From Persephonella sp. (lineage in GTDB: Bacteria; Aquificota; Aquificia; Aquificales; Hydrogenothermaceae), in contig NZ_JALVTW010000003.1 in NCBI RefSeq assembly GCF_027023985.1, positions 1 through 57,509 on the forward strand: a stretch of 57,509 nt of DNA, in the 5' to 3' direction. A program made the translations under genes and the position numbers. The notes under the pieces are model-generated. The model saw only the letters and a list, made by a program, of their open reading frames with translations. It was not told the DNA's origin and did not search any database. The first letter of the stretch is position 1. Every line of letters begins with the position of its first letter. Below, in pieces: positions 1 to 57,509 of this stretch.

Positions 1-31
1 GTCCTGGGTTCGACCCCCAGGCGGCTCACCA
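1..31 (+). tRNA. tRNA, 3' end only (isotype not determinable)
   Basis: The window opens inside a tRNA. A T-arm is visible (stem CTGGG at 4-8, loop TTCGACC, stem CCCAG at 16-20), followed by the 3' acceptor strand GCGGCTC, discriminator A and an encoded CCA at 29-31. The anticodon lies outside the window, so the isotype cannot be read. It is two bases upstream of tRNA-Glu, so the two are probably cotranscribed. Confidence 0.8.
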
Positions 32-33
32 TT

Positions 34-108
<75 letters not shown>

Positions 109-111
109 TTT

Positions 112-552
112 TTATTTTATATACTCTAAAACGTCTTCTATCTTTTTTATCTCAATAACTCCATCAACTTTATGGGTTTTATAACCTAAAATCGTTTTCC
201 CATAAACAAGGCTGTATGCTATTTCTGACAATGTTCCATAATTTCCACCTACAGCAATTACCAGTTCCCCGGAAGCTACTACAATTGGATTTCTGGCAAA
301 TCCTATACCTGTATTTATTTTTATATCTACATATCTGTTAGCATCACTTCCATCCAAGGAAGGCATTATCCCTATTGTTAATCCTCCTTTTTCCTTGGCA
401 CCTTTGCATACCGCCTCCATTATTCCTCCTCTACCACCGCAAACAACACCAAAACCTTTTTCTGCTATTAATTGCCCTAATCTATAAGCAAATTTATATT
501 CATCACTATCAGGAGTTGCTGTTGAACTACCAATTACAGAAATAAGCCTCAA
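112..552 (-). CDS. TIGR00725-type SLOG/LOG-family nucleotide-binding protein
   Basis: This 146-residue protein resembles the TIGR00725 branch of the lysine-decarboxylase-like (SLOG) Rossmann fold. Residues 1-10 form the first beta strand (ISVIGSS). A glycine-rich turn lies near residues 38-43 (CGGRGG), and the family signature appears as GGNYGTLSE near residue 102 in place of the usual PGGxGTxxE. The family is thought to bind a nucleotide or molybdopterin-like ligand, but no reaction is established. It is the last gene of a minus-strand run and overlaps the membrane protein upstream by 4 bases, suggesting cotranscription. Confidence 0.75.
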   Translation of the reverse strand: MRLISVIGSSTATPDSDEYKFAYRLGQLIAEKGFGVVCGGRGGIMEAVCKGAKEKGGLTIGIMPSLDGSDANRYVDIKINTGIGFARNPIVVASGELVIAVGGNYGTLSEIAYSLVYGKTILGYKTHKVDGVIEIKKIEDVLEYIK

Positions 553-1001
553 TTTTCCTCCTCCGGTGGTTTATAAAAATATGCAAGGGTTGTTCCCCAA
601 GATAGATGTAATAAAAAAAGTGTTATATGCTGCTTAATATCCATATTTATTATTCCTGAGAGCCATTTTGCACCGCCAAGTCCAAAAATGAAGGCAACAA
701 TTAGCACAAGGATATGCCAGCCAATAGAAAATATAAATCCTTTCAGTAGCTTGAAACCGGGAATATAATGGTAAATATATGCAAACACAAACCCAAAAAG
801 AATACTGTTTAACTGATGTCCTATAAAAAGGGCTATGTCCTCATATCCTTTAAATAGGTTTTCTTGAACAAGCCATTCTTTGTAGACTTTATAAGAGCCA
901 AACAGACCAAACCAGCCTTCTAATGCAAGGTCAATAACATACATAACATATCCGGCTATAAAGCCTGCAATAAGCAAAGAACTAAAATTAATTCTGTTCA
1001 A
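549..1001 (-). CDS. hypothetical integral membrane protein
   Basis: I do not recognise a family. The 150 residues contain about four hydrophobic helices (roughly 7-27, 58-78, 84-107 and 124-143) and a short charged C terminus (PPEEEN). The layout suggests a small inner-membrane protein. It overlaps the TPR lipoprotein gene upstream by 14 bases and the SLOG gene downstream by 4 bases, so it belongs to a tightly packed operon. Confidence 0.6.
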   Translation of the reverse strand: MNRINFSSLLIAGFIAGYVMYVIDLALEGWFGLFGSYKVYKEWLVQENLFKGYEDIALFIGHQLNSILFGFVFAYIYHYIPGFKLLKGFIFSIGWHILVLIVAFIFGLGGAKWLSGIINMDIKQHITLFLLHLSWGTTLAYFYKPPEEEN

Positions 1002-1449
1002 TTTTTTCCTTAATCTTGTTGTATGTATCTATATACTCAGGTTTTTGTTTTATTTTAAGGGCTTTCTGGATATACTCCCATGCTTCCTTGTATCTTCCTT
1101 CCAGATAAAGTAGATACGCAAGGTTATTTAAAGCGTCGGAGTTCTTTGGATTTATTGAAATTGCTTTTTTATAATATTCCTCTGCCTTTTTGTAATCTTT
1201 TTTCTGATAATAAAGATTTCCCAGATTAAAATAAGGAATATCCCAGTTCCTATCTCTTGCTATTGCCTTTTTATATTCCTTTTCTGCAAGGTCTAAATCC
1301 TCTTTTTTCTGATAAGCAACCGCAAGGTCATTATGTTCCTTTGCTGATAAAGGGTCATCATAAACTATAATTCTGGGCTTACTGCAAGAAGTTAAAAATA
1401 TCAGCCCTATTGATATACAACCAAGTAAACATTTCCTGCCTTTTCCCAT
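988..1449 (-). CDS. TPR-repeat lipoprotein
   Basis: The 153-residue protein has a lipoprotein signal with lipobox LTSC (lipidated Cys about residue 22), then three tetratricopeptide repeats from about residue 37 to 140, for example the NLGNLYYQKKDYKKAEEYYKKA unit that recurs in variant form. TPRs mediate protein contacts, here on the periplasmic face of a membrane. The gene overlaps the C39 peptidase gene upstream by 43 bases. In the PA2778 family, a C39 peptidase and TPRs form one chain, so this looks like the detached TPR half. Confidence 0.75.
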   Translation of the reverse strand: MGKGRKCLLGCISIGLIFLTSCSKPRIIVYDDPLSAKEHNDLAVAYQKKEDLDLAEKEYKKAIARDRNWDIPYFNLGNLYYQKKDYKKAEEYYKKAISINPKNSDALNNLAYLLYLEGRYKEAWEYIQKALKIKQKPEYIDTYNKIKEKIEQN

Positions 1450-1889
1450 ATCTTTTTAAATTTCCTGTAGTTTATTTTTTGAAATTTTTTATATCCGGTG
1501 TGAACAATAAATCCATCTTTATCATATCCTACTACGACAATATAATGGGGCTTTGATATTACCCAAAAGCCTAAATCAACAAGGACAATAACAGGTATAT
1601 CCTTATCAATATACTTTTTTATCTCTTCAATATTACCCTTCTTCAAAATAGTTTTAAAGCCCTTTTCTCTGGCAAAATTTTGCAGGTCAGTTATCAGAGC
1701 TCCTTTTAGTTTAGGAATATAAACCTTTTTGCCAATTTCTTCCTGGGATATATTTTTTCCATAATACTGAAAAACAGAAGAAAGGGCGGCGGGCCCACAA
1801 AAACCCGACTGCTGTTTAACAAAAGGAACATCTAAAACTTTACCAAATGCAAAAAATACAACAAGTAAAACAGGTAATATTCTTATCAA
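1407..1889 (-). CDS. C39-family papain-like cysteine peptidase (PA2778-like)
   Basis: A signal peptide (residues 1-16) precedes a C39-like peptidase fold. The catalytic Cys lies in QQSGFCGPAAL (Cys about 31, with Gln about 27 as oxyanion residue) and the His in KPHYIVVVGYD (about 114). C39 peptidases cleave double-glycine leaders of exported peptides, but PA2778-type members are stand-alone secreted proteins of unproven substrate. At 160 residues it holds the peptidase domain only. The TPR domain normally fused in PA2778 is encoded by the next gene. The PA2779-like gene precedes it with a 4-base overlap. Confidence 0.75.
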   Translation of the reverse strand: MIRILPVLLVVFFAFGKVLDVPFVKQQSGFCGPAALSSVFQYYGKNISQEEIGKKVYIPKLKGALITDLQNFAREKGFKTILKKGNIEEIKKYIDKDIPVIVLVDLGFWVISKPHYIVVVGYDKDGFIVHTGYKKFQKINYRKFKKIWEKAGNVYLVVYQ

Positions 1890-2284
1890 GCTATGATTAT
1901 TTCTTTTCCAAGAAGTTTAAGTATTAAAACAATTAAAAGCACAATTATTAAAACAGCTATGATTGCACCGAATATATCACCGCCGGCAAGAACTTTGTCT
2001 GAAGCCTGTGCCAACATGTGAATCTGTTCATCTGACATATTAGCCAGTTCCTTATTAACTTCTTCTGGTGTAAGCCCATAGGCTCTGAGCTTTTCCCTTA
2101 CAAGCTGGTTTTCAAGGGCACGCTGAATTTTGTTAATTTCCATATCTCTAAGGGACTGAACCTGCGTTGTTCCGTCAGACATTACAGAACCAACCATACC
2201 GGCGATAGCAGGGGAAGTTTGCAGGAATATAAAATAAACTGCCACAGCAAGAACTATAACTGGATGTGCTACTTTCTTTATCAT
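1886..2284 (-). CDS. PA2779-family small membrane protein
   Basis: The protein has a signal or anchor helix (about residues 7-29, ending near SPAIAG), a soluble helical segment carrying the family-like stretch LRAYGLTPEEV, and a C-terminal transmembrane helix (about 103-127, GAIIAVLIIVLLIVLIL). PA2779 proteins are found beside PA2778 peptidases, as here. The start at 2284 is preferred over an upstream in-frame codon at 2302, because CAGGG lies 5-9 bases before the ATG and the protein then begins MIKKVAHP. The function is unknown. The upstream regulatory region abuts the end of the TnpB element. Confidence 0.7.
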   Translation of the reverse strand: MIKKVAHPVIVLAVAVYFIFLQTSPAIAGMVGSVMSDGTTQVQSLRDMEINKIQRALENQLVREKLRAYGLTPEEVNKELANMSDEQIHMLAQASDKVLAGGDIFGAIIAVLIIVLLIVLILKLLGKEIIIA

Positions 2285-2298
2285 ATTGCCCTGGTAAA

Positions 2299-2422
2299 CC
2301 AAAGTGCACGTAAACTAACTACACTTTGGGCTGGGGTATTTGTATTCCGCCTTCTTCAGGTGTAAGCACTCCCCAGCTGGCGGTATTTCGCTTACACCAT
2401 AGCCCCTGTCTCAAGCAACAGG
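2299..2422 (-). ncRNA. candidate omega-like RNA / right end of the TnpB element
   Basis: Directly 3' of tnpB the DNA is densely self-complementary. CCTGT/ACAGG pairs 2405-2409 with 2418-2422 and encloses the tnpB stop codon. GCTTACACC (2390-2398) pairs with GGTGTAAGC (2359-2367). The loop of that hairpin carries CCCCAG (2371-2376) and GGCGG (2379-2383), each complementary to a segment on the far side (CTGGGG 2331-2336 and CCGCC 2347-2351), so a pseudoknot is possible. A final inverted repeat CCAAAGTG/CACTTTGG spans 2299-2329. TnpB nucleases use an RNA made from the 3' end of the gene and the transposon right end, which is exactly this location. The RNA assignment is inference. Confidence 0.55.
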
Positions 2423-3952
2423 AACTAACCGACTCACTACCCTGTCCCAATCCCCTTCTACCAGTATAGGTTTCAGGGGTGATAAGTCTCTTGGCACAGA
2501 CTTTCCTAGAACAGGGATAGTGAGGGCTACCTTAACAACTTGCCACAGTTTGTAACTACTCCTTGAGTAGTCCCTCACCTGTTCCTTCCTTTGGTTTACA
2601 GGCTCTAGGGTCTGTGGCTCACTGTTAAGGCTTTGCAATATCTTTATTTGTTTGTTTAGCTCTTTTAATTTCTTTTTTAAAGGTTCTTTCTTGTATTGGT
2701 TTTTCTCTATATTTAGTTTTTCTTTTGTCTTTAGTCTTTCTTGTTCTATTTTGTTTATTGCATGTTGCAAGTATTCCTCATCTGATATTAGATTTTCATA
2801 GTGTTTTGGCAGTTCTTCCTTAAATCCTAATCCTTTTCTTGCTATTACAAATGCTCCTGCTGTGTCTTTATCTAAACTATATTGGGGTGCATATTTTAGC
2901 ATTCCTATTATTGATGTGTATGCTGGATTTACTTCTATTACCTCTATCCCTTCTCTTTTTGCTACTGTCTTTATTTTCTCAAGTATCCCTCTGTATATCC
3001 ACTGCTGTTTGATTTTTCTTAATTTTTTTCTTCCATCTCCTTTGTTCCCTTTTGGTATTGTGTCTAATTTCTCTATTGCTATTGCTTTGTTTTGCACTGT
3101 CGCTGTTTCTACTACCTGATGGGCTATCTGCCAGCTTTGGTATTCTCTTTGGTTCTTTGTTTTGTTTATTAAATTGTGTAGGGATATTTTGTTTACTGCC
3201 TGTAGATTTCCATCCGGTTTTATGGTTGCAAGGGCTATATGAAATGGTTTTGCGTTTATGTCTATTCCTATTATTCCTTCTTTTTTTGTTATTATTGGCT
3301 CTTCTGGTAGTTTTTCCTCAAAGCTTATAAATGCGTAAATTTGTCCGTTTATTTGTCTTATCTCTACTGAGTAAGAAAAATATTCTCCTGTTTCTTCTGC
3401 TCCCAATAATCTTGCAATAAACTCTGTCCATTTGTCATTTTCTTTGTTTACTGCTCTTTTTATGTTTGCTGTTATCCAGTCTCTTTCTCCTGTATTTATT
3501 CTTAGTCTTAATCCTTCTTTTTCAATTATTATTCTTGTGTTTAAGTTACCTTTTTTAGCCCTGTCTCCTCTTGAGTATAAGTATCCTTTTCTTCGCTCTT
3601 GCCATTTTTGTTCCAGTTTTTCTCTTTGCTCTCCATTTAGGTGTCTTTTGCTTAGTTTCTCAAATAGTTTCCTGCCTCCGAATATTACTTTTCTTGGGCT
3701 TTGTCCTCTTTCTTTGCAGGAATTTATGAGATTTTGGGCTTTGTGTATTGCATCATCGCAGTATCTACTGTTTAGGTTAAACACTTTTTGTAAGTGTTTT
3801 TTTAGCTCTTTTCTTTTGTGTCCTTCCAGTAATCTGTTATATGTGTATCTATGGCAGGATGAAAATTGTCTCATCAGTTCAAATAGTTTTTGTTTGCCTT
3901 TTTCGTTTTCGAAAGTTAGCTTGCATTGTAGGGTTATCATTTTTTTACTCAA
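2411..3952 (-). CDS. tnpB: TnpB-type RNA-guided nuclease (IS200/IS605 OrfB family), zinc-ribbon-less variant
   Basis: This 513-residue protein has a basic N-terminal domain and a split RuvC-like nuclease: motif I GIDINAKP (Asp231), motif II AIAIEKLD (Glu294) and motif III DTAGAFVIARKG (Asp363). All three acidic residues are present, so catalysis is plausible. Typical TnpB has a CxxC-CxxC zinc ribbon between motifs II and III. Here VNPAYTSIIGMLKY passes straight to motif III with no cysteine. About 130 extra residues with a Lys/Glu-rich coiled-coil stretch (about 400-445) follow motif III. There is no TnpA transposase gene nearby, so the element is solo or mobilised in trans. Its coding strand is clean while the opposite strand also stays open, as is common for such genes. 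Confidence 0.85.
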   Translation of the reverse strand: MSKKMITLQCKLTFENEKGKQKLFELMRQFSSCHRYTYNRLLEGHKRKELKKHLQKVFNLNSRYCDDAIHKAQNLINSCKERGQSPRKVIFGGRKLFEKLSKRHLNGEQREKLEQKWQERRKGYLYSRGDRAKKGNLNTRIIIEKEGLRLRINTGERDWITANIKRAVNKENDKWTEFIARLLGAEETGEYFSYSVEIRQINGQIYAFISFEEKLPEEPIITKKEGIIGIDINAKPFHIALATIKPDGNLQAVNKISLHNLINKTKNQREYQSWQIAHQVVETATVQNKAIAIEKLDTIPKGNKGDGRKKLRKIKQQWIYRGILEKIKTVAKREGIEVIEVNPAYTSIIGMLKYAPQYSLDKDTAGAFVIARKGLGFKEELPKHYENLISDEEYLQHAINKIEQERLKTKEKLNIEKNQYKKEPLKKKLKELNKQIKILQSLNSEPQTLEPVNQRKEQVRDYSRSSYKLWQVVKVALTIPVLGKSVPRDLSPLKPILVEGDWDRVVSRLVPVA

Positions 3953-4104
3953 TTTATAAAAGTTGTTCTGTTTATCCCATAGACCTTTTTTATATAATTA
4001 TAGTTAATAATTTTCACTCCATAGCGATTTATAGTAGTTGTTGTTTACCTCCTTTTGATTTTATTTATAATATCTTATCGGTATTTAATATAGCGGAGGT
4101 TTAA
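3953..4104. other. 152-bp gap: tnpB leader / element left end and promoter of the 4105 gene
   Basis: This AT-rich gap should contain the left end of the TnpB element and divergent promoters. I could not fix the left boundary. There is no obvious subterminal hairpin as strong as the right-end one. On the plus strand, TTGATTTTATTTATAATATC near 4055 gives promoter-like boxes, and GGAGGT at 4095-4100 is the ribosome-binding site of the following TTG-initiated gene. Confidence 0.4.
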
Positions 4105-4518
4105 TTGGAATACAATCTTGTCCATGCAATGATTGGAAGGTTCGCAGTGCTAATTCCACTACTTGGATTATTCTTTGAAGTTGCCACTTTGATAACCCAG
4201 AAAGAGCTGGTTTTTAAATTAGCAGGAGGAATAGTTATTTTAGGTAGTATCCTTGCAATAATTGCAGGACTTACAGGGGCACAGGAATATTTTTATCTAA
4301 TGGAAGAAGCAGAAGCGTCAGTTTATTTCTGGCATGCAGTAGCAGCTTCAGTAATAACATTTTCATTTGTATTAATTCTAATTATGAGAATAACGCTGTT
4401 TTTCAAGAAAAAAGAGGCTTTATTTGTGGTTTATATGATTATTTATGTGCTTAATGTTATAGCAAACCTTTTCAGTAATGAGGTTGTAGTTCATACCTTA
4501 AGGGAGCATCTGACTTGA
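4105..4518 (+). CDS. DUF2231-like integral membrane protein
   Basis: The 137-residue protein has four hydrophobic helices (about 8-28, 35-58, 73-96, 104-124). A histidine near the start (LVHAMIGRFAV), a glycine-rich helix ending ALTG-like (IAGLTGAQEYF) and another histidine in FWHAVAAS resemble DUF2231 membrane proteins, which may bind haem through such histidines. Translation starts at TTG 4105, set by GGAGGT four bases upstream. The stop codon overlaps the TTG start of the kamA-like gene (TTGA at 4515-4518), so the two are translationally coupled. Confidence 0.55.
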   Translation: MEYNLVHAMIGRFAVLIPLLGLFFEVATLITQKELVFKLAGGIVILGSILAIIAGLTGAQEYFYLMEEAEASVYFWHAVAASVITFSFVLILIMRITLFFKKKEALFVVYMIIYVLNVIANLFSNEVVVHTLREHLT

Positions 4519-5639
4519 GGGTTTTACCTGAAAACCACTGGAAAAAACTATGGAATGTTGAGGAAAAAGACTGGAAAAACTGGCACTGGCAGATTAAAAA
4601 CAGGATAAAAAGCCTTTCAGAACTTGAGAAAATCACAGGAAAAGATTTTTCAAAAGAAAAAATAACAGAAAAAATTTTTAAAGTCGGAACTACTCCCTAT
4701 TATCTAAGCCTTGCAAAAGATTTTTCAAAAAATGACCCAATATTCAAACAGATAATACCTGACCTTGCAGAAATAGATGAAACAATCCAATCCTACGGTA
4801 GTTTTGACCCTTTTAATGAAGAAGTCTTAAGTCCGGTTGAAGGATTAACCCATAGGTATCCTGATAGGGTTTTGTTCAGGGCTACAAATTTTTGTTCTGT
4901 TTATTGCCGACATTGTATGAGAAAAAGAATTTTCCTTGAAGAAGAAAAGGCAAGGACTTATCAGGAATATGACCGTATGTTTGAGTATATTAAAAACAAC
5001 AAAAATATAAAAGAAGTGCTTATCTCAGGGGGAGACCCTTTAACTCTGCCTAATAAAAAACTTGAGTATATTCTGGAAAATCTTTATAGGATTGAGCATA
5101 TAGACATAATCAGAATAGGAAGTCGGGAACTTGTTGTTAATCCATTTAGATTTTACGATGAAAAACTTCTCAAGCTTTTTGAAAAATATGAAAAAATCTG
5201 GCTTGTAACCCATTTTAACCATCCTGATGAAATCACACAGGAAACAAAACAGGCTGTAAAAAATATATTTTCTACAGGAACACCTGTTTTAAACCAAACG
5301 GTTTTACTCAAAGGCATTAATGATAATGAAAAAACAATAGAAAGTCTTATGAGAAGCCTTTTAAAAGTAAAGATTAAACCCTATTATCTATTTTTCTGTG
5401 ACCCGACAAAAGGAGTTCTCCATTTTAGAACTTCTCTGGAAAAAGGCATAAAAATAATGGAGTATCTAAGGGGAAGGGTTTCCGGTCTTGGAATACCAAC
5501 TTATGCAATAGACCTTCCCGGTGGTATGGGAAAAGTTCCTCTGCTTCCTGATTACATTATTAGAGAAGATGAAAATCATATAATTTTCAAAAATTATGAA
5601 GGAAAAACAGTAAAAGTGAGCAAATCTTATCTGATATAA
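4515..5639 (+). CDS. KamA-family radical SAM aminomutase (lysine 2,3-aminomutase / EpmB-like)
   Basis: This 374-residue radical SAM enzyme carries the [4Fe-4S] motif CxxxCxxC at Cys127, Cys131 and Cys134 within NFCSVYCRHC. The C-terminal PLP-lysine motif of lysine aminomutases is also present (GGMGKVPLLPDY, near residue 338). The family moves the alpha-amino group of lysine to the beta carbon, either for lysine catabolism or for EF-P modification. No EF-P or epmA gene is in view, so the substrate is uncertain. It starts at TTG 4515, overlapping the stop of the DUF2231-like gene. Confidence 0.85.
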   Translation: MRVLPENHWKKLWNVEEKDWKNWHWQIKNRIKSLSELEKITGKDFSKEKITEKIFKVGTTPYYLSLAKDFSKNDPIFKQIIPDLAEIDETIQSYGSFDPFNEEVLSPVEGLTHRYPDRVLFRATNFCSVYCRHCMRKRIFLEEEKARTYQEYDRMFEYIKNNKNIKEVLISGGDPLTLPNKKLEYILENLYRIEHIDIIRIGSRELVVNPFRFYDEKLLKLFEKYEKIWLVTHFNHPDEITQETKQAVKNIFSTGTPVLNQTVLLKGINDNEKTIESLMRSLLKVKIKPYYLFFCDPTKGVLHFRTSLEKGIKIMEYLRGRVSGLGIPTYAIDLPGGMGKVPLLPDYIIREDENHIIFKNYEGKTVKVSKSYLI

Positions 5640-5674
5640 TAAATAAAAGCTCAAAATCTATTTCCGGAGGATGT

Positions 5675-6817
5675 ATGTTAATAAAAGAAAGATTGTTTAC
5701 ACCGGGACCTGTTCCATTACCACCACAGGTTATCAAAGCACTGGGACAGCAGATAATTCACCACAGAACACCAGAATTTACACAAATTTTCAACGATGTT
5801 CGCCAGAAACTCCAGAAATTACTTAAAACTGAAAGAGATGTTATTATGTTTGCCTCCTCAGGCACAGGGGCAATGGAAGCTTCAGTTCTAAATTTCTTTA
5901 AGAAAAAGGATAAAGTTCTTGTTATAAATGCTGGTAAATTCGGCCAGAGATGGAAAGAGCTTGGAACAACTTTTGAGCTTAATGTTATTGATTATCAGAT
6001 AGAATGGGGAAAAACATATAGCAAAGAAAAAATTGAAGAAATTGTAAAAGAAAACCCTGACATAAAAGGAATTTTTGTTCAACAATCAGAAACTTCAACA
6101 ACAACATACCACGACGTTAAGTTTTTAGGAGAAATATCTAAAAAGCTTGATGATTGTCTTCTTGTAGTTGATGGCATTACATCAGTCGGAGTTTATGAAG
6201 TTTATCCTGAAGAGATAGGCATAGATGTCCTTGTAACAGGTTCACAAAAGGCCTTAATGCTTCCACCGGGACTTGCTGTTTTGTATTTTAGTGAAAAAGC
6301 AGAAAAAAGACTTTCAACAAGCGATATTCCTAAATACTACTTTGATGTTGCAAAGGAAGCAAAAAAACAGGAAAACGGCCAGACAGCATACACACCGGCA
6401 ATAAATCTAATCATTGCTTTAAACGAGAGCCTTAACCTTATACTTGATGAAGGGCTGCCGCAGCTTGCAAAAAGACATGAAATTATGGCAGAAGCCACAA
6501 GGGAAGCTGTTAAAGAAATAGGCCTTAAGCTTCTGTCAGAAAGTCCTGCAAACTCTGCAACAGGAGTTTATGCACCTGAAGGAATAAATGCAGATGATTT
6601 GAGAAAACAGCTGCTTAAGATAGGATTTAGAGTTGCAGGTGGACAAGACCATCTAAAAGGTAAAATATTCAGAATTGCCCACATGGGATACTTTGATTTT
6701 AATGATGTTATTCAGGTTATCGCCGGTCTTGAGCTTGCTTTGGCAAAAGTTGGTTATCCGGTTGAATTAGGTAAAGGTGTCAAAAAAGCACAGGAAATAA
6801 TTCTCAAAAATATATAA
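5675..6817 (+). CDS. class V PLP-dependent aminotransferase (serine/alanine-glyoxylate type; candidate phosphoserine aminotransferase)
   Basis: The 380-residue protein matches the alanine-glyoxylate/serine-pyruvate aminotransferase group. The N-terminal signature is FTPGPVPLPP, the glycine-rich PLP phosphate site is SSGTGAMEAS (about 61-70), the aspartate is in VVDGITSVG (about 165), and the Schiff-base lysine is Lys192 in VTGSQKALMLPPG. The next gene, 12 bases downstream, is a phosphoserine phosphatase, and serA lies about 10 kb away. I infer it supplies the transamination step of serine synthesis, since no SerC-type gene is seen here. It could instead handle glyoxylate. The ribosome-binding site is GGAGG before ATG 5675. 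Confidence 0.85.
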   Translation: MLIKERLFTPGPVPLPPQVIKALGQQIIHHRTPEFTQIFNDVRQKLQKLLKTERDVIMFASSGTGAMEASVLNFFKKKDKVLVINAGKFGQRWKELGTTFELNVIDYQIEWGKTYSKEKIEEIVKENPDIKGIFVQQSETSTTTYHDVKFLGEISKKLDDCLLVVDGITSVGVYEVYPEEIGIDVLVTGSQKALMLPPGLAVLYFSEKAEKRLSTSDIPKYYFDVAKEAKKQENGQTAYTPAINLIIALNESLNLILDEGLPQLAKRHEIMAEATREAVKEIGLKLLSESPANSATGVYAPEGINADDLRKQLLKIGFRVAGGQDHLKGKIFRIAHMGYFDFNDVIQVIAGLELALAKVGYPVELGKGVKKAQEIILKNI

Positions 6818-6829
6818 GGAGCGGTCAAA

Positions 6830-7468
6830 GTGGCAGTAAGAATTATATATGTCAGACATGCAGAAAGTTTATGGAACCCAATCGGGAAATATCAGGGAAG
6901 ATTAGACCCTGAATTATCAGAAAGGGGACACAAACAGGCACAGCTTCTTGCTTTAACACTGAAGAAATACTCTCCAACCGCTTTATATACAAGTCCGCTT
7001 AAAAGAACATATATGACAGCTGAATATATTGCAAAAGAGCTGGGACTGGAAATAAATATTGATGAGGATATTATTGAGATAGACCATGGGGAATGGTCTG
7101 GAATGCTTGTTGAAGAAGTTAAAGAAAAATATCCAGACATGTTCCGCCAGTGGCTTTATGAACCGGAAACAATAAAATTTCCCCACGGGGAAACCCTTGT
7201 TGATGTTTATAACAGGGTAAAAAGATTTCAGGAAAAAATGCTTGAAAAACATGATGGAGAAACAGTTATAGCAGTTTCCCATACAGTTCCAATCAGAGCC
7301 TCATTTGTCGCAGGACTGGATATTCCACTTTCAAAATTCTGGAGTTTTGGGTGTGATAATGCATCTTACTCAATACTTGATTATGACAAGGTCAGACCAA
7401 TTCTTTATAAACTGAACAACACATACTTTTTAGGTGATTTATTTATACCTGCATTAGATGCACTATAA
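6830..7468 (+). CDS. pspA: metal-independent phosphoserine phosphatase, histidine phosphatase superfamily
   Basis: The 212-residue protein has the phosphohistidine signature VRHAESLWN (His10 nucleophile), a second arginine in SPLKRTYMTA, the acid motif EIDHGEWSG and the second catalytic His in AVSHTVP. It looks like cofactor-dependent phosphoglycerate mutase, but the stretch IIEIDHGEWSGMLVEEV and the C-terminal KFWSFGCDNASYS closely match what I recall of PspA from Hydrogenobacter thermophilus, an enzyme shown to dephosphorylate L-phosphoserine without metal. Placement directly after an aminotransferase supports the serine role. A GTG start at 6830 follows AAGGAGCGG. Confidence 0.85.
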   Translation: MAVRIIYVRHAESLWNPIGKYQGRLDPELSERGHKQAQLLALTLKKYSPTALYTSPLKRTYMTAEYIAKELGLEINIDEDIIEIDHGEWSGMLVEEVKEKYPDMFRQWLYEPETIKFPHGETLVDVYNRVKRFQEKMLEKHDGETVIAVSHTVPIRASFVAGLDIPLSKFWSFGCDNASYSILDYDKVRPILYKLNNTYFLGDLFIPALDAL

Positions 7469-7476
7469 GGTGAGAT

Positions 7477-8736
7477 ATGGATATAGAAATTCCTGCCGGT
7501 GTTAAAGTTTTTAATCGGGCTGAAACCTACCAGCTAAACACCATAATAAACAAAATAACTAACACTTTTGAAAAATGGGCTTATGAGGAGATAAAACTAC
7601 CTGTTTTTGAGTATTTTAATGTCCACAAAAAAGCCCTTGATGAAAATATAGCAGGTAAAAGCTTTAAAATTGTTGATAGAACAACAGGGGATATTCTGTC
7701 TTTAAGGGCTGATTTTACAGCCCAGATTGCAAGATATTTTTCCTCCCTAAAAAGAAAAGAGCTACCTAAAAGATACTACTACAAAGGAAGCATTTTCCGT
7801 TATTCTCCGCCGAAAACAGGGGATTTATGGGAGATATTCCAGACAGGTATTGAACTGATTGGCTCAGACAGACTTGAGGCGGATGCAGAGGTTATAACAA
7901 TAGCCTGTAATGCTTTAAGCAATATCGGAATTAAAGATTTCCAGATAGACCTGAATAATATAAAAATTTTCACTGGTTTAAAAAATATTCTCCACCTATC
8001 AGAAAAGGAATACCAGCAGTTTATGCAGTTTATAAAAAACAGGGAAATATTTAATCTAAAAAAATTTGTTTCCCGATATGAAACCTCGCAAGAAATAAAA
8101 GAGTTTATTGTAAATATTCCAAAATATCAGGGTGGATTAAAACTTATACAGGGTTTAAAGAAATTTGTATCCAATTATCCCCAGCTTTTAGAACCACTTG
8201 AAGAGCTTGAGAATATATACAATATTCTTACAGAATATGGAGTAGCAGACAACGTTGTTTTTGACCTTGGGGAACCAAGGGAGTTTTCATACTACACAGG
8301 AATTGTTTTTGAGATTTTTATAAAAAATTTCTCTAAATCTATAGGACAGGGTGGTAGATATAACAACCTAATTTCCAGATATAATGGAGATATTCCTGCT
8401 ACAGGATTTGCCTTTTATGTTTTGAATATCTGGCAGTATGCAAAAGAAAACAAACTGCTGGAAGAAAAGAAGCTTAAAGACTTTTTTATCATTGACCTAA
8501 CACCTGATAAAAAGGCTGCATATCAGATTGGAAAAGCTTTAAGGGAAAAAGGATATATTGTAGGAAGGGATATAATAGATAGGGATTACAAAGAATCACT
8601 GAAATTTGCCTTTAACAACAGATATAAAAAAGCAATAATCATTGGACTGGACACAGACCCAAAAACTGTATATATTTATTCAACCCCTGAAAAATATGAA
8701 AAAATAAAAATACAGGATTTACTGGAAAAAATATAG
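7477..8736 (+). CDS. hisZ: ATP phosphoribosyltransferase regulatory subunit HisZ
   Basis: The 419-residue protein is a class II aminoacyl-tRNA-synthetase paralogue related to HisRS. Motif 2-like YYYKGSIFRYSPPKTGDLWE lies near residue 105, and the HisRS-like substrate region appears as ELIGSDRLEADAEVI and YYTGIVFEIF. The HisRS anticodon-binding domain is degenerate or short. HisZ partners with the short form of HisG in the first step of histidine synthesis. HisG is not in the window. It follows pspA by 8 bases with AGGTGAG before the ATG, so it is in the same operon. Confidence 0.85.
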   Translation: MDIEIPAGVKVFNRAETYQLNTIINKITNTFEKWAYEEIKLPVFEYFNVHKKALDENIAGKSFKIVDRTTGDILSLRADFTAQIARYFSSLKRKELPKRYYYKGSIFRYSPPKTGDLWEIFQTGIELIGSDRLEADAEVITIACNALSNIGIKDFQIDLNNIKIFTGLKNILHLSEKEYQQFMQFIKNREIFNLKKFVSRYETSQEIKEFIVNIPKYQGGLKLIQGLKKFVSNYPQLLEPLEELENIYNILTEYGVADNVVFDLGEPREFSYYTGIVFEIFIKNFSKSIGQGGRYNNLISRYNGDIPATGFAFYVLNIWQYAKENKLLEEKKLKDFFIIDLTPDKKAAYQIGKALREKGYIVGRDIIDRDYKESLKFAFNNRYKKAIIIGLDTDPKTVYIYSTPEKYEKIKIQDLLEKI

Positions 8737-8774
8737 CACCTCAGGTGCTAAATACACATAAAGGAGTTTTTTTT

Positions 8775-9263
8775 ATGAAGGCTACAAACAACAAAGTGGT
8801 AACATTCCACTACACACTCAAGGACAAAGAGACAGGAGAAGTTCTTGACAGCAGTCAGGAGTATGGGCAACCTTTAACTGTTTTATTCGGTGCTCAAAAT
8901 ATCATTCCCGGACTGGAAAGCAGAATGGAAGGTATGGAAGCAGGGGAAAAAAGAACCATTGAAGTTCCTGCTTTAGAGGCTTACGGAGAGAAAAATCCAG
9001 AATTAATCCAGAAAGTTCCAAGGGAATACTTCCAGGGAATTGAACTGGAAAAAGGAATGCCTCTTCAGGCTCAAACTCCAGACGGACAAATCATAAATAT
9101 GATTGTTGTTGATTTTGATGATAATGAAGTTACTGTTGATATGAACCACCCATTAGCCGGAAAAGACCTTGTTTTTGATGTTGAAGTTGTAAATGTTAGA
9201 GATGCCACACTTGAAGAAATTCAACACGGACACGCACACGGCGAAGGCGGAGTTCATCATTAA
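8775..9263 (+). CDS. slyD: SlyD-type FKBP peptidyl-prolyl isomerase with His-rich tail
   Basis: The 162-residue FKBP domain starts KVVTFHYTLKD and carries the family landmarks GQPLTVLFGAQNIIPGLE and AYGEKNPELIQKVPRE, followed by the insert-in-flap domain. The C terminus ends HGHAHGEGGVHH, a metal-binding tail like that of SlyD, which delivers nickel to hydrogenase maturation factors. The start at 8775 is chosen because AAGGAG (8761-8766) precedes it at normal distance, whereas an in-frame ATG 30 bases earlier has no such site. A role with HypB (54.9 kb) is inferred. Confidence 0.9.
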   Translation: MKATNNKVVTFHYTLKDKETGEVLDSSQEYGQPLTVLFGAQNIIPGLESRMEGMEAGEKRTIEVPALEAYGEKNPELIQKVPREYFQGIELEKGMPLQAQTPDGQIINMIVVDFDDNEVTVDMNHPLAGKDLVFDVEVVNVRDATLEEIQHGHAHGEGGVHH

Positions 9264-9267
9264 ATAG

Positions 9268-9289
9268 AAGGGGTTTACAAGCCCCTTTT
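9268..9289. terminator. bidirectional terminator between slyD and the GDPD gene
   Basis: AAGGGG (9268-9273) and CCCCTT (9282-9287) form a stem around an 8-base loop, with T-rich sequence on the plus-strand side. It sits between convergent genes and overlaps the last codons of the minus-strand phosphodiesterase. Confidence 0.5.
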
Positions 9290-10000
9290 AATCTCTTCTC
9301 TCCATCTAACCATAAGGTCAGGATAATCGGTTGCTATTCCATCACTGCCCCTTTCTGCAAAAATCTCGGCAGTTTCTTTGTCATTTATAATCCATGATAC
9401 AACCTTTAGCTTTAGCCTGTGGGCAAATCTAATTGCCTTTTCTGTGGCAAGTTTATAGTAAGGCAAAACAAATTCACAATTTATATCCTTGGCCTCAAGT
9501 ATTTTTCCCGGAGGTCTCATATAGATTAATCCTGTTACAAGGGAATTATCTATCTGTTTTACCTGCTCAAGTGCTTCCTCATAAAAAGAGATAAAAGCCA
9601 CCCATTCCTGTGCAGAGTGTTCAAAAACTTTATTTACAATATCCTGTGTTGTTTCAAGCTCTTTGATTTCTATGAACAAACCTGATTTTCCGTTAACCGT
9701 CTGTAAAGCCTCATCAAGGGTAGCAACAGGTTCTCCCTCAATGGTTATATTTCCCCTTATAAAATCAAAATCCACTTGTGAAGGTGGAATAGCCCTACCT
9801 GTTAGCCTTTTAAAATCTTTATCATGTAATAAAATAAGCTGCCCATCTTTTGTTTTTCTAATATCTACCTCAACAATATCAGCTCCGGATTTTATTCCAT
9901 ACTCAATGGCTGCAATTGTATTTTCAGGCTTTACCCCTTTTGCGCCTCTATGTCCAATAATTGCAAAAGGTTTCACAGAAAGCTTTTTTAGAATAAGCAT
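9275..10000 (-). CDS. ugpQ: glycerophosphodiester phosphodiesterase
   Basis: The 241-residue TIM-barrel enzyme opens with IIGHRGAKGVKPENT (catalytic His17-Arg18), followed by VEVDIRKTKDGQLILLHD, which supplies the metal-binding Glu/Asp and second His. The terminal VVSWIINDKETAE and GSDGIATDYPDLM are the usual last strands. It hydrolyses glycerophosphodiesters to glycerol-3-phosphate and an alcohol. No signal peptide is visible, so it is cytosolic. It lies 1 base after the copper ATPase gene on the same strand. Confidence 0.85.
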   Translation of the reverse strand: MLILKKLSVKPFAIIGHRGAKGVKPENTIAAIEYGIKSGADIVEVDIRKTKDGQLILLHDKDFKRLTGRAIPPSQVDFDFIRGNITIEGEPVATLDEALQTVNGKSGLFIEIKELETTQDIVNKVFEHSAQEWVAFISFYEEALEQVKQIDNSLVTGLIYMRPPGKILEAKDINCEFVLPYYKLATEKAIRFAHRLKLKVVSWIINDKETAEIFAERGSDGIATDYPDLMVRWREEIKRGL

Positions 10001-10001
10001 A

Positions 10002-11882
10002 TCAATCTCCTAATCTGGTATTATTTATTCTAAGGGCATTCAAAACAACACTCACAGAGCTAAAAGACATTGCAACCCCTGCAATAACAGGCTTAAGCAG
10101 TATTCCTGCCACAGGATATAAAATTCCCGCTGCAACAGGTATCCCGATAACGTTATAAATAAATGCCCAGAACAGATTTTGTTTTATAACATTCATACTA
10201 AACGAAGAAAGATTTATTGCCTTTAAAACTAAATTTAGCTCATTTTTCAAAAGTAGAATATCACCTGTTTCTTTTGTTATATCTGTTGCCTGAACAACGG
10301 CTATTCCAACGTTTGAAGATGCCATTGCAGGAGCATCATTTATTCCGTCCCCGATAAACATTACCTTCTCACCTTTCTGTTGCAGTTCCTTCACAATTCT
10401 GTATTTATCCTCAGGTTTTAGCTGGGCAAAGCATTCATCAAAGCCGGCTTCAGCACATATTCCCCTTGCTACTTCTTCTTTATCCCCTGTTAGTAAAACA
10501 GTTTTTATCCCTTTTTCTTTTAATTTATTTAAAACAGTCTTTGCTTCAGGTTTGAGGTTATCGCTAAGATAAAAAACAGCAACAAGTTTATCATCAACAG
10601 CTATTAAGAGCTCTGTTTTTTTAGAGTTTTCCTTAATAACAAACCCGTGTTCTTTTAGGAAAGCTTGATTTCCTGCTATAACATTTTTTCCTTCAATCAT
10701 CGCAATAATTCCTTTTCCGGAAACTGATTTAAAACTTTCAGGTTTTGCCTCATACTCAGGGATTTTTTCTAAAACAGCTTTTGCAACAGGATGGTTAGAG
10801 TTTTTCAAAGCAGGATAAGCATATTTTAACAGCTGTTTATCAAATATTTTTTCTTCTATAACAGAGAGCTTTCCTTCTGTTATTGTTCCCGTTTTGTCAA
10901 AAATAGCAACGGTAATATCCTTAATCCCTTCAATAATTTCCGGATTTTTAATCAGTATCTTTTCTTTAGCTCCTTTGCTTACTGCAACAACAATGGCAAT
11001 TGGTGTAGCAATTCCGAGGGCACATGGACAGGCAATGATTAAAACAGAAACAGAAGATAAAAATGCTATATCCGGTTTATCCATCAAATACCATATATCA
11101 AAAGTTAGAATAGAAATAATAAGAATAGCAGGAACAAAAACTGCCACAACCTTGTCAGCAAGTCTTCCAACAGGTGGTTTTTTTTCTTGTGCCTGTGACA
11201 CCAGTTTTGCCAGCTGGGATATAAATGCATCTTTTCCTGTTTTTGTGGCTTTGATTAATATATATCCATCAACAAGAAGACTACCGCCTAAGACTGTATC
11301 CCCTGTTTTTTTCAAAACAGGCAGGCTTTCCCCTGTGAGAATTGACTGGTCAATCTCTCCGGAACCCTCAATAACTACGCCATCAACAGGAACCCTTTCG
11401 CCGGCTTTCACCACAACAATATCTCCAACTACTATACTATCAGCAGGAATCACTGTCTCTTTTCCATCTACAATTATTAATGCTTTTTGGGGTTTTAGTT
11501 TAAGGAGTTTTCTCAAAAATCCTGTTGCCTTATTTCTGGAACGGCTTTCTAGATATCTGCCAAGTAAAACAAATGTGATAATAGCAGCTGCACCGCCAAA
11601 ATAAGTTGACCTCATATTCTCAGGAAAAAGGAAAGGAAAGAATATAACAAAAACCGAATAAAAATAAGCAGCAGAAGTCCCTATAACAATAAGCAGGTTC
11701 ATATCGGCAATTCTGTTTTTCAGACCACCTATTGCAGACCTGTAAAACTCCCAGCCTGCCCCAAACTGGACAATAGAGGCAAATATCAGGGAAAGGACAT
11801 TTTTCAGGTTTAAAAATTCATTTGACTGGATTAGAGGCTTTTCCAGAAAAGGCAGTTTAAAAAATTCAAGGGAAAATACCAA
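10002..11882 (-). CDS. copA: copper-translocating P1B-type ATPase (core; probably expressed by -1 frameshift from the HMA ORF)
   Basis: The 626-residue ORF carries all core motifs of a Cu+-exporting ATPase: ILTGES actuator loop, IIACPCALG (CPC metal site), DKTGTITEG (phosphorylated Asp), SNHPVAKA (HP locus), GDGINDAPAM hinge, and a Cu+-type last-helix signature MSFSSVSVVLNALR. The listed start is TTG 11882, which lacks a Shine-Dalgarno. The frame stays open and reads as sensible ATPase sequence 66 bases further up (KKKLEEEKSLKIRFIIALIF) to a TGA at 11949-11951, with no normal start codon. That open stretch begins inside the A9 run that ends the HMA-domain ORF. I infer the full protein is HMA-ATPase joined by slippage. 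Confidence 0.85.
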   Translation of the reverse strand: MVFSLEFFKLPFLEKPLIQSNEFLNLKNVLSLIFASIVQFGAGWEFYRSAIGGLKNRIADMNLLIVIGTSAAYFYSVFVIFFPFLFPENMRSTYFGGAAAIITFVLLGRYLESRSRNKATGFLRKLLKLKPQKALIIVDGKETVIPADSIVVGDIVVVKAGERVPVDGVVIEGSGEIDQSILTGESLPVLKKTGDTVLGGSLLVDGYILIKATKTGKDAFISQLAKLVSQAQEKKPPVGRLADKVVAVFVPAILIISILTFDIWYLMDKPDIAFLSSVSVLIIACPCALGIATPIAIVVAVSKGAKEKILIKNPEIIEGIKDITVAIFDKTGTITEGKLSVIEEKIFDKQLLKYAYPALKNSNHPVAKAVLEKIPEYEAKPESFKSVSGKGIIAMIEGKNVIAGNQAFLKEHGFVIKENSKKTELLIAVDDKLVAVFYLSDNLKPEAKTVLNKLKEKGIKTVLLTGDKEEVARGICAEAGFDECFAQLKPEDKYRIVKELQQKGEKVMFIGDGINDAPAMASSNVGIAVVQATDITKETGDILLLKNELNLVLKAINLSSFSMNVIKQNLFWAFIYNVIGIPVAAGILYPVAGILLKPVIAGVAMSFSSVSVVLNALRINNTRLGD

Positions 11883-11935
11883 AACTGTAAAAATTAAAGC
11901 AATAATAAACCTAATTTTAAGGCTTTTTTCTTCCT

Positions 11936-12283
11936 CTAACTTTTTTTTTCAAAATTTTCTAAATCTTCAGAGGCATCATAACCAAGCTCTTTTATCTTGG
12001 CTATTATCTGTTCTTTGGTTATTTTTGCAGGGTCGTATTCAAAAACACCTTTTGATGTTGCCAGATTAACCGAGGCAGAAATAACTCCTTCTGTAGCCCT
12101 AAGTGTTGCCTCTATACCAGCGACACATCCGGCACAATGCATTCCTGATATGTTAAGTTCTACTGTTTTCGTTTTTCCTGTAGTTTCTTTCTTTTCATTC
12201 TTATCATCTTTTCCACCGAAGAAAAACCAGCTTATACCACCTATCATTAACGCGGATACCGATAAAACAGCGAATTTATCCAA
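11936..12283 (-). CDS. membrane-anchored HMA copper-binding domain (N-terminal part of the copper ATPase)
   Basis: The 115-residue ORF has an N-terminal transmembrane helix (about 3-23, ending WFFFGG), a Lys/Glu-rich linker, and a heavy-metal-associated domain (about 40-108) with the Cu site GMHCAGC. It ends with GAA AAA AAA AGT TAG, where the nine consecutive A residues (plus-strand T9, 11941-11949) immediately precede the stop. A -1 slip on the A run enters the ATPase frame. The unshifted product would be a small anchored copper-binding protein, comparable to the CopA(Z) chaperone released from E. coli copA. Confidence 0.85.
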   Translation of the reverse strand: MDKFAVLSVSALMIGGISWFFFGGKDDKNEKKETTGKTKTVELNISGMHCAGCVAGIEATLRATEGVISASVNLATSKGVFEYDPAKITKEQIIAKIKELGYDASEDLENFEKKS

Positions 12284-12411
12284 CTTTCTGCCTCCTGGCT
12301 ATGATACAGAATAATTTATTCCAAACTCTGCGAAAAGTGAACTCTTTTATTATAAAATTTTTTAGCCTTAAGATTTAACCGAAAAATATTAAAAAGCGGA
12401 GGTAAACATAT

Positions 12412-13488
12412 CTGAAAGGATATAGAAGCTGGGCAGAAATCAGCAAAGACCGAGTTGAATATAATTTAAAATTAATACACAACTATGTAAAAAAAGATAT
12501 ATTTGCCGTAGTAAAGGCAGATGCCTATGGGCATGGTGCAGAAAATATATCCAGAATTCTCCAGCAGTATCCATTCGTAAAATATCTATGCGTTGCAACA
12601 GCAGAAGAAGGAAAAGAGCTAAGGCAGGCAGACATAAAAAAAGATATTCTGGTTTTAGGGGGAGTTCTTCCTGACGAAATCAAATGTTTTAAGGATTATG
12701 ACCTTGTCCCTGTAATCTCCGATTTTAACCAGCTTCAATTAGTCCAGAAATATAATATATCCCGTATCCATATAAAATTTGATACAGGAATGCATAGACT
12801 CGGATTTCTACCGGAAGAAATAGACCAGGTGTTAAATAGCTTGAATGGTTTAAATGTAGAAGGCATTTTATCCCATTTTCCATCTGCTGACATTGACCCT
12901 GAGCTAACCGAAAAACAGATAAAACAGTTTCAAAAAATAGTTGAAATGGTAAAAAAAGCCGGAATAAATCCCAGATACATACATCTACAAAACAGTGCAG
13001 GACTTATGTATAAATGTGATTATTGCAATGCAGTCAGGATAGGTATTTCCATATACGGAGAAAAATCTGCTCCTAATTTTTCAATTCCTGTTAAAACTGT
13101 TATGTCAATCAAATCAAAAGTTATTGCTATAAAAAATCTGAAAAAAGGAGAAACTGTATCCTACGCAGGCACTTTTACAGCCCCAAAAGATATGAAAATA
13201 GCAATTGTGTCCTTTGGATATGCAGATGGTTTGCCAAGGGATTTATCAAACAAAGGATACTTCCTTATTAATCATCAAAAAGCAAATATTATAGGCAATG
13301 TGACAATGGACATGACAATAGTTGATGTCTCCCATATAAAAAACATAAAAATCGGGGATACTGTAACGGTTGTTGGCAAAGACAACGGAAATGAAATATA
13401 TTTTGAGGATATAGCAAGGTTGTGCGGCACAATACCTTATGAGATAATGTGCAGAATATCAAAAAGGGTTAAAAGGGTTGTTATCTAA
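12412..13488 (+). CDS. alr: alanine racemase (apparent CTG start)
   Basis: The reading frame from 12412 encodes about 358 residues, normal for Alr: RSWAEISKDRVEYN at the start, the PLP-lysine motif AVVKADAYGHG (Lys near residue 37), KFDTGMHRLGF mid-protein, and VGIS-like and CGTIPYEIMC motifs near the end. The first ATG is at 12790, far inside the protein. In this frame a TAA lies at 12403-12405, so the start must be within ACA TAT CTG. CTG at 12412 sits 9 bases after GGAGG (12398-12402). The enzyme makes D-alanine for peptidoglycan. The stop overlaps the ATG of the NtrC-type gene (TAATG). Confidence 0.85.
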   Translation: MKGYRSWAEISKDRVEYNLKLIHNYVKKDIFAVVKADAYGHGAENISRILQQYPFVKYLCVATAEEGKELRQADIKKDILVLGGVLPDEIKCFKDYDLVPVISDFNQLQLVQKYNISRIHIKFDTGMHRLGFLPEEIDQVLNSLNGLNVEGILSHFPSADIDPELTEKQIKQFQKIVEMVKKAGINPRYIHLQNSAGLMYKCDYCNAVRIGISIYGEKSAPNFSIPVKTVMSIKSKVIAIKNLKKGETVSYAGTFTAPKDMKIAIVSFGYADGLPRDLSNKGYFLINHQKANIIGNVTMDMTIVDVSHIKNIKIGDTVTVVGKDNGNEIYFEDIARLCGTIPYEIMCRISKRVKRVVI

Positions 13489-14849
13489 TGGAAAATCAAA
13501 ACTTTTCCATACTTGTTGTTGATGATGAGGAAAACATAACAAGTCTATTAAAGGATATACTGGAAGACGAAGGATTTAATGTTGATGTTGCCTATTCCCT
13601 TCACTCTGCAAAGGAAAAACTAAAGGAAAAAGATTACGATATTGTTTTTCTTGATGTCTGGCTTCCTGACGGGGAAGGAACAGACCTTATACATTTTATA
13701 AAAGATATAAATCCTATAACAAAAATCATTATGATTTCCGGCCATGCAAATATCCCTATTGCCGTAAAAGCCCTGAAAGAAGGAGCCTTTGACTTCCTTG
13801 AAAAACCTATTTCAACAGATACAATCCTTGCGGTCTTAGAAAAAGCCATAAAAGAAATCAAAAAGGATTTAGAATACACATTTCTAAAACAGGAATTAAC
13901 CAAAGATATAGAAATTATAGGAAACAGCCCACCTATCCAGAAACTAAAAAAACAGATTGAAAAAGTGGCAAGAACGAATGCATGGGTAATGATTTTCGGA
14001 GAAAATGGAACAGGTAAAGAGCTTGTTGCCCGTTCTATTCATTTCCTTAGTGATAGGGCAAATAAACCATTTGTTGATATAAACTGTGCTGCCCTGCCGG
14101 ATGATCTGATAGAAGCAGAGCTTTTTGGATATGAAAAGGGGGCATTTACCGGGGCAATGACAAGAAAACCGGGAAAGCTGGAAATAGCAGACGGGGGGAC
14201 ACTATTCTTAGATGAAGTAACAGACATGAGCCTCGCAGCACAGGCAAAGTTATTAAGAGTTTTGGAAGAAAAGGAGTTTACAAGACTTGGTAGTAATCAG
14301 AAAATAAAAGTGGATATCAGGGTTATATCAGCCACAAATAAAGACCTTGAAAAAGAAATTGAAGAGGGTAGATTTCGTCAGGATTTGGCATTCAGACTGG
14401 CTGTTGTTCCAATCTATGTTCCACCTCTAAGGGAAAGGGGAGAAGATATAATTCTCCTTGCTGAGCATTTCCTTAAGAAATCATGTATAGAAAACAAAAT
14501 TCCTCCTGTAAAACTCTCGGAAGATGTCAAAAAAGTTCTCCTAAAATATGATTGGCCTGGAAATGTTAGAGAGCTCAAGAACCTAATGGAAAGATTATGT
14601 ATCTTTGCTTCAGGTGAAGAGATTACACTGGAGGATTTACCACCGTATATTTTCAAGGGAAAATCACCAGTCGGAAAGAAAAAAATAGAAATAAAACCCT
14701 TAAAAAAAGTAAGGGAAGAGGCAGAAAAAGAAGTTATAAAACTTGCCCTTGAAAAATATAACCGTAATCTAAAGGAAGTAGCAAAAGCTCTTGAGATAGA
14801 TCTTTCCTCACTTTACAGAAAACTAAAACAATATAATCTGGAGGAGTAA
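13488..14849 (+). CDS. sigma-54-dependent response regulator, NtrC family
   Basis: The 453-residue protein has three domains. A receiver domain (1-120) carries the acidic pair in VVDDEE (Asp12, Asp13) and phospho-acceptor Asp56 in VFLDVWLPDG. The AAA+ domain (about 140-375) carries Walker A GENGTGKE, the sigma-54 contact loop GAFTGA, and Walker B GGTLFLDEV. A Fis-type helix-turn-helix (about 410-450, LKEVAKALEIDLSSLYRKLKQY) completes it. It activates sigma-54 promoters after phosphorylation by a sensor kinase, which is not in view. Start ATG 13488 overlaps the alr stop. Confidence 0.92.
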   Translation: MENQNFSILVVDDEENITSLLKDILEDEGFNVDVAYSLHSAKEKLKEKDYDIVFLDVWLPDGEGTDLIHFIKDINPITKIIMISGHANIPIAVKALKEGAFDFLEKPISTDTILAVLEKAIKEIKKDLEYTFLKQELTKDIEIIGNSPPIQKLKKQIEKVARTNAWVMIFGENGTGKELVARSIHFLSDRANKPFVDINCAALPDDLIEAELFGYEKGAFTGAMTRKPGKLEIADGGTLFLDEVTDMSLAAQAKLLRVLEEKEFTRLGSNQKIKVDIRVISATNKDLEKEIEEGRFRQDLAFRLAVVPIYVPPLRERGEDIILLAEHFLKKSCIENKIPPVKLSEDVKKVLLKYDWPGNVRELKNLMERLCIFASGEEITLEDLPPYIFKGKSPVGKKKIEIKPLKKVREEAEKEVIKLALEKYNRNLKEVAKALEIDLSSLYRKLKQYNLEE

Positions 14850-14851
14850 AA

Positions 14852-15036
14852 ATGCCCTATGTTAATGTGAAAATAGCCGGAGAGCTAACAAGGGAGCAGA
14901 AGCAAAAAATTGTTGAAGGTATCACGAAAGTTCTGGAAGAAGTTGCAAACAAACCTCCATTGCAACCTATGTGGTTATTGAAGAAGTTGATAGGGATAAC
15001 TGGGGAAAAGGAGGAAAACTATTATCAGACAAATAA
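14852..15036 (+). pseudogene. 4-oxalocrotonate tautomerase family gene with a one-base frameshift
   Basis: Residues 1-36 (start MPYVNVKIAG, catalytic Pro after Met; LTREQKQKIVEGITKVLEE) match small 4-OT family tautomerases of about 61 residues. After KPP at about 14958 the frame is lost. Reading on in the next frame from about 14962 gives ATYVVIEEVDRDNWGKGG and LLSDK then TAA at 15034-15036, the expected second half. The combined length is one base short of 62 codons, so a single deletion is implied. The unshifted frame continues to 15073 as nonsense. Either a real pseudogene or a sequence error. It follows the NtrC gene by 2 bases. Confidence 0.75.
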
Positions 15037-15042
15037 TAAAAA

Positions 15043-15060
15043 GGCGGCAAAGCCGCCTTT
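15043..15060. terminator. rho-independent terminator, likely bidirectional
   Basis: GGCGGC (15043-15048) and GCCGCC (15052-15057) form a GC stem with a 3-base loop. An A run precedes it and TTT follows, so it can serve both the tautomerase operon and the convergent beta-barrel gene. Confidence 0.7.
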
Positions 15061-15064
15061 GAAC

Positions 15065-15832
15065 TTAGAATAGAATTCCTGCTTCCACAAAAGGCTGTTT
15101 TATCTTGATATCAGCAGAAACATCATCAATATCATCTATTTTAATCTTTTCATACTTATATCCAACACCGATAAACGGCTTTACTATCATTGTTTGAAAA
15201 GGTTTTACTTTTAACTCTCCGGTAATATCATAAAAATGATGTCCTCCATAAGCTATACCATTTCCTTCAACAAGTATGGAGAAATAATCAACAGGTTTAA
15301 ATTCAACAGCACCATGTAGCATTGGAATAGGAATTGTAAGGGATTTTGAATCTTCATCTCCGGTAGTTAAATCTTTAACTTTTGCATAAAAATCAACAAC
15401 TCTGATATTTAGTCCTATTTCTGCATCTAAAACATGTGTTACATTCACAAATGGAAGGTTATAAAAAAGAACTGCATCATAGTGGTCTAAACGAAGTTTG
15501 GAATAAACCCTGTCATTTACTGTAATTGTGATATTACCAAATGTGTAGTTATTTTTAACTGTTCCTGTTCCTTCAAATCTCATTTTCTCATACATAAGTT
15601 TGATATTTGGAAGAATAGGAATAGGATGTTCCAGTTTAGCCCTCAAGAAGAATGAATTTTCATCATCAAGTCCCAGTTCATCTGTATCGATATCATTTCC
15701 TTTATAGCTTCCTGAACCATCAATACTTTGTTTGATATAACCGGCAGAGATTTCTCCATCAACACCGGGAACTGCTAAAGCAGATGTTACAGCAAAAACT
15801 GATGATAATGCAGCAAAGAATAATCTTTTCAT
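15065..15832 (-). CDS. TIGR04219-like outer-membrane beta-barrel protein
   Basis: A clear signal peptide (residues 1-20, ending ALA) precedes alternating amphipathic strands. The protein ends in phenylalanine (FVEAGILF), the usual barrel-assembly signal. The strand-rich sequence and length of 255 residues fit the TIGR04219 outer-membrane family, whose function is unknown. AAGGAGG lies just before the ATG. It is downstream of ino1 on the same strand with a short gap. Confidence 0.75.
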   Translation of the reverse strand: MKRLFFAALSSVFAVTSALAVPGVDGEISAGYIKQSIDGSGSYKGNDIDTDELGLDDENSFFLRAKLEHPIPILPNIKLMYEKMRFEGTGTVKNNYTFGNITITVNDRVYSKLRLDHYDAVLFYNLPFVNVTHVLDAEIGLNIRVVDFYAKVKDLTTGDEDSKSLTIPIPMLHGAVEFKPVDYFSILVEGNGIAYGGHHFYDITGELKVKPFQTMIVKPFIGVGYKYEKIKIDDIDDVSADIKIKQPFVEAGILF

Positions 15833-15842
15833 GTAACCCTCC

Positions 15843-16952
15843 TTATCTTTCTCTTATTCCTGCTATGAATTCCTCAACCATTTCTCTGGCCTGCCAGTCT
15901 TTATACTGGATAGGTGGATGTTTCATTGTATAAGCAGAAATAGAATAAAGAGGTCCTCCTATTCCTCTATCCTGAGCAAGTTTTGCACATCTAATTGCAT
16001 CTATAGCAACACCTGCACTGTTTGGAGAATCTTCAACATCCAGTCTAAGTTCTATATGCATAGGAACATCCCCAAACAGTCTTCCTTCCAGCCTGATAAA
16101 TGCAACTTTTCTGTCTTTAAGCCATGGAACATAGTCAGATGGTCCAATATGAATATTTCTTGGATCCATTCCATAAGGAATGAGAGATGATACTGCTTCT
16201 GTTTTTGATTTTTTCTTTGTTGCAAGTCTGCTTCTTTCAAGCATATTTAAAAAGTCTGTATTTCCACCGACGTTAAGCTGATAGGTTCTATCTATTTTTA
16301 CTCCCCTGTCTAAAAGAAGTTGTGTTAAAACCCTATGGGTTATTGTAGCTCCTACCTGGGATTTAATATCATCCCCAACAGCCGGAATACCTTCTGCTTC
16401 AAATCTTTTTGCCCATTCATCATCTGAAACAATAAATGTTGGCATACAGTTAACAAAAGCAACTCCTGCCTTTAAACAGGCTTCTGCATAATATCTTGCA
16501 GCCTGCTCTGCACCAACAGGCACATAATTTATAAGAACATCTGCACCTGTCTCCATAAGCACTTTTGCAACTGTATCAATGCTATCTTCCTTTGCATCAG
16601 AGAGCACAAATGCATTTTCCGGAGGATAATTTTTCATATGTTCAGGGTATCCATCTAAAACCTTTCCTTTTCTTACCTTTACACCTGTTTTTGGGATATC
16701 TCTCTGGAAAACAGTTGTGCAGTTTGGAGGATTAAATATAGCTTCTGACACATCATATCCAACTTTTCTTTCATCAATATCCCATGCTGCAACAACTTCT
16801 ATATCCCAGGGTTTATATCCCCCGATATCTTCATGCATGAGACCGCTTGCTTCAATATTCTGTTTTTCCTTGTAGTAATAAATCCCCTGAATTAATGCAC
16901 TGGCACAATTTCCTACGCCAGCTATTGCTATTTTGATTTTTTTGTCTGGCAC
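15843..16952 (-). CDS. ino1: myo-inositol-1-phosphate synthase
   Basis: The 369-residue enzyme begins with an NAD-binding Rossmann motif [17 protein letters not shown] and contains the archaeal/actinobacterial-type signatures [16 protein letters not shown] and [12 protein letters not shown]. It converts glucose-6-phosphate to myo-inositol-1-phosphate. In hyperthermophiles this feeds di-myo-inositol phosphate, a heat-protective solute, which is my inferred role here. It lies 10 bases after serA on the same strand, so both may be one transcript. Confidence 0.9.
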
Positions 16953-16962
16953 CTCTTTCCTC

Positions 16963-18552
16963 CTAAAGTATTATCTGTTTTGCTTTTAAAATTTCCGGTA
17001 TATCAAGGATTTCTTCCAAGATTACATCTGTAATTTTTTCGTCCAGCTGTAGAGCTCCAAGGGCAACTTTGCCTTTCTCAAGTCTTCCAAGCCTGAACCC
17101 TGCAATGTTTATGTTATGTCTTGCAAGAATTTCCCCTATTTTAGCTATTACTCCAGGAACATCTTTATTTTCGAACATAAGAATAACACCTTCAGGGTCT
17201 ATATCTATCCAATATCCATCAACCAGCATTATTTTTGGTATTTGGTTATAAAATGCTGTTCCACCTACTATATGTTCTTTTCCATTTTCAACTGCTGTTA
17301 TCTTTATAAAATCTTTAAATACAAGTCCTTCTTCCCTTGAGCTTTCAATAACATTTATACCCCTTTCTTTAGCTAAAAATGGAGCATTAATAATATTTAC
17401 CGGCCTATCTAAAATAGGTTCTAAAAATCCTTTTAAAACATAGGCAGAAATAGGTTTAATATGCTCGGCGATAGAACCTCTAACTTCTATATTAAGTTCC
17501 TTAAAGTTGCCACCTGCATATTGGGTAAGGAAACTACCTAATTTTTCGGCAAGTTGCAGGAATGCTTTTATATTCTCAAAGCCTTCTGTTATTGTAAATG
17601 GTGCGTTTACAGCAGCTTCAACAAACTGACCTTTAAGGGCTGCTATTACCTGCTGTGCTATTTTAATTGCAACTTTATCCTGAGACTCATAAGTGTTTGC
17701 TCCAATATGTGGAGACAAACTTATATTTGGAAATTCAAAAAGCCTTCTTATTCTGTCGTCTGGGGGTTCTTTACTGAAAACATCAAGTCCAATTCCGGCA
17801 AATTTACCTTTTTTCATATATTCATACATGGCATCTTCATCAACTATGCCACCTCTTGCACAGTTGATGAAATAAACACCATCTTTCATAAGTTCAAACT
17901 CTTTTTCTCCTATCATTCCCTTTGTTTCCTCTGTTAGAGGACAGTGGAGAGAAATAATATCTGACCTTTTTATAAGCTCATGAAGGGTATCAACAAGTTC
18001 TACCCCTAATCTATCTCCTTTTTCTCTCGGGATATATGGGTCATAGGCTATTACTGTAGCTCCAGATGCTTTACATCTGATTGCAACCTGAGAACCAACA
18101 TTACCCAGTCCAATAATTCCAACAACTTTTCCGTCTAATTCCTCGCCCATAAATCTCTTTCTGTCCCATTCTCCTCTCATCATGGATTCATGGGCAAGAT
18201 GGAGTTTCCTAAGAACTGCGTATAGATGAGCCATTGTAAGCTCAGCAGCTCCGACAGTATTCGCCCCCGGTGCATTTACAACCAGAATTCCTCTTCTGGA
18301 ACATCCTTCGAGGTCAACGTTATCAACACCAACTCCGGCTCTACCGACTACTTTTAATTTTTCTGCTCTTTCAAGGAGTTCTTCATTTACAGGAGTTCTA
18401 CTTCTTGTGATTATTGCATCATAATCTTTGATTATCTCTAAGAGTTCTTCCCATCTAATTTCAGGCTGATAATCAAGGTCTATTTCAGGATCATTGTTGA
18501 GTATATCAAGGCCTTTGTTAGATAGGTGGTCAGTTACAAGGACTTTGAACAT
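16963..18552 (-). CDS. serA: D-3-phosphoglycerate dehydrogenase (long form with ASB and ACT domains)
   Basis: The 529-residue protein has the D-2-hydroxyacid dehydrogenase fold: [12 protein letters not shown], the NAD loop [14 protein letters not shown] (about 144-157), the catalytic Arg in [10 protein letters not shown], and His in [13 protein letters not shown]. An allosteric substrate-binding domain (about 315-450) and a C-terminal ACT domain (about 455-529, [18 protein letters not shown]) make it the long, potentially serine-sensing form. It catalyses the first committed step of serine synthesis. AGGAGG precedes the ATG at 18552. Confidence 0.95.
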
Positions 18553-19081
18553 TTTATATAAATTCCTCCTTACGAAAATTTAATGAAATATTATTATATA
18601 TTGAATACGATAGAAAGTGTTAATATATATGCTATTTCTAATATTTTGAATTTGATCAAATAGAAAAGTTGCTAAAATTAGGACATTACTGAAAGTGAAA
18701 ACATTTAGAGAAATTTTAAACAACCTAAATTAAAATTTCTGCTGATAAATCTAAAATCCTATCCCATATAGTTTAGATAAAACTCGTTAATTAGATTGAA
18801 TAAAAAAATTTAATTTGGCAAGTGTCCTTCAAGGATTAGCTAAGATTTAAAAATTTTTATAAATCCTCTTTGGAGGTATTAAGTTGCATCAACTTTTGCG
18901 AAGCAAATTGGCGACCGAATGGGAGCAGCCTCCAGTAATGCGAATATATTTCCTATTCAAAATACAAAACTTAACAATAATTATTATTGATTTCTTGCCA
19001 AAGACAATTTAGCAATTTATGTTTACTAAGCCATATTCTTTTTCCATATAACCATCTATTTAATATATTTAATTAAATAAT
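18553..19081. other. 530-bp intergenic region
   Basis: Very AT-rich and without a normal-size gene. It contains the serA promoter/leader region nearest 18553, a perfect 12-bp palindrome ATTTGATCAAAT at 18650-18661, and the GC-richer structured segment near 18862-18946 described separately. I see no repeat family or tRNA in it. Confidence 0.6.
18862..18946 (+). ncRNA. candidate structured RNA or leader (unassigned class)
   Basis: A compact, GC-richer island sits in AT-rich DNA. GGAGG (18872-18876) pairs with CCTCC (18929-18933), closing three inner elements: AAGTTG/CAACTT (18881-18895), TTTGC-GAA-GCAAA (18895-18907), and a region GGCGACC...GGGAGCAGCC (18910-18930). GGAGG can instead pair with CCTC at 18865-18868. 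It is also a good Shine-Dalgarno for a TTG at 18884 that opens a 40-odd-codon frame. So this is either a riboswitch-like leader, a small RNA, or a short gene. No known class fits well. Confidence 0.35.
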
Positions 19082-19159
19082 TTACTTTTTCATACCAATT
19101 ATTATACTGGCAACAACAAGTAGCAAGAAAATAACCATTATTGCTACAAGTTTTATCAT
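19082..19159 (-). CDS. 25-residue single-transmembrane small protein
   Basis: This short ORF encodes MIKLVAIMVIFLLL, a hydrophobic helix continuing to about residue 22, and ends GMKK. It has a strong Shine-Dalgarno (AGGAGG five bases before the ATG), better than many genes here. The layout, a positive short N terminus, one helix and a Lys-Lys end, resembles small subunits or regulators of membrane complexes, but I recognise no family. It is divergent from the small membrane gene at 19244. Confidence 0.55.
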   Translation of the reverse strand: MIKLVAIMVIFLLLVVASIIIGMKK

Positions 19160-19243
19160 CCTTACCTCCTATGGTTAATAATTACTAACCATAGTATATC
19201 TTATTATGTTAAAATTTATATTAATTATCCGGAGGTTTCAAAA

Positions 19244-19402
19244 ATGGAGAATACCTGGTGGGAATTAGCTGGAATTATATTTTTTACATTTATGGTTATT
19301 ACTGTCGGTCTTATCTGGGGTCTTGCAATAAAAGCAAGCTATAACGAAGAAAGAGAAAAACAAAAACAACAGCAACAGGCACAAAAAAGGGAAAACCAAT
19401 GA
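19244..19402 (+). CDS. 52-residue membrane protein with Gln/Lys-rich tail
   Basis: The ORF begins MENTWWELAG, has one transmembrane helix (about 8-30) and a charged Gln-rich cytoplasmic tail. GGAGG precedes ATG 19244 by 8 bases, and the stop overlaps the start of the next gene (ATGA at 19399-19402), arguing for real translation and coupling to it. Family unknown. The helix-plus-charged-tail form recalls small cbb3-oxidase assembly proteins, which is only an analogy. Confidence 0.65.
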   Translation: MENTWWELAGIIFFTFMVITVGLIWGLAIKASYNEEREKQKQQQQAQKRENQ

Positions 19403-19890
19403 AAAGAAACTGGCCTTTTATAATTATCACAGGAGTCGGCATATTTGCCACACTCGTTTTTCTGTATATCTTTGTATATGGCCTTGCAACCAGAACAGTA
19501 AAATCAGCAGTTCTTATAGAAAAAGCATATCCCCATGTAAAACCACAGGAATATCTTAATCTTCTTCAGAGAAAAGCAGCAGCAAATAATCTCAAGATAA
19601 TACAGCTCAGGTCTGATAGAGGATATTTTCTAATTCAAATTATCAACGATAAAAAACTTGATGAAGTTTTATCTATAGCTCCACAGGTTGCACCACTTGC
19701 TATTGTAAACCTTGTTATATACGACCTTGGAGATGGCACGGGAATAGTAGGAAACAACCCTTACCTATGGGATATAGTTGTTGATAGTGCAAAGGTTGAT
19801 GAAATAGCCGAAAGCTACTCAAACGAACTTTCTGATATATTAGATAGTATCTACTGGGATTACAAAAAAGAGCAGGAGTTACTTAAATAA
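19399..19890 (+). CDS. membrane-anchored protein, DUF302-like
   Basis: The 163-residue protein has an N-terminal anchor helix (about 6-30), then a soluble alpha/beta domain. The segment APQVAPLAIVNLVIYDLGDGTGIVGNNP followed by acidic helices resembles the end of DUF302 domains (PLLPCRVAVYE...G.V). The domain call is tentative and the function unknown. It is coupled to the 52-residue membrane protein upstream and overlaps the pterin synthase start by 1 base. Confidence 0.5.
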   Translation: MKRNWPFIIITGVGIFATLVFLYIFVYGLATRTVKSAVLIEKAYPHVKPQEYLNLLQRKAAANNLKIIQLRSDRGYFLIQIINDKKLDEVLSIAPQVAPLAIVNLVIYDLGDGTGIVGNNPYLWDIVVDSAKVDEIAESYSNELSDILDSIYWDYKKEQELLK

Positions 19891-20237
19891 TGCCATATAT
19901 AGTTAGAGTTCGTAGAGAATTTCAGGCAGCCCATTATTTAACCGATTATCACGGAAAACCTGAACCCCTTCATGGACACACATGGGAAGTGGAGCTTTTC
20001 ATCCGTGCAGATAAGCTGGATAAAGGGGGAATGGGATTTGATTTTGTGGAAATACATCAATTTTTAGATGAGATTCTCCCAGATTACAAATGTATGAATG
20101 ATATCTATGATTTTTCTCCAAGTGCTGAAAATGTTGCCAAATATATATACGACAGAGTAAAAGAAAAATACCCCACCCTCCAAAAAGTTGTAGTATGGGA
20201 AACAAAACACGGTGGCGCCGAATACTTTGAAGAATAA
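19890..20237 (+). CDS. 6-pyruvoyl-tetrahydropterin synthase / QueD-family enzyme
   Basis: The 115-residue protein has the zinc ligands of the family (FQAAHYL and LHGHTWEVE) and the C-terminal VWETKHGGAEY. QueD makes 6-carboxytetrahydropterin for queuosine, and QueF of that pathway is 6 kb away. The catalytic Cys normally four residues before HGH is absent: the local sequence is PEPLHGH, with a Glu at -3. In the PTPS-III subgroup, a Glu replaces the Cys and the enzyme serves folate synthesis, so that role is an alternative. Confidence 0.75.
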   Translation: MPYIVRVRREFQAAHYLTDYHGKPEPLHGHTWEVELFIRADKLDKGGMGFDFVEIHQFLDEILPDYKCMNDIYDFSPSAENVAKYIYDRVKEKYPTLQKVVVWETKHGGAEYFEE

Positions 20238-20240
20238 ATG

Positions 20241-20268
20241 TTGACAGGGATTATCCCGGTAATATATT
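20241..20268 (+). promoter_or_regulatory. sigma-70 promoter with palindromic operator upstream of the KaiC-like gene
   Basis: TTGACA (20241-20246) and TATATT (20263-20268) are separated by 16 bases. The spacer contains GGGAT-T-ATCCC (20247-20257), a perfect 5-bp-arm palindrome where a repressor could sit. The ribosome-binding site AGGAGGG and ATG 20303 follow 35 bases after the -10 box. Confidence 0.6.
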
Positions 20269-20302
20269 GATTTATGTAGGAATAAAATAAAAGGAGGGTG
20301 GA

Positions 20303-21202
20303 ATGGCTGAAGACCCTAAATATCACGAAGAAGAAGAAAGGGTTCACGAGTATCGGGAGCCCAAGGTAGTAAAAGAAAGTATTTTCACAGGAAGTAAAGC
20401 CCTTGAAAAAGCTCCAAAAATTTATGGAATCCCTACTGGAATTGAAGGATTAGATGATTTATTTTTTATTGTTGAATCGGAAGACGGAAAAATAGTCAAA
20501 AAATCTTTAGGTGGAATACCAGCTTACTCAGTTTTTAATATCACCGGTGTAAATGATACCGGTAAATCTCTTATGGTTGAGCAGTTCACAGTAGAACAGG
20601 CAAGAAAAGGCCATAAAGTAGCCTTTATCACAGTTGAATCACCGGCAAATTTTGTAATTGCCTCAATCAAAATGAGAGCAGCTGCTATGGGATATAACTT
20701 TGATGAGTTTGAAGACAATGTTATTCTCATAGATGCTGCATCACATTCAACACTAAGGGAGAATATTCCTGACCTGCTGGCAACCCTTGCTTATGCAATA
20801 AAAACTTATCATATCAAATTCACAGTAATTGACTCTATAACAGGGCTGTTTGAAAACAGGGAAATGATGGCAAGGGGAATAGTCAGAAGATTGTTTAACT
20901 TTATGAAAAAGTGGTATCAGACAGCACTTTTCGTATCCCAGAAAAGAAGCGGTCACGAGGAACTGACATCAGAGGCAGCCGGCGGATATGCAGTTGGCCA
21001 TATTGTTGATGGAACAATGGTTCTTGCGAAAGAATTAATTGATTCCTCATTTAAAGCAAAACTGTATAAAAAAGAGATTGGCGAAATAGTAAGACTATTC
21101 AGAATTGATGGTTGTAGAATGTCTGGCCATGACACAAGAACCCATTATCTTGAAATAACTGACACAGGACTGGTCAGGATACTGGGACCAATTGGAAAAT
21201 AA
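20303..21202 (+). CDS. KaiC/RadA-like RecA-superfamily ATPase
   Basis: The 299-residue protein is one RecA-fold domain. IPTGIEGLDDLF precedes it, Walker A is GVNDTGKS (82-89), Walker B is FTVIDSITG (about 173-181), and the switch region reads FVSQKRSGHEE. The charged N terminus (1-35) is not part of the fold. Such single-domain KaiC-like ATPases are common in archaea and some thermophilic bacteria, with roles in signalling rather than recombination. It precedes a helix-turn-helix gene and reverse gyrase. Confidence 0.75.
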   Translation: MAEDPKYHEEEERVHEYREPKVVKESIFTGSKALEKAPKIYGIPTGIEGLDDLFFIVESEDGKIVKKSLGGIPAYSVFNITGVNDTGKSLMVEQFTVEQARKGHKVAFITVESPANFVIASIKMRAAAMGYNFDEFEDNVILIDAASHSTLRENIPDLLATLAYAIKTYHIKFTVIDSITGLFENREMMARGIVRRLFNFMKKWYQTALFVSQKRSGHEELTSEAAGGYAVGHIVDGTMVLAKELIDSSFKAKLYKKEIGEIVRLFRIDGCRMSGHDTRTHYLEITDTGLVRILGPIGK

Positions 21203-21229
21203 AAAAATTAAATAAAAGGAGGGCTGAAA

Positions 21230-21886
21230 ATGGTAGTATTAATTACTTCAAAACCTGTAGATGAACATGATTTAGAAAATCTAGTTGGAAGGGTATTTTT
21301 CAAAGCAATAGACCTGCTTGGAGGACTTCACAAACTCGCTGAATACAGAACATTAACATGGCTGCCATCATTGGCAAGGGCAGCGTTTGCGATAGTTCTC
21401 AGAGAGGAATATCTCAAAACAGAAGAAGAAATTGCAGAAATTGTAGGTCTTACAAGAAACACAGTAAGAAACATACTCAGAGCTGACCCAAATGCTGCAA
21501 TGTTCAAAATTGAGCACATGGACGAGCTGACAAAAGAAGAGAAAAAAGAACTAAGAGTTCATACCGCCGGTGGAGTTGCAAAACTTGCTTATAAACTGGT
21601 CAAAGAAGGTGAAGAAGCACAAACATTACTTGAATTCTGTAGAGAAATGTCTGCTAAAGCTGTTCAAGTATGTGAAGCACCATGGGCTTACACAGTGCTT
21701 AAACACAGTAAAGGCTTAAAATATCCAGTCCAAGATGCAGCAGCACTTAAAGAAAAATTAGGCGGTATAACAATAAAAGGCATTCCAGCTTCAGAAGTGG
21801 CTGAAGGTTTATCTTATCCAATTAAAAACCCTGCACAACTTCTCCATGAAATAAAAGAATTCTTACAGATGAAAGGTGTAGAATAA
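21230..21886 (+). CDS. HTH-containing regulator paired with the KaiC-like ATPase
   Basis: The 218-residue protein contains a helix-turn-helix (about 60-85, EEEIAEIVGLTRNTVRNILRADP) preceded by a helical segment. The C-terminal half (about 105-218) is a helical domain I do not recognise. It lies 27 bases after the ATPase gene with its own GGAGGG site, and a terminator follows it, so the two genes form a unit. I infer a sensor/regulator pair. Similar regulator-like proteins occur in crenarchaea, but I cannot verify that here. Confidence 0.55.
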   Translation: MVVLITSKPVDEHDLENLVGRVFFKAIDLLGGLHKLAEYRTLTWLPSLARAAFAIVLREEYLKTEEEIAEIVGLTRNTVRNILRADPNAAMFKIEHMDELTKEEKKELRVHTAGGVAKLAYKLVKEGEEAQTLLEFCREMSAKAVQVCEAPWAYTVLKHSKGLKYPVQDAAALKEKLGGITIKGIPASEVAEGLSYPIKNPAQLLHEIKEFLQMKGVE

Positions 21887-21894
21887 AAAATCAA

Positions 21895-21918
21895 AGCGGG
21901 CTTCAGCCCGCTTTTTTT
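21895..21918 (+). terminator. rho-independent terminator
   Basis: AGCGGGC (21895-21901), loop TTCA, GCCCGCT (21906-21912), then a T run to 21918. It ends the KaiC-like/HTH transcript and separates it from reverse gyrase. Confidence 0.9.
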
Positions 21919-21941
21919 ATTTCAAAACACAGGAGAGGAAA

Positions 21942-24900
21942 ATGGAAAGCAAAGTTATACCCCTTATATACAAAAATATGTGTCCAAACTGTGGAGGAGA
22001 TATAACTTCTGAAAGACTCTTTAAAGGTCTTGTATGTGAAAACTGTCTTCCTGATGAAGTTCCACGGGAAGATTTGTGTGATTTTTTAGGCTATGGAAAG
22101 TTCCTTGATGTTTGTCAGCTATGGAGCAAAGTCAGGGACTTTAAGGAGTTTTTCAGACAAATTATAAAAAATGATTTATGGTCTATACAGGAAACCTGGG
22201 CTACCAGATTTTTCCTGAATATCTCTTATGCACTTCTTGCCCCAACAGGTATAGGTAAAACCACATTTGGGCTTGTTTTATCCAAATACCTGAAAGACAA
22301 AGAAAATAAAAAAGCATACCTAATCTTCCCTACACAGATGCTTGTTAATCAGGCACATGAAAGATTGGTATCCTTTGGAGTTCCGGAAGAAGATATTCTT
22401 GCATATACATCAAAATTTGCAAAAACAAAGAAAAAACAGGAAGAATACAAAGAAAGAATAAAAAATAACGATTTTAAAATTCTCCTGACCACAACAATGT
22501 TTTTATACAAAAATATAGACATTATTCCCAAAGGAGAATATGCCTTAGTCTTTGTTGATGATGTTGATAGTATCCTAAAATCTGCAAAAAATATAGATAA
22601 AGTTCTTATGCTTCTTGGATTTACACAGGAAGACATTGATTACACATTAAAATTCATAACATTTAAACAAAATCTGTTTAAAAAAGGACAACCAACAGAG
22701 GAAGATTTTGAACTACTGCAGCACTGGCAGGCAAAAATCCAGAAAATAGCAGAAAAAAGAAAAGGTGTTCTTATAGTTTCCTCAGCTACTTCAAATCCAA
22801 GGTCAAAAAGGGTAAATCTATTCAGGGAATTACTTGGTTTTGAAGTAGGAAGACCATCTTTAACCCTAAGGAACATAGAGGATGTATATGAAAAACCTGA
22901 AAAAGTATGGGAAAGAAGTATTGATGTAATCAAAAAACTAGGAAAAGGTGGACTGGCATTTCTCTCATCATCAGAGACAAGGGAAACACTTGAAAAATAT
23001 GTGGAATTCCTAAACCAAAACGGCATTACAGCAGTATCCTATGAAGAATTAATGGATAGGCTTGATGAATATAGAGAAGGCAAAATTCAGGTTGCCGTCG
23101 GATTTGCAAGCTACAGAAATCCTCTTGCAAGGGGAATTGACCTACCTGATGTGATTAGATATGCTGTTTTTATCGGTGTTCCAAAACTCCAGTTTAATAT
23201 CAGATTTGAAGAAGAGTTTATCCATCTTTATTACTTTATGCTGTCTTTAACTCCATTCCTTGCAAGGAAAAAGCTATTAGACCCTCTGGAAGTAAAACAG
23301 CTTTACGATTACATAAACTACCTGAAAATATATGCCTTTATCCCTCCTGAAAAGCTTGAGCCTGAAAAACTAAACAAAATGCGCCAGATACAACAATACG
23401 TTAAGAAACTGATAGAAAAACCTGAGATTTTCTCAGCTGTCCAGCAATCTCCGGAAATCACCCTCAAAAAAGAAGGAGATACATTTATCCTGACAACCGC
23501 CGACGTAACTGGTTACATACAGGCTTCAGGAAGGACTTCCAGATTGTATGCAGGCGGTTTAACAAAAGGACTGGCTTATCTGCTTGTGGACGATGACAAA
23601 GCATTTTATTCTCTGCAGAAAAAGGTAAGATGGTTCAGCGAAGATATAGAGTTTAAACCTGTTGAAGAAATTAATCTTGAGGAAATCCTTAAACAGATAG
23701 ATGAAGATAGGGAAAAAGTCCGAAAAGTTTTATCAGGAGAATTCATAAAAGAAGAAAGACAATCATTCCTTACAACAGTTGTTATTGTTGAATCTCCAAA
23801 CAAAGCAAGAACAATAGCCAACTTCTTCGGAAAACCCCTTAGAAGAAAATTAAAAAATCTTGATGCTTATGAAATAGCTATAGGTGAAAGATTTCTGACC
23901 ATCGTCGCAAGCAAAGGGCATGTTTACGATCTGAATAAAGAGGAATATTACTTTGGAGTTAAGAAAAACGGTGAACTTGTTCCTATATTTGAGCCGATAG
24001 ATGAAAGTAAAAACAATATCATCCAGAGCATAAGAGAACTTGACCTTGAAGTCAATGAGATATTCATTGCCACAGACCCTGACACAGAAGGCGAAAAAAT
24101 TAGTTATGACCTGTTTTTAAACTCTCTACCTTATAACTACAACATAAAAAGGGCTGAGTTCCACGAAGTAACCAAAAAGGCATTTTTAGAGGCCATTAAA
24201 AACTACAGGGATTTTGATGTAAATCTGGTAAAAGCCCAGCTTGTTAGAAGGGTTGCAGACAGATGGATTGGGTTTACCATTTCCCAGTATATCCAGAAAA
24301 AACTCCATAGACACTGGCTATCAGCAGGTAGAGTTCAAACACCTGTCTTAGAATGGGTAATAAACAGAACAGATGAAGCAAAACAGAAAATAGCAATTGT
24401 TAGAGTTGAGATAAATGGTTATCCATTTGAGTTCCAGTTTGAAGATAAGAAAAAGGCTAAATGGTTCTATGACCATCTTGAGTTTGTAATGGTTAAAGCC
24501 CTTGAAAAAGAGGAAGAGCATCTATTTGTTAAGCCATTTACCACAGATACTATGCTGTCAGAGGCTGCAAGGGAGCTTAGATTTTCTCCTCAAGAAACAA
24601 TGCAGCTTGCACAGGATTTATTTGAGGCAGGACTTATCACATACCATAGAACAGATAGTATAAGGGTTTCCGAAGCAGGAGTATTTGTTGCCAAAGAATA
24701 TATAACTGAAAACTTTGGTGAAGAATACTTTAAACCCAGAACTTTCTCTACAGCAGGCGGAGCCCATGAATGTATTAGACCTACACGACCTATGGATGCT
24801 GATGATTTAAGGTCAATGATTTACACAATGAACCTGCAAGGAATAACAAACAAGCATATCCGCCTTTATGACCTGATATTCAGGAGATTTATGGCCTCAC

Positions 24901-25445
24901 AGATGAGGGAAACAGTAGTTGAAAAAACAACCTATGATATAAGAGCTTTTGATGAGGAACTACAGGAAGGAGTTTTAACCAGAATAATTGAACACGGCTA
25001 TGACCTGATACTGCCTGTTAAGGTTTATTCAATTCCTGAAGGTAAAATAGAAGTAAAAGACAAAAAATCATATCATCTAAAGCCTAAAGTTCCTTACTAT
25101 ACATTTGCAACACTTATTCAAGATATGAAGGAAAAAGGTATCGGAAGACCTTCTACCTATGCAGTAACAGTTCAAAAACTTTTAGACAGGCATTACATAA
25201 TAGAAAGAAGAGGATACCTTTTCCCAACAAAACTGGGAAGAACTGTAATGGCACTGATTAAAAAGAGAGAAGATATTTATAAATTTGTTAATGAAAACTA
25301 CACAAAACAGCTTGAAGAAATTATGGACAAAGTAGAAAGAGGAGAAGCAGACTACGAAGAAGAACTGGAAAAGCTGTTTAATGAACTAAAAGAGAAAAAA
25401 TTATTCTTTAAAGTAGAACTTGGAAAGTATGCCTATGAAGAATGA
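21942..25445 (+). CDS. rgy: reverse gyrase
   Basis: The 1167-residue protein fuses an SF2 helicase-like half to a type IA topoisomerase. An N-terminal zinc finger has Cys14, Cys17, Cys32 and Cys35. Walker A is APTGIGKTT and the DEAD-box equivalent is VFVDDVDS. The Toprim domain starts VVIVESPNKARTIANFFG (about 607), with the acidic ATDPDTEGE. The catalytic Tyr is in ITYHRTDSIR. It introduces positive supercoils in an ATP-dependent manner and marks growth at high temperature. A second internal zinc finger seen in some members is not evident. Confidence 0.97.
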   Translation: MESKVIPLIYKNMCPNCGGDITSERLFKGLVCENCLPDEVPREDLCDFLGYGKFLDVCQLWSKVRDFKEFFRQIIKNDLWSIQETWATRFFLNISYALLAPTGIGKTTFGLVLSKYLKDKENKKAYLIFPTQMLVNQAHERLVSFGVPEEDILAYTSKFAKTKKKQEEYKERIKNNDFKILLTTTMFLYKNIDIIPKGEYALVFVDDVDSILKSAKNIDKVLMLLGFTQEDIDYTLKFITFKQNLFKKGQPTEEDFELLQHWQAKIQKIAEKRKGVLIVSSATSNPRSKRVNLFRELLGFEVGRPSLTLRNIEDVYEKPEKVWERSIDVIKKLGKGGLAFLSSSETRETLEKYVEFLNQNGITAVSYEELMDRLDEYREGKIQVAVGFASYRNPLARGIDLPDVIRYAVFIGVPKLQFNIRFEEEFIHLYYFMLSLTPFLARKKLLDPLEVKQLYDYINYLKIYAFIPPEKLEPEKLNKMRQIQQYVKKLIEKPEIFSAVQQSPEITLKKEGDTFILTTADVTGYIQASGRTSRLYAGGLTKGLAYLLVDDDKAFYSLQKKVRWFSEDIEFKPVEEINLEEILKQIDEDREKVRKVLSGEFIKEERQSFLTTVVIVESPNKARTIANFFGKPLRRKLKNLDAYEIAIGERFLTIVASKGHVYDLNKEEYYFGVKKNGELVPIFEPIDESKNNIIQSIRELDLEVNEIFIATDPDTEGEKISYDLFLNSLPYNYNIKRAEFHEVTKKAFLEAIKNYRDFDVNLVKAQLVRRVADRWIGFTISQYIQKKLHRHWLSAGRVQTPVLEWVINRTDEAKQKIAIVRVEINGYPFEFQFEDKKKAKWFYDHLEFVMVKALEKEEEHLFVKPFTTDTMLSEAARELRFSPQETMQLAQDLFEAGLITYHRTDSIRVSEAGVFVAKEYITENFGEEYFKPRTFSTAGGAHECIRPTRPMDADDLRSMIYTMNLQGITNKHIRLYDLIFRRFMASQMRETVVEKTTYDIRAFDEELQEGVLTRIIEHGYDLILPVKVYSIPEGKIEVKDKKSYHLKPKVPYYTFATLIQDMKEKGIGRPSTYAVTVQKLLDRHYIIERRGYLFPTKLGRTVMALIKKREDIYKFVNENYTKQLEEIMDKVERGEADYEEELEKLFNELKEKKLFFKVELGKYAYEE

Positions 25446-25510
25446 AAATCATAAATTCCTGCCTAAATTGGATATAGAATTTTTAAAAAATAAGGGTGGC
25501 AGGTAAGAAA

Positions 25511-25714
25511 ATGAAACTGAAGGTAAACGGAGAATACAGGGAATTTAACAAAGACCAGCTTACAATAAAAGAACTTGTTCAGGAACTTGGTATAAAAGCA
25601 CCAAACTATGCTGTTGCTGTAGGAATGGAAGTTATTCCCAAAAGTGAGTATGAAACATACCAGCTAAAAGACGGAGACGTCGTAGAAATAGTTACCTTTG
25701 TAGGCGGAGGCTAA
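25511..25714 (+). CDS. thiS: ThiS-family sulfur-carrier protein
   Basis: This 67-residue beta-grasp protein ends VTFVGGG, the diglycine tail that is adenylated and thiocarboxylated. The sequence MKLKVNGEYREF and VVEIVTFVGGG fits ThiS (thiamine thiazole sulfur donor) more than MoaD. The ATG at 25511 is preferred over an upstream GTG at 25496, since AGGT lies just ahead of it. Thiamine genes are not seen nearby. A second such carrier, TtuB-like, is at 42.4 kb. Confidence 0.75.
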   Translation: MKLKVNGEYREFNKDQLTIKELVQELGIKAPNYAVAVGMEVIPKSEYETYQLKDGDVVEIVTFVGGG

Positions 25715-26253
25715 AGCCCAAACCTCAGGATAAGCTTTCCGTCCTCTGCCTTTATATCTTTTAGAAAGCGATACATTAGTTTTTTGTTATCAAATCTATA
25801 AACCGGAACTGTGCTGAATACTTCACCAATAAATCCAAACAGAGTTTTTCTGTGATTTTCAGGTATAAAAGAAACAAGATTTTTTCTGAAAAATTCTAAC
25901 TTTTCAATAACAGGGTCTTTCAGGTATATAGCCCTTTTTTCAGGGTCATATTTGATACCACCTGATATAAGAACTTTTCCTTTTACTTCAGGAAGCATTT
26001 CCACAGAATAAATTACATCAGAACCTATCTTAATTCTGTCTTTTTGAATATTTAGCACATCAGGATTATCCAGTTTTATATGGACAAATTTATATTTTTT
26101 CTCAACAGGGAATTCCTTTTTCAGATAATCATTAAGTTCCTTTGTGGAAAGGGTGAGTGTTAATCCAGGAGTTCCTCCCTGATTTCCTGTCTGAACACAA
26201 CCAGTTATGACAAAGGCAAACATAAAAAATACAAGAAATATTTTTCTCATCAC
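25711..26253 (-). CDS. DUF1439-like lipoprotein
   Basis: The 180-residue protein has a lipoprotein signal with lipobox ITGC (Cys19) and a soluble beta-rich domain with LTLSTKELNDYLKKEFPVEKK, characteristic of YceB/DUF1439 lipoproteins that adopt a lipid-binding-like fold. Its exact role is unknown. It overlaps the convergent ThiS gene by 4 bases and follows queF with a 9-base gap. Confidence 0.7.
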   Translation of the reverse strand: MMRKIFLVFFMFAFVITGCVQTGNQGGTPGLTLTLSTKELNDYLKKEFPVEKKYKFVHIKLDNPDVLNIQKDRIKIGSDVIYSVEMLPEVKGKVLISGGIKYDPEKRAIYLKDPVIEKLEFFRKNLVSFIPENHRKTLFGFIGEVFSTVPVYRFDNKKLMYRFLKDIKAEDGKLILRFGL

Positions 26254-26261
26254 TCCCTCCC

Positions 26262-26642
26262 TTATTTATTATCCTCCGAGGAAACTGTTATTATTGTTTT
26301 AACATTTCCCCTTGGATTCCAGTCACCTATTACTTCTAAAAACCTTGGTTGAAGCAGGTTGTATAAATCATCATATATCTTATTGGTAGCTTCCTCGTGG
26401 GATATATACTGATTTCTGTATTTGTTCAGATAAAGTTTAAGTGATTTCAGCTCAACAATATACTGGTCAGGTATATATCTAATTTTTATTGTTGCAAAAT
26501 CCGGATATCCGGAACGAGGACATAAGCATGTAAACTCAGGAAAGGTTATATCAATTGTGTAATTTTTTTCCGGATTTGGATTAGGCCATCTTTCTAATTT
26601 TGCTTCCTGTATTTCCTTTTCTCCGTATTTTAACTGACTCAT
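26262..26642 (-). CDS. queF: NADPH-dependent 7-cyano-7-deazaguanine reductase QueF
   Basis: The 126-residue single-domain (YkvM-type) enzyme contains the catalytic Cys in [14 protein letters not shown], the substrate-binding [14 protein letters not shown] and the aspartate-glutamate stretch. It reduces preQ0 to preQ1 for queuosine synthesis. It is 1 base after the prenyl synthase gene on the same strand. With the PTPS-family gene at 19.9 kb it suggests queuosine synthesis. Confidence 0.93.
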
Positions 26643-27515
26643 CTATACCTCTCTGCTTATTATATATTTTGCAATTTCCTGCAAGATTTCAGGGGATTTT
26701 AATATTTTAATCTCATTTACTGCTTTTTCAATATAATCTTTTGCTATTTTTTTAGATTTTTCAATACCATACAAAGATGGATATGTAAGTTTATTTTTCT
26801 CCCTATCTTTTCTGGTTTTTTTTCCTAATTTTTTCTCATCTCCTATCTCATCAAGCACATCATCCCATATCTGAAATGCCAGTCCTATATAAAGACCATA
26901 ATTTTTGAGAACTTTTTCTTCCTCATCTGTTGCATTTGCCAGAACAGCACCTATCTGGCAACAAGACTGGATAAATTTTGCTGTTTTATGGGTATGTATA
27001 AACTGAATATCATCAAAAACATTTTCTTTTTCATGGAGTATATCAGCTGCCTGTCCTCCTACCATTCCGTATATACCTGTTCCATGGGCAAGGAGATTAA
27101 TAACTTTTATAAGCTTTTCAGCCGGAACACTTTGGTTCTGAGATATCAGTTCAAAGGCATAAGACTGAAGACCATCTCCGGCAAGAATTGCGATTGCTTC
27201 TCCGAAAACCTTATGGCAGGTAGGTTTTCCTCTCCTAAGGTCATCATCATCCATTGCAGGAAGGTCATCATGTATCAGGGAGTATGTATGGATAAACTCT
27301 GCTGCAACAGCAATATCAACTATATCCTCTATATCTTCTTTCCCTACCGCTTTAGCACTTTCCAGTATCAAAATAGGTCTAAGTCTTTTTCCACCGGCAT
27401 TAAGGGAATAAGCCATTGCCTCAAAAAGTTTTTCAGGAGTTCCTGATGGAATATATTCCTGAATTTTCCTATTGATAAATTCTGCCTGCTGCTTAAGATA
27501 AGCCTTTATATCCAT
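26643..27515 (-). CDS. ispA: polyprenyl diphosphate synthase (farnesyl/geranylgeranyl type)
   Basis: The enzyme has the first aspartate-rich motif HDDLPAMDDDDLRRG (bacterial DDxxxxD type) and the second motif FQIWDDVLD, plus GGKRLRPIL for diphosphate binding. It condenses IPP with allylic diphosphates, giving FPP or GGPP. Chain length cannot be fixed from sequence alone. The start at 27515 (MDIKAYL) is preferred over TTG 27527, because GAGAGG lies 4 bases before this ATG. Confidence 0.88.
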   Translation of the reverse strand: MDIKAYLKQQAEFINRKIQEYIPSGTPEKLFEAMAYSLNAGGKRLRPILILESAKAVGKEDIEDIVDIAVAAEFIHTYSLIHDDLPAMDDDDLRRGKPTCHKVFGEAIAILAGDGLQSYAFELISQNQSVPAEKLIKVINLLAHGTGIYGMVGGQAADILHEKENVFDDIQFIHTHKTAKFIQSCCQIGAVLANATDEEEKVLKNYGLYIGLAFQIWDDVLDEIGDEKKLGKKTRKDREKNKLTYPSLYGIEKSKKIAKDYIEKAVNEIKILKSPEILQEIAKYIISREV

Positions 27516-27560
27516 ATATCCTCTCAAATTTTGTATTAACCAGAAAAATATAAAATATTT

Positions 27561-27905
27561 TCACATAATATCAAAGGCATTTTCTATATGTCTTATCTGG
27601 TTTTTGTCAATGGCTATTACATCAAACCTGATATTTTCATAATTTGTAGTTGTTTTTGTTAAATAAGCATTTGCAGTTTTCATTATCTTCTGGATTTTCC
27701 GGTGGTCTATACTTTCTTCAGGTGAAATAAAACTGCCGCTTCGAAACCGAACCTCTACAAATATAAGGGTATTACCCTGTTTGGCTATAATATCAATCTC
27801 ACCATATCTGGTTCTAAAATTTCTGTCCAGAATGGTATAACCTTTTTGCTTCAAAAAATTTACAGCTTTTTCTTCTGCTATTTTCCCGATATTAGAACTA
27901 CTCAT
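27561..27905 (-). CDS. yraN: UPF0102/YraN-family endonuclease-like protein
   Basis: The 114-residue protein carries the YraN signature: GKIAEEKAVNFLKQKGYTILDRNFR, then RYGEIDIIAKQGNTLIFVEVRFRSG, the Glu-Asp-EVK-like nuclease core of the Holliday-junction-resolvase fold. The substrate is unknown. An extended -10 box (TGGTATAAT, core at 27913-27918) lies only 7 bases before the ATG and no Shine-Dalgarno is seen, so the mRNA may be leaderless. Confidence 0.85.
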   Translation of the reverse strand: MSSSNIGKIAEEKAVNFLKQKGYTILDRNFRTRYGEIDIIAKQGNTLIFVEVRFRSGSFISPEESIDHRKIQKIMKTANAYLTKTTTNYENIRFDVIAIDKNQIRHIENAFDIM

Positions 27906-27967
27906 AAAAATGATTATACCAGCAAGCTGATATAATAGTTTTCAAAAATATTTTTGAGGAGTGGCAA

Positions 27968-29278
27968 ATGATAAAAAGATACACCCTTGAAAGAATGGGA
28001 AATGTGTGGAGCGAAGTTAACAAATTTCAAAAATGGTTAGATGTTGAGATTGCAATTTGTAGAGCATGGAACAAACTTGGAAAAATTCCTGATGAAGCCC
28101 TTAGGGAAATAGAAGAAAAAACATATATTGATGAAAGCGTTGTTGAGAGAATACATCAGCTTGACAAGATTTACAACCATGATGTTTTGGCTTTTGTAAC
28201 TGCCATAGCAGAGCAGGTTGGGGAAAATGGCAGATATATACATCTTGGAGTAACATCTTCAGATGTTATAGATACTGCCCTTGGACTTTTGATGAGAGAA
28301 ACTGCTGATATTCTTATTCAGGATATAGATGCACTGCTGCCTGTTCTTATGGAAAATGCTTTTAAATATAAAAAGACTGTTATGATGGGAAGAACACACG
28401 GTGTCCATGCAGAACCAATGGTATTCGGGCTAAAATTTGCCCTCTGGTATGAAGAGATGAAAAGAAACAGGAAAAGACTGGAACATGCCAGAGAAGTTGT
28501 TTCTGTAGGGGCAATCTCAGGAGCTGTTGGAACATACTCAAATATCCCACCGGAAGTGGAAAAATACGCCCTTGAAGAGCTTGGTCTAAAACCTGAACCT
28601 GTTTCAAATCAGGTTGTTCAACGGGACAGACATGCAGAATTCATGGCAGCAATGGCTATAACAGCATCATCACTTGAAAAAATAGCAGTTGAGATAAGGC
28701 ATTTACAAAGAACAGAAGTTCTAGAAGCACAGGAGCCATTTAAAAAAGGTCAAAGGGGTTCTTCTGCAATGCCCCATAAGAAAAACCCAATAACCTGTGA
28801 AAGAATAACAGGACTTGCCAGAGTAATCAGGGCAAATGCAATTCCTGCGATGGAAGATATTGCCCTCTGGCATGAAAGGGATATCTCCCATTCCTCAGTT
28901 GAGAGAGTTGTCCTACCTGATAGTGCAATAGCACTGGATTATATCCTTTATCTCACAAAGAAAGTTCTGGAAGGTCTTGTGGTATATCCTGAAAATATGA
29001 AGAGAAATATGGATTTATCAAAAGGACTATATTTTTCATCAAAAGTGCTTGTTGCACTTGTTGAAAAAGGATTATCCAGAGATGAGGCTTACGACATAGT
29101 CCAGAGAAATGCCATGAAAGCATGGGACACACCAGGATTAATGTTCAAAGATGCCCTTTTACAAGACCCAGAAGTAACATCAAGGCTTTCACCTGAAGAA
29201 TTGGACAAAATATTTGACGTTAATGCATTTTTGAAAAATGTTCCTTATATTTATGAAAGAGTATTTGGAAAATATTAG
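27968..29278 (+). CDS. purB: adenylosuccinate lyase
   Basis: The 436-residue fumarase-superfamily enzyme contains the signature SSAMPHKKNPITCE (about 263-276, catalytic Ser loop), the second-site motif GVTSSDVIDTALG, and the His of MMGRTHGVHAEP. It acts twice in purine synthesis, on SAICAR and adenylosuccinate. TATAAT at 27931-27936 is a candidate -10 box. GAGGAG precedes the ATG. Confidence 0.96.
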   Translation: MIKRYTLERMGNVWSEVNKFQKWLDVEIAICRAWNKLGKIPDEALREIEEKTYIDESVVERIHQLDKIYNHDVLAFVTAIAEQVGENGRYIHLGVTSSDVIDTALGLLMRETADILIQDIDALLPVLMENAFKYKKTVMMGRTHGVHAEPMVFGLKFALWYEEMKRNRKRLEHAREVVSVGAISGAVGTYSNIPPEVEKYALEELGLKPEPVSNQVVQRDRHAEFMAAMAITASSLEKIAVEIRHLQRTEVLEAQEPFKKGQRGSSAMPHKKNPITCERITGLARVIRANAIPAMEDIALWHERDISHSSVERVVLPDSAIALDYILYLTKKVLEGLVVYPENMKRNMDLSKGLYFSSKVLVALVEKGLSRDEAYDIVQRNAMKAWDTPGLMFKDALLQDPEVTSRLSPEELDKIFDVNAFLKNVPYIYERVFGKY

Positions 29279-29286
29279 GGGGAGCC

Positions 29287-30645
29287 ATGAGAAAAATCCT
29301 AACAGGGCTGGCTATTTTGGTTGCCGGCCAGTCCTTTGCACAAACAGTTTTTCCACAAATAACAGGACTGGAAATTTACAGAAATACAGCCTTTATCAAA
29401 GAGAAAGTATCAGCTACCAGCAATACCACAATAATTCTTCCACACAACATTGATATAAACAGCTTAAATATCTCTCTTCAACCAGATATATGTAATATTC
29501 TCCAGATTACACAAACAAAAGCAGAATATCCTCAAGAATACAAAAATTTGCAAAAACAGATAGAGCAGTTAAACCAAAGGATGCAGACCATAGACAGCCA
29601 GCTAAAAGCACTGGAAAAAATCCAGCTAAACCCAAAAGGATTAGATGAAAATATAAGCAAAATTGGAAATATTTATGAAGAAAAGTTAGCAGAAAGGGAA
29701 AAAATAAAAAAACAGATTTCACAATTACAGAAAAAATTAGAAAAAATCAGGAAAAAATACCAGACATCAATAAAATTAAAAACAGACTGCCAGACACCTC
29801 GGCTAAATTTAAAAATACCTGAAAAAATCACAGGCTATCAGCAATACAGTATCTACGCATCAACTTTCAATAAAAAAATCAAGATACTAAATAACCTTTC
29901 TATAAAAAACCAGACAGACTTTGAATTAAAAAATATATCAGTTGAATACTATCCATACATGAAAACACTGACAATCCAGCCACCTCCATTTAACAGACCT
30001 GTTTTTAGAACGCCAAAACTTTATATGAAACAGGTAGAGGCACTACCCCAAACCCAAATAACAGAAACAGAAACCAAGTTCTTCTACACGGTAAAAAATG
30101 TAAATATTCCCGCAAAAAGTTCAGTAAAAGTAAATATCCAGAAAAAAGAGTATCCGGCTGATTTCAACATTTTTATTGATGGCTATGCCACAGCTACACC
30201 ATTTTTGATGGCTGTTTTCAAACCTGACCAGAACTTTCCACCTTCAATGGCTGCTTTTTATGTAGATGGAGTTTTCATTGGGAAAGGTAGATTAAAGCCA
30301 ATTTCAGAGGGAGAAGAAAATAAGCTCTATTTAGGTGAAGATGTTTTTGTAAAAGTAAATAAATATCTAAAAGAAAATAAAATTGAAAAAACATTTTTAG
30401 GAAAAGTAGTAACCACAAAAATATGGCATTATTCTATAAAGAATAAGCACAAAAAAGCTATAAAGATTGTCCTCGTTGACAGAGTTCCTGTTCAGAGAAC
30501 AGAAAAAGAAGAAATTCAGCCTATATCCTCAAAAAAATGGAAAAAATTGGAAGCCAACGGCAAGATTATCTGGGAGTTTGTCCTTCCACCAGACAACACT
30601 CTGGAACTGGATTTTGGATACAAAATCATAAGAACAAAAGAATAA
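29287..30645 (+). CDS. DUF4139-domain secreted protein with coiled coil
   Basis: The 452-residue protein has a signal peptide (1-19, ending SFA), a short N-terminal beta region, a coiled coil (about 78-155, rich in Lys/Gln/Glu), and a beta-rich C-terminal half resembling DUF4139, with AFYVDGVFIGKGRL and FLGKVVTTKIWHYSIKNKHKKAI. Family members are periplasmic or surface proteins of unknown function, sometimes annotated as mucoidy inhibitors. It follows purB by 8 bases. Confidence 0.7.
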   Translation: MRKILTGLAILVAGQSFAQTVFPQITGLEIYRNTAFIKEKVSATSNTTIILPHNIDINSLNISLQPDICNILQITQTKAEYPQEYKNLQKQIEQLNQRMQTIDSQLKALEKIQLNPKGLDENISKIGNIYEEKLAEREKIKKQISQLQKKLEKIRKKYQTSIKLKTDCQTPRLNLKIPEKITGYQQYSIYASTFNKKIKILNNLSIKNQTDFELKNISVEYYPYMKTLTIQPPPFNRPVFRTPKLYMKQVEALPQTQITETETKFFYTVKNVNIPAKSSVKVNIQKKEYPADFNIFIDGYATATPFLMAVFKPDQNFPPSMAAFYVDGVFIGKGRLKPISEGEENKLYLGEDVFVKVNKYLKENKIEKTFLGKVVTTKIWHYSIKNKHKKAIKIVLVDRVPVQRTEKEEIQPISSKKWKKLEANGKIIWEFVLPPDNTLELDFGYKIIRTKE

Positions 30646-30766
30646 AGTAAGTATTATAAAAACATGGAAAGTTTCTGATTGAATATTCAGGATACATATC
30701 AAAACTTTGTCAAATTATCTGAAAGAAATTTATAAAGATTTCATTTTTATAATCACTACATATTAG

Positions 30767-31331
30767 CCTCAAATTCCTTATAGGCACTCTAAAAACAATT
30801 ACAAAAAGCATTTCCAAGTATGAACTTACCAATGTTTCAATTCCTTATAGGCACTCTAAAAACATCCTGAATATTTTACACCTGAAATGCCAATTTATTG
30901 TTTCAATTCCTTATAGGCACTCTAAAAACCACATTTAGGAGCTGACCCTACATTTTTTATAAAGCGTTTCAATTCCTTATAGGCACTCTAAAAACGGTAG
31001 GAAACCACGGAAGACTTAAAAAACAGAGAGAAGCGTTTCAATTCCTTATAGGCACTCTAAAAACACTCCAACCACAGAAGACGGAAATATCTGGAGAGAG
31101 TGTTTCAATTCCTTATAGGCACTCTAAAAACCCTGACATATGGGCAGATTTGAAAATATAGAGGGCTGTTTCAATTCCTTATAGGCACTCTAAAAACAAC
31201 ATACAGAATACTCGGACAGATAGCAAGAGAATTGTTTCAATTCCTTATAGGCACTCTAAAAACAACAAAACATTTGGATTAGCAAATGAAAATTTTTATT
31301 AGTTTCAATTCCTTATAGGCACTCTAAAAAC
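30767..31331 (-). CRISPR. orphan CRISPR array, 9 repeats / 8 spacers
   Basis: Repeats of 30 bp begin GTTTCAATTCCTTATAGG and end ACTCTAAAAAC. They start at 30767, 30834, 30900, 30966, 31035, 31102, 31168, 31234 and 31302. Spacers are 36-39 bp. Eight repeats are identical; the leftmost (30767-30796) has five changed bases at its left end (CCTCA for GTTTC). On the minus strand, the repeat ends AATTGAAAC, the usual 5'-handle sequence of type I/III crRNAs, so transcription runs right to left. The degenerate repeat is therefore at the trailer end. No cas gene is within the window. Confidence 0.97.
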
Positions 31332-31671
31332 CCCTGAAATTGATTTCATATTCTATTGTCAAATAGCCGTTGATATATCTTATTGAAATTAAATATACGA
31401 AAAATTATAGTCCTTGTCAAATTGATTTAATTTTCAGTCGACCTCCAATCTCGCAAAAATCCCCGGGGATCGACAAACCTTTGGTATACAAAGCCGAGAT
31501 TTAAATTTTAGCCAAATTTCCTGTGAGATTTTGTCTCAATTAAGGTTCAAAAATCTGCGATTGACAGACTCAGATTTTTTGAATTTTTGAAAAGATCTAA
31601 GTAATTGAAGAAAATCAAAAAATAATATAAATTGTATAACCTATATAAATTCTATTTTAAGAGGTGGAAAA
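31332..31671 (-). other. CRISPR leader / 340-bp intergenic region
   Basis: The stretch between the array and miaB is AT-rich and holds the array promoter (next entry). It also has a 12-bp GC palindrome ATCCCCGGGGAT at 31459-31470, and an inverted repeat AAAAATCTG/CAGATTTTT at 31549-31557 and 31571-31579. The right end carries the miaB promoter and its ribosome-binding site (GAGGTGG). No ORF with coding character is visible. Confidence 0.7.
31392..31420 (-). promoter_or_regulatory. CRISPR array promoter
   Basis: On the minus strand, TTGACA (31415-31420) and TATATT (31392-31397) are spaced by exactly 17 bases. The predicted transcript starts near 31385, about 50 bases before the first full repeat at 31331, in the direction expected from the repeat handle. 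Confidence 0.7.
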
Positions 31672-32988
31672 TTGAAAAAATATTACATAAGAACATTTGG
31701 CTGTCAGATGAATGTAAACGACAGTCAAAAAATGGCAGGAATTCTAAAAAGTTTAGGTTATGAACCGGCAAAAGATTGGGAAGAAGCTGATGTTATACTG
31801 GTCAATACATGTTCCGTCCGTGAAAAACCAGACCAAAAGGTTTTATCAGCACTGGGAGAATTCAAAAAAATAAAAAATAAAAATCCAGATGCAATTATTG
31901 GTGTATGCGGCTGCCTTGCTCAAAGGGCAGGATATGAAATTCTCCAGAAAGCACCGTTTATTGATATGGTATTTGGAACAACAAACATTCACCATCTTCC
32001 ACAACTTCTAAAAGAGGCAGAAGCAGGAAACAAAGCAGTTGAAATCATAGAGGACATAGATGCAAACGAAACAGAATTAGACAAATACCCAACAGTCAGA
32101 GACAACAAATACACAGCTTACGTCACAATTATAAGAGGCTGTGATAAAAAATGCACATATTGTATAGTCCCTTACACCAGAGGAAAAGAAAGAAGCCGTA
32201 GGATTGGAGAAATACTACAGGAGGTTCAATGGCTTGTTGAAGATGGAGTTAAAGAAATACACCTGATAGGTCAAAATGTAACTGCCTACGGTAAAGACCT
32301 TGGGGATGTTAAGTTTTATGAACTGCTTTATGCAGTTGCCGATATAGATGGTGTAGAAAGGATAAGATTCACAACAGGACATCCAAGGGATTTAGATGAA
32401 GAAACTATAAAAGCAATGGCAGAAATTTCTCAGGTCTGTGAATATCTTCACCTTCCAATACAGGCAGGTTCGGACAGAATTTTGAAAGCTATGGATAGAG
32501 GATATACACAAAAAGAATACCTACAAAAAATAGAACTTCTGAAAAAATACATTCCAAATATAGCACTTTCCACAGATATAATCGTTGGTTTTCCTGGAGA
32601 AACCTATGAAGACTACCTTGAAACAATAAAAGTTCTGAAAGAAGTGGAATATGACCAGGTCTTCGCCTTTAAATATTCACCAAGACCAGGAACTCCAGCA
32701 GCAGAAATGCAGATGACAGAAAAGCCGGAAACCGTGAGCAAATGGCTAAATGACTTGATAAATCTCCAAAAAGACATTAGTTTTAAGAAAAATAGGGAAT
32801 ACGAGAACAAAATTGTTGAAGTTCTGGTTGAGGAAGAAAAAGACGGCAAATTTGTAGGTAGAACCAGAACAAATAAACTTGTTCATTTTGAAAGCAGGCA
32901 TAACTTATTAGGAGAAATAGTAAATCTCAGAATAAGCAAAGCCAACAGGTTCAGCCTTGAAGGTGAATTAGTAGAGGAATTAGTATAA
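31672..32988 (+). CDS. miaB: tRNA (N6-isopentenyladenosine-37) C2-methylthiotransferase MiaB
   Basis: The 438-residue radical SAM methylthiotransferase has the UPF0004 domain with its three cluster cysteines (FGCQMNVND, NTCSVRE, GVCGCLAQ), the radical SAM triad in GCDKKCTYCIVP, and a C-terminal TRAM domain (about 375-436). It adds a methylthio group to i6A37 of tRNAs that read UNN codons. Start is TTG 31672, behind GAGGTGG. Confidence 0.95.
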   Translation: MKKYYIRTFGCQMNVNDSQKMAGILKSLGYEPAKDWEEADVILVNTCSVREKPDQKVLSALGEFKKIKNKNPDAIIGVCGCLAQRAGYEILQKAPFIDMVFGTTNIHHLPQLLKEAEAGNKAVEIIEDIDANETELDKYPTVRDNKYTAYVTIIRGCDKKCTYCIVPYTRGKERSRRIGEILQEVQWLVEDGVKEIHLIGQNVTAYGKDLGDVKFYELLYAVADIDGVERIRFTTGHPRDLDEETIKAMAEISQVCEYLHLPIQAGSDRILKAMDRGYTQKEYLQKIELLKKYIPNIALSTDIIVGFPGETYEDYLETIKVLKEVEYDQVFAFKYSPRPGTPAAEMQMTEKPETVSKWLNDLINLQKDISFKKNREYENKIVEVLVEEEKDGKFVGRTRTNKLVHFESRHNLLGEIVNLRISKANRFSLEGELVEELV

Positions 32989-33006
32989 AGTGAGGAGGCC
33001 AATATC

Positions 33007-33483
33007 ATGATTGAAATGAATGTGCAGGGAATTACTTTAGACCCTGTTACAAATATGCCCATTGTTATTCTTAGGGGAAAAGAGACTGATCATGTTCTTC
33101 CTATATGGATTGGAATTTTTGAAGCAAACGCAATCGCAATGCAACTCGAAGGTATCACAAGACCAAGACCGATGACCCATGACCTGATTAACAGTATTAT
33201 TGATTCTTTAAATGGAGTTGTGGAGTATATTTATATCCACGATTTAAGAGATAACACTTACTATGCAGAAATATCAATCAAAGCCGGAGAAAAACCTCTT
33301 AAAATTGATGCAAGACCAAGCGATGCTATTAATATTGCTTTAAGGAGTAAAGCTCCTATCTTTGTTTCAGAAGAAGTTCTTGAAAAATCTCAGATTGATG
33401 ATGGAAAACTGGATGCCTCTGAAGAAGAAATTAAAGAATGGCTTGAATCTATAAAACCTGAAGATTTTGAGTCTTTCCTTTAA
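33007..33483 (+). CDS. DUF151 bifunctional nuclease family protein
   Basis: The 158-residue protein matches the DUF151/BFN fold: [19 protein letters not shown] at residues 30-48, RPMTHDLI, and the conserved [15 protein letters not shown] proteobacterial/plant relative was reported to have RNase and DNase activity, while the Thermotoga member is structurally known. The role here is unknown. It is 18 bases after miaB and overlaps the convergent fabH by 4 bases. Confidence 0.9.
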
Positions 33484-34418
33484 AACTGGAGAACAATCGC
33501 TCCCCACGTAAGTCCTCCTCCAAACGCTGTGAGGAGGATATAATCTCCTTTCTTGATTTTTCCTTCTTTCCAGGCCTCATACATTGCTATTGGAATAGAG
33601 GCTGCACTTGTATTTCCGTATTTATAAATATTACTGAAAACTTTATCTTCAGGAAGCCCTAACTTTTCAGCCAAAGCATTTATAATTCTGATGTTTGCTT
33701 GATGTGGTATAACAAGGGATATATTATCTAAAGTAATTCCAGCCTCGTGAAGCGCTTTTAACGAAGCATTTTCCATTGATTTAATTGCCAGTTTAAATGT
33801 TTCTCTTCCTCTCATTCTGAGTTTTTCTCCGACAGGACAATAAAGTGAACCCCAATGGGAACCGTCAGATTTCATAACAGCAGATAAAATACCACTTCCA
33901 TTTTCAGTGGCCGATAACACTACAGCCCCTGCTCCATCTCCAAATATAACAGCCGTTGACCTATCTGACCAGTCTATTATATGTGAAAAAACTTCAGCAC
34001 CAACAACAAGAACATTTTTAAACTGACCTGAAGTAATAAATGAGTTTCCAATAGTAAGACCATAAATAAATCCACTACAGGCAGCCGATATATCAAAAGC
34101 CATAGGTTTAAAACACCCCAGCTTATCAGCAAGAAAACATGCAGTTGATGGAAAAGTCATATCAGGAGTAGATGTTGCCACTATTACTGCATCTATATCC
34201 TTTGGAGAAATACCTGCATTTTGTATAGCTTCTCTACATGCAGGAAGTGCCAGATCACTAGCTTTTTCCCATTCTTCTGCTATATGTCTTTCTTTTATAC
34301 CTGTTCTGGTTGTTATCCATTCATCTGATGTATCAAGAATTTTTTCTAAATCATGGTTTGTGAGAACACGGGGTGGAACATACATCCCAATACCTTTTAT
34401 TTCAGCCTTTGTAGCCAT
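33480..34418 (-). CDS. fabH: beta-ketoacyl-ACP synthase III
   Basis: The 312-residue enzyme has the Cys-His-Asn triad: Cys114 in ISAACSGF, His in IPHQANIRI (about 239) and Asn in YGNTSAAS (about 269). It condenses an acyl-CoA starter with malonyl-ACP to begin fatty acid synthesis. It is directly downstream of plsX and rpmF, the classic rpmF-plsX-fabH order. The genes abut with no gap. Confidence 0.95.
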
Positions 34419-35435
34419 CTACTCCCTTAGCTCCTCAGGTATTAGATTTGTGAGGTTTTCCTTTAGTTTATCATTAAAATGGGTTTCTTCAAACTGGGAA
34501 GCCACCTTAAGAGCATTTTTTATAGCTTTTGCATCTGCTCTTCCGTGGGTTATGATACATGTTCCCTTTGCTCCAAGAAGTGGAGCACCACCGTATTCTG
34601 CAAAGTCAGCTTTTTTCTTAAACCTTTTCAGGGCAGGAAGCATTAGAGCTGCACCGATTTTTGAAATTATGCTTTTCTCCACTTCCTGCTTTATCATTTC
34701 TACAATAATTGTTCCGAGACTTTCACTGGTTTTAAGAACTACATTTCCAACAAAACCATCACACACAATAACATCAAAATCACCGGTAAAGATATCTCTA
34801 CCTTCAGCGTTACCTACAAAATTAAGGCCTGTCATTTTTAAAAGAGGGTATGTATCTTTTACAAGGTCGTTACCTTTGCCTTCTTCTTCACCAATGCTGA
34901 GTATTCCAACTTTTGGAGATTCGGAACTTTTTAAAATCTCTTTTACATAGGTATGTCCCATAACTGCAAAGTAGAGAAGATGCTTTGGACGACAATCAAC
35001 ATTAGCCCCAACATCTATAAGAACTGTTGGTTTTCCTTTTTTTGTAGGGAAGGCAACAGCAATACCAGGTCTTTCTATACCTTCTGCAGCACCAACAACA
35101 AATTTGGAAATAGCCATTGCTGCACCGGTATTACCTGCAGAAACAAAAGCCTGAGCTTTACCTTCTCTGACAAGTTTACCGGCTATATACATTGAGGATT
35201 TTCTTTTTTTACGGACTGCGACAGAAGGTGGTTCGTCCATACCAATTACTTCTTCCGCATGGACTATCTCAATAGGAAGGCCTTTTCCTCCAGCTTTTTC
35301 CAGTTCTTCTTCTAATATTTCCTTATTTCCTACCAAATAAACGCCAATATTGTATTCTTTTGCAAATAATACGGCACCTTTTACATTGCTCTGAGGGGCA
35401 TAATCACCCCCCATAGCATCAAGAGCTATATACAA
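34419..35435 (-). CDS. plsX: phosphate acyltransferase PlsX
   Basis: The 338-residue protein opens IALDAMGGDYAP and contains VDVGAN-like, VLIDVGANVDCRP and VCDGFVGNVVLK, all typical of PlsX. It converts acyl-ACP to acyl-phosphate for phospholipid synthesis. It is 1 base after rpmF and abuts fabH. Confidence 0.95.
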   Translation of the reverse strand: MYIALDAMGGDYAPQSNVKGAVLFAKEYNIGVYLVGNKEILEEELEKAGGKGLPIEIVHAEEVIGMDEPPSVAVRKKRKSSMYIAGKLVREGKAQAFVSAGNTGAAMAISKFVVGAAEGIERPGIAVAFPTKKGKPTVLIDVGANVDCRPKHLLYFAVMGHTYVKEILKSSESPKVGILSIGEEEGKGNDLVKDTYPLLKMTGLNFVGNAEGRDIFTGDFDVIVCDGFVGNVVLKTSESLGTIIVEMIKQEVEKSIISKIGAALMLPALKRFKKKADFAEYGGAPLLGAKGTCIITHGRADAKAIKNALKVASQFEETHFNDKLKENLTNLIPEELRE

Positions 35436-35436
35436 G

Positions 35437-35619
35437 TTATACTACCTCGATTACCTCTTTGTCTTTGTAATATCCACAGTGTGGACATACTCTGTGTGGT
35501 GCCTTTGGCTGTCCACATTCAGGACAAAGAGAAAGTCCCGGTATATTTACTTTTTTAAGCCAGTGTGCCTTTCTCATTGCAGTTTTAGCTTTTGATTTTT
35601 TTCTCTTAGGTGCTGCCAT
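35437..35619 (-). CDS. rpmF: 50S ribosomal protein L32
   Basis: The 60-residue protein starts MAAPKRKKSKAKTAMRKAHW and carries a four-cysteine zinc ribbon (CPECGQ and CPHCGY). It is the first gene of the rpmF-plsX-fabH operon and is preceded by AAGGAGG and an extended -10 promoter. Confidence 0.97.
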   Translation of the reverse strand: MAAPKRKKSKAKTAMRKAHWLKKVNIPGLSLCPECGQPKAPHRVCPHCGYYKDKEVIEVV

Positions 35620-35656
35620 ATTTTAACCTCCTTAAAACTCGAAATACGAAACTGAT

Positions 35657-35665
35657 ATTATACCA
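35657..35665 (-). promoter_or_regulatory. extended -10 promoter of rpmF-plsX-fabH
   Basis: On the minus strand, TGG precedes TATAAT (35657-35662), an extended -10 element about 38 bases before the rpmF start. A convincing -35 box is not seen, as is usual for extended -10 promoters. Confidence 0.5.
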
Positions 35666-35733
35666 GAAAAATCAAGTATTTAAAAGATAGCCATATTATG
35701 CAAGATTTACATAAATCTACGATTTACAAAAAA

Positions 35734-36228
35734 CTAACTTTTCTTTTTTAAAGACTCTGCTTTTTGTATGGCTTGGTCTAAAAATTTTCTCAGATTTTCC
35801 TCTGTTACTGCACCAAATATAACAAGGAGTTTTTTACCCTCAGGTGTTATTATATAAGTAGTTGGCGTTCCCCTAACTGGGAATCTTATAAAATTGCGTT
35901 TATCCCCGGGGTAAATAGGAAAGTTAGGGTCTGTCAAATCGCCTTTGTTACTGTCTATAACGATACCTATAAACTGAAATTTATTTTTGTATTTAGGTTC
36001 GCTTAAAACTTTTTTAATTACCGGCATCTCTTTCATACAAGATGTGCAGGAATACGCAAGAAAGTTTACAAATATAAGCTTATCTTTAGGAAGTGGAATA
36101 GGCTTTCCATCAGCAGATAATAAGATACTTTTAAATACTTTTTTGTTATCTACCTTTTCCTTTTGACAGGAAAAGGACAAAAATATTATTAAAAACATTA
36201 AAAAAGCTGAAAATACTTTCTTCATCAT
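35734..36228 (-). CDS. thioredoxin-like lipoprotein (TlpA/SCO type)
   Basis: The 164-residue protein has a lipoprotein signal (lipobox LSFSC) and a thioredoxin-fold domain with the CxxC motif YSCTSCMKEMP (about residues 60-63), and cis-Pro in RGTPTTYII. It is probably membrane-tethered and faces the periplasm, acting in thiol reduction or cytochrome/oxidase assembly. It overlaps the hypothetical gene upstream by 4 bases. Confidence 0.8.
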   Translation of the reverse strand: MMKKVFSAFLMFLIIFLSFSCQKEKVDNKKVFKSILLSADGKPIPLPKDKLIFVNFLAYSCTSCMKEMPVIKKVLSEPKYKNKFQFIGIVIDSNKGDLTDPNFPIYPGDKRNFIRFPVRGTPTTYIITPEGKKLLVIFGAVTEENLRKFLDQAIQKAESLKKKS

Positions 36229-36602
36229 ACCTTTTCCTGAACCCTTAGGACTTTTCCAAATAGTTCCAGAGTTTCAACAATCTCTTTAGGAACTCTGGTT
36301 GTTCTTTCATCTTTGCCATCTCTTAAAACAACTTTTCCTTCTTCTTCTCCAAGGTATTTAAACAATCCCCATTGTCCTTTTTCTCTAAATAACACTATAT
36401 CTTCTTTTGAAGGCTTTAGTGGTGGAATTTTTCCTATTAAAACCCAGAGATTCCTTATTTTTACCCAAAAAACATTTTCTTTAAAATTTTCTATCTCCTC
36501 AACAAGCATAAGAGGAGTTTCCACATCCTCAAGTTTGTCCATTGTGTTTTCATCTATCAGCTCATAAGCCTTCAGGAAAACTGTTGGAATTTTCCTTTCC
36601 AT
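36225..36602 (-). CDS. hypothetical protein, 125 residues
   Basis: I recognise no family. It is a soluble, highly charged alpha/beta protein with no signal or transmembrane segment. It lies in a chain of small genes: next to an 86-residue helical protein upstream (1-base gap) and overlapping the thioredoxin-like lipoprotein downstream. Confidence 0.6.
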   Translation of the reverse strand: MERKIPTVFLKAYELIDENTMDKLEDVETPLMLVEEIENFKENVFWVKIRNLWVLIGKIPPLKPSKEDIVLFREKGQWGLFKYLGEEEGKVVLRDGKDERTTRVPKEIVETLELFGKVLRVQEKV

Positions 36603-36863
36603 TTATCCTTCTCTGGTTTGTGCTTTCCTAAGAGGTATTAGGGCATTTCTGGTCTGTTCTTTAAGGATGTTTATTGATTGAGCTGTCATAAAAAATGCAT
36701 GCTCAAGATTTATCAAAGCTGCTTCTAAGTCTTTATCTTTTGTATTAAATCTAAGCTCTCTGAACTCTCTATGTAATTCATCAAGATTTGTTCCCAGTTC
36801 ATAAGCCAGTGTAAAAGCTTTCATCACAAGTTCATCCATCTTTTGTCTTTCTTCTTTTGTCAT
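36603..36863 (-). CDS. hypothetical helical protein, 86 residues
   Basis: This small soluble protein is almost entirely helical by composition, with heptad-like spacing that suggests a helical bundle. No motif or family is recognised. AGGAGG precedes the ATG, and it sits 3 bases after the cupin gene. Confidence 0.6.
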   Translation of the reverse strand: MTKEERQKMDELVMKAFTLAYELGTNLDELHREFRELRFNTKDKDLEAALINLEHAFFMTAQSINILKEQTRNALIPLRKAQTREG

Positions 36864-36866
36864 TTT

Positions 36867-37181
36867 TTACCTCCTTTTTTTGCTTCCGCATACATAACAG
36901 ACACCTGTTTCTGTCTTTGCCCAGTGTCTTGTTCCTGCCGGTAAGTCCAGTCTATCTCCTTCATTTAAGACTATTTCTCCGTCTTCTGTTCCCATTACAA
37001 CGGAACCTTTATAAACCCATCTAACCTCTTGATAAGGATGGGTATGCCAGTCATAAAAAGAACCGGCACCATCACACCACGTAAAAATATTGGTATATCC
37101 TTCTTTTTCAAGTTGTTGTTTAATAATCTCCGGGTCTGTGATACCTGTTTTTTGTATCATTTTTTCCCGATTAAGCTCCAT
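36867..37181 (-). CDS. cupin-domain protein
   Basis: The 104-residue protein is a single cupin barrel: metal-site motif 1 DWHTHPYQEVRWVYKG (His, His, Glu) and motif 2 LPAGTRHWAKT (His). A metal such as Fe or Mn is likely bound. The substrate is unknown. The C terminus carries two cysteines (CYVCGSKKRR). It overlaps the upstream membrane protein gene by 25 bases. Confidence 0.8.
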   Translation of the reverse strand: MELNREKMIQKTGITDPEIIKQQLEKEGYTNIFTWCDGAGSFYDWHTHPYQEVRWVYKGSVVMGTEDGEIVLNEGDRLDLPAGTRHWAKTETGVCYVCGSKKRR

Positions 37182-37603
37182 GTTTCATGGTCTATATTGT
37201 GAAGAATATACTCTGGGGCTTCTATTTCTATTACATATTTGCCATCTATTACCACAGGCTCTCCTTTCTCATCTGTTCTAAATTTAAGCTCTGCCGCCTT
37301 GTGTCCCTGTTTGTAAAACTCCATTCTTGTACCATAGTCTTTAATCTCAGTTATTCCGTGCATATTCATCTGGCGGACTATTACATCATCAATAAATCTT
37401 TTGTCTGATATGGAAAAAATTCTCTGGCTTGGGCGTTCGTGGAACTGTTTGTCATTCAGCCAGACCAGAAAGGCAAATATTAGTATGGATAGGTCAATAA
37501 TTCCAAGCGAAACGGCGTATTTTTTCTCTAAAACAAAAAAGGAAATTACAGTTAAAACTGTAAAAGCTGCAATAAATCCTAAAATAATTTTTCCCATATT
37601 CAT
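37157..37603 (-). CDS. hypothetical membrane-anchored protein, 148 residues
   Basis: Two hydrophobic helices (about 5-25 and 31-48) are followed by a soluble domain of about 100 residues that I do not recognise. It is adjacent to lolA upstream (9-base gap) and overlaps the cupin gene downstream. Confidence 0.55.
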   Translation of the reverse strand: MNMGKIILGFIAAFTVLTVISFFVLEKKYAVSLGIIDLSILIFAFLVWLNDKQFHERPSQRIFSISDKRFIDDVIVRQMNMHGITEIKDYGTRMEFYKQGHKAAELKFRTDEKGEPVVIDGKYVIEIEAPEYILHNIDHETWSLIGKK

Positions 37604-37612
37604 TTTAAAACC

Positions 37613-38215
37613 TCAATACTCCATCCATTCGGTATCTTTAGGTATTTTAATATAAAGGTTCAGGAGTTTTCTACCATATCTAAAATCATAAAAATCAATA
37701 ACAATTTTGTTGCCTTCTTTGTCCCATACGGTCATCTTTTTTATGGTTAAGTCATCTGATAATAGCATTGTGAATTTTTTAATATCTTTTTGGTCTTTAG
37801 GAGATAAAATCAGCAGTATATATGTGCCTTTTTTCTCATTTTTTTCCAGTTTAAAAAGGGATTTGAGACTTTCTCCTGAGGCTATTGTTTTGAATATCTT
37901 AAGCATTATAAACTGGTCAGAAAGTTTCGTTCTTACTGCTTGTTTTTCTTCTGGGGAATAAACGATTAATTCATTGCCTTTAAGATAATATATCTGTTTA
38001 ACAGGCTTGAAATACTCAAGCTTTACTGTGTCCGGTTTTGTTATAAATAACTTCCCTTCATATTCATCAGGCTGGTCTAATCCTTCCATAAATGTTTGCT
38101 GCTTGAACTGTGCTGTTATTGAACTTATCTGTGATAGCTTTTTCTCTAATTTGTCTAAAATATCAGCATAAGAAAAAGAAAAAACAAGGAGAAAAAGAAA
38201 AATATATTTTTTCAT
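37613..38215 (-). CDS. lolA: outer-membrane lipoprotein carrier protein LolA
   Basis: The protein has a signal peptide (MKKYIFLFLLVFSFSYA) and the LolA fold, with ITAQFKQQTF, GKLFITKPDTVKLEYFKP and the late KKMTVWDKEGN. It ferries lipoproteins across the periplasm to the outer membrane. The start at 38215 is chosen over an upstream in-frame TTG, since TTGGAGGAG contains the Shine-Dalgarno and the ATG begins a proper signal peptide. Confidence 0.85.
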   Translation of the reverse strand: MKKYIFLFLLVFSFSYADILDKLEKKLSQISSITAQFKQQTFMEGLDQPDEYEGKLFITKPDTVKLEYFKPVKQIYYLKGNELIVYSPEEKQAVRTKLSDQFIMLKIFKTIASGESLKSLFKLEKNEKKGTYILLILSPKDQKDIKKFTMLLSDDLTIKKMTVWDKEGNKIVIDFYDFRYGRKLLNLYIKIPKDTEWMEY

Positions 38216-38237
38216 AAACTCCTCCAATAATTTAGCT

Positions 38238-39377
38238 CTATAAGATTGTTCCTAAATTATACAAATCATTATTAGTCAAAGAACCCTTTCCTACATACGT
38301 TAGAAATCTATCAATAACTACTACATCAATTCCATTAATATTAACATCATATATTGTAAAGTTTTTATAAGGCTGTTTTTTTATAGTATTAGTATTTAAT
38401 GAAAATATTTGACAATTTTTACAACAGCAATTATTTATTTGCTGATTTACTATCAAATCAACAAAAACTTTCCCATTTAGTATTACTTTTCTTAAATTAA
38501 ATTTGCTTTTTATACAGCTGATTTGGTTTAAAATTTCGTAAAATCTTTTATTCAAATAACATATACCGTGTGGTGTAGTTTTAAATGTTGAAGTGCTATG
38601 TGAACGGTATGGAATGAGGTCTACATTTATTAAATAACTATCATAAAAATTATAAATTTGTCTTTGTTTATGGATCCCTTTTCCAGAAAAATAAGTTTGT
38701 GGTAATCTATGTAAACCTGCGAATAAATTTATTAGCCTTGTATAGTATTTTGAAGTTAAACCGTTTATAAAGAAAATCTCATAAAAATTAATATAAAAGT
38801 TTAACCAGTCCTGATAATTGTAAATTCCAGTTAAATAATATGAAATGTTCATTATTAGATCTTCTATTAATGGATTTGGATATTGTGCACCTGGATTTAG
38901 ACTAATTAAAACATATTTATCATTGTTTCTTTCCTTATCACAAACATTACCAGTAAAGTATGTGGGAGATGTATTCATAAAGGCGGTGCTAAAGGTGGTT
39001 TTTAAATTGTTTAACTTACTATCATAATTTGTGTTATTAAACAAATAATCTTTAAAATCATTATCTATCTCAGTAAATAAATTACTGCTTATGCAGCAAT
39101 TGTTTTTTGGCAAACTTACCAGAATTATTATTATAAATATACATCTTTTTCTTAGTTTTTTAATCCACTCAATAAACCAAAATGGTATTTTGAAGCTATC
39201 CCTTTTTAAAAATTTAATAATTATAATTTTCCCAAGATTGAGTTTTTTCTCTATTAATTCCTTTAGTTTTTTAAAAAATTTTTCATCTAATTTTTCACTC
39301 GTTTTAGTGTAATCCAGTACTTCTACATTACTTTTTTCTAAAATTTGTTTTATACTTTTTGAATATTTGAACGACAT
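38238..39377 (-). CDS. unknown AT-rich singleton protein (weak uracil-DNA-glycosylase-like hints)
   Basis: I do not recognise this 379-residue protein. Its composition is unlike its neighbours: rich in Asn, Phe, Ile and Tyr, with AT-biased codons, suggesting recent transfer. An NCCCKNC cysteine cluster (about 338) could bind a metal. Short stretches VLISLNPGA, VDLIPYRSHS and KVILNGKVF are arranged like strand-loop motifs of uracil-DNA-glycosylase-like proteins, but this is weak. The start at 39377 is chosen because GGAGG lies four bases before it. The ATG at 39392 would overlap that site. Confidence 0.7.
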   Translation of the reverse strand: MSFKYSKSIKQILEKSNVEVLDYTKTSEKLDEKFFKKLKELIEKKLNLGKIIIIKFLKRDSFKIPFWFIEWIKKLRKRCIFIIIILVSLPKNNCCISSNLFTEIDNDFKDYLFNNTNYDSKLNNLKTTFSTAFMNTSPTYFTGNVCDKERNNDKYVLISLNPGAQYPNPLIEDLIMNISYYLTGIYNYQDWLNFYINFYEIFFINGLTSKYYTRLINLFAGLHRLPQTYFSGKGIHKQRQIYNFYDSYLINVDLIPYRSHSTSTFKTTPHGICYLNKRFYEILNQISCIKSKFNLRKVILNGKVFVDLIVNQQINNCCCKNCQIFSLNTNTIKKQPYKNFTIYDVNINGIDVVVIDRFLTYVGKGSLTNNDLYNLGTIL

Positions 39378-39409
39378 TAATACCTCCCCCATATAAAAAT
39401 GTGTTTATT

Positions 39410-40228
39410 TTAATACAGCCACATGGCCAGTTTCTTTCTGTATTCCTTGGTTAAAGGGTTTCCTTCCCCAAGGATATTAAATATTGCTACCATTGCTTTT
39501 CTGCCTGCCTCATCTTTGTATTTTTTGTCCAGCTGGACAACTTTCAGGAATTTTTCAAGTGCATCTTTGTATTGCTCCTGCAGTGCAAGACAGGCTCCTT
39601 CCTTAAGAAGTTTATCAAGCTCATTTTCAGGCTGCAGTTCCTCACACCATTTTTTGAATGTGATTAATTCTTTTAATGCCTGTGCTTTTGTAAAGTATTC
39701 CTTATGATATTCCTTAATAGAGTTTAACAGCTCTTCTGCTCTGTCTAATCTACCCTCTTTTATGTAAAACTGGGCAGCTTCAAGGGCTATTTTTTTGTTT
39801 TCAGGATATTCTCTAAGGAGTTTTTCGTAAATATCCTCTGCTTTTGTTAGATTTCCTGCCATAAATTCCATTTTTGCTTCATCAAGTAGTTTATCTGCTT
39901 CGGATTTTATGTATTTAGATAAAACTTCCCTCAGTTTTGGCTCCGGTAAAGCCCCGACAAATCTATCAACCTCTTTTCCATTTATAAATATACGAACATC
40001 AGGTATTCCACTAACCCCAAACTCCTGTGCTATGTGTGGATTTTCATCTGTGTTTATTTTTGCCAGAACAAAACCATATTCACCTGCAAGCTTTTCCAGT
40101 AGAGGCTTTAGAACTCTACATGGACCGCACCATGGAGCCCAAAAATCTATAACAACAGGCCTTTCATAGGATTTCTCTACAACTACTTCCTCAAAGTTAT
40201 CATCACTTACATCATATATTAAAGCCAT
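39410..40228 (-). CDS. thioredoxin-TPR protein (CnoX/YbbN-like chaperedoxin)
   Basis: The 272-residue protein has a thioredoxin domain (1-110) with WAPWCGPC (Cys32/35) and cis-Pro in SGIPDVR, then TPR-like helical repeats (about 115-270). The overall form matches CnoX/YbbN, which holds unfolded proteins and guards them from oxidation. Unlike E. coli YbbN, whose motif is SxxC, the CGPC pair is intact, so it should be redox active. Confidence 0.85.
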   Translation of the reverse strand: MALIYDVSDDNFEEVVVEKSYERPVVIDFWAPWCGPCRVLKPLLEKLAGEYGFVLAKINTDENPHIAQEFGVSGIPDVRIFINGKEVDRFVGALPEPKLREVLSKYIKSEADKLLDEAKMEFMAGNLTKAEDIYEKLLREYPENKKIALEAAQFYIKEGRLDRAEELLNSIKEYHKEYFTKAQALKELITFKKWCEELQPENELDKLLKEGACLALQEQYKDALEKFLKVVQLDKKYKDEAGRKAMVAIFNILGEGNPLTKEYRKKLAMWLY

Positions 40229-40309
40229 CTTAACCTCCTTTTATGTTTATTACTATATATTTATAATATGAATTTTTAGTGATATTTTCAAATAAAATCT
40301 TAGCCTATA

Positions 40310-41260
40310 TCACTCAGATTTTGCTGCTGTTTTAACTTTCTCTTTTAGTTTACATACGCTACATATTTCCGAGAACGAAGGTTCTCCGCATATTTTACAT
40401 CTTTGGAGTTCCTGTTTTTGCTTTTCTTCATGTTCCTTTAATATCGGATACATTTTTTTTAGGAAATTTGTATAAAACTGGAGTTTTGTTCCTGGATGTT
40501 TTTCTTCAAGCTGGGAAAACAGTTCCTTATATTCTATAGATGAGGCTCCTTCTGAGAATGGACATTCGTATTCTATATACTCAATATTGTTGAAAAATGC
40601 ATAAAGTGCCGCTTCTTTCTCTGTTATTTTGCACAGGGGTTTTACTTTTCTAATAAATCCGTTTTCTTCTCTTAAAACAGGATACTGTCTTTTGAGGTAA
40701 TCAATATCCCAGTGGAGTGTATTTCCAAATAGGACAGCCACTTCATCATCAAGGTTGTGTCCTGTGGCTATTATGTTGTATCCAAGTTCTTTTGCATATT
40801 TGTTCATGTAATACCTTTTTACCGTGCCACAGGCTGAACAGGCAGGCCTATTGGTAATCTGGTCTATTTGTGGAATTGGGGCTATTTCTTCTTTAAGTGA
40901 AACTATATGTAAAGGTCTTTCTATCTTTTCTGCAAACTGGAGTGCAAGTCTTTTACTATCCTGTGAATACTCATCAATCCCAAGGTCTATATAAAATCCA
41001 TCTGCTTCATATCCAAGTTTTACCAGTGCATTCCACAAAGCAAGGCTGTCTTTTCCGCCTGAAACAGCAATTAGTATTCTGTCTTTAGGAGAAAACATAC
41101 GAAACTCTTTTATAGTTTTTGCCACTCTTTTTTCAAACCACTCTATAAAATGCTTTTTGCATAAAGCAAGCCTGTGGTGTGGCAGGAAAACCACAGCCTT
41201 TTCTTTTTCTCCTTTTGCCTTACAAACTGTGCATCTACTTCCTTTTTTAAGTTTTGCCAT
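40310..41260 (-). CDS. ttuA: tRNA-5-methyluridine(54) 2-sulfurtransferase TtuA
   Basis: The 316-residue protein has an N-terminal zinc finger (CTVCKA...LCKKH), a PP-loop ATPase domain (AVSGGKDSLAL), Cys pair in PACSACGTVKRYY and Cys in PLCKITEKE (Fe-S ligands), and a C-terminal zinc finger (CKICGE...CSVC). Both zinc fingers distinguish TtuA from TtcA. It thiolates T54 to s2T in tRNAs of thermophiles, raising their melting temperature. The sulfur carrier TtuB is encoded 1.1 kb away. Confidence 0.9.
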   Translation of the reverse strand: MAKLKKGSRCTVCKAKGEKEKAVVFLPHHRLALCKKHFIEWFEKRVAKTIKEFRMFSPKDRILIAVSGGKDSLALWNALVKLGYEADGFYIDLGIDEYSQDSKRLALQFAEKIERPLHIVSLKEEIAPIPQIDQITNRPACSACGTVKRYYMNKYAKELGYNIIATGHNLDDEVAVLFGNTLHWDIDYLKRQYPVLREENGFIRKVKPLCKITEKEAALYAFFNNIEYIEYECPFSEGASSIEYKELFSQLEEKHPGTKLQFYTNFLKKMYPILKEHEEKQKQELQRCKICGEPSFSEICSVCKLKEKVKTAAKSE

Positions 41261-41334
41261 TTTATCTCCTGAAGGATTTTAATACCGGATAATAATTATA
41301 TTCTTACACAGGAATTTTCAAATATTATGATTTT

Positions 41335-42288
41335 TTATACTTTAAAATCAATTTTTGAGATAAAACCTATATCAAGGTTTTCTTTTAGGTAGATACCTGA
41401 TTGGGAGAGTTGACTATTTTTGAAAGGAAAATAAGTTTGAGTATTACCCAGATATATTGCTCCTATATCTAAATCCTTAAGGGAATAAATTCTGTCTTGA
41501 GATGGAGTTTTCATCCATACACCTAATTTGTTAAAAATCCTATCATTTTCATCTATCCAGTTGTTTTTATCCTCATCGTAATCGGATAACTCACCAAAGC
41601 CATCACCGGTTTTTGTGCCAAATAGTTCACCGCCGTTATCAATCTTTCCATTTTCATTTTTATCAAAAACAAGGAAACCTTTTCCTTCTTTTAGAAGGGG
41701 GATTTTCTCATTTTTTCCGTCGCTATCTATATCAAACTCAAATCTGCCATCAGAAAGTAAAGCAGATATATCCCCATCCAGAACAATAACAAGAGGGTCT
41801 ATTAAAGCGAGGCTTCCTGCTTTTAGGTTGAGATGTTCCAGTTGAAGCTGTGATTTATCTATCTCAAAGGATAAGTCAAATTTTATCTGTCTACCGTCTT
41901 TGGTTTTAACATATCCGGAAGCTATAAATTTCACGTAATTCTCTTTATAACTAACTTTTTTGTAATCAAGCTCAACTGCAGATTGGAGAATATCTAGAGG
42001 CTTAGTTTCTAAAAAGTTTTTCATCTTAGAGATAGACACATTTTTTATTTTTTTACCTGTGATTTTTTCTATCAATAGTTTTATTAGCTCTGCCATAAGT
42101 TCTTCAGGGGTTTTATCTCCTTGAGATAAATTTATATGTGTAATATCCATCTTAAATTTTGTGATTAATAGACCTTTTTGCTGATTATTATTTTGTGTAG
42201 TGATAAACCTTAGAGATAGTTTTTCATAAGAAAAATTTATATTTTTACTCTGTGCAGAAAGATTAATATCATAACTATCAATTTTCAT
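41335..42288 (-). CDS. EF-hand-like calcium-binding-repeat protein
   Basis: No signal peptide is evident. The protein has an N-terminal half of unknown fold and a C-terminal half with acidic dockerin/EF-hand-like loops: DIDSDGKNEKIP, FDKNENGKIDNGGELFG and DYDEDKNNWIDENDRIF. The latter pattern recurs in large secreted proteobacterial proteins. The function is unknown. It may bind Ca2+. It lies between ttuA and ttuB without obvious link to them. Confidence 0.65.
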   Translation of the reverse strand: MKIDSYDINLSAQSKNINFSYEKLSLRFITTQNNNQQKGLLITKFKMDITHINLSQGDKTPEELMAELIKLLIEKITGKKIKNVSISKMKNFLETKPLDILQSAVELDYKKVSYKENYVKFIASGYVKTKDGRQIKFDLSFEIDKSQLQLEHLNLKAGSLALIDPLVIVLDGDISALLSDGRFEFDIDSDGKNEKIPLLKEGKGFLVFDKNENGKIDNGGELFGTKTGDGFGELSDYDEDKNNWIDENDRIFNKLGVWMKTPSQDRIYSLKDLDIGAIYLGNTQTYFPFKNSQLSQSGIYLKENLDIGFISKIDFKV

Positions 42289-42373
42289 AGGAAAATCCCC
42301 ATGATTAATAGATGTTTTTATTATCGTTAAGAAAGTAAAGTTTTTTAATTAAGTTGTTGATATATTTGAACTT

Positions 42374-42577
42374 TTATCCGCCGGATATGGCATTGACCAC
42401 TTTTATTTCATCTTCAGGGGTTATGATTTCATCCTCGCTTGCAAGTTCTCCGTTTTTTGCAACAAATGCATGTTCAGGGGATAACCCCAGTGCTCTGAGA
42501 ATATCTATAGCTTTAACAGGTTCTTTATCAAATTCCAGTATTTGTTCTTTACCTCTGTATTTTACCTTTATTTTCAT
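42374..42577 (-). CDS. ttuB: TtuB/ThiS-like ubiquitin-fold sulfur carrier
   Basis: The 67-residue beta-grasp protein begins MKIKVKYRGKEQILEFD and ends NAISGG, the diglycine tail used for thiocarboxylation. With TtuA encoded nearby, it is the likely sulfur carrier for 2-thiolation of tRNA T54. A ThiS or MoaD role cannot be excluded. It is 11 bases after the Nudix gene. Confidence 0.75.
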   Translation of the reverse strand: MKIKVKYRGKEQILEFDKEPVKAIDILRALGLSPEHAFVAKNGELASEDEIITPEDEIKVVNAISGG

Positions 42578-42588
42578 TTAATCCTCCA

Positions 42589-42999
42589 TTATCTAAGTAA
42601 ATAATCCCTCAGGATTTTTGCATGGTCAAAAACTAGTTTGTCAAAAGGAATTTCTTCCAGTTTAAAAACTTTTACCTCTTTGGCATCACTGCTGGCTTTT
42701 GGCTGGCCGTAAGCTTTACATACAAAGGTGATTGATATTGTGTGAAATCTTGGGTCTCTGTTAGGTTCAGAATAAACACCAAGCAACCTGACAATCTCCA
42801 CATCCAGACTGGTTTCTTCTTTCATTTCCCTGACCAAAGCCTGCTCAACAGTTTCCCCTACATCAACAAAACCACCGGGAATGGCAAGTCCCAAAGGAGG
42901 ATTTTTTCTCTCAATAAGCACTATTCCTTTAAAATTATCATTTTCATCAAAAAGCTGAATTATCCCATCTACAGCAACATAAGGTGTCTGTATAGCCAT
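42589..42999 (-). CDS. Nudix hydrolase
   Basis: The 136-residue protein contains a full Nudix box [21 protein letters not shown] (about 37-58: GX5EX7REUXEE). The N terminus ([12 protein letters not shown]) is like ADP-ribose pyrophosphatases or dinucleotide hydrolases. Substrate is unresolved. It abuts the STAS gene with no gap. Confidence 0.88.
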
Positions 43000-43296
43000 C
43001 TATCTACTTTCCCTCACAATTGAGATATTTTTAAACTCATCTTTAAGTTCAAGTATATCCAGTATTTTATCAAGTATTTCAGGTGGATTAACAAGTGTGA
43101 TATCAATTCCTTCCTTTAATAGCATATACATAAGTTTAACTGCTTCGCTATCTACAAGCTTAGAACCGGTAAGGTCTATAACAAGGCTATCAATATTTTC
43201 CATATTTACAAGACTTTCCATTCTCTTGACCACAGGATAGTTAAAATCCTCTTCCAACCTTATAATAAGCTGATTTCCTTTTTTTGTGTATTCCAT
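43000..43296 (-). CDS. STAS-domain anti-sigma factor antagonist-like protein
   Basis: The 98-residue protein fits a single STAS domain: an N-terminal strand (NQLIIRLEEDFNYP), then VIDLTGSKLVDSEAVKLMYMLLKEG, where a Ser after Asp is the usual phosphorylation site of SpoIIAA/RsbV. It overlaps the HATPase-GNAT gene by 1 base, matching the RsbV/RsbW pairing seen in partner-switching systems. Confidence 0.8.
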   Translation of the reverse strand: MEYTKKGNQLIIRLEEDFNYPVVKRMESLVNMENIDSLVIDLTGSKLVDSEAVKLMYMLLKEGIDITLVNPPEILDKILDILELKDEFKNISIVRESR

Positions 43297-44741
43297 TACA
43301 TCACCTTTTTATATTCAGAAAATATCCTTCTCTTAATTTTTTTGGCCATATCGGAGAACACATTTATATACCTGAAATCCAGATTTTCCATTATTTTTTG
43401 CATACGAAGGTAATCCTTTTCCTTGTGGAAAAGGGGCATTAATCCTGAAAATATAAAACCTGCTTCCTGAAGAGGTTTAACCGCTTTCTTTGCGTAAGGA
43501 TGGTCAAGAGGAAGGTCTATGTATATGCCTTTAATACCTTTTTCAACAAGAGCTTTTTCCTTTTCTCTAACTCTAAACAGAAAATCCTGTCCGTATTCAT
43601 CAACAATAATAACTGCATTTTGCAGCTTATAGTTTATATTCAGTCTTAGTTTAGACTTTTCCGGAATATTAATTTTCTGCTTTACAGGGAGATTTTCAAC
43701 TTCTATTCCCAGATTTTGATAAATCTGCTTTAGTATCTTGCTGTATTCAACAGGTAGATATAACTGAACCTTTTTCCTCTCAACAAGTGGTAGAAAATCA
43801 ATAACTACAGAAATTCGTTGCTTTGCCTGTTTAAACCCTTTGTATTCTGCATAAGGAAAAAATCCAAGAACCAGTGCCGTAGATTTAAAACCATACTTAG
43901 CATTTACTTTCTGGCTTATTGTATGCACTGTCACCGCTTCTCCAAACAGGCCTAAAAGCCCCTTACTTTTTGCCATATCAATAAGGGCTTTCATCATCAT
44001 TTTCATTATTCCCTTTCCCCTGTGTTTTGGGGAAACAACAACCTCGCCGACCTCTCCAATATTTGAGTCTGTAGAACGGATTACCGCAAAATATCCAACA
44101 GCTTCTCCTTTATCTGTCCTGACAATAACACCAAATTTTTTGCCTTCTCTAAGGGCTTTTACAATTCTGTCCGGGTAATACATATCTTCTTTTGGATATG
44201 TGTATCCATAGGAACGATAGATTAGTCTGGCAATATCTTCGGCATCATTTTCTGTAACAGGGGCTATCTGATAGCTTACAGCTTTTTCCGGTTCTTTCTG
44301 GAGAACTTCCTGAGTAAGTAACTGGGTTATATGCTTGTGTTTTATGTTTTTGACTATTCGGAATTCTTTTCCTGCTCTGCCTTTATAGATATAAACAAAA
44401 TGGTCAACAAGGGATTTTATCAGCTTAAATCCGGCACCTTCAAAGTTGTTTTCTTTTTTTACCTTTTCAACAGAATATTTGTGTCTTTCAGGGTCAAATG
44501 GTTCTCCAAGCTCCTGCAGAATAATCTCAAGGTCAGATAAACTGCTTTTAAAAAACATATTAAATGTGGCTTCTTCTTCAAAGGCAAATAAAACAACATC
44601 TGTGATTAGTTCATCTACTGCCGTTGCCAGCTCAACGGCTTCAGGCTTTTCAAGACCTGAATTTAAAGCCCAGCTATATGTAAAATCAACAACAGGCTGG
44701 ATTATTTCCACCCTGTTAGGCAGTTCCATTTTAATATCCAT
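43296..44741 (-). CDS. RsbW-like HATPase fused to a GNAT acetyltransferase
   Basis: The 481-residue protein has an N-terminal anti-sigma-type HATPase domain (about 1-130): the N-box is AVDELITDVVLFAF and the G-boxes are GEPFDP and EGAGFKLIKSL. A GNAT domain follows (about 158-310), with the acetyl-CoA loop VSPKHRGKGIMKM (Arg241-Gly-Lys-Gly). The C-terminal 170 residues are unassigned. The N-box Asn of kinases is Asp here, so kinase activity is uncertain. The overlapping STAS gene suggests partner switching. Confidence 0.75.
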   Translation of the reverse strand: MDIKMELPNRVEIIQPVVDFTYSWALNSGLEKPEAVELATAVDELITDVVLFAFEEEATFNMFFKSSLSDLEIILQELGEPFDPERHKYSVEKVKKENNFEGAGFKLIKSLVDHFVYIYKGRAGKEFRIVKNIKHKHITQLLTQEVLQKEPEKAVSYQIAPVTENDAEDIARLIYRSYGYTYPKEDMYYPDRIVKALREGKKFGVIVRTDKGEAVGYFAVIRSTDSNIGEVGEVVVSPKHRGKGIMKMMMKALIDMAKSKGLLGLFGEAVTVHTISQKVNAKYGFKSTALVLGFFPYAEYKGFKQAKQRISVVIDFLPLVERKKVQLYLPVEYSKILKQIYQNLGIEVENLPVKQKINIPEKSKLRLNINYKLQNAVIIVDEYGQDFLFRVREKEKALVEKGIKGIYIDLPLDHPYAKKAVKPLQEAGFIFSGLMPLFHKEKDYLRMQKIMENLDFRYINVFSDMAKKIKRRIFSEYKKVM

Positions 44742-44750
44742 TTTGCCCTC

Positions 44751-45740
44751 CTAAACAACCCTGAATCTTCCCACATCTTTCTTTTCAATGAAATTTTTTA
44801 TAGCCTCTATTGTGCAATTTCTAATATTGTTCAATGCGGTTTCTGTATAATAAGCAATATGTGGCGTAATTATCACATTTTCCAGACTATTTAACTTCAG
44901 GATTTTTAGGTCTTTATAATCCCCCTTTCCTTCCTGATATTTTTCAAGTATTAATACATCTTCCCCTTCAAAAACGTCCAGTCCCGCTGCAGAGATTTTT
45001 CCTTCCATTATTGCCTGATAAAGATGGTCTGTGTTTACTACTTTTCCTCTGGAGGTGTTTATTAAAATCACTCCATCTTTCATTTTGTTTATTGTTTCAG
45101 AATTTATTAAATAATGGGTCTGGGGCGTATATGGAACGTGCAATGAGATTATATCGCTGTTTTTAAACAGCTCTTCAAGGGAAACATATCTAACTCCTAA
45201 CTCTTTAAGCTGGGGATTTTCTTTTATGTCATAAGCATAAACATCTTTGAAAAAGGCCAGTGCTATCTTTGCAACCTCTGTTCCGATTCTTCCTGTTCCT
45301 ATAATTCCTATACTTTTTTCAAATAAATCTTCTCCCAAAATCTGGCTTTCCTGCCTGTAATTAATTTTTTGGGTTCTGTTGTTTATTTTTTTAAGCTTTC
45401 TTGTTAATGCAAGAATAAGTGCAAATGTATGTTCTGCTATAGATTTTGGAGAGTAAGCCGGAAGATGTGCAACCTGAATATTATTCTCCTTACAATACTC
45501 AAGGTCTATATGGTCAACCCCTGCAGAACGGGTAATGATTAGTTTGAGATTTTTCAGCTTTGACAAAAGATTTCTGTCAAGCTTATCAAAAACAAAAACA
45601 GAAAGGATATCTGTATCTTCTATTTGTTTAATATCTATTTTGTCAATTGTTTCAGAAAAAATTAAAGGATTGAAGTTTTTCAATTGTGATTCAAAAAAAT
45701 CTTTTTCCTCAGGTTTTACGCTGGTAAATACTATTCTCAT
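44751..45740 (-). CDS. D-isomer-specific 2-hydroxyacid dehydrogenase (D-lactate dehydrogenase-like)
   Basis: The 329-residue protein has ITRSAGVDHIDLEYC, the NAD loop IGIIGTGRIGTEVAKIA (about 144-160), the catalytic Arg in NTSRGKVVNT, and His in ITPHIAYYTETAL. Length and order match D-lactate dehydrogenases and related 2-ketoacid reductases. Unlike SerA in this window it has no regulatory domain. Substrate is undetermined. It lies 9 bases upstream of the HATPase-GNAT gene. Confidence 0.85.
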   Translation of the reverse strand: MRIVFTSVKPEEKDFFESQLKNFNPLIFSETIDKIDIKQIEDTDILSVFVFDKLDRNLLSKLKNLKLIITRSAGVDHIDLEYCKENNIQVAHLPAYSPKSIAEHTFALILALTRKLKKINNRTQKINYRQESQILGEDLFEKSIGIIGTGRIGTEVAKIALAFFKDVYAYDIKENPQLKELGVRYVSLEELFKNSDIISLHVPYTPQTHYLINSETINKMKDGVILINTSRGKVVNTDHLYQAIMEGKISAAGLDVFEGEDVLILEKYQEGKGDYKDLKILKLNSLENVIITPHIAYYTETALNNIRNCTIEAIKNFIEKKDVGRFRVV

Positions 45741-45833
45741 TTTCCCCTCCGAAAAACTTTCTTTTTATTAATTTAGGACTTTGGCCGAATATTTACAAAG
45801 GAAATAAAACTATAATTAGAGGGAGGTAAAAGT

Positions 45834-46646
45834 ATGGTTTCAGATGTATGGGGAGTTATTCAGACCTATCTTGCTGCTTATGGTCTAAAGGTTATAGCAG
45901 CAATCCTCATTTTTATCATTGGTAGAATGGTGGCCGGATGGCTAACATCTCTGGTAAGAAAGCTGATGGACAGGGCAAAATGGGATGTAACTTTATCAAA
46001 ATTCTTAGGCGATATCACCTATGTAATTCTGCTTATTATTGTTATTATCCTGTCTCTAAGTGCCCTTGGTGTTGACACCTCAACATTTGTTGCTATTCTT
46101 GGTGCTGCAACATTAGCTATTGGTTTTGCCCTTAAAGACCAACTTTCAAACTTTGGTGCAGGTTTTCTTCTCTTGTTATTCAGACCATTTGAGGTAGGAC
46201 ATTTTATTGAGGCAGGCGGGACTTCCGGTGTAGTTGAGGAAATAGGAATGTTTACAACAAAGCTTAAAACAGGGGATAACAGGCAGGTTTATGTAGCTAA
46301 CTCTAATGTAATAGGTGGAAATATCATTAACTATTCTGCTAAAGATACACGAAGAATTGACCTTACAATAGGCGTTAGCTATGAAGATGACCTGCAAAAA
46401 GTGAAAGAGGAATTATGGAATATTCTTAATAGCGATGAAAGAATTCTCAAAGACCCTGCTCCTACGGTAGCTGTTGCAGAACTCGCAGATAGCAGCGTTA
46501 ATTTTGTTGTTAGACCATGGGTTAAATCAGGTGATTACTGGCCTGTTTATTTTGACCTGCTTGAAAGAATTAAAACCAGATTTGATGAAGTTGGTATCTC
46601 AATACCATATCCACAGATGGATGTTCATCTGAAGAAAGAAGATTAA
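45834..46646 (+). CDS. small-conductance mechanosensitive channel (MscS family)
   Basis: The 270-residue protein has three transmembrane helices (about 15-35, 60-82, 85-110). The third carries the Gly/Ala-rich pore motif ILGAATLAIGFALKDQLSNFGAG, followed by the beta domain (RPFEVGHFIEAGGTSGVVEEIG) and a C-terminal alpha/beta domain. It releases solutes on osmotic downshock. GGGAGG precedes the ATG and a terminator follows. Confidence 0.93.
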   Translation: MVSDVWGVIQTYLAAYGLKVIAAILIFIIGRMVAGWLTSLVRKLMDRAKWDVTLSKFLGDITYVILLIIVIILSLSALGVDTSTFVAILGAATLAIGFALKDQLSNFGAGFLLLLFRPFEVGHFIEAGGTSGVVEEIGMFTTKLKTGDNRQVYVANSNVIGGNIINYSAKDTRRIDLTIGVSYEDDLQKVKEELWNILNSDERILKDPAPTVAVAELADSSVNFVVRPWVKSGDYWPVYFDLLERIKTRFDEVGISIPYPQMDVHLKKED

Positions 46647-46652
46647 CAGAAG

Positions 46653-46676
46653 GCCGCCCTTGAGGGCGGCTTTTTT
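46653..46676 (+). terminator. rho-independent terminator of mscS
   Basis: GCCGCCC (46653-46659), loop TTGA, GGGCGGC (46664-46670), then six T. It separates mscS from the convergent amidase gene. Confidence 0.92.
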
Positions 46677-46679
46677 ATT

Positions 46680-47735
46680 TTAAGGTTCTTGTGCGTATTC
46701 TATAGGTTTAGCAGATTTAAAGTATTTATTAATTTCCCCCATATACTCAGGATGCTTTTCCACATTTACCATCTCAACCTTGGCACCTTTTGAAAAATCC
46801 AATTTTTTCATATCAACCCATACCAGATTTGGTGATATTGTAGACTCATAAAAATATCTTAGATTTGTCTGGTCTGCTATTGTTCTCCACAGGGTTGTTG
46901 ATATATTTGGTTTTTCAGGGTCTGGTCTACCGAATGGTGAAGATACATTTCTCATAATTGACATTAAAGATGCAACAGCTTCTCTATAATCTTTAGGCTC
47001 AGGTAGATGTTTGTTATAAAAGCTTGCTCTTACAAATCTATCCGGAGATTTCCTTGTTCCCGGAAGAAAGTTATGACCTCCTATCTCCTCCCAGTAAGCT
47101 GTTAAAGCAAGTTGTTTTTCAAATACTGGTGAATTGGTCATAACCTGATATTTAGGGGAATGATGAATTACAAACTTGCCCTTTAAAACCTCTATAATTG
47201 CCGAATCTCCTGTAGCATCAGAAACAGATATATGCATTGTTGGAAGATGCTCACTATTTGGTATTGGAACAGGCATAAGTTGAACTTTCCCCTTATTCAG
47301 AAAATCCACAGCCTCTTTAACGGTTGCAAAATTATCCAGTAAAAACTGAACAAAAACTGAAGTAGTTATGCCTTTTTTAGAAGGGTCTCTTTTTCCGTAT
47401 TCTGTTTCAGATAGATAAAGCATATTAGCGACAAGTCCCTTTTCATTAATACCATCAACAGCGGCACTTTGACCTGCAGCAGTCTGGACAATAACAACAC
47501 TACCGTATTTTGATATCCAGTGGAGAGGATTTTCTTTTGTAAGTCCACTTCTTTCCAATCCCCGTGGAAATTTCCATATAGTTGTCGGATATCTCAGATA
47601 CCAGTCCATACTACGACCTGTCATTGTAAGACCATCTTTAAAAACATGTAAAACTCTCGTGCATGCCTGACTATCGGTAAATAAAAGTAAAAATAAAGTA
47701 GGTAAGAACATTAGGAAAAAGCGTTTGATAAACAT
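46680..47735 (-). CDS. linear amide C-N hydrolase, choloylglycine hydrolase family
   Basis: A signal peptide (about 1-24, ending SQA) is followed at once by Cys in ACTRVLHVF, the N-terminal nucleophile of this Ntn-hydrolase family, exposed by signal cleavage. GRSMDWYLRYPTTIW supplies the conserved Arg-x-x-Asp. The protein is 351 residues and probably periplasmic. Family members cleave bile salts, penicillin V or acyl-homoserine lactones; the substrate here is unknown. Confidence 0.85.
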   Translation of the reverse strand: MFIKRFFLMFLPTLFLLLFTDSQACTRVLHVFKDGLTMTGRSMDWYLRYPTTIWKFPRGLERSGLTKENPLHWISKYGSVVIVQTAAGQSAAVDGINEKGLVANMLYLSETEYGKRDPSKKGITTSVFVQFLLDNFATVKEAVDFLNKGKVQLMPVPIPNSEHLPTMHISVSDATGDSAIIEVLKGKFVIHHSPKYQVMTNSPVFEKQLALTAYWEEIGGHNFLPGTRKSPDRFVRASFYNKHLPEPKDYREAVASLMSIMRNVSSPFGRPDPEKPNISTTLWRTIADQTNLRYFYESTISPNLVWVDMKKLDFSKGAKVEMVNVEKHPEYMGEINKYFKSAKPIEYAQEP

Positions 47736-47746
47736 AAAATCCCTCC

Positions 47747-49312
47747 CTATTTTTTATTTGATATCAAGGCTGATACCTTATTCTCGAATAAATCTTTTAC
47801 AATTTTTAGAATAAAAGCATTTTTAATTCCTGAAAACTCCTTTAGATATCTTTTTCTTGTAAGTATATAAACCTTTTCAGGTCTATTTAAAAATGGAGAA
47901 ATCTCATTTTTATTCAGGGGCTTTATATGTTTCCTCAGATAAAAAACAAATGCCGGATTAAAGTTTTTGTAATATCTCACAGGTTTTTGTTTATCTATCA
48001 GGGGTAGCATCTGCATTACAGGATTTCTTTTATCAACCGGTGGAAAAGCTTTGTAAAAAAATATAAAACTCATGAATATTGAGAATACAGACAGGGACAA
48101 CACGGATAAAATAAAATTCCTTTTTAAAGCAAAGATAAATGCAAAAATACCGCCGGCAGTTAATATAAGGAACCAGAACGACAGATAAGCAAGGTCTCTT
48201 ATTGCAGGTTCATTTTTTATTCCCAAATAAAGACCTATAACAATAGCTATGCTTAGGAAAATGTATACTGAGATACTGGCCAGTATTGATTTTAGCTTTG
48301 ATAGATAAATCTGAGTAAGATAATAGCCTAAAATTATTGCAAGGGGCGGATATGCAGGAACAGTATAGTTAGGCAGTTTTGTTTTGGAAATGGCAAAAAA
48401 TCCCACATATACCCCTGCAAAAATTAAAGAAAATAATAAAATATCTTTACTTTTATCTTCCCAGACCTTCTTTAAAGCCTGAATAATAAAAACAGAAAAA
48501 GGTAGCAGTCCAATAAAAACAAATAAAAATGTGACTAAAAATATTCCTCCGTGCCCTTCCATCGGGGCAGAAAATCTATGAATGTTATGTTTAAAGATAA
48601 AATCGTAAACCCATTTCCCATCGGTTTTTATATAAACGGCAATATACCACGGTAAAGATAATGCAAGAGTTATAAAAAGTCCGGTTATAGGCCTTAAAAA
48701 TTTTATTGAGTTTAAGCTTAAATTTCTGGTTAAAAACAGATAAAGCAGGACTATTGCAGAAGGCAAAACAACTGCAACCGGTCCCTTCGTTAAAACCCCT
48801 AATCCCATAAAAAGATAAAACAGGTATATAAAAACTACCTTTTTTCCTTTAAATCCTACAAAAAATGAAAAAAGGGCTGCATTTATCCAGAAGATTAGAT
48901 ACGGGTCAGGAACGGCCATATGGAATTGAACAGCAGTATGCAAAGATGATACCAGCACAACAAAAGCCATAAACGCCACTTTTTCTCCTAGATATCTTCC
49001 GGCAAATAAAAATGTGATTAAAACTGTCAAAGCCCCAAAAACAGCAGAGAAAAATCTTGCTGAAAACTCATTAATACCGAACAATTTATAGGCAAGCATC
49101 ATAAAGTAATAATGAACCGGTGGCTTATCTGTTCTGAGCTCATAATTAAAGGTCGGAACAATTAAATCTCCCCTTTCCAGCATTTCTCTGGCACATTCAG
49201 AGTTTTTAGCTTCATCAAGGGAGTATATAGAAAGACCGCCTATATTTGCAGAAAAAATAAAAAAAGCAGTTATAAAGACAAATATATACAGAAAAATATC
49301 CTTTTTATTCAA
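47747..49312 (-). CDS. ArnT-like family 83 glycosyltransferase (membrane)
   Basis: The 521-residue protein has about 11-13 transmembrane helices. The first periplasmic loop carries YSLDEAKNSECAREML, the conserved Asp-Glu of ArnT/PMT glycosyltransferases, then FNYELRTDKPPVHYY. It transfers a sugar from a polyprenyl-phosphate donor to lipid A or protein in the periplasm. The acceptor is unknown. It is 11 bases upstream of the amidase gene. Confidence 0.85.
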   Translation of the reverse strand: MNKKDIFLYIFVFITAFFIFSANIGGLSIYSLDEAKNSECAREMLERGDLIVPTFNYELRTDKPPVHYYFMMLAYKLFGINEFSARFFSAVFGALTVLITFLFAGRYLGEKVAFMAFVVLVSSLHTAVQFHMAVPDPYLIFWINAALFSFFVGFKGKKVVFIYLFYLFMGLGVLTKGPVAVVLPSAIVLLYLFLTRNLSLNSIKFLRPITGLFITLALSLPWYIAVYIKTDGKWVYDFIFKHNIHRFSAPMEGHGGIFLVTFLFVFIGLLPFSVFIIQALKKVWEDKSKDILLFSLIFAGVYVGFFAISKTKLPNYTVPAYPPLAIILGYYLTQIYLSKLKSILASISVYIFLSIAIVIGLYLGIKNEPAIRDLAYLSFWFLILTAGGIFAFIFALKRNFILSVLSLSVFSIFMSFIFFYKAFPPVDKRNPVMQMLPLIDKQKPVRYYKNFNPAFVFYLRKHIKPLNKNEISPFLNRPEKVYILTRKRYLKEFSGIKNAFILKIVKDLFENKVSALISNKK

Positions 49313-49350
49313 AAAGGGATTACCTCAGGAATTTTTTTTAATTTATTTTA

Positions 49351-49782
49351 TCAGCTTTTCAGGATTTGATTTAGATAGTTATTGAAACTTTCTTCATCAA
49401 TTGGTTTCTGGAAATAATAACCTTGTAAATAATCACAAGAAAACTCCTGAAGTAGTTTAACCTGCTCTTTCTTTTCAACTCCTTCAGCAAGGGTTTTCAT
49501 ACCAAGCCTGTGTGCCAGCTGGATTATTGTTTCCACAATAGCCTGTTCACTTTTGCCTTTCAACATATCCCTGATAAATGATATATCAATCTTAAGCATA
49601 TCAATCTGAAGGTCTTTCAAGTAAGAAAAAGATGAATACCCTGTTCCAAAATCATCTATAGCTATTGAAAGTCCCAGCTTTTTAAGATTTTGAATATTAT
49701 GCTGTGCCAACTTTATATCCCTTAAAAGTTCCCTTTCTGTAACCTCAAGGATTATTTTTTGTCTTATCTTCTGGGGTATATT
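49351..49782 (-). pseudogene. C-terminal half of an EAL domain, cut off by an in-frame amber codon
   Basis: The reading frame after the TAG at 49783-49785 continues without shift: NIPQKIRQKIILEVTERELL, then IAIDDFGTGYSSFSYL, LKIDISFIRDM and TLAEGVE, the later motifs of an EAL cyclic-di-GMP phosphodiesterase. The segment is in frame with the upstream 904-residue ORF, so the two form one broken gene. A TTG at 49710 could restart translation, but would give a partial domain. Confidence 0.8.
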
Positions 49783-52497
49783 CTAAAATTTTTTGTAAAA
49801 ATACTCATCTAAAAAGCTTCTACCTGATATGTTTATTGATACTTTTATACCCCACTGCTTTATTTTTTCTATAGCATTTTTTATTAAAATATCTTCAAAT
49901 TCTGTAATAAATTCACTTTTTTCAAGGAAATCAATAAAAGAATCCGGATAATATATTTTTTCTCCATCTTTTATTCTTACAAGGGATTCTGCCCCTACAA
50001 GCTTAAATCCTTCCCGGGTAAAATAGGGCTGATAGTGGAATACAAACAAATTGTCTTTTATTGCCCTTTTTACAAGATTTTCTATAAAAATTGATTTTCT
50101 GGCCAGTTTTTCCATCTGAGGATTATAAAACTTAATTACATTTTTACCCTCTTTCTTTGCAGATGTAAGGGCTATAAAGGCTTTTTTATAAAGGGTTTGA
50201 AAACTTCTTCCATCAACTGGATATATTGATATACCTATATTGAAGGAAACCTCAATTTCCAGACTATTTATTTTCACGGGGCTGGAGAATATCTCGTATA
50301 TTCTTTCCAGAATAATTTTTATATCCTCTTTTTTCTTAAGACCATGGATAAACAAACCAAACTCATCACCGCCTATACGTGCTTTTATATCTTCCTTTTT
50401 AAAGTTTGTTTCCAGTTGTTTTGCAAGGAATTGTAACAGCTTATCTCCTGTGTCTTCCCCGTAAACATTGTTTATATAGGACATGTTATAAATATCAATT
50501 ATGATTAGAACTCCCAAATTTCTGGTGTTTTTCAATTTCTCAGATATGTTAAATGAAAATCCATAGGCATTTAAAAGCTGGGTAAGTGGGTCGTAAAATT
50601 TGTATTTTTCAATTTCCGAGGATAAATAAACCTCTTTTGTTATATCCCTTCCTGTTGCAACAAAAAATATTTCTTTGTTTTTAAGTTTTATAGGATGAAT
50701 TAAAAGGTCTAAATAAAATAGCTTTCCATCTTTTGTTCTATTTACAAAAACTGCCTCAAAATCTTTACCTGCTTTAATAGATTTCCACAATTTTTTATAA
50801 AAGTTTTTTGTCTGGTATTCGGATTTAAATATCCTTGGAGTGTTTCCTATGATTTCCTCTTTTTTATATCCTGAAATTCTTGATACTGTTTGATTAGCAT
50901 ATATTATTCTCCCTTCTGAGTCTGTTATCATAAACCATTCTTTTGATTTTTCTATGGCATTGGTGATTATCTGAAGATTTTTAATATTCTCAATTTTGTC
51001 TAACGCAAAGCTTAGGTCATTTTTGATTTCATTTAATATAGATTTTACATCTTTGTTTATAAATCCCTTTTCAGAAGAACCTCCTGTTAAAAATCCATAA
51101 AGTTTGTTTTTCTTAAAAATTGGAATTACAAAAAATGAGTTATATCCGTAAGATTTTATTTTGTTTTTTATAGGAGAATTCAAACCGGATTTATCTATAT
51201 CTGATACTATCAGCGTTGGGTATTTTGTATCCCTATACCATCTATAAAGCATTAATTCAGCAAATTTTGCTTCCTCTTGTGATGTATTTCTCCCGTAAGC
51301 CATTTTGATATTATTATTTTCCAGTTTGAAAAATCCCGCCTTTTCAAATTCAACAATATCTATAAGGTTATCTACTGCCTTTTTAAATATTTTGTTTTCA
51401 TCAAATTCTTTGATAATCAGCTGGTTTATTTCTCTTATAAATCTGTAAAACTCTTCTATTCTTTTTCTTTTGGTTATATCTACCCCTAAGACAACACCTA
51501 CATATTTTCCTTCGTAGAATATAGTTTTGGAGAATCCCAGCAAATATTTTGTTTTTCCGGCTTTGGTTTTTATCTTTAACTGTGTATATTCCCTTTTGAA
51601 AAATTCACCTTTTATCCTGCGATTTGCAATTTCTTTAATCAAAGGTTTATCCTTTTCATCTGCGATAATATCCTCTGGCTTGAGTTTCCGAAGTTCTTCC
51701 AGAGAATAACCTGAAAATTTCAGGAATGCCTTATTGGCAAACAAATAAGTTTTGTGATAGATAAGGATAAATATATGGGGAAATTCCATTATGGATTTTA
51801 AAACGGCTTTTTCTTCTTCAATCTTTTTCAGGATGTCCGTTATGTTGTATATGAAATCAAAACTTTTCAGAGTTTCAGGGGGGATTTTTTTCAGTGAGTT
51901 TTGTTGAATAAATTTTTCCAGCTGTTTTTTATATTTTTTGTAAAAATCTTTTTTTACTAAAAATGAATGGTGAAAAATCGTTTGAATTCTTTTAATAACA
52001 GCTATCTGGTTTTTTATGTCTTCAGGTAGCTGGTCGTAATAATCTTTGTAAATAAACCCTATATCTATCTGATTGTCAATTAAACTTTTAATTATTTCTG
52101 TGTAAGAACATATAGGAATAATATCCACATACTCAAATCTGGAATGTATTTCTAAAAGTCCCAGATACATGTATTTATAGGGATTTATTCCTGTTCTGGG
52201 ATTTCTGGGTAGTTTTTTCCCTTTTCTTTTTATTATGTAAATTACATCCTGCTGATGACCAAATTTTGCAAGGGGTATAAACCCTTTTTTACTCAGTTCA
52301 AGTGATACGTCAGGGGATGCATAATAGATATCTACTTCTATATTTTTAGACTCAAGGAGTTTTTCCTCTTCAGAATGATTTTTGAATAGAATAAGTTCTA
52401 CCTTTTGGGAAAAAATATCCTCCAATGATTTAGCAATACTTTCCCATCTATCTAAACCCTGTCTTGTGTCATGCGGACATATAGCAAATCTAATCAT
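49783..52497 (-). CDS. multidomain GGDEF protein with truncated EAL (PhnD-like, PAS, GAF, PAS, GGDEF)
   Basis: The 904-residue ORF starts with a PhnD-like ligand-binding domain without signal peptide (about 1-200). A PAS domain (about 230-345), a GAF domain (350-500) and a second PAS (505-635) follow. The GGDEF domain has ARIGGDEFGLF, so diguanylate cyclase activity is likely. A degenerate EAL begins FHYQPYF and GAESLVRIK (Ser for Ala in the EAL signature), and is cut by TAG at 49783-49785. The product should make, not degrade, cyclic-di-GMP, unless the stop is read through. Confidence 0.8.
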   Translation of the reverse strand: MIRFAICPHDTRQGLDRWESIAKSLEDIFSQKVELILFKNHSEEEKLLESKNIEVDIYYASPDVSLELSKKGFIPLAKFGHQQDVIYIIKRKGKKLPRNPRTGINPYKYMYLGLLEIHSRFEYVDIIPICSYTEIIKSLIDNQIDIGFIYKDYYDQLPEDIKNQIAVIKRIQTIFHHSFLVKKDFYKKYKKQLEKFIQQNSLKKIPPETLKSFDFIYNITDILKKIEEEKAVLKSIMEFPHIFILIYHKTYLFANKAFLKFSGYSLEELRKLKPEDIIADEKDKPLIKEIANRRIKGEFFKREYTQLKIKTKAGKTKYLLGFSKTIFYEGKYVGVVLGVDITKRKRIEEFYRFIREINQLIIKEFDENKIFKKAVDNLIDIVEFEKAGFFKLENNNIKMAYGRNTSQEEAKFAELMLYRWYRDTKYPTLIVSDIDKSGLNSPIKNKIKSYGYNSFFVIPIFKKNKLYGFLTGGSSEKGFINKDVKSILNEIKNDLSFALDKIENIKNLQIITNAIEKSKEWFMITDSEGRIIYANQTVSRISGYKKEEIIGNTPRIFKSEYQTKNFYKKLWKSIKAGKDFEAVFVNRTKDGKLFYLDLLIHPIKLKNKEIFFVATGRDITKEVYLSSEIEKYKFYDPLTQLLNAYGFSFNISEKLKNTRNLGVLIIIDIYNMSYINNVYGEDTGDKLLQFLAKQLETNFKKEDIKARIGGDEFGLFIHGLKKKEDIKIILERIYEIFSSPVKINSLEIEVSFNIGISIYPVDGRSFQTLYKKAFIALTSAKKEGKNVIKFYNPQMEKLARKSIFIENLVKRAIKDNLFVFHYQPYFTREGFKLVGAESLVRIKDGEKIYYPDSFIDFLEKSEFITEFEDILIKNAIEKIKQWGIKVSINISGRSFLDEYFYKKF

Positions 52498-52552
52498 AAG
52501 TTAACCTCTAATATCTAATTATCGGTCAAGAAATTTATTTTTAAATCCTAAG

Positions 52553-52581
52553 TTGACAAATGAATTTTCATTCATTATCTT
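52553..52581 (+). promoter_or_regulatory. promoter with embedded palindromic operator of the nickel transporter operon
   Basis: TTGACA (52553-52558) is followed after exactly 17 bases by TATCTT (52576-52581). The spacer holds AATGAAT-TTTC-ATTCATT (52559-52576). The same palindrome with a different 4-base centre precedes hypB at 54904-54921, so a shared repressor is likely. Confidence 0.75.
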
Positions 52582-52613
52582 GGATAAAAGAATAGCAATA
52601 TTGGAGATGCAGA

Positions 52614-53282
52614 ATGCATATTCCGGACGGTTATTTATCACCTGTGACATATATACCTTCTTATGCTGTAGCTGTGCCTCTTATGGCCTATGGTATAAAA
52701 AAACTAAAAGAAAAACTTAATGACCAGACATTTCCATTGATATCCTCTTTAACTGCTATGTCTTTTTTGATAATGATGATAAACATTCCCATCCCCGGGG
52801 GAACAAGTGGACATGCCATTGGAACAGCTGCTATTTCCATTCTGATTGACCCGTGGATAGCTTTTATATCTATTAGCCTTGTTTTACTGATACAGGCGCT
52901 TATTTTTGGAGATGGTGGAATAACAGCATGGGCTGTTAATTCTCTTGCTATGGGTTTTGTTGCATCATTTGTAGCTTATTACACATATAAAGGATTATCT
53001 AAATTTAATGAAAATATAGCCCTGTTTATTTCCGGCTGGCTTTCCATAGTGGCAGCTTCTTTTATTATTGCTGTATTTTTAGGTGTTCAACCTGTTATTG
53101 CCCATACCTCTGATGGAAAACCGTTATTCTTTCCGTTTGGCCTTGAAATAACAATTCCAGCTCTTGTTGGTTCCCATATGCTTTATTTTGGTATTGTTGA
53201 GGGGATATATACGCTTATTGTTATAAAGTTTATTGAGAAGATTAAAAATCCATTTTTAAAAGGAAGGGTAAAAAATGCATAA
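52614..53282 (+). CDS. cbiM: ECF transporter substrate-binding/permease component CbiM/NikM
   Basis: The 222-residue protein begins MHIPDGYLSP, where Met1, His2 and later His residues bind Co2+ or Ni2+ in this family, and has about six transmembrane helices, with TSGHAIGTAAI around residue 65. With HypB and a hydrogenase gene just downstream, nickel is the likely substrate. It is translationally coupled to the next gene, whose start overlaps by 8 bases. Confidence 0.88.
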   Translation: MHIPDGYLSPVTYIPSYAVAVPLMAYGIKKLKEKLNDQTFPLISSLTAMSFLIMMINIPIPGGTSGHAIGTAAISILIDPWIAFISISLVLLIQALIFGDGGITAWAVNSLAMGFVASFVAYYTYKGLSKFNENIALFISGWLSIVAASFIIAVFLGVQPVIAHTSDGKPLFFPFGLEITIPALVGSHMLYFGIVEGIYTLIVIKFIEKIKNPFLKGRVKNA

Positions 53283-53571
53283 AAAACTCCTTCTGCCTGT
53301 GTTTTTACTGCTTGTTGCCGTTCCCTTAGGGCTGCTTACAGATAAACCTGCATGGGGAGAATGGGAGCAGGATTTTTATAAACAGGTTATTGGTTTTATT
53401 CCTTCAGGAATAAAACATGGAAATTTAATAAAAGCTGTAATCCCTGATTACTCCTTAAATGGTATTCCTGAAGTTGTATCTTATTACATATCTGCTATTA
53501 TTGGAATTGCTGTTATATTTTTATTTTTCCACACTCTAAAACTTTTTATCAGGTCAAAAGGTGAAGGATAA
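53275..53571 (+). CDS. PDGLE/CbiN-NikN-like small ECF transporter subunit
   Basis: The 98-residue protein has two transmembrane helices (about 4-22 and 67-90) around a periplasmic loop, with PLGLLTDKPAWGEW resembling the PDGLE-domain start (P.GLE.....W). Such small subunits accompany CbiM/NikM and are needed for metal uptake. It overlaps cbiM by 8 bases and the cbiQ-like gene by 11. Confidence 0.7.
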   Translation: MHKKLLLPVFLLLVAVPLGLLTDKPAWGEWEQDFYKQVIGFIPSGIKHGNLIKAVIPDYSLNGIPEVVSYYISAIIGIAVIFLFFHTLKLFIRSKGEG

Positions 53572-54112
53572 ACTATTTTTTGTCCTGTATTTGCTTGGCA
53601 TAATCGCTCTTACTTCTGTTCATAATCTATGGTTCTTTGTTGTTTTTCTCAGCTTTTTATTTGTTTTTTCAGGAAAAGATATTTTTTCTATACTAAAGAA
53701 AACAGCCTTTTCTATAATCCTGTTTAACAGTATAGTTAGCATAAGCTATATCATTTATTCTGTTTTGAAAAATCAGGAATGGTTTGAGTATATAATTCTT
53801 CTTAATTTGAGGGTTTTTACCATTACATTTATGACATTTCTTTTCATACAAAAGATAAATATATTCAAAGCTTTATCATTTTCTAAAACACTGCAGTTTT
53901 TAGTTGTTCTATCTTATAGCCAGATTTTGATCTATAAAAAATCCTTTAATGAATTTAAACTGGCACTAAAAAGCCGAATTATACAGAAACCTGAAAGAAA
54001 GGATATGTATAATTTTATCTCAAGGGTATCTTATTTCTTTTTGAATAAGTCTATAAATAACTCAAAAGAAATTTCACAAGCAATGAAATCAAGGGGATTT
54101 TTTATAGATTGA
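53561..54112 (+). CDS. cbiQ: ECF transporter T component CbiQ/NikQ (short)
   Basis: The 183-residue membrane protein has about five hydrophobic segments and ends with the conserved coupling-helix type motif AMKSRGF, where Ala-Met-x-x-Arg-Gly contacts the ATPase. It is shorter than the usual 220-250 residues. GTG 53561 is the start, overlapping the previous gene by 11 bases. Confidence 0.78.
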   Translation: MKDKLFFVLYLLGIIALTSVHNLWFFVVFLSFLFVFSGKDIFSILKKTAFSIILFNSIVSISYIIYSVLKNQEWFEYIILLNLRVFTITFMTFLFIQKINIFKALSFSKTLQFLVVLSYSQILIYKKSFNEFKLALKSRIIQKPERKDMYNFISRVSYFFLNKSINNSKEISQAMKSRGFFID

Positions 54113-54885
54113 GTATGATAAAAATAGAAAATCTTTTTTTTAAATATGAAAATAAAGAAATTTTAAAGGATATATCTTTTTCTGTTAAGAAGGGAGAAAA
54201 AATTGTTCTCCTTGGTATAAATGGAAGCGGAAAATCAACACTTTTAAAAATATTAAACGGTCTAATTTTTGCTCAGAAAGGAATATATGTTTATAAAAAC
54301 ACACAAATAACTCCTAAACAGCTTAAGGACAAAAATTTTGCAAAACAATTTAGAAAAGAAGTTGTTCTCCTTTTCCAAAATCCTGATAGTATGTTGTTTA
54401 ACTCTACTGTTTATGATGAAATTGCCTTCGGTCTCCGTCAGCTTGGAATGGATAACATAGACGAAAGGGTTAAATACTGGGCAAATAAACTTGGAGTTTA
54501 TAGATATTTAGACAGACCGCCTTTTGACCTTTCTGGTGGAGAAAAACAAAAAGTATGCCTTGCCTCACTTCTTGCTTTGGAACCTGAATTGCTTTTACTT
54601 GATGAACCTACTGCAAATCTTGATCCAAGAAGTATAGGCTGGCTTGTTGATTTTCTGTATGAGCTTGATATTACTGTTATTACTACTACCCATAATTTAA
54701 GCTTATCTTTAGAACTCGGGGATAGGGGGCTTGTCCTGTCTGAAAATCATCAGCTTATATATGATGGAAATCTTGAGGGATTTGTCAAAGATATAGAAAA
54801 GCTAAAAGAGGCTAATCTGATACATACCCATAAACACAGACACGGCAAAGTTATCCATACCCATTACCATCTCCATGACTTTTGA
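54109..54885 (+). CDS. cbiO: ECF transporter ATPase CbiO/NikO with His-rich C terminus
   Basis: The 258-residue ABC ATPase has Walker A GINGSGKST (about 35-43), Q-loop in LLFQNPDSM, the signature FDLSGGEKQK (about 140), and Walker B LLLDEPTANLD. The end is His-rich (HTHKHRHGKVIHTHYHLHDF), unlike most CbiO proteins, and could store or sense nickel. It overlaps cbiQ by 4 bases; start may be TTG 54109 or ATG 54115. Confidence 0.9.
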   Translation: MSMIKIENLFFKYENKEILKDISFSVKKGEKIVLLGINGSGKSTLLKILNGLIFAQKGIYVYKNTQITPKQLKDKNFAKQFRKEVVLLFQNPDSMLFNSTVYDEIAFGLRQLGMDNIDERVKYWANKLGVYRYLDRPPFDLSGGEKQKVCLASLLALEPELLLLDEPTANLDPRSIGWLVDFLYELDITVITTTHNLSLSLELGDRGLVLSENHQLIYDGNLEGFVKDIEKLKEANLIHTHKHRHGKVIHTHYHLHDF

Positions 54886-54903
54886 TTTCAAGTGTATTAT
54901 ATT

Positions 54904-54921
54904 AATGAATATCCATTCATT
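54904..54921 (+). promoter_or_regulatory. palindromic operator at hypB
   Basis: AATGAAT-ATCC-ATTCATT, 7-bp perfect arms with a 4-base centre, identical in arms and spacing to the operator in the nickel transporter promoter (52559-52576). It starts next to a -10-like TATATT (54898-54903) and abuts the hypB ribosome-binding site AGGAGG (54922-54927). A bound repressor here would block transcription start. No good -35 box is seen. Confidence 0.75.
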
Positions 54922-54933
54922 AGGAGGATTAAA

Positions 54934-55695
54934 ATGTGTAAAGACTGCGGTTGTTCTATAACAGATACACATCATCATCACGACCATGAACACCATCATC
55001 ACCATCATCATGGGAACCCAACCCTTGAGGATAAAAAAACTGTTGAAGTAATAACAAAAATCCTTGATGCCAATGACAAACAGGCAGAAAGCAACAGAAA
55101 ACATTTTGACCAACACGGAATTTTTGCGATAAATCTTATGAGTTCACCGGGAGCCGGTAAAACAACACTTTTAGAAAAAACAATAGAACTTTTAAATAAT
55201 GAGCTAAAAATCGGTGTTATAGAAGGAGATTTAGAAACCAATAGAGATGCAGAGAGAATAAAGGCAAAAGGTGTTCCTGCATACCAAATCACAACAGGGC
55301 AGGCCTGCCATCTTGACGCCTTTATGGTTCATGAAGGAATACACCATTTGCCCCTTGAAGAGCTTGATATTGTATTTGTTGAAAATGTAGGAAATCTGGT
55401 TTGTCCTGCCTCCTATGACATAGGAACTCATCTTAATGTTGTTCTTCTTTCTGTTCCTGAAGGAGACGATAAACCTGCGAAATATCCTGTGATGTTTAGA
55501 AGTGCTGATCTTATGCTTATAACAAAAACAGACCTTCTTCCTTACTTTGACTTCGATGTCAAAAAAGCCATTGAAGAGGCCAGAGCCTTAAATCCTAAGA
55601 TGGACGTTATACAGATTTCCACCAAAACAGGAGAAGGCTTGGATAAATGGATTAATTACATAAAGCTGAAATCTTCTCTAAGAAGCATAGTATAG
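54934..55695 (+). CDS. hypB: hydrogenase nickel incorporation GTPase HypB
   Basis: The 253-residue protein has an N-terminal CGCS nickel site (MCKDCGCS), a His-rich stretch (HHHHDHEHHHHHHHG) for nickel storage, and a GTPase domain: Walker A MSSPGAGKTT, switch metal site with Cys-His in TGQACHLDA, VENVGNLVCP, and TKTDLL (base specificity). It loads nickel into [NiFe] hydrogenase with HypA. The start at 54934 follows AGGAGG. Confidence 0.95.
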   Translation: MCKDCGCSITDTHHHHDHEHHHHHHHGNPTLEDKKTVEVITKILDANDKQAESNRKHFDQHGIFAINLMSSPGAGKTTLLEKTIELLNNELKIGVIEGDLETNRDAERIKAKGVPAYQITTGQACHLDAFMVHEGIHHLPLEELDIVFVENVGNLVCPASYDIGTHLNVVLLSVPEGDDKPAKYPVMFRSADLMLITKTDLLPYFDFDVKKAIEEARALNPKMDVIQISTKTGEGLDKWINYIKLKSSLRSIV

Positions 55696-55708
55696 TCCTT
55701 TGAAACCT

Positions 55709-55765
55709 CTGCTTTGATATTTTGACCTAATATTCTTATACTTATATTCATATAAAACAAAGCAG
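55709..55765 (+). promoter_or_regulatory. long inverted repeat upstream of the TetR gene
   Basis: CTGCTTTG (55709-55716) is repeated inverted as CAAAGCAG (55758-55765), 41 bases apart, flanking promoter-like DNA (TTGACC at 55722-55727 and an AT-rich -10 region). It may be an autoregulatory operator of the following TetR gene or part of a leader. It does not match the AATGAAT palindrome. Confidence 0.4.
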
Positions 55766-55775
55766 GGGTTATACA

Positions 55776-56378
55776 TTGTCAAAGGTAAAAAGAGTTTCTA
55801 AAGAAGAAAGAAAACAAGAAATAGTAAAAACAGCCTGTAAACTTTTTGCAGAAAAGGGATATTACAATACAACCATTCCAGACATAGCAGAAGCTATGGG
55901 AATGAGCGTTGGGAATTTATATAACTATTTCAGTTCAAAAGAAGAACTGGCTAAATACATAATGAAATACTCCTCTAAACTTCTGGGAGATGAGATAAAA
56001 AAAATAAATGAGGAAAATATAACCACAAAAGAAAAAATTTATAAGATTGTAAGGAGATTTTTTGAGATAGCACAGCAGCAGCCTGAATTAATTGAGTATT
56101 TCCTCAGGGTTTTCTTATCAAACAGAGAAGTTTTTGATGAAGGTTGTGAAGGATTTTTATGCGTAAATGAAGTGGTAACAGAACTTATGCTGTTTTTAGA
56201 AGAAGGAGCAAGAAAAGGGGATTTAAGACAGCAAGATTTCTTCCCCGCATTTGTTACAATGATGGGGCCCCTTGGTGGAATGGTTTTTCTGCAAGGAGAA
56301 AATGTTTTACCTAAATCCCCTATAGAATATTCAGATGAACTTGCAGAGAATATATGGCGTGCATTGAAAAATGACTAA
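55776..56378 (+). CDS. TetR-family transcriptional regulator
   Basis: The 200-residue protein has an N-terminal TetR DNA-binding domain (about 8-60, TIPDIAEAMGMSVGNLYNYFSSKEELAKYI) and a helical C-terminal ligand domain I cannot assign. It lies between hypB and the hydrogenase small-subunit gene, overlapping the latter by 8 bases, and starts at TTG 55776. I infer it controls the AATGAAT-N4-ATTCATT palindromes in front of the nickel transporter and hypB. Confidence 0.9.
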   Translation: MSKVKRVSKEERKQEIVKTACKLFAEKGYYNTTIPDIAEAMGMSVGNLYNYFSSKEELAKYIMKYSSKLLGDEIKKINEENITTKEKIYKIVRRFFEIAQQQPELIEYFLRVFLSNREVFDEGCEGFLCVNEVVTELMLFLEEGARKGDLRQQDFFPAFVTMMGPLGGMVFLQGENVLPKSPIEYSDELAENIWRALKND

Positions 56379-57300
56379 AAAAACACTGCTATGGCTTCAA
56401 GGATTATCATGTAATGGAAATTCCCAGTCTCTATTAAATGCAGAAAATCCATCCTCTTATGAAATTTTTTCAAAAATAGACCTGATATTCCATCCAGAAA
56501 TCAGCTATAAAGAAGATATCCTGCAAGTTCTAAACAAAGTTTTATCAGGCAAGAAAAAAGTAAATTTTCTGATAATAGAAGGCAGTATAACAACAGATAA
56601 GCGTTTTCACAGAATAGGGGAACTTTCAATAGGTGAGATTGTTTTAGAACTAAAAGATAAAGTTGATTACATTATTGCAGCCGGAAACTGTGCATCTTTT
56701 GGCAACATTCCTGCTACTTTTCCTGAAAATCCTGATGTAAAAGGACTACAATTTACATTCAAAGAAAAAAAAGGTTTTCTTCCCTCTGATTTTAAAACGA
56801 AATCTGGCTATCCCGTAATAAATATTCCCGGATGTCCTATGCACCCTGCATGGTTTATGCAAACCCTCATTGCACTTCTTGAAGGAAGAGAAGTTATCTT
56901 AGACAGCTTTAATAGACCAAAAGAGCTTTTTATGTATCTTTCCCATAATGGATGCACAAGAAATGAATATTTTGAATGGAAAACAGAGGCAGAAGAGTTT
57001 GGACATAAAGAAGGCTGTCTTTTTTATAATCTTGGTTGTAGAGGACCAATGACCCATGCACCGTGTAATAAAATTTTATGGAATAGGATATCTTCTAAAA
57101 CCAGAGCAGGAATGCCTTGTATTGGTTGCACAGAATTTGATTTTTCATTAAGGGAAAACTTCTTTGAAACAAAGAAAAATATGGGAATTCCTGAAGAAGT
57201 CCCTTTAGGAGTTTCAAAAAGAGCATACATAACAATAACTGGCGTAGCAAAAACTCTAAAAAACGAAAGAGTCTCTAAAAAGTTAGAGGAGACAGATTAA
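56371..57300 (+). CDS. [NiFe] hydrogenase small subunit, group 2-like (no signal peptide)
   Basis: The 309-residue protein begins LLWLQGLSCNGNSQSL, the CxGN variant of the proximal-cluster motif found in group 2 cyanobacterial-type and sensor hydrogenases, and has AAGNCASFGNIPA, INIPGCPMHP, and the C-terminal cluster ligands in CPHNG-like HNGCTRNEYF, EGCLFYNLGC and AGMPCIGCTEF. No twin-arginine signal is present, so it is cytosolic. The large subunit is not within the window, so is probably further on or elsewhere. Confidence 0.85.
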   Translation: MTKKTLLWLQGLSCNGNSQSLLNAENPSSYEIFSKIDLIFHPEISYKEDILQVLNKVLSGKKKVNFLIIEGSITTDKRFHRIGELSIGEIVLELKDKVDYIIAAGNCASFGNIPATFPENPDVKGLQFTFKEKKGFLPSDFKTKSGYPVINIPGCPMHPAWFMQTLIALLEGREVILDSFNRPKELFMYLSHNGCTRNEYFEWKTEAEEFGHKEGCLFYNLGCRGPMTHAPCNKILWNRISSKTRAGMPCIGCTEFDFSLRENFFETKKNMGIPEEVPLGVSKRAYITITGVAKTLKNERVSKKLEETD

Positions 57301-57308
57301 ATAAAATG

Positions 57309-57336
57309 ACGTATATTATATGAAAGAAATATACGT
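57309..57336 (+). promoter_or_regulatory. palindromic operator upstream of the antitoxin-like gene
   Basis: ACGTATATT (57309-57317) and AATATACGT (57328-57336) form a perfect 9-bp inverted repeat with a 10-base spacer, just 15 bases before the TTG start. Ribbon-helix-helix antitoxins bind such sites to repress their own operons. Confidence 0.6.
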
Positions 57337-57351
57337 AAAGAGGTACCAATT

Positions 57352-57509
57352 TTGCATACCAAATTAACTTTAAGAATAGAAACAGATTTAATAGAAAATG
57401 TAAAAGAGCTTTCCCAGAAAAAAGGAAAGTCCATATCTAAGATTGTGGAAAATTATTTTAAACTAATCTTAAAAGATAAAGAAAAAAATGAAGAATTAAC
57501 TCCAACAGT
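57352..57509 (+). CDS. ribbon-helix-helix antitoxin-like protein (DUF6364 type), 3' end outside window
   Basis: From TTG 57352 the frame reads MHTKLTLRIETDLIENVKEL, then SQKKGKSISKIVENYFK, the strand-helix-helix pattern of DUF6364/RHH antitoxins. The open frame runs beyond the window end at about residue 52. GAGGT precedes the start. A toxin, usually a PIN-domain ribonuclease, would be expected next. Start choice is by motif and site spacing. Confidence 0.75.
   Translation, partial: MHTKLTLRIETDLIENVKELSQKKGKSISKIVENYFKLILKDKEKNEELTPT

Follow-up and report, generated by a model that had tools for sequence, protein, structure and literature searches.

How can a copper-transporting ATPase be synthesized when its reading frame has no usable start codon and opens inside a run of nine A's that lies at the end of another reading frame? 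This question is raised by a locus in the 57.5-kb stretch of Persephonella DNA analyzed here (the window), in which an HMA-domain ORF and the ATPase frame meet at the following features:

12291..12296, minus strand: Shine-Dalgarno sequence AGGAGG, 7 nt 5' of the TTG start of the HMA ORF (direct sequence reading)
11936..12283, minus strand: zero-frame HMA ORF, 115 amino acids, 12.4 kDa, with its TTG start at 12283
11941..11949, minus strand: candidate A9 slippage run, in the context G-A9-G
10002..11948, minus strand: ATPase (−1) frame, comprising the linker KKKLEEEKSLKIRF, transmembrane helix A (TM-A), and the remainder of a P1B-1 Cu+-ATPase

An HMA domain and a copper ATPase in two frames joined at an A9 run

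A sequence-only reading of this locus had described its frames, and direct reading confirmed that description. The HMA ORF ends GAA AAA AAA AGT TAG at the A9 run, with the TAG stop at 11938-11936. The ATPase frame, −1 relative to the HMA ORF, opens at a TGA (11951-11949) whose last base is the first A of the run, and the earliest possible start codon in it (ATG, GTG, or TTG), a TTG, comes 22 codons in and belongs to TM-A. Translation of this frame begins KKKLEEEKSLKIRFII..., also given as KKKLEEEKSLKIRFIIALIFTVL.... The HMA ORF encodes an N-terminal transmembrane anchor (residues 4 to 22), then a charged stretch, and finally an HMA domain that has the motif GMHCAGC and matches Pfam PF00403 (68 bits, 8.5e-19).

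The second frame encodes a predicted P1B-1 Cu+-transporting ATPase of the CopA type: it scored 581 bits against TIGR01511, over the cut-off, and carries all P1B-1 motifs, namely TGES, CPC, DKTGT, HP, GDGIND (GDGxND), YN, and MSFSS (MxxSS). Its best solved relative is Legionella CopA (PDB 3rfu; 3e-138), and the alignment starts at residue 10, ahead of the first TTG. Directly 3' of the A9 run the −1 frame is already protein-like, aligning with CopA and showing its greatest variation at third codon positions. Either the addition of one A or a −1 slip of the ribosome would join the two frames into a protein of 760 amino acids (82.6 kDa) with the predicted junction peptide ..DLENFEKKKLEEEK.., and this fusion aligned, over the stretch from the HMA into TM-A, with CopA homologues that are encoded in frame, restoring the HMA-to-TM-A layout. 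Like P1B-1 Cu+-ATPases of the Legionella CopA type, the fusion has all catalytic and transport motifs and an HMA 5' of TM-A; it differs from them in an extra N-terminal transmembrane anchor before the HMA and in the placement of HMA and ATPase in different frames. Its linker is charged, of the KKKLEEEK type, and longer than that of the sister family, whose in-frame HMA-ATPases (~670 to 820 amino acids, ~40% identical) may be paralogues and thus illustrate the canonical layout without necessarily representing the ancestor. A search for plasmid relatives found none. Automatic annotation likely presents such proteins as a truncated ATPase and an orphan HMA protein.

The A9 junction is conserved throughout the Hydrogenothermaceae

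The HMA/ATPase split was found in 31 species genomes of eight genera, all of one family, the Hydrogenothermaceae, whose members inhabit hot vents and hot springs; the set includes Persephonella, Sulfurihydrogenibium (among them the isolate S. yellowstonense SS-5), Hydrogenothermus, and other Hydrogenothermaceae. We read the junctions at 26 ATPase loci and 31 HMA loci. The run was exactly G-A9-G in 30 of the 31 orthologues, the exception being a draft genome with A8 (G062, L060). Such conservation of run length is a criterion for programmed transcriptional slippage sites (PMC1088944). Every position of the run was invariant, as was the G on either side, while neighboring synonymous positions varied. 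The 26 orthologous ATPases other than the window's were 47 to 94% identical to it, and their frames, which all exclude the HMA, spanned 637 to 665 amino acids except in one degraded copy. That copy belongs to a 55%-complete Persephonella MAG (G008; L017, G008:C37), in which the ATPase frame holds many stops while the HMA and the A9 run are intact; the frame is either a pseudogene or poorly assembled.

Among the 30 sequences with A9, the zero frame always closes 1 to 3 codons past the run, through several different sequences, and the third frame closes within 9 codons. The first ATG, GTG, or TTG of the ATPase frame lies 12 to 80 codons past the slip point and never ahead of TM-A. Because both other frames close, the pump requires that one A be added or that the ribosome slip by −1. 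An alignment of Persephonella and Sulfurihydrogenibium orthologues, proposed in the sequence-only reading as a check, showed the A run and both frames to be conserved. An in-frame version, that is, the single uninterrupted copA by which that reading would have taken the junction for an indel, occurred in none of the 31 family genomes. Its central proposal, a slip at A9 that joins the HMA to its ATPase, is supported by this conservation, from which we infer that slippage itself occurs.

The short product may be a membrane-tethered copper chaperone

Of 12 near-complete family genomes, 11 had no significant PF00403 match above the cut-off other than the HMA of the HMA/ATPase gene; G024 was the only one with further HMA matches. 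Where the genome has a single HMA, no CopZ-like protein besides the unshifted product would exist, which argues that this product is used. The protein has the stand-alone HMA fold with an MxCxxC motif (GMHCAGC) of CopZ-like chaperones, and it scores under every curated NCBIfam CopZ cut-off. Unlike such chaperones, it is predicted not to be soluble, the hydrophobic helix at residues 4 to 22 serving as an anchor. By the positive-inside rule, the charged stretch KDDKNEKK that follows the helix would place the HMA in the cytosol. Conservation of the gene and the absence of another HMA suggest that the short product may have a function separate from that of the pump.

We consider it likely, judging from sequence, that the HMA ORF and the ATPase frame are one gene, from which RNA-polymerase slippage at A9 yields both an anchored chaperone and a pump. 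RNA polymerase would mostly copy the A9 template faithfully, with a share of the transcripts gaining one A. The A9 mRNA would give the 115-amino-acid protein, composed of the N-terminal membrane anchor and a cytosolic Cu(I)-binding HMA and followed immediately by a stop, while the A10 mRNA would give the 760-amino-acid fusion of anchor, HMA, linker, and P1B-1 copper-exporting ATPase. Transcripts with A8 or A11 would yield the HMA protein with a short tail and no pump. Both products would accumulate, the short one may pass copper to the pump, and the gene would thereby fix, through its own structure, how much membrane-tethered copper chaperone is made relative to the copper pump.

Other genes of the family are shifted at A9 runs

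A9 sites were read in the window's genome (G000), G006, and G015. Of the sense-coding A9 runs in G006, some 12 in number, we read about 5 as frame junctions, and the share in G015 is similar. Three genes besides HMA/ATPase have A9 junctions that share its polarity and are conserved in more than one genus:

G000:C33:50072-50080 (L077; also L104-L124, L131): A9 run of the poly(A)-polymerase-like gene
G000:C10:5538-5547 (L064; also L244-L256, L261): run of the YlxR gene
G000:C27:4301-4309 (L073; also L173, L189, L369-L375): A9 run of the outer-membrane usher gene

At 16 family loci, a poly(A)-polymerase head/RNA-binding protein, which may be the A-adding half of a CCA system, is split from its HD domain at T/C-A9-G with −1 polarity; an in-frame A10 occurs in G004, G016, and G020, and the run is lost in G018. 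YlxR (DUF448) is A9-shifted after its first CxxC in the readable Persephonella and g3 loci and is in frame, with A10, only in the window's own genome. The usher is A9-shifted directly past its signal peptide in g1 and g3, and in G003 it has A10 and is still shifted. The first base of the A9 run falls at codon position 2 in the HMA ORF and the G015 usher, at position 3 in the poly(A)-polymerase-like gene, and at position 1 in YlxR and the g1 usher. Since the start phases differ among genes, length and not phase is the common feature. From these three cases, A9 slippage is evidently either tolerated or put to use in the family, and the HMA/ATPase gene stands apart from them because it is without any in-frame allele.

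Two further genes were rejected as parallel cases. ruvA of the window's genome contains A9 (G000:C23:16591-16599, L072), and its frame needs one A fewer; ruvA is uninterrupted in G005, G006, and G013, and the run is either a lineage-specific indel or an assembly error. dnaX is a single open frame of ~480 to 500 amino acids in the family, and the A9 runs of the window's genome all lie outside it. As side observations, a family-B DNA polymerase-like gene (G015, L199) and an IS607-like resolvase gene (G006:C2, second contig, L177) are also split at A9 runs.

The slip could be real but merely tolerated, rescuing an indel that became fixed at a slippery run, with the full pump as the sole useful product. 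The poly(A)-polymerase-like gene resembles such a case in being mostly A9, with the three in-frame A10 alleles and the one lost run, and so would ruvA of the window's genome as a lineage-specific A9 indel. We nonetheless give this explanation only about one chance in four for HMA/ATPase, in which in-frame alleles number 0 of 31 although mutation from A9 to A10 is easy, the zero-frame stop has been preserved via several different sequences, and the genome holds no other HMA protein.

The preferred reading, slippage that yields two useful products, can be extended to the family. It is about an even bet that RNA-polymerase slippage sets the chaperone-to-pump ratio, possibly tuned by temperature or copper, and that A9 slippage is a lineage-wide expression device of the Hydrogenothermaceae that selection has maintained in no fewer than four genes (copper chaperone/pump, poly(A)-polymerase-like HD enzyme, YlxR, and outer-membrane usher). 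If A9 slippage does serve several genes, the family would be a good natural system for studying how programmed RNA-polymerase slippage is maintained and used.

A-run avoidance points to RNA polymerase rather than the ribosome

The run at 11941-11949 satisfies the length expected of a transcriptional slippage site, about nine or more A's or T's at a frame junction. It is the only A9 in the 57.5-kb window, for which dinucleotide shuffles predicted 20.8, and the whole 1.90-Mb genome has 16 runs of nine or more A's. We based A-run statistics on the window and on 400-kb samples of G006, G015, G020, and G041, and the null for coding sequence (CDS samples of 330 to 353 kb) was obtained from codon-aware synonymous shuffles within genes. 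In CDS, A9 was observed 0 times against 29.1 (G006), 11.2 (G015), and 19.6 (G020) expected, in every codon phase. A8 was present at 0.39 to 0.70 of expectation, and A7 was not depleted; A7 in phase 3, which is the A_AAA_AAA heptamer, stood at 0.94, 1.36, and 0.97 of expectation in G006, G015, and G020, respectively. A9 is thus avoided in the sampled ordinary CDS, as expected for a sequence on which transcripts slip, and the avoidance tracks run length and not ribosomal phase, which favors slippage of the RNA-DNA hybrid in RNA polymerase. The sister family also avoids A9 (0 versus 3.7 expected). Bacteria generally avoid long A runs, and replication slippage is a possible cause (PMC1088944).

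Programmed ribosomal −1 frameshifting, by tandem tRNA-Lys slippage on A_AAA_AAA, would make the same fusion from an unedited A9 mRNA. Frameshifting of this type occurs in Escherichia coli copA and in many IS elements. The run contains an in-phase slippery heptamer of the X_XXY_YYZ type (GA A_AAA_AAA AGT), a −1 shift on it gives exactly the required frame, and A8 is slightly more depleted in the two phases that contain the heptamer than in the third. Furthermore, all three codon phases of A9 contain A_AAA_AAA, so that a ribosomal slip is compatible with each junction. Against this explanation, the junction showed no conserved stimulatory fold (alifold consensus 0.0, mean z −0.67) and no consistent upstream Shine-Dalgarno-like element, anti-Shine-Dalgarno duplexes there being no better than in random windows. 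In CDS, in-phase A_AAA_AAA is not avoided whereas A9 is, and the run is held at nine, beyond what the heptamer needs, with the other A9 junctions lying in other phases. The evidence for RNA polymerase is circumstantial, though good: slippage from A9 to A10 in the mRNA fits better, and a ribosomal origin has, in our estimate, little more than one chance in five.

Initiation of the ATPase on its own, as a second gene translated by coupled reinitiation or from a nonstandard codon, is very improbable. Shine-Dalgarno-like purines do lie 3' of the run, where the anti-Shine-Dalgarno duplex averages −5.7 versus −3.9 kcal/mol in random windows. However, none of 30 genomes has an ATG, GTG, or TTG ahead of TM-A, several have none before codons 67 to 80, the linker has no conserved ATT or CTG, and it is coding in frame right up to the run. 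On this ground independent initiation was rejected, and the earlier statement that the ATPase has no normal start holds for all 30. Sequencing or assembly error, or pseudogene decay, can be dismissed almost entirely, for although homopolymers are error-prone, draft G062 has A8, and G008 a degraded ATPase frame, the run is equally long in 30 species genomes that were assembled independently, among them near-complete genomes and that of the isolate S. yellowstonense SS-5, the ATPase retains every motif, and family-wide conservation of this kind rejects error.

Relation to known recoded genes

In Thermus thermophilus dnaX, transcriptional slippage occurs at an A9 run (PMC1088944, PMC5009743). The Hydrogenothermaceae gene resembles it in its sense-strand run of nine A's, its thermophilic host, and nearby stops in the other frames; it is a different gene, and whereas the unshifted frame gives the long product in dnaX, the long product of HMA/ATPase needs the slip. 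In E. coli copA, a −1 ribosomal frameshift gives CopA(Z), a soluble 70-amino-acid chaperone (PMC5009743). Both are copper ATPase genes recoded into a pump and a short HMA protein, but the polarity is reversed: in E. coli the unshifted product is the pump and the shifted one the chaperone. Unlike in E. coli, the small product in Hydrogenothermaceae is membrane-anchored and the site is A9. Of these two precedents, both invoked in the sequence-only reading, RNA-polymerase slippage like that of dnaX fits the locus better, and the copA parallel stands with its polarity inverted.

Homopolymer slippage by RNA polymerase is required for the longer product in Citrobacter rodentium tssM1 (A11; PMC4256274) and Shigella mxiE (PMC1088944), and in tssM1 both products are needed (PMC4256274). 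These genes are unrelated to HMA/ATPase and are known from one or few species, lacking family-wide conservation at a fixed run length. Thus, slippage at A9 (T. thermophilus dnaX), a slip-dependent long product (mxiE and tssM1), and recoding of copA (E. coli) are known already (PMC1088944, PMC5009743, PMC4256274). As far as the literature searched shows, the novelty lies in the gene itself, its polarity, its small anchored product, its conservation throughout the family, and the use of the device in several genes; we found no publication on the HMA/ATPase gene or on slippage in Hydrogenothermaceae, and supplementary gene lists of recoding surveys could include it. If the proposal is true, slippage would be required to synthesize this copper ATPase, in an arrangement conserved family-wide with a polarity opposite to that of E. 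coli copA, and the co-encoding of chaperone and pump through recoding would be a convergent solution.

Occurrence beyond the family

We scanned 84,980 species genomes for MxCxxC followed 159 to 189 nt later by GA9G, and 107 stretches matched. Every Hydrogenothermaceae stretch among them was a −1 junction, and the HMA-ATPases from outside the family carried GA9G in frame, with the exception of one Balneolaceae MAG (L264). In this MAG, the HMA-ATPase is split at A9 in the −1 direction, with GA9G at about position 6976, which represents either convergent use or a MAG error.
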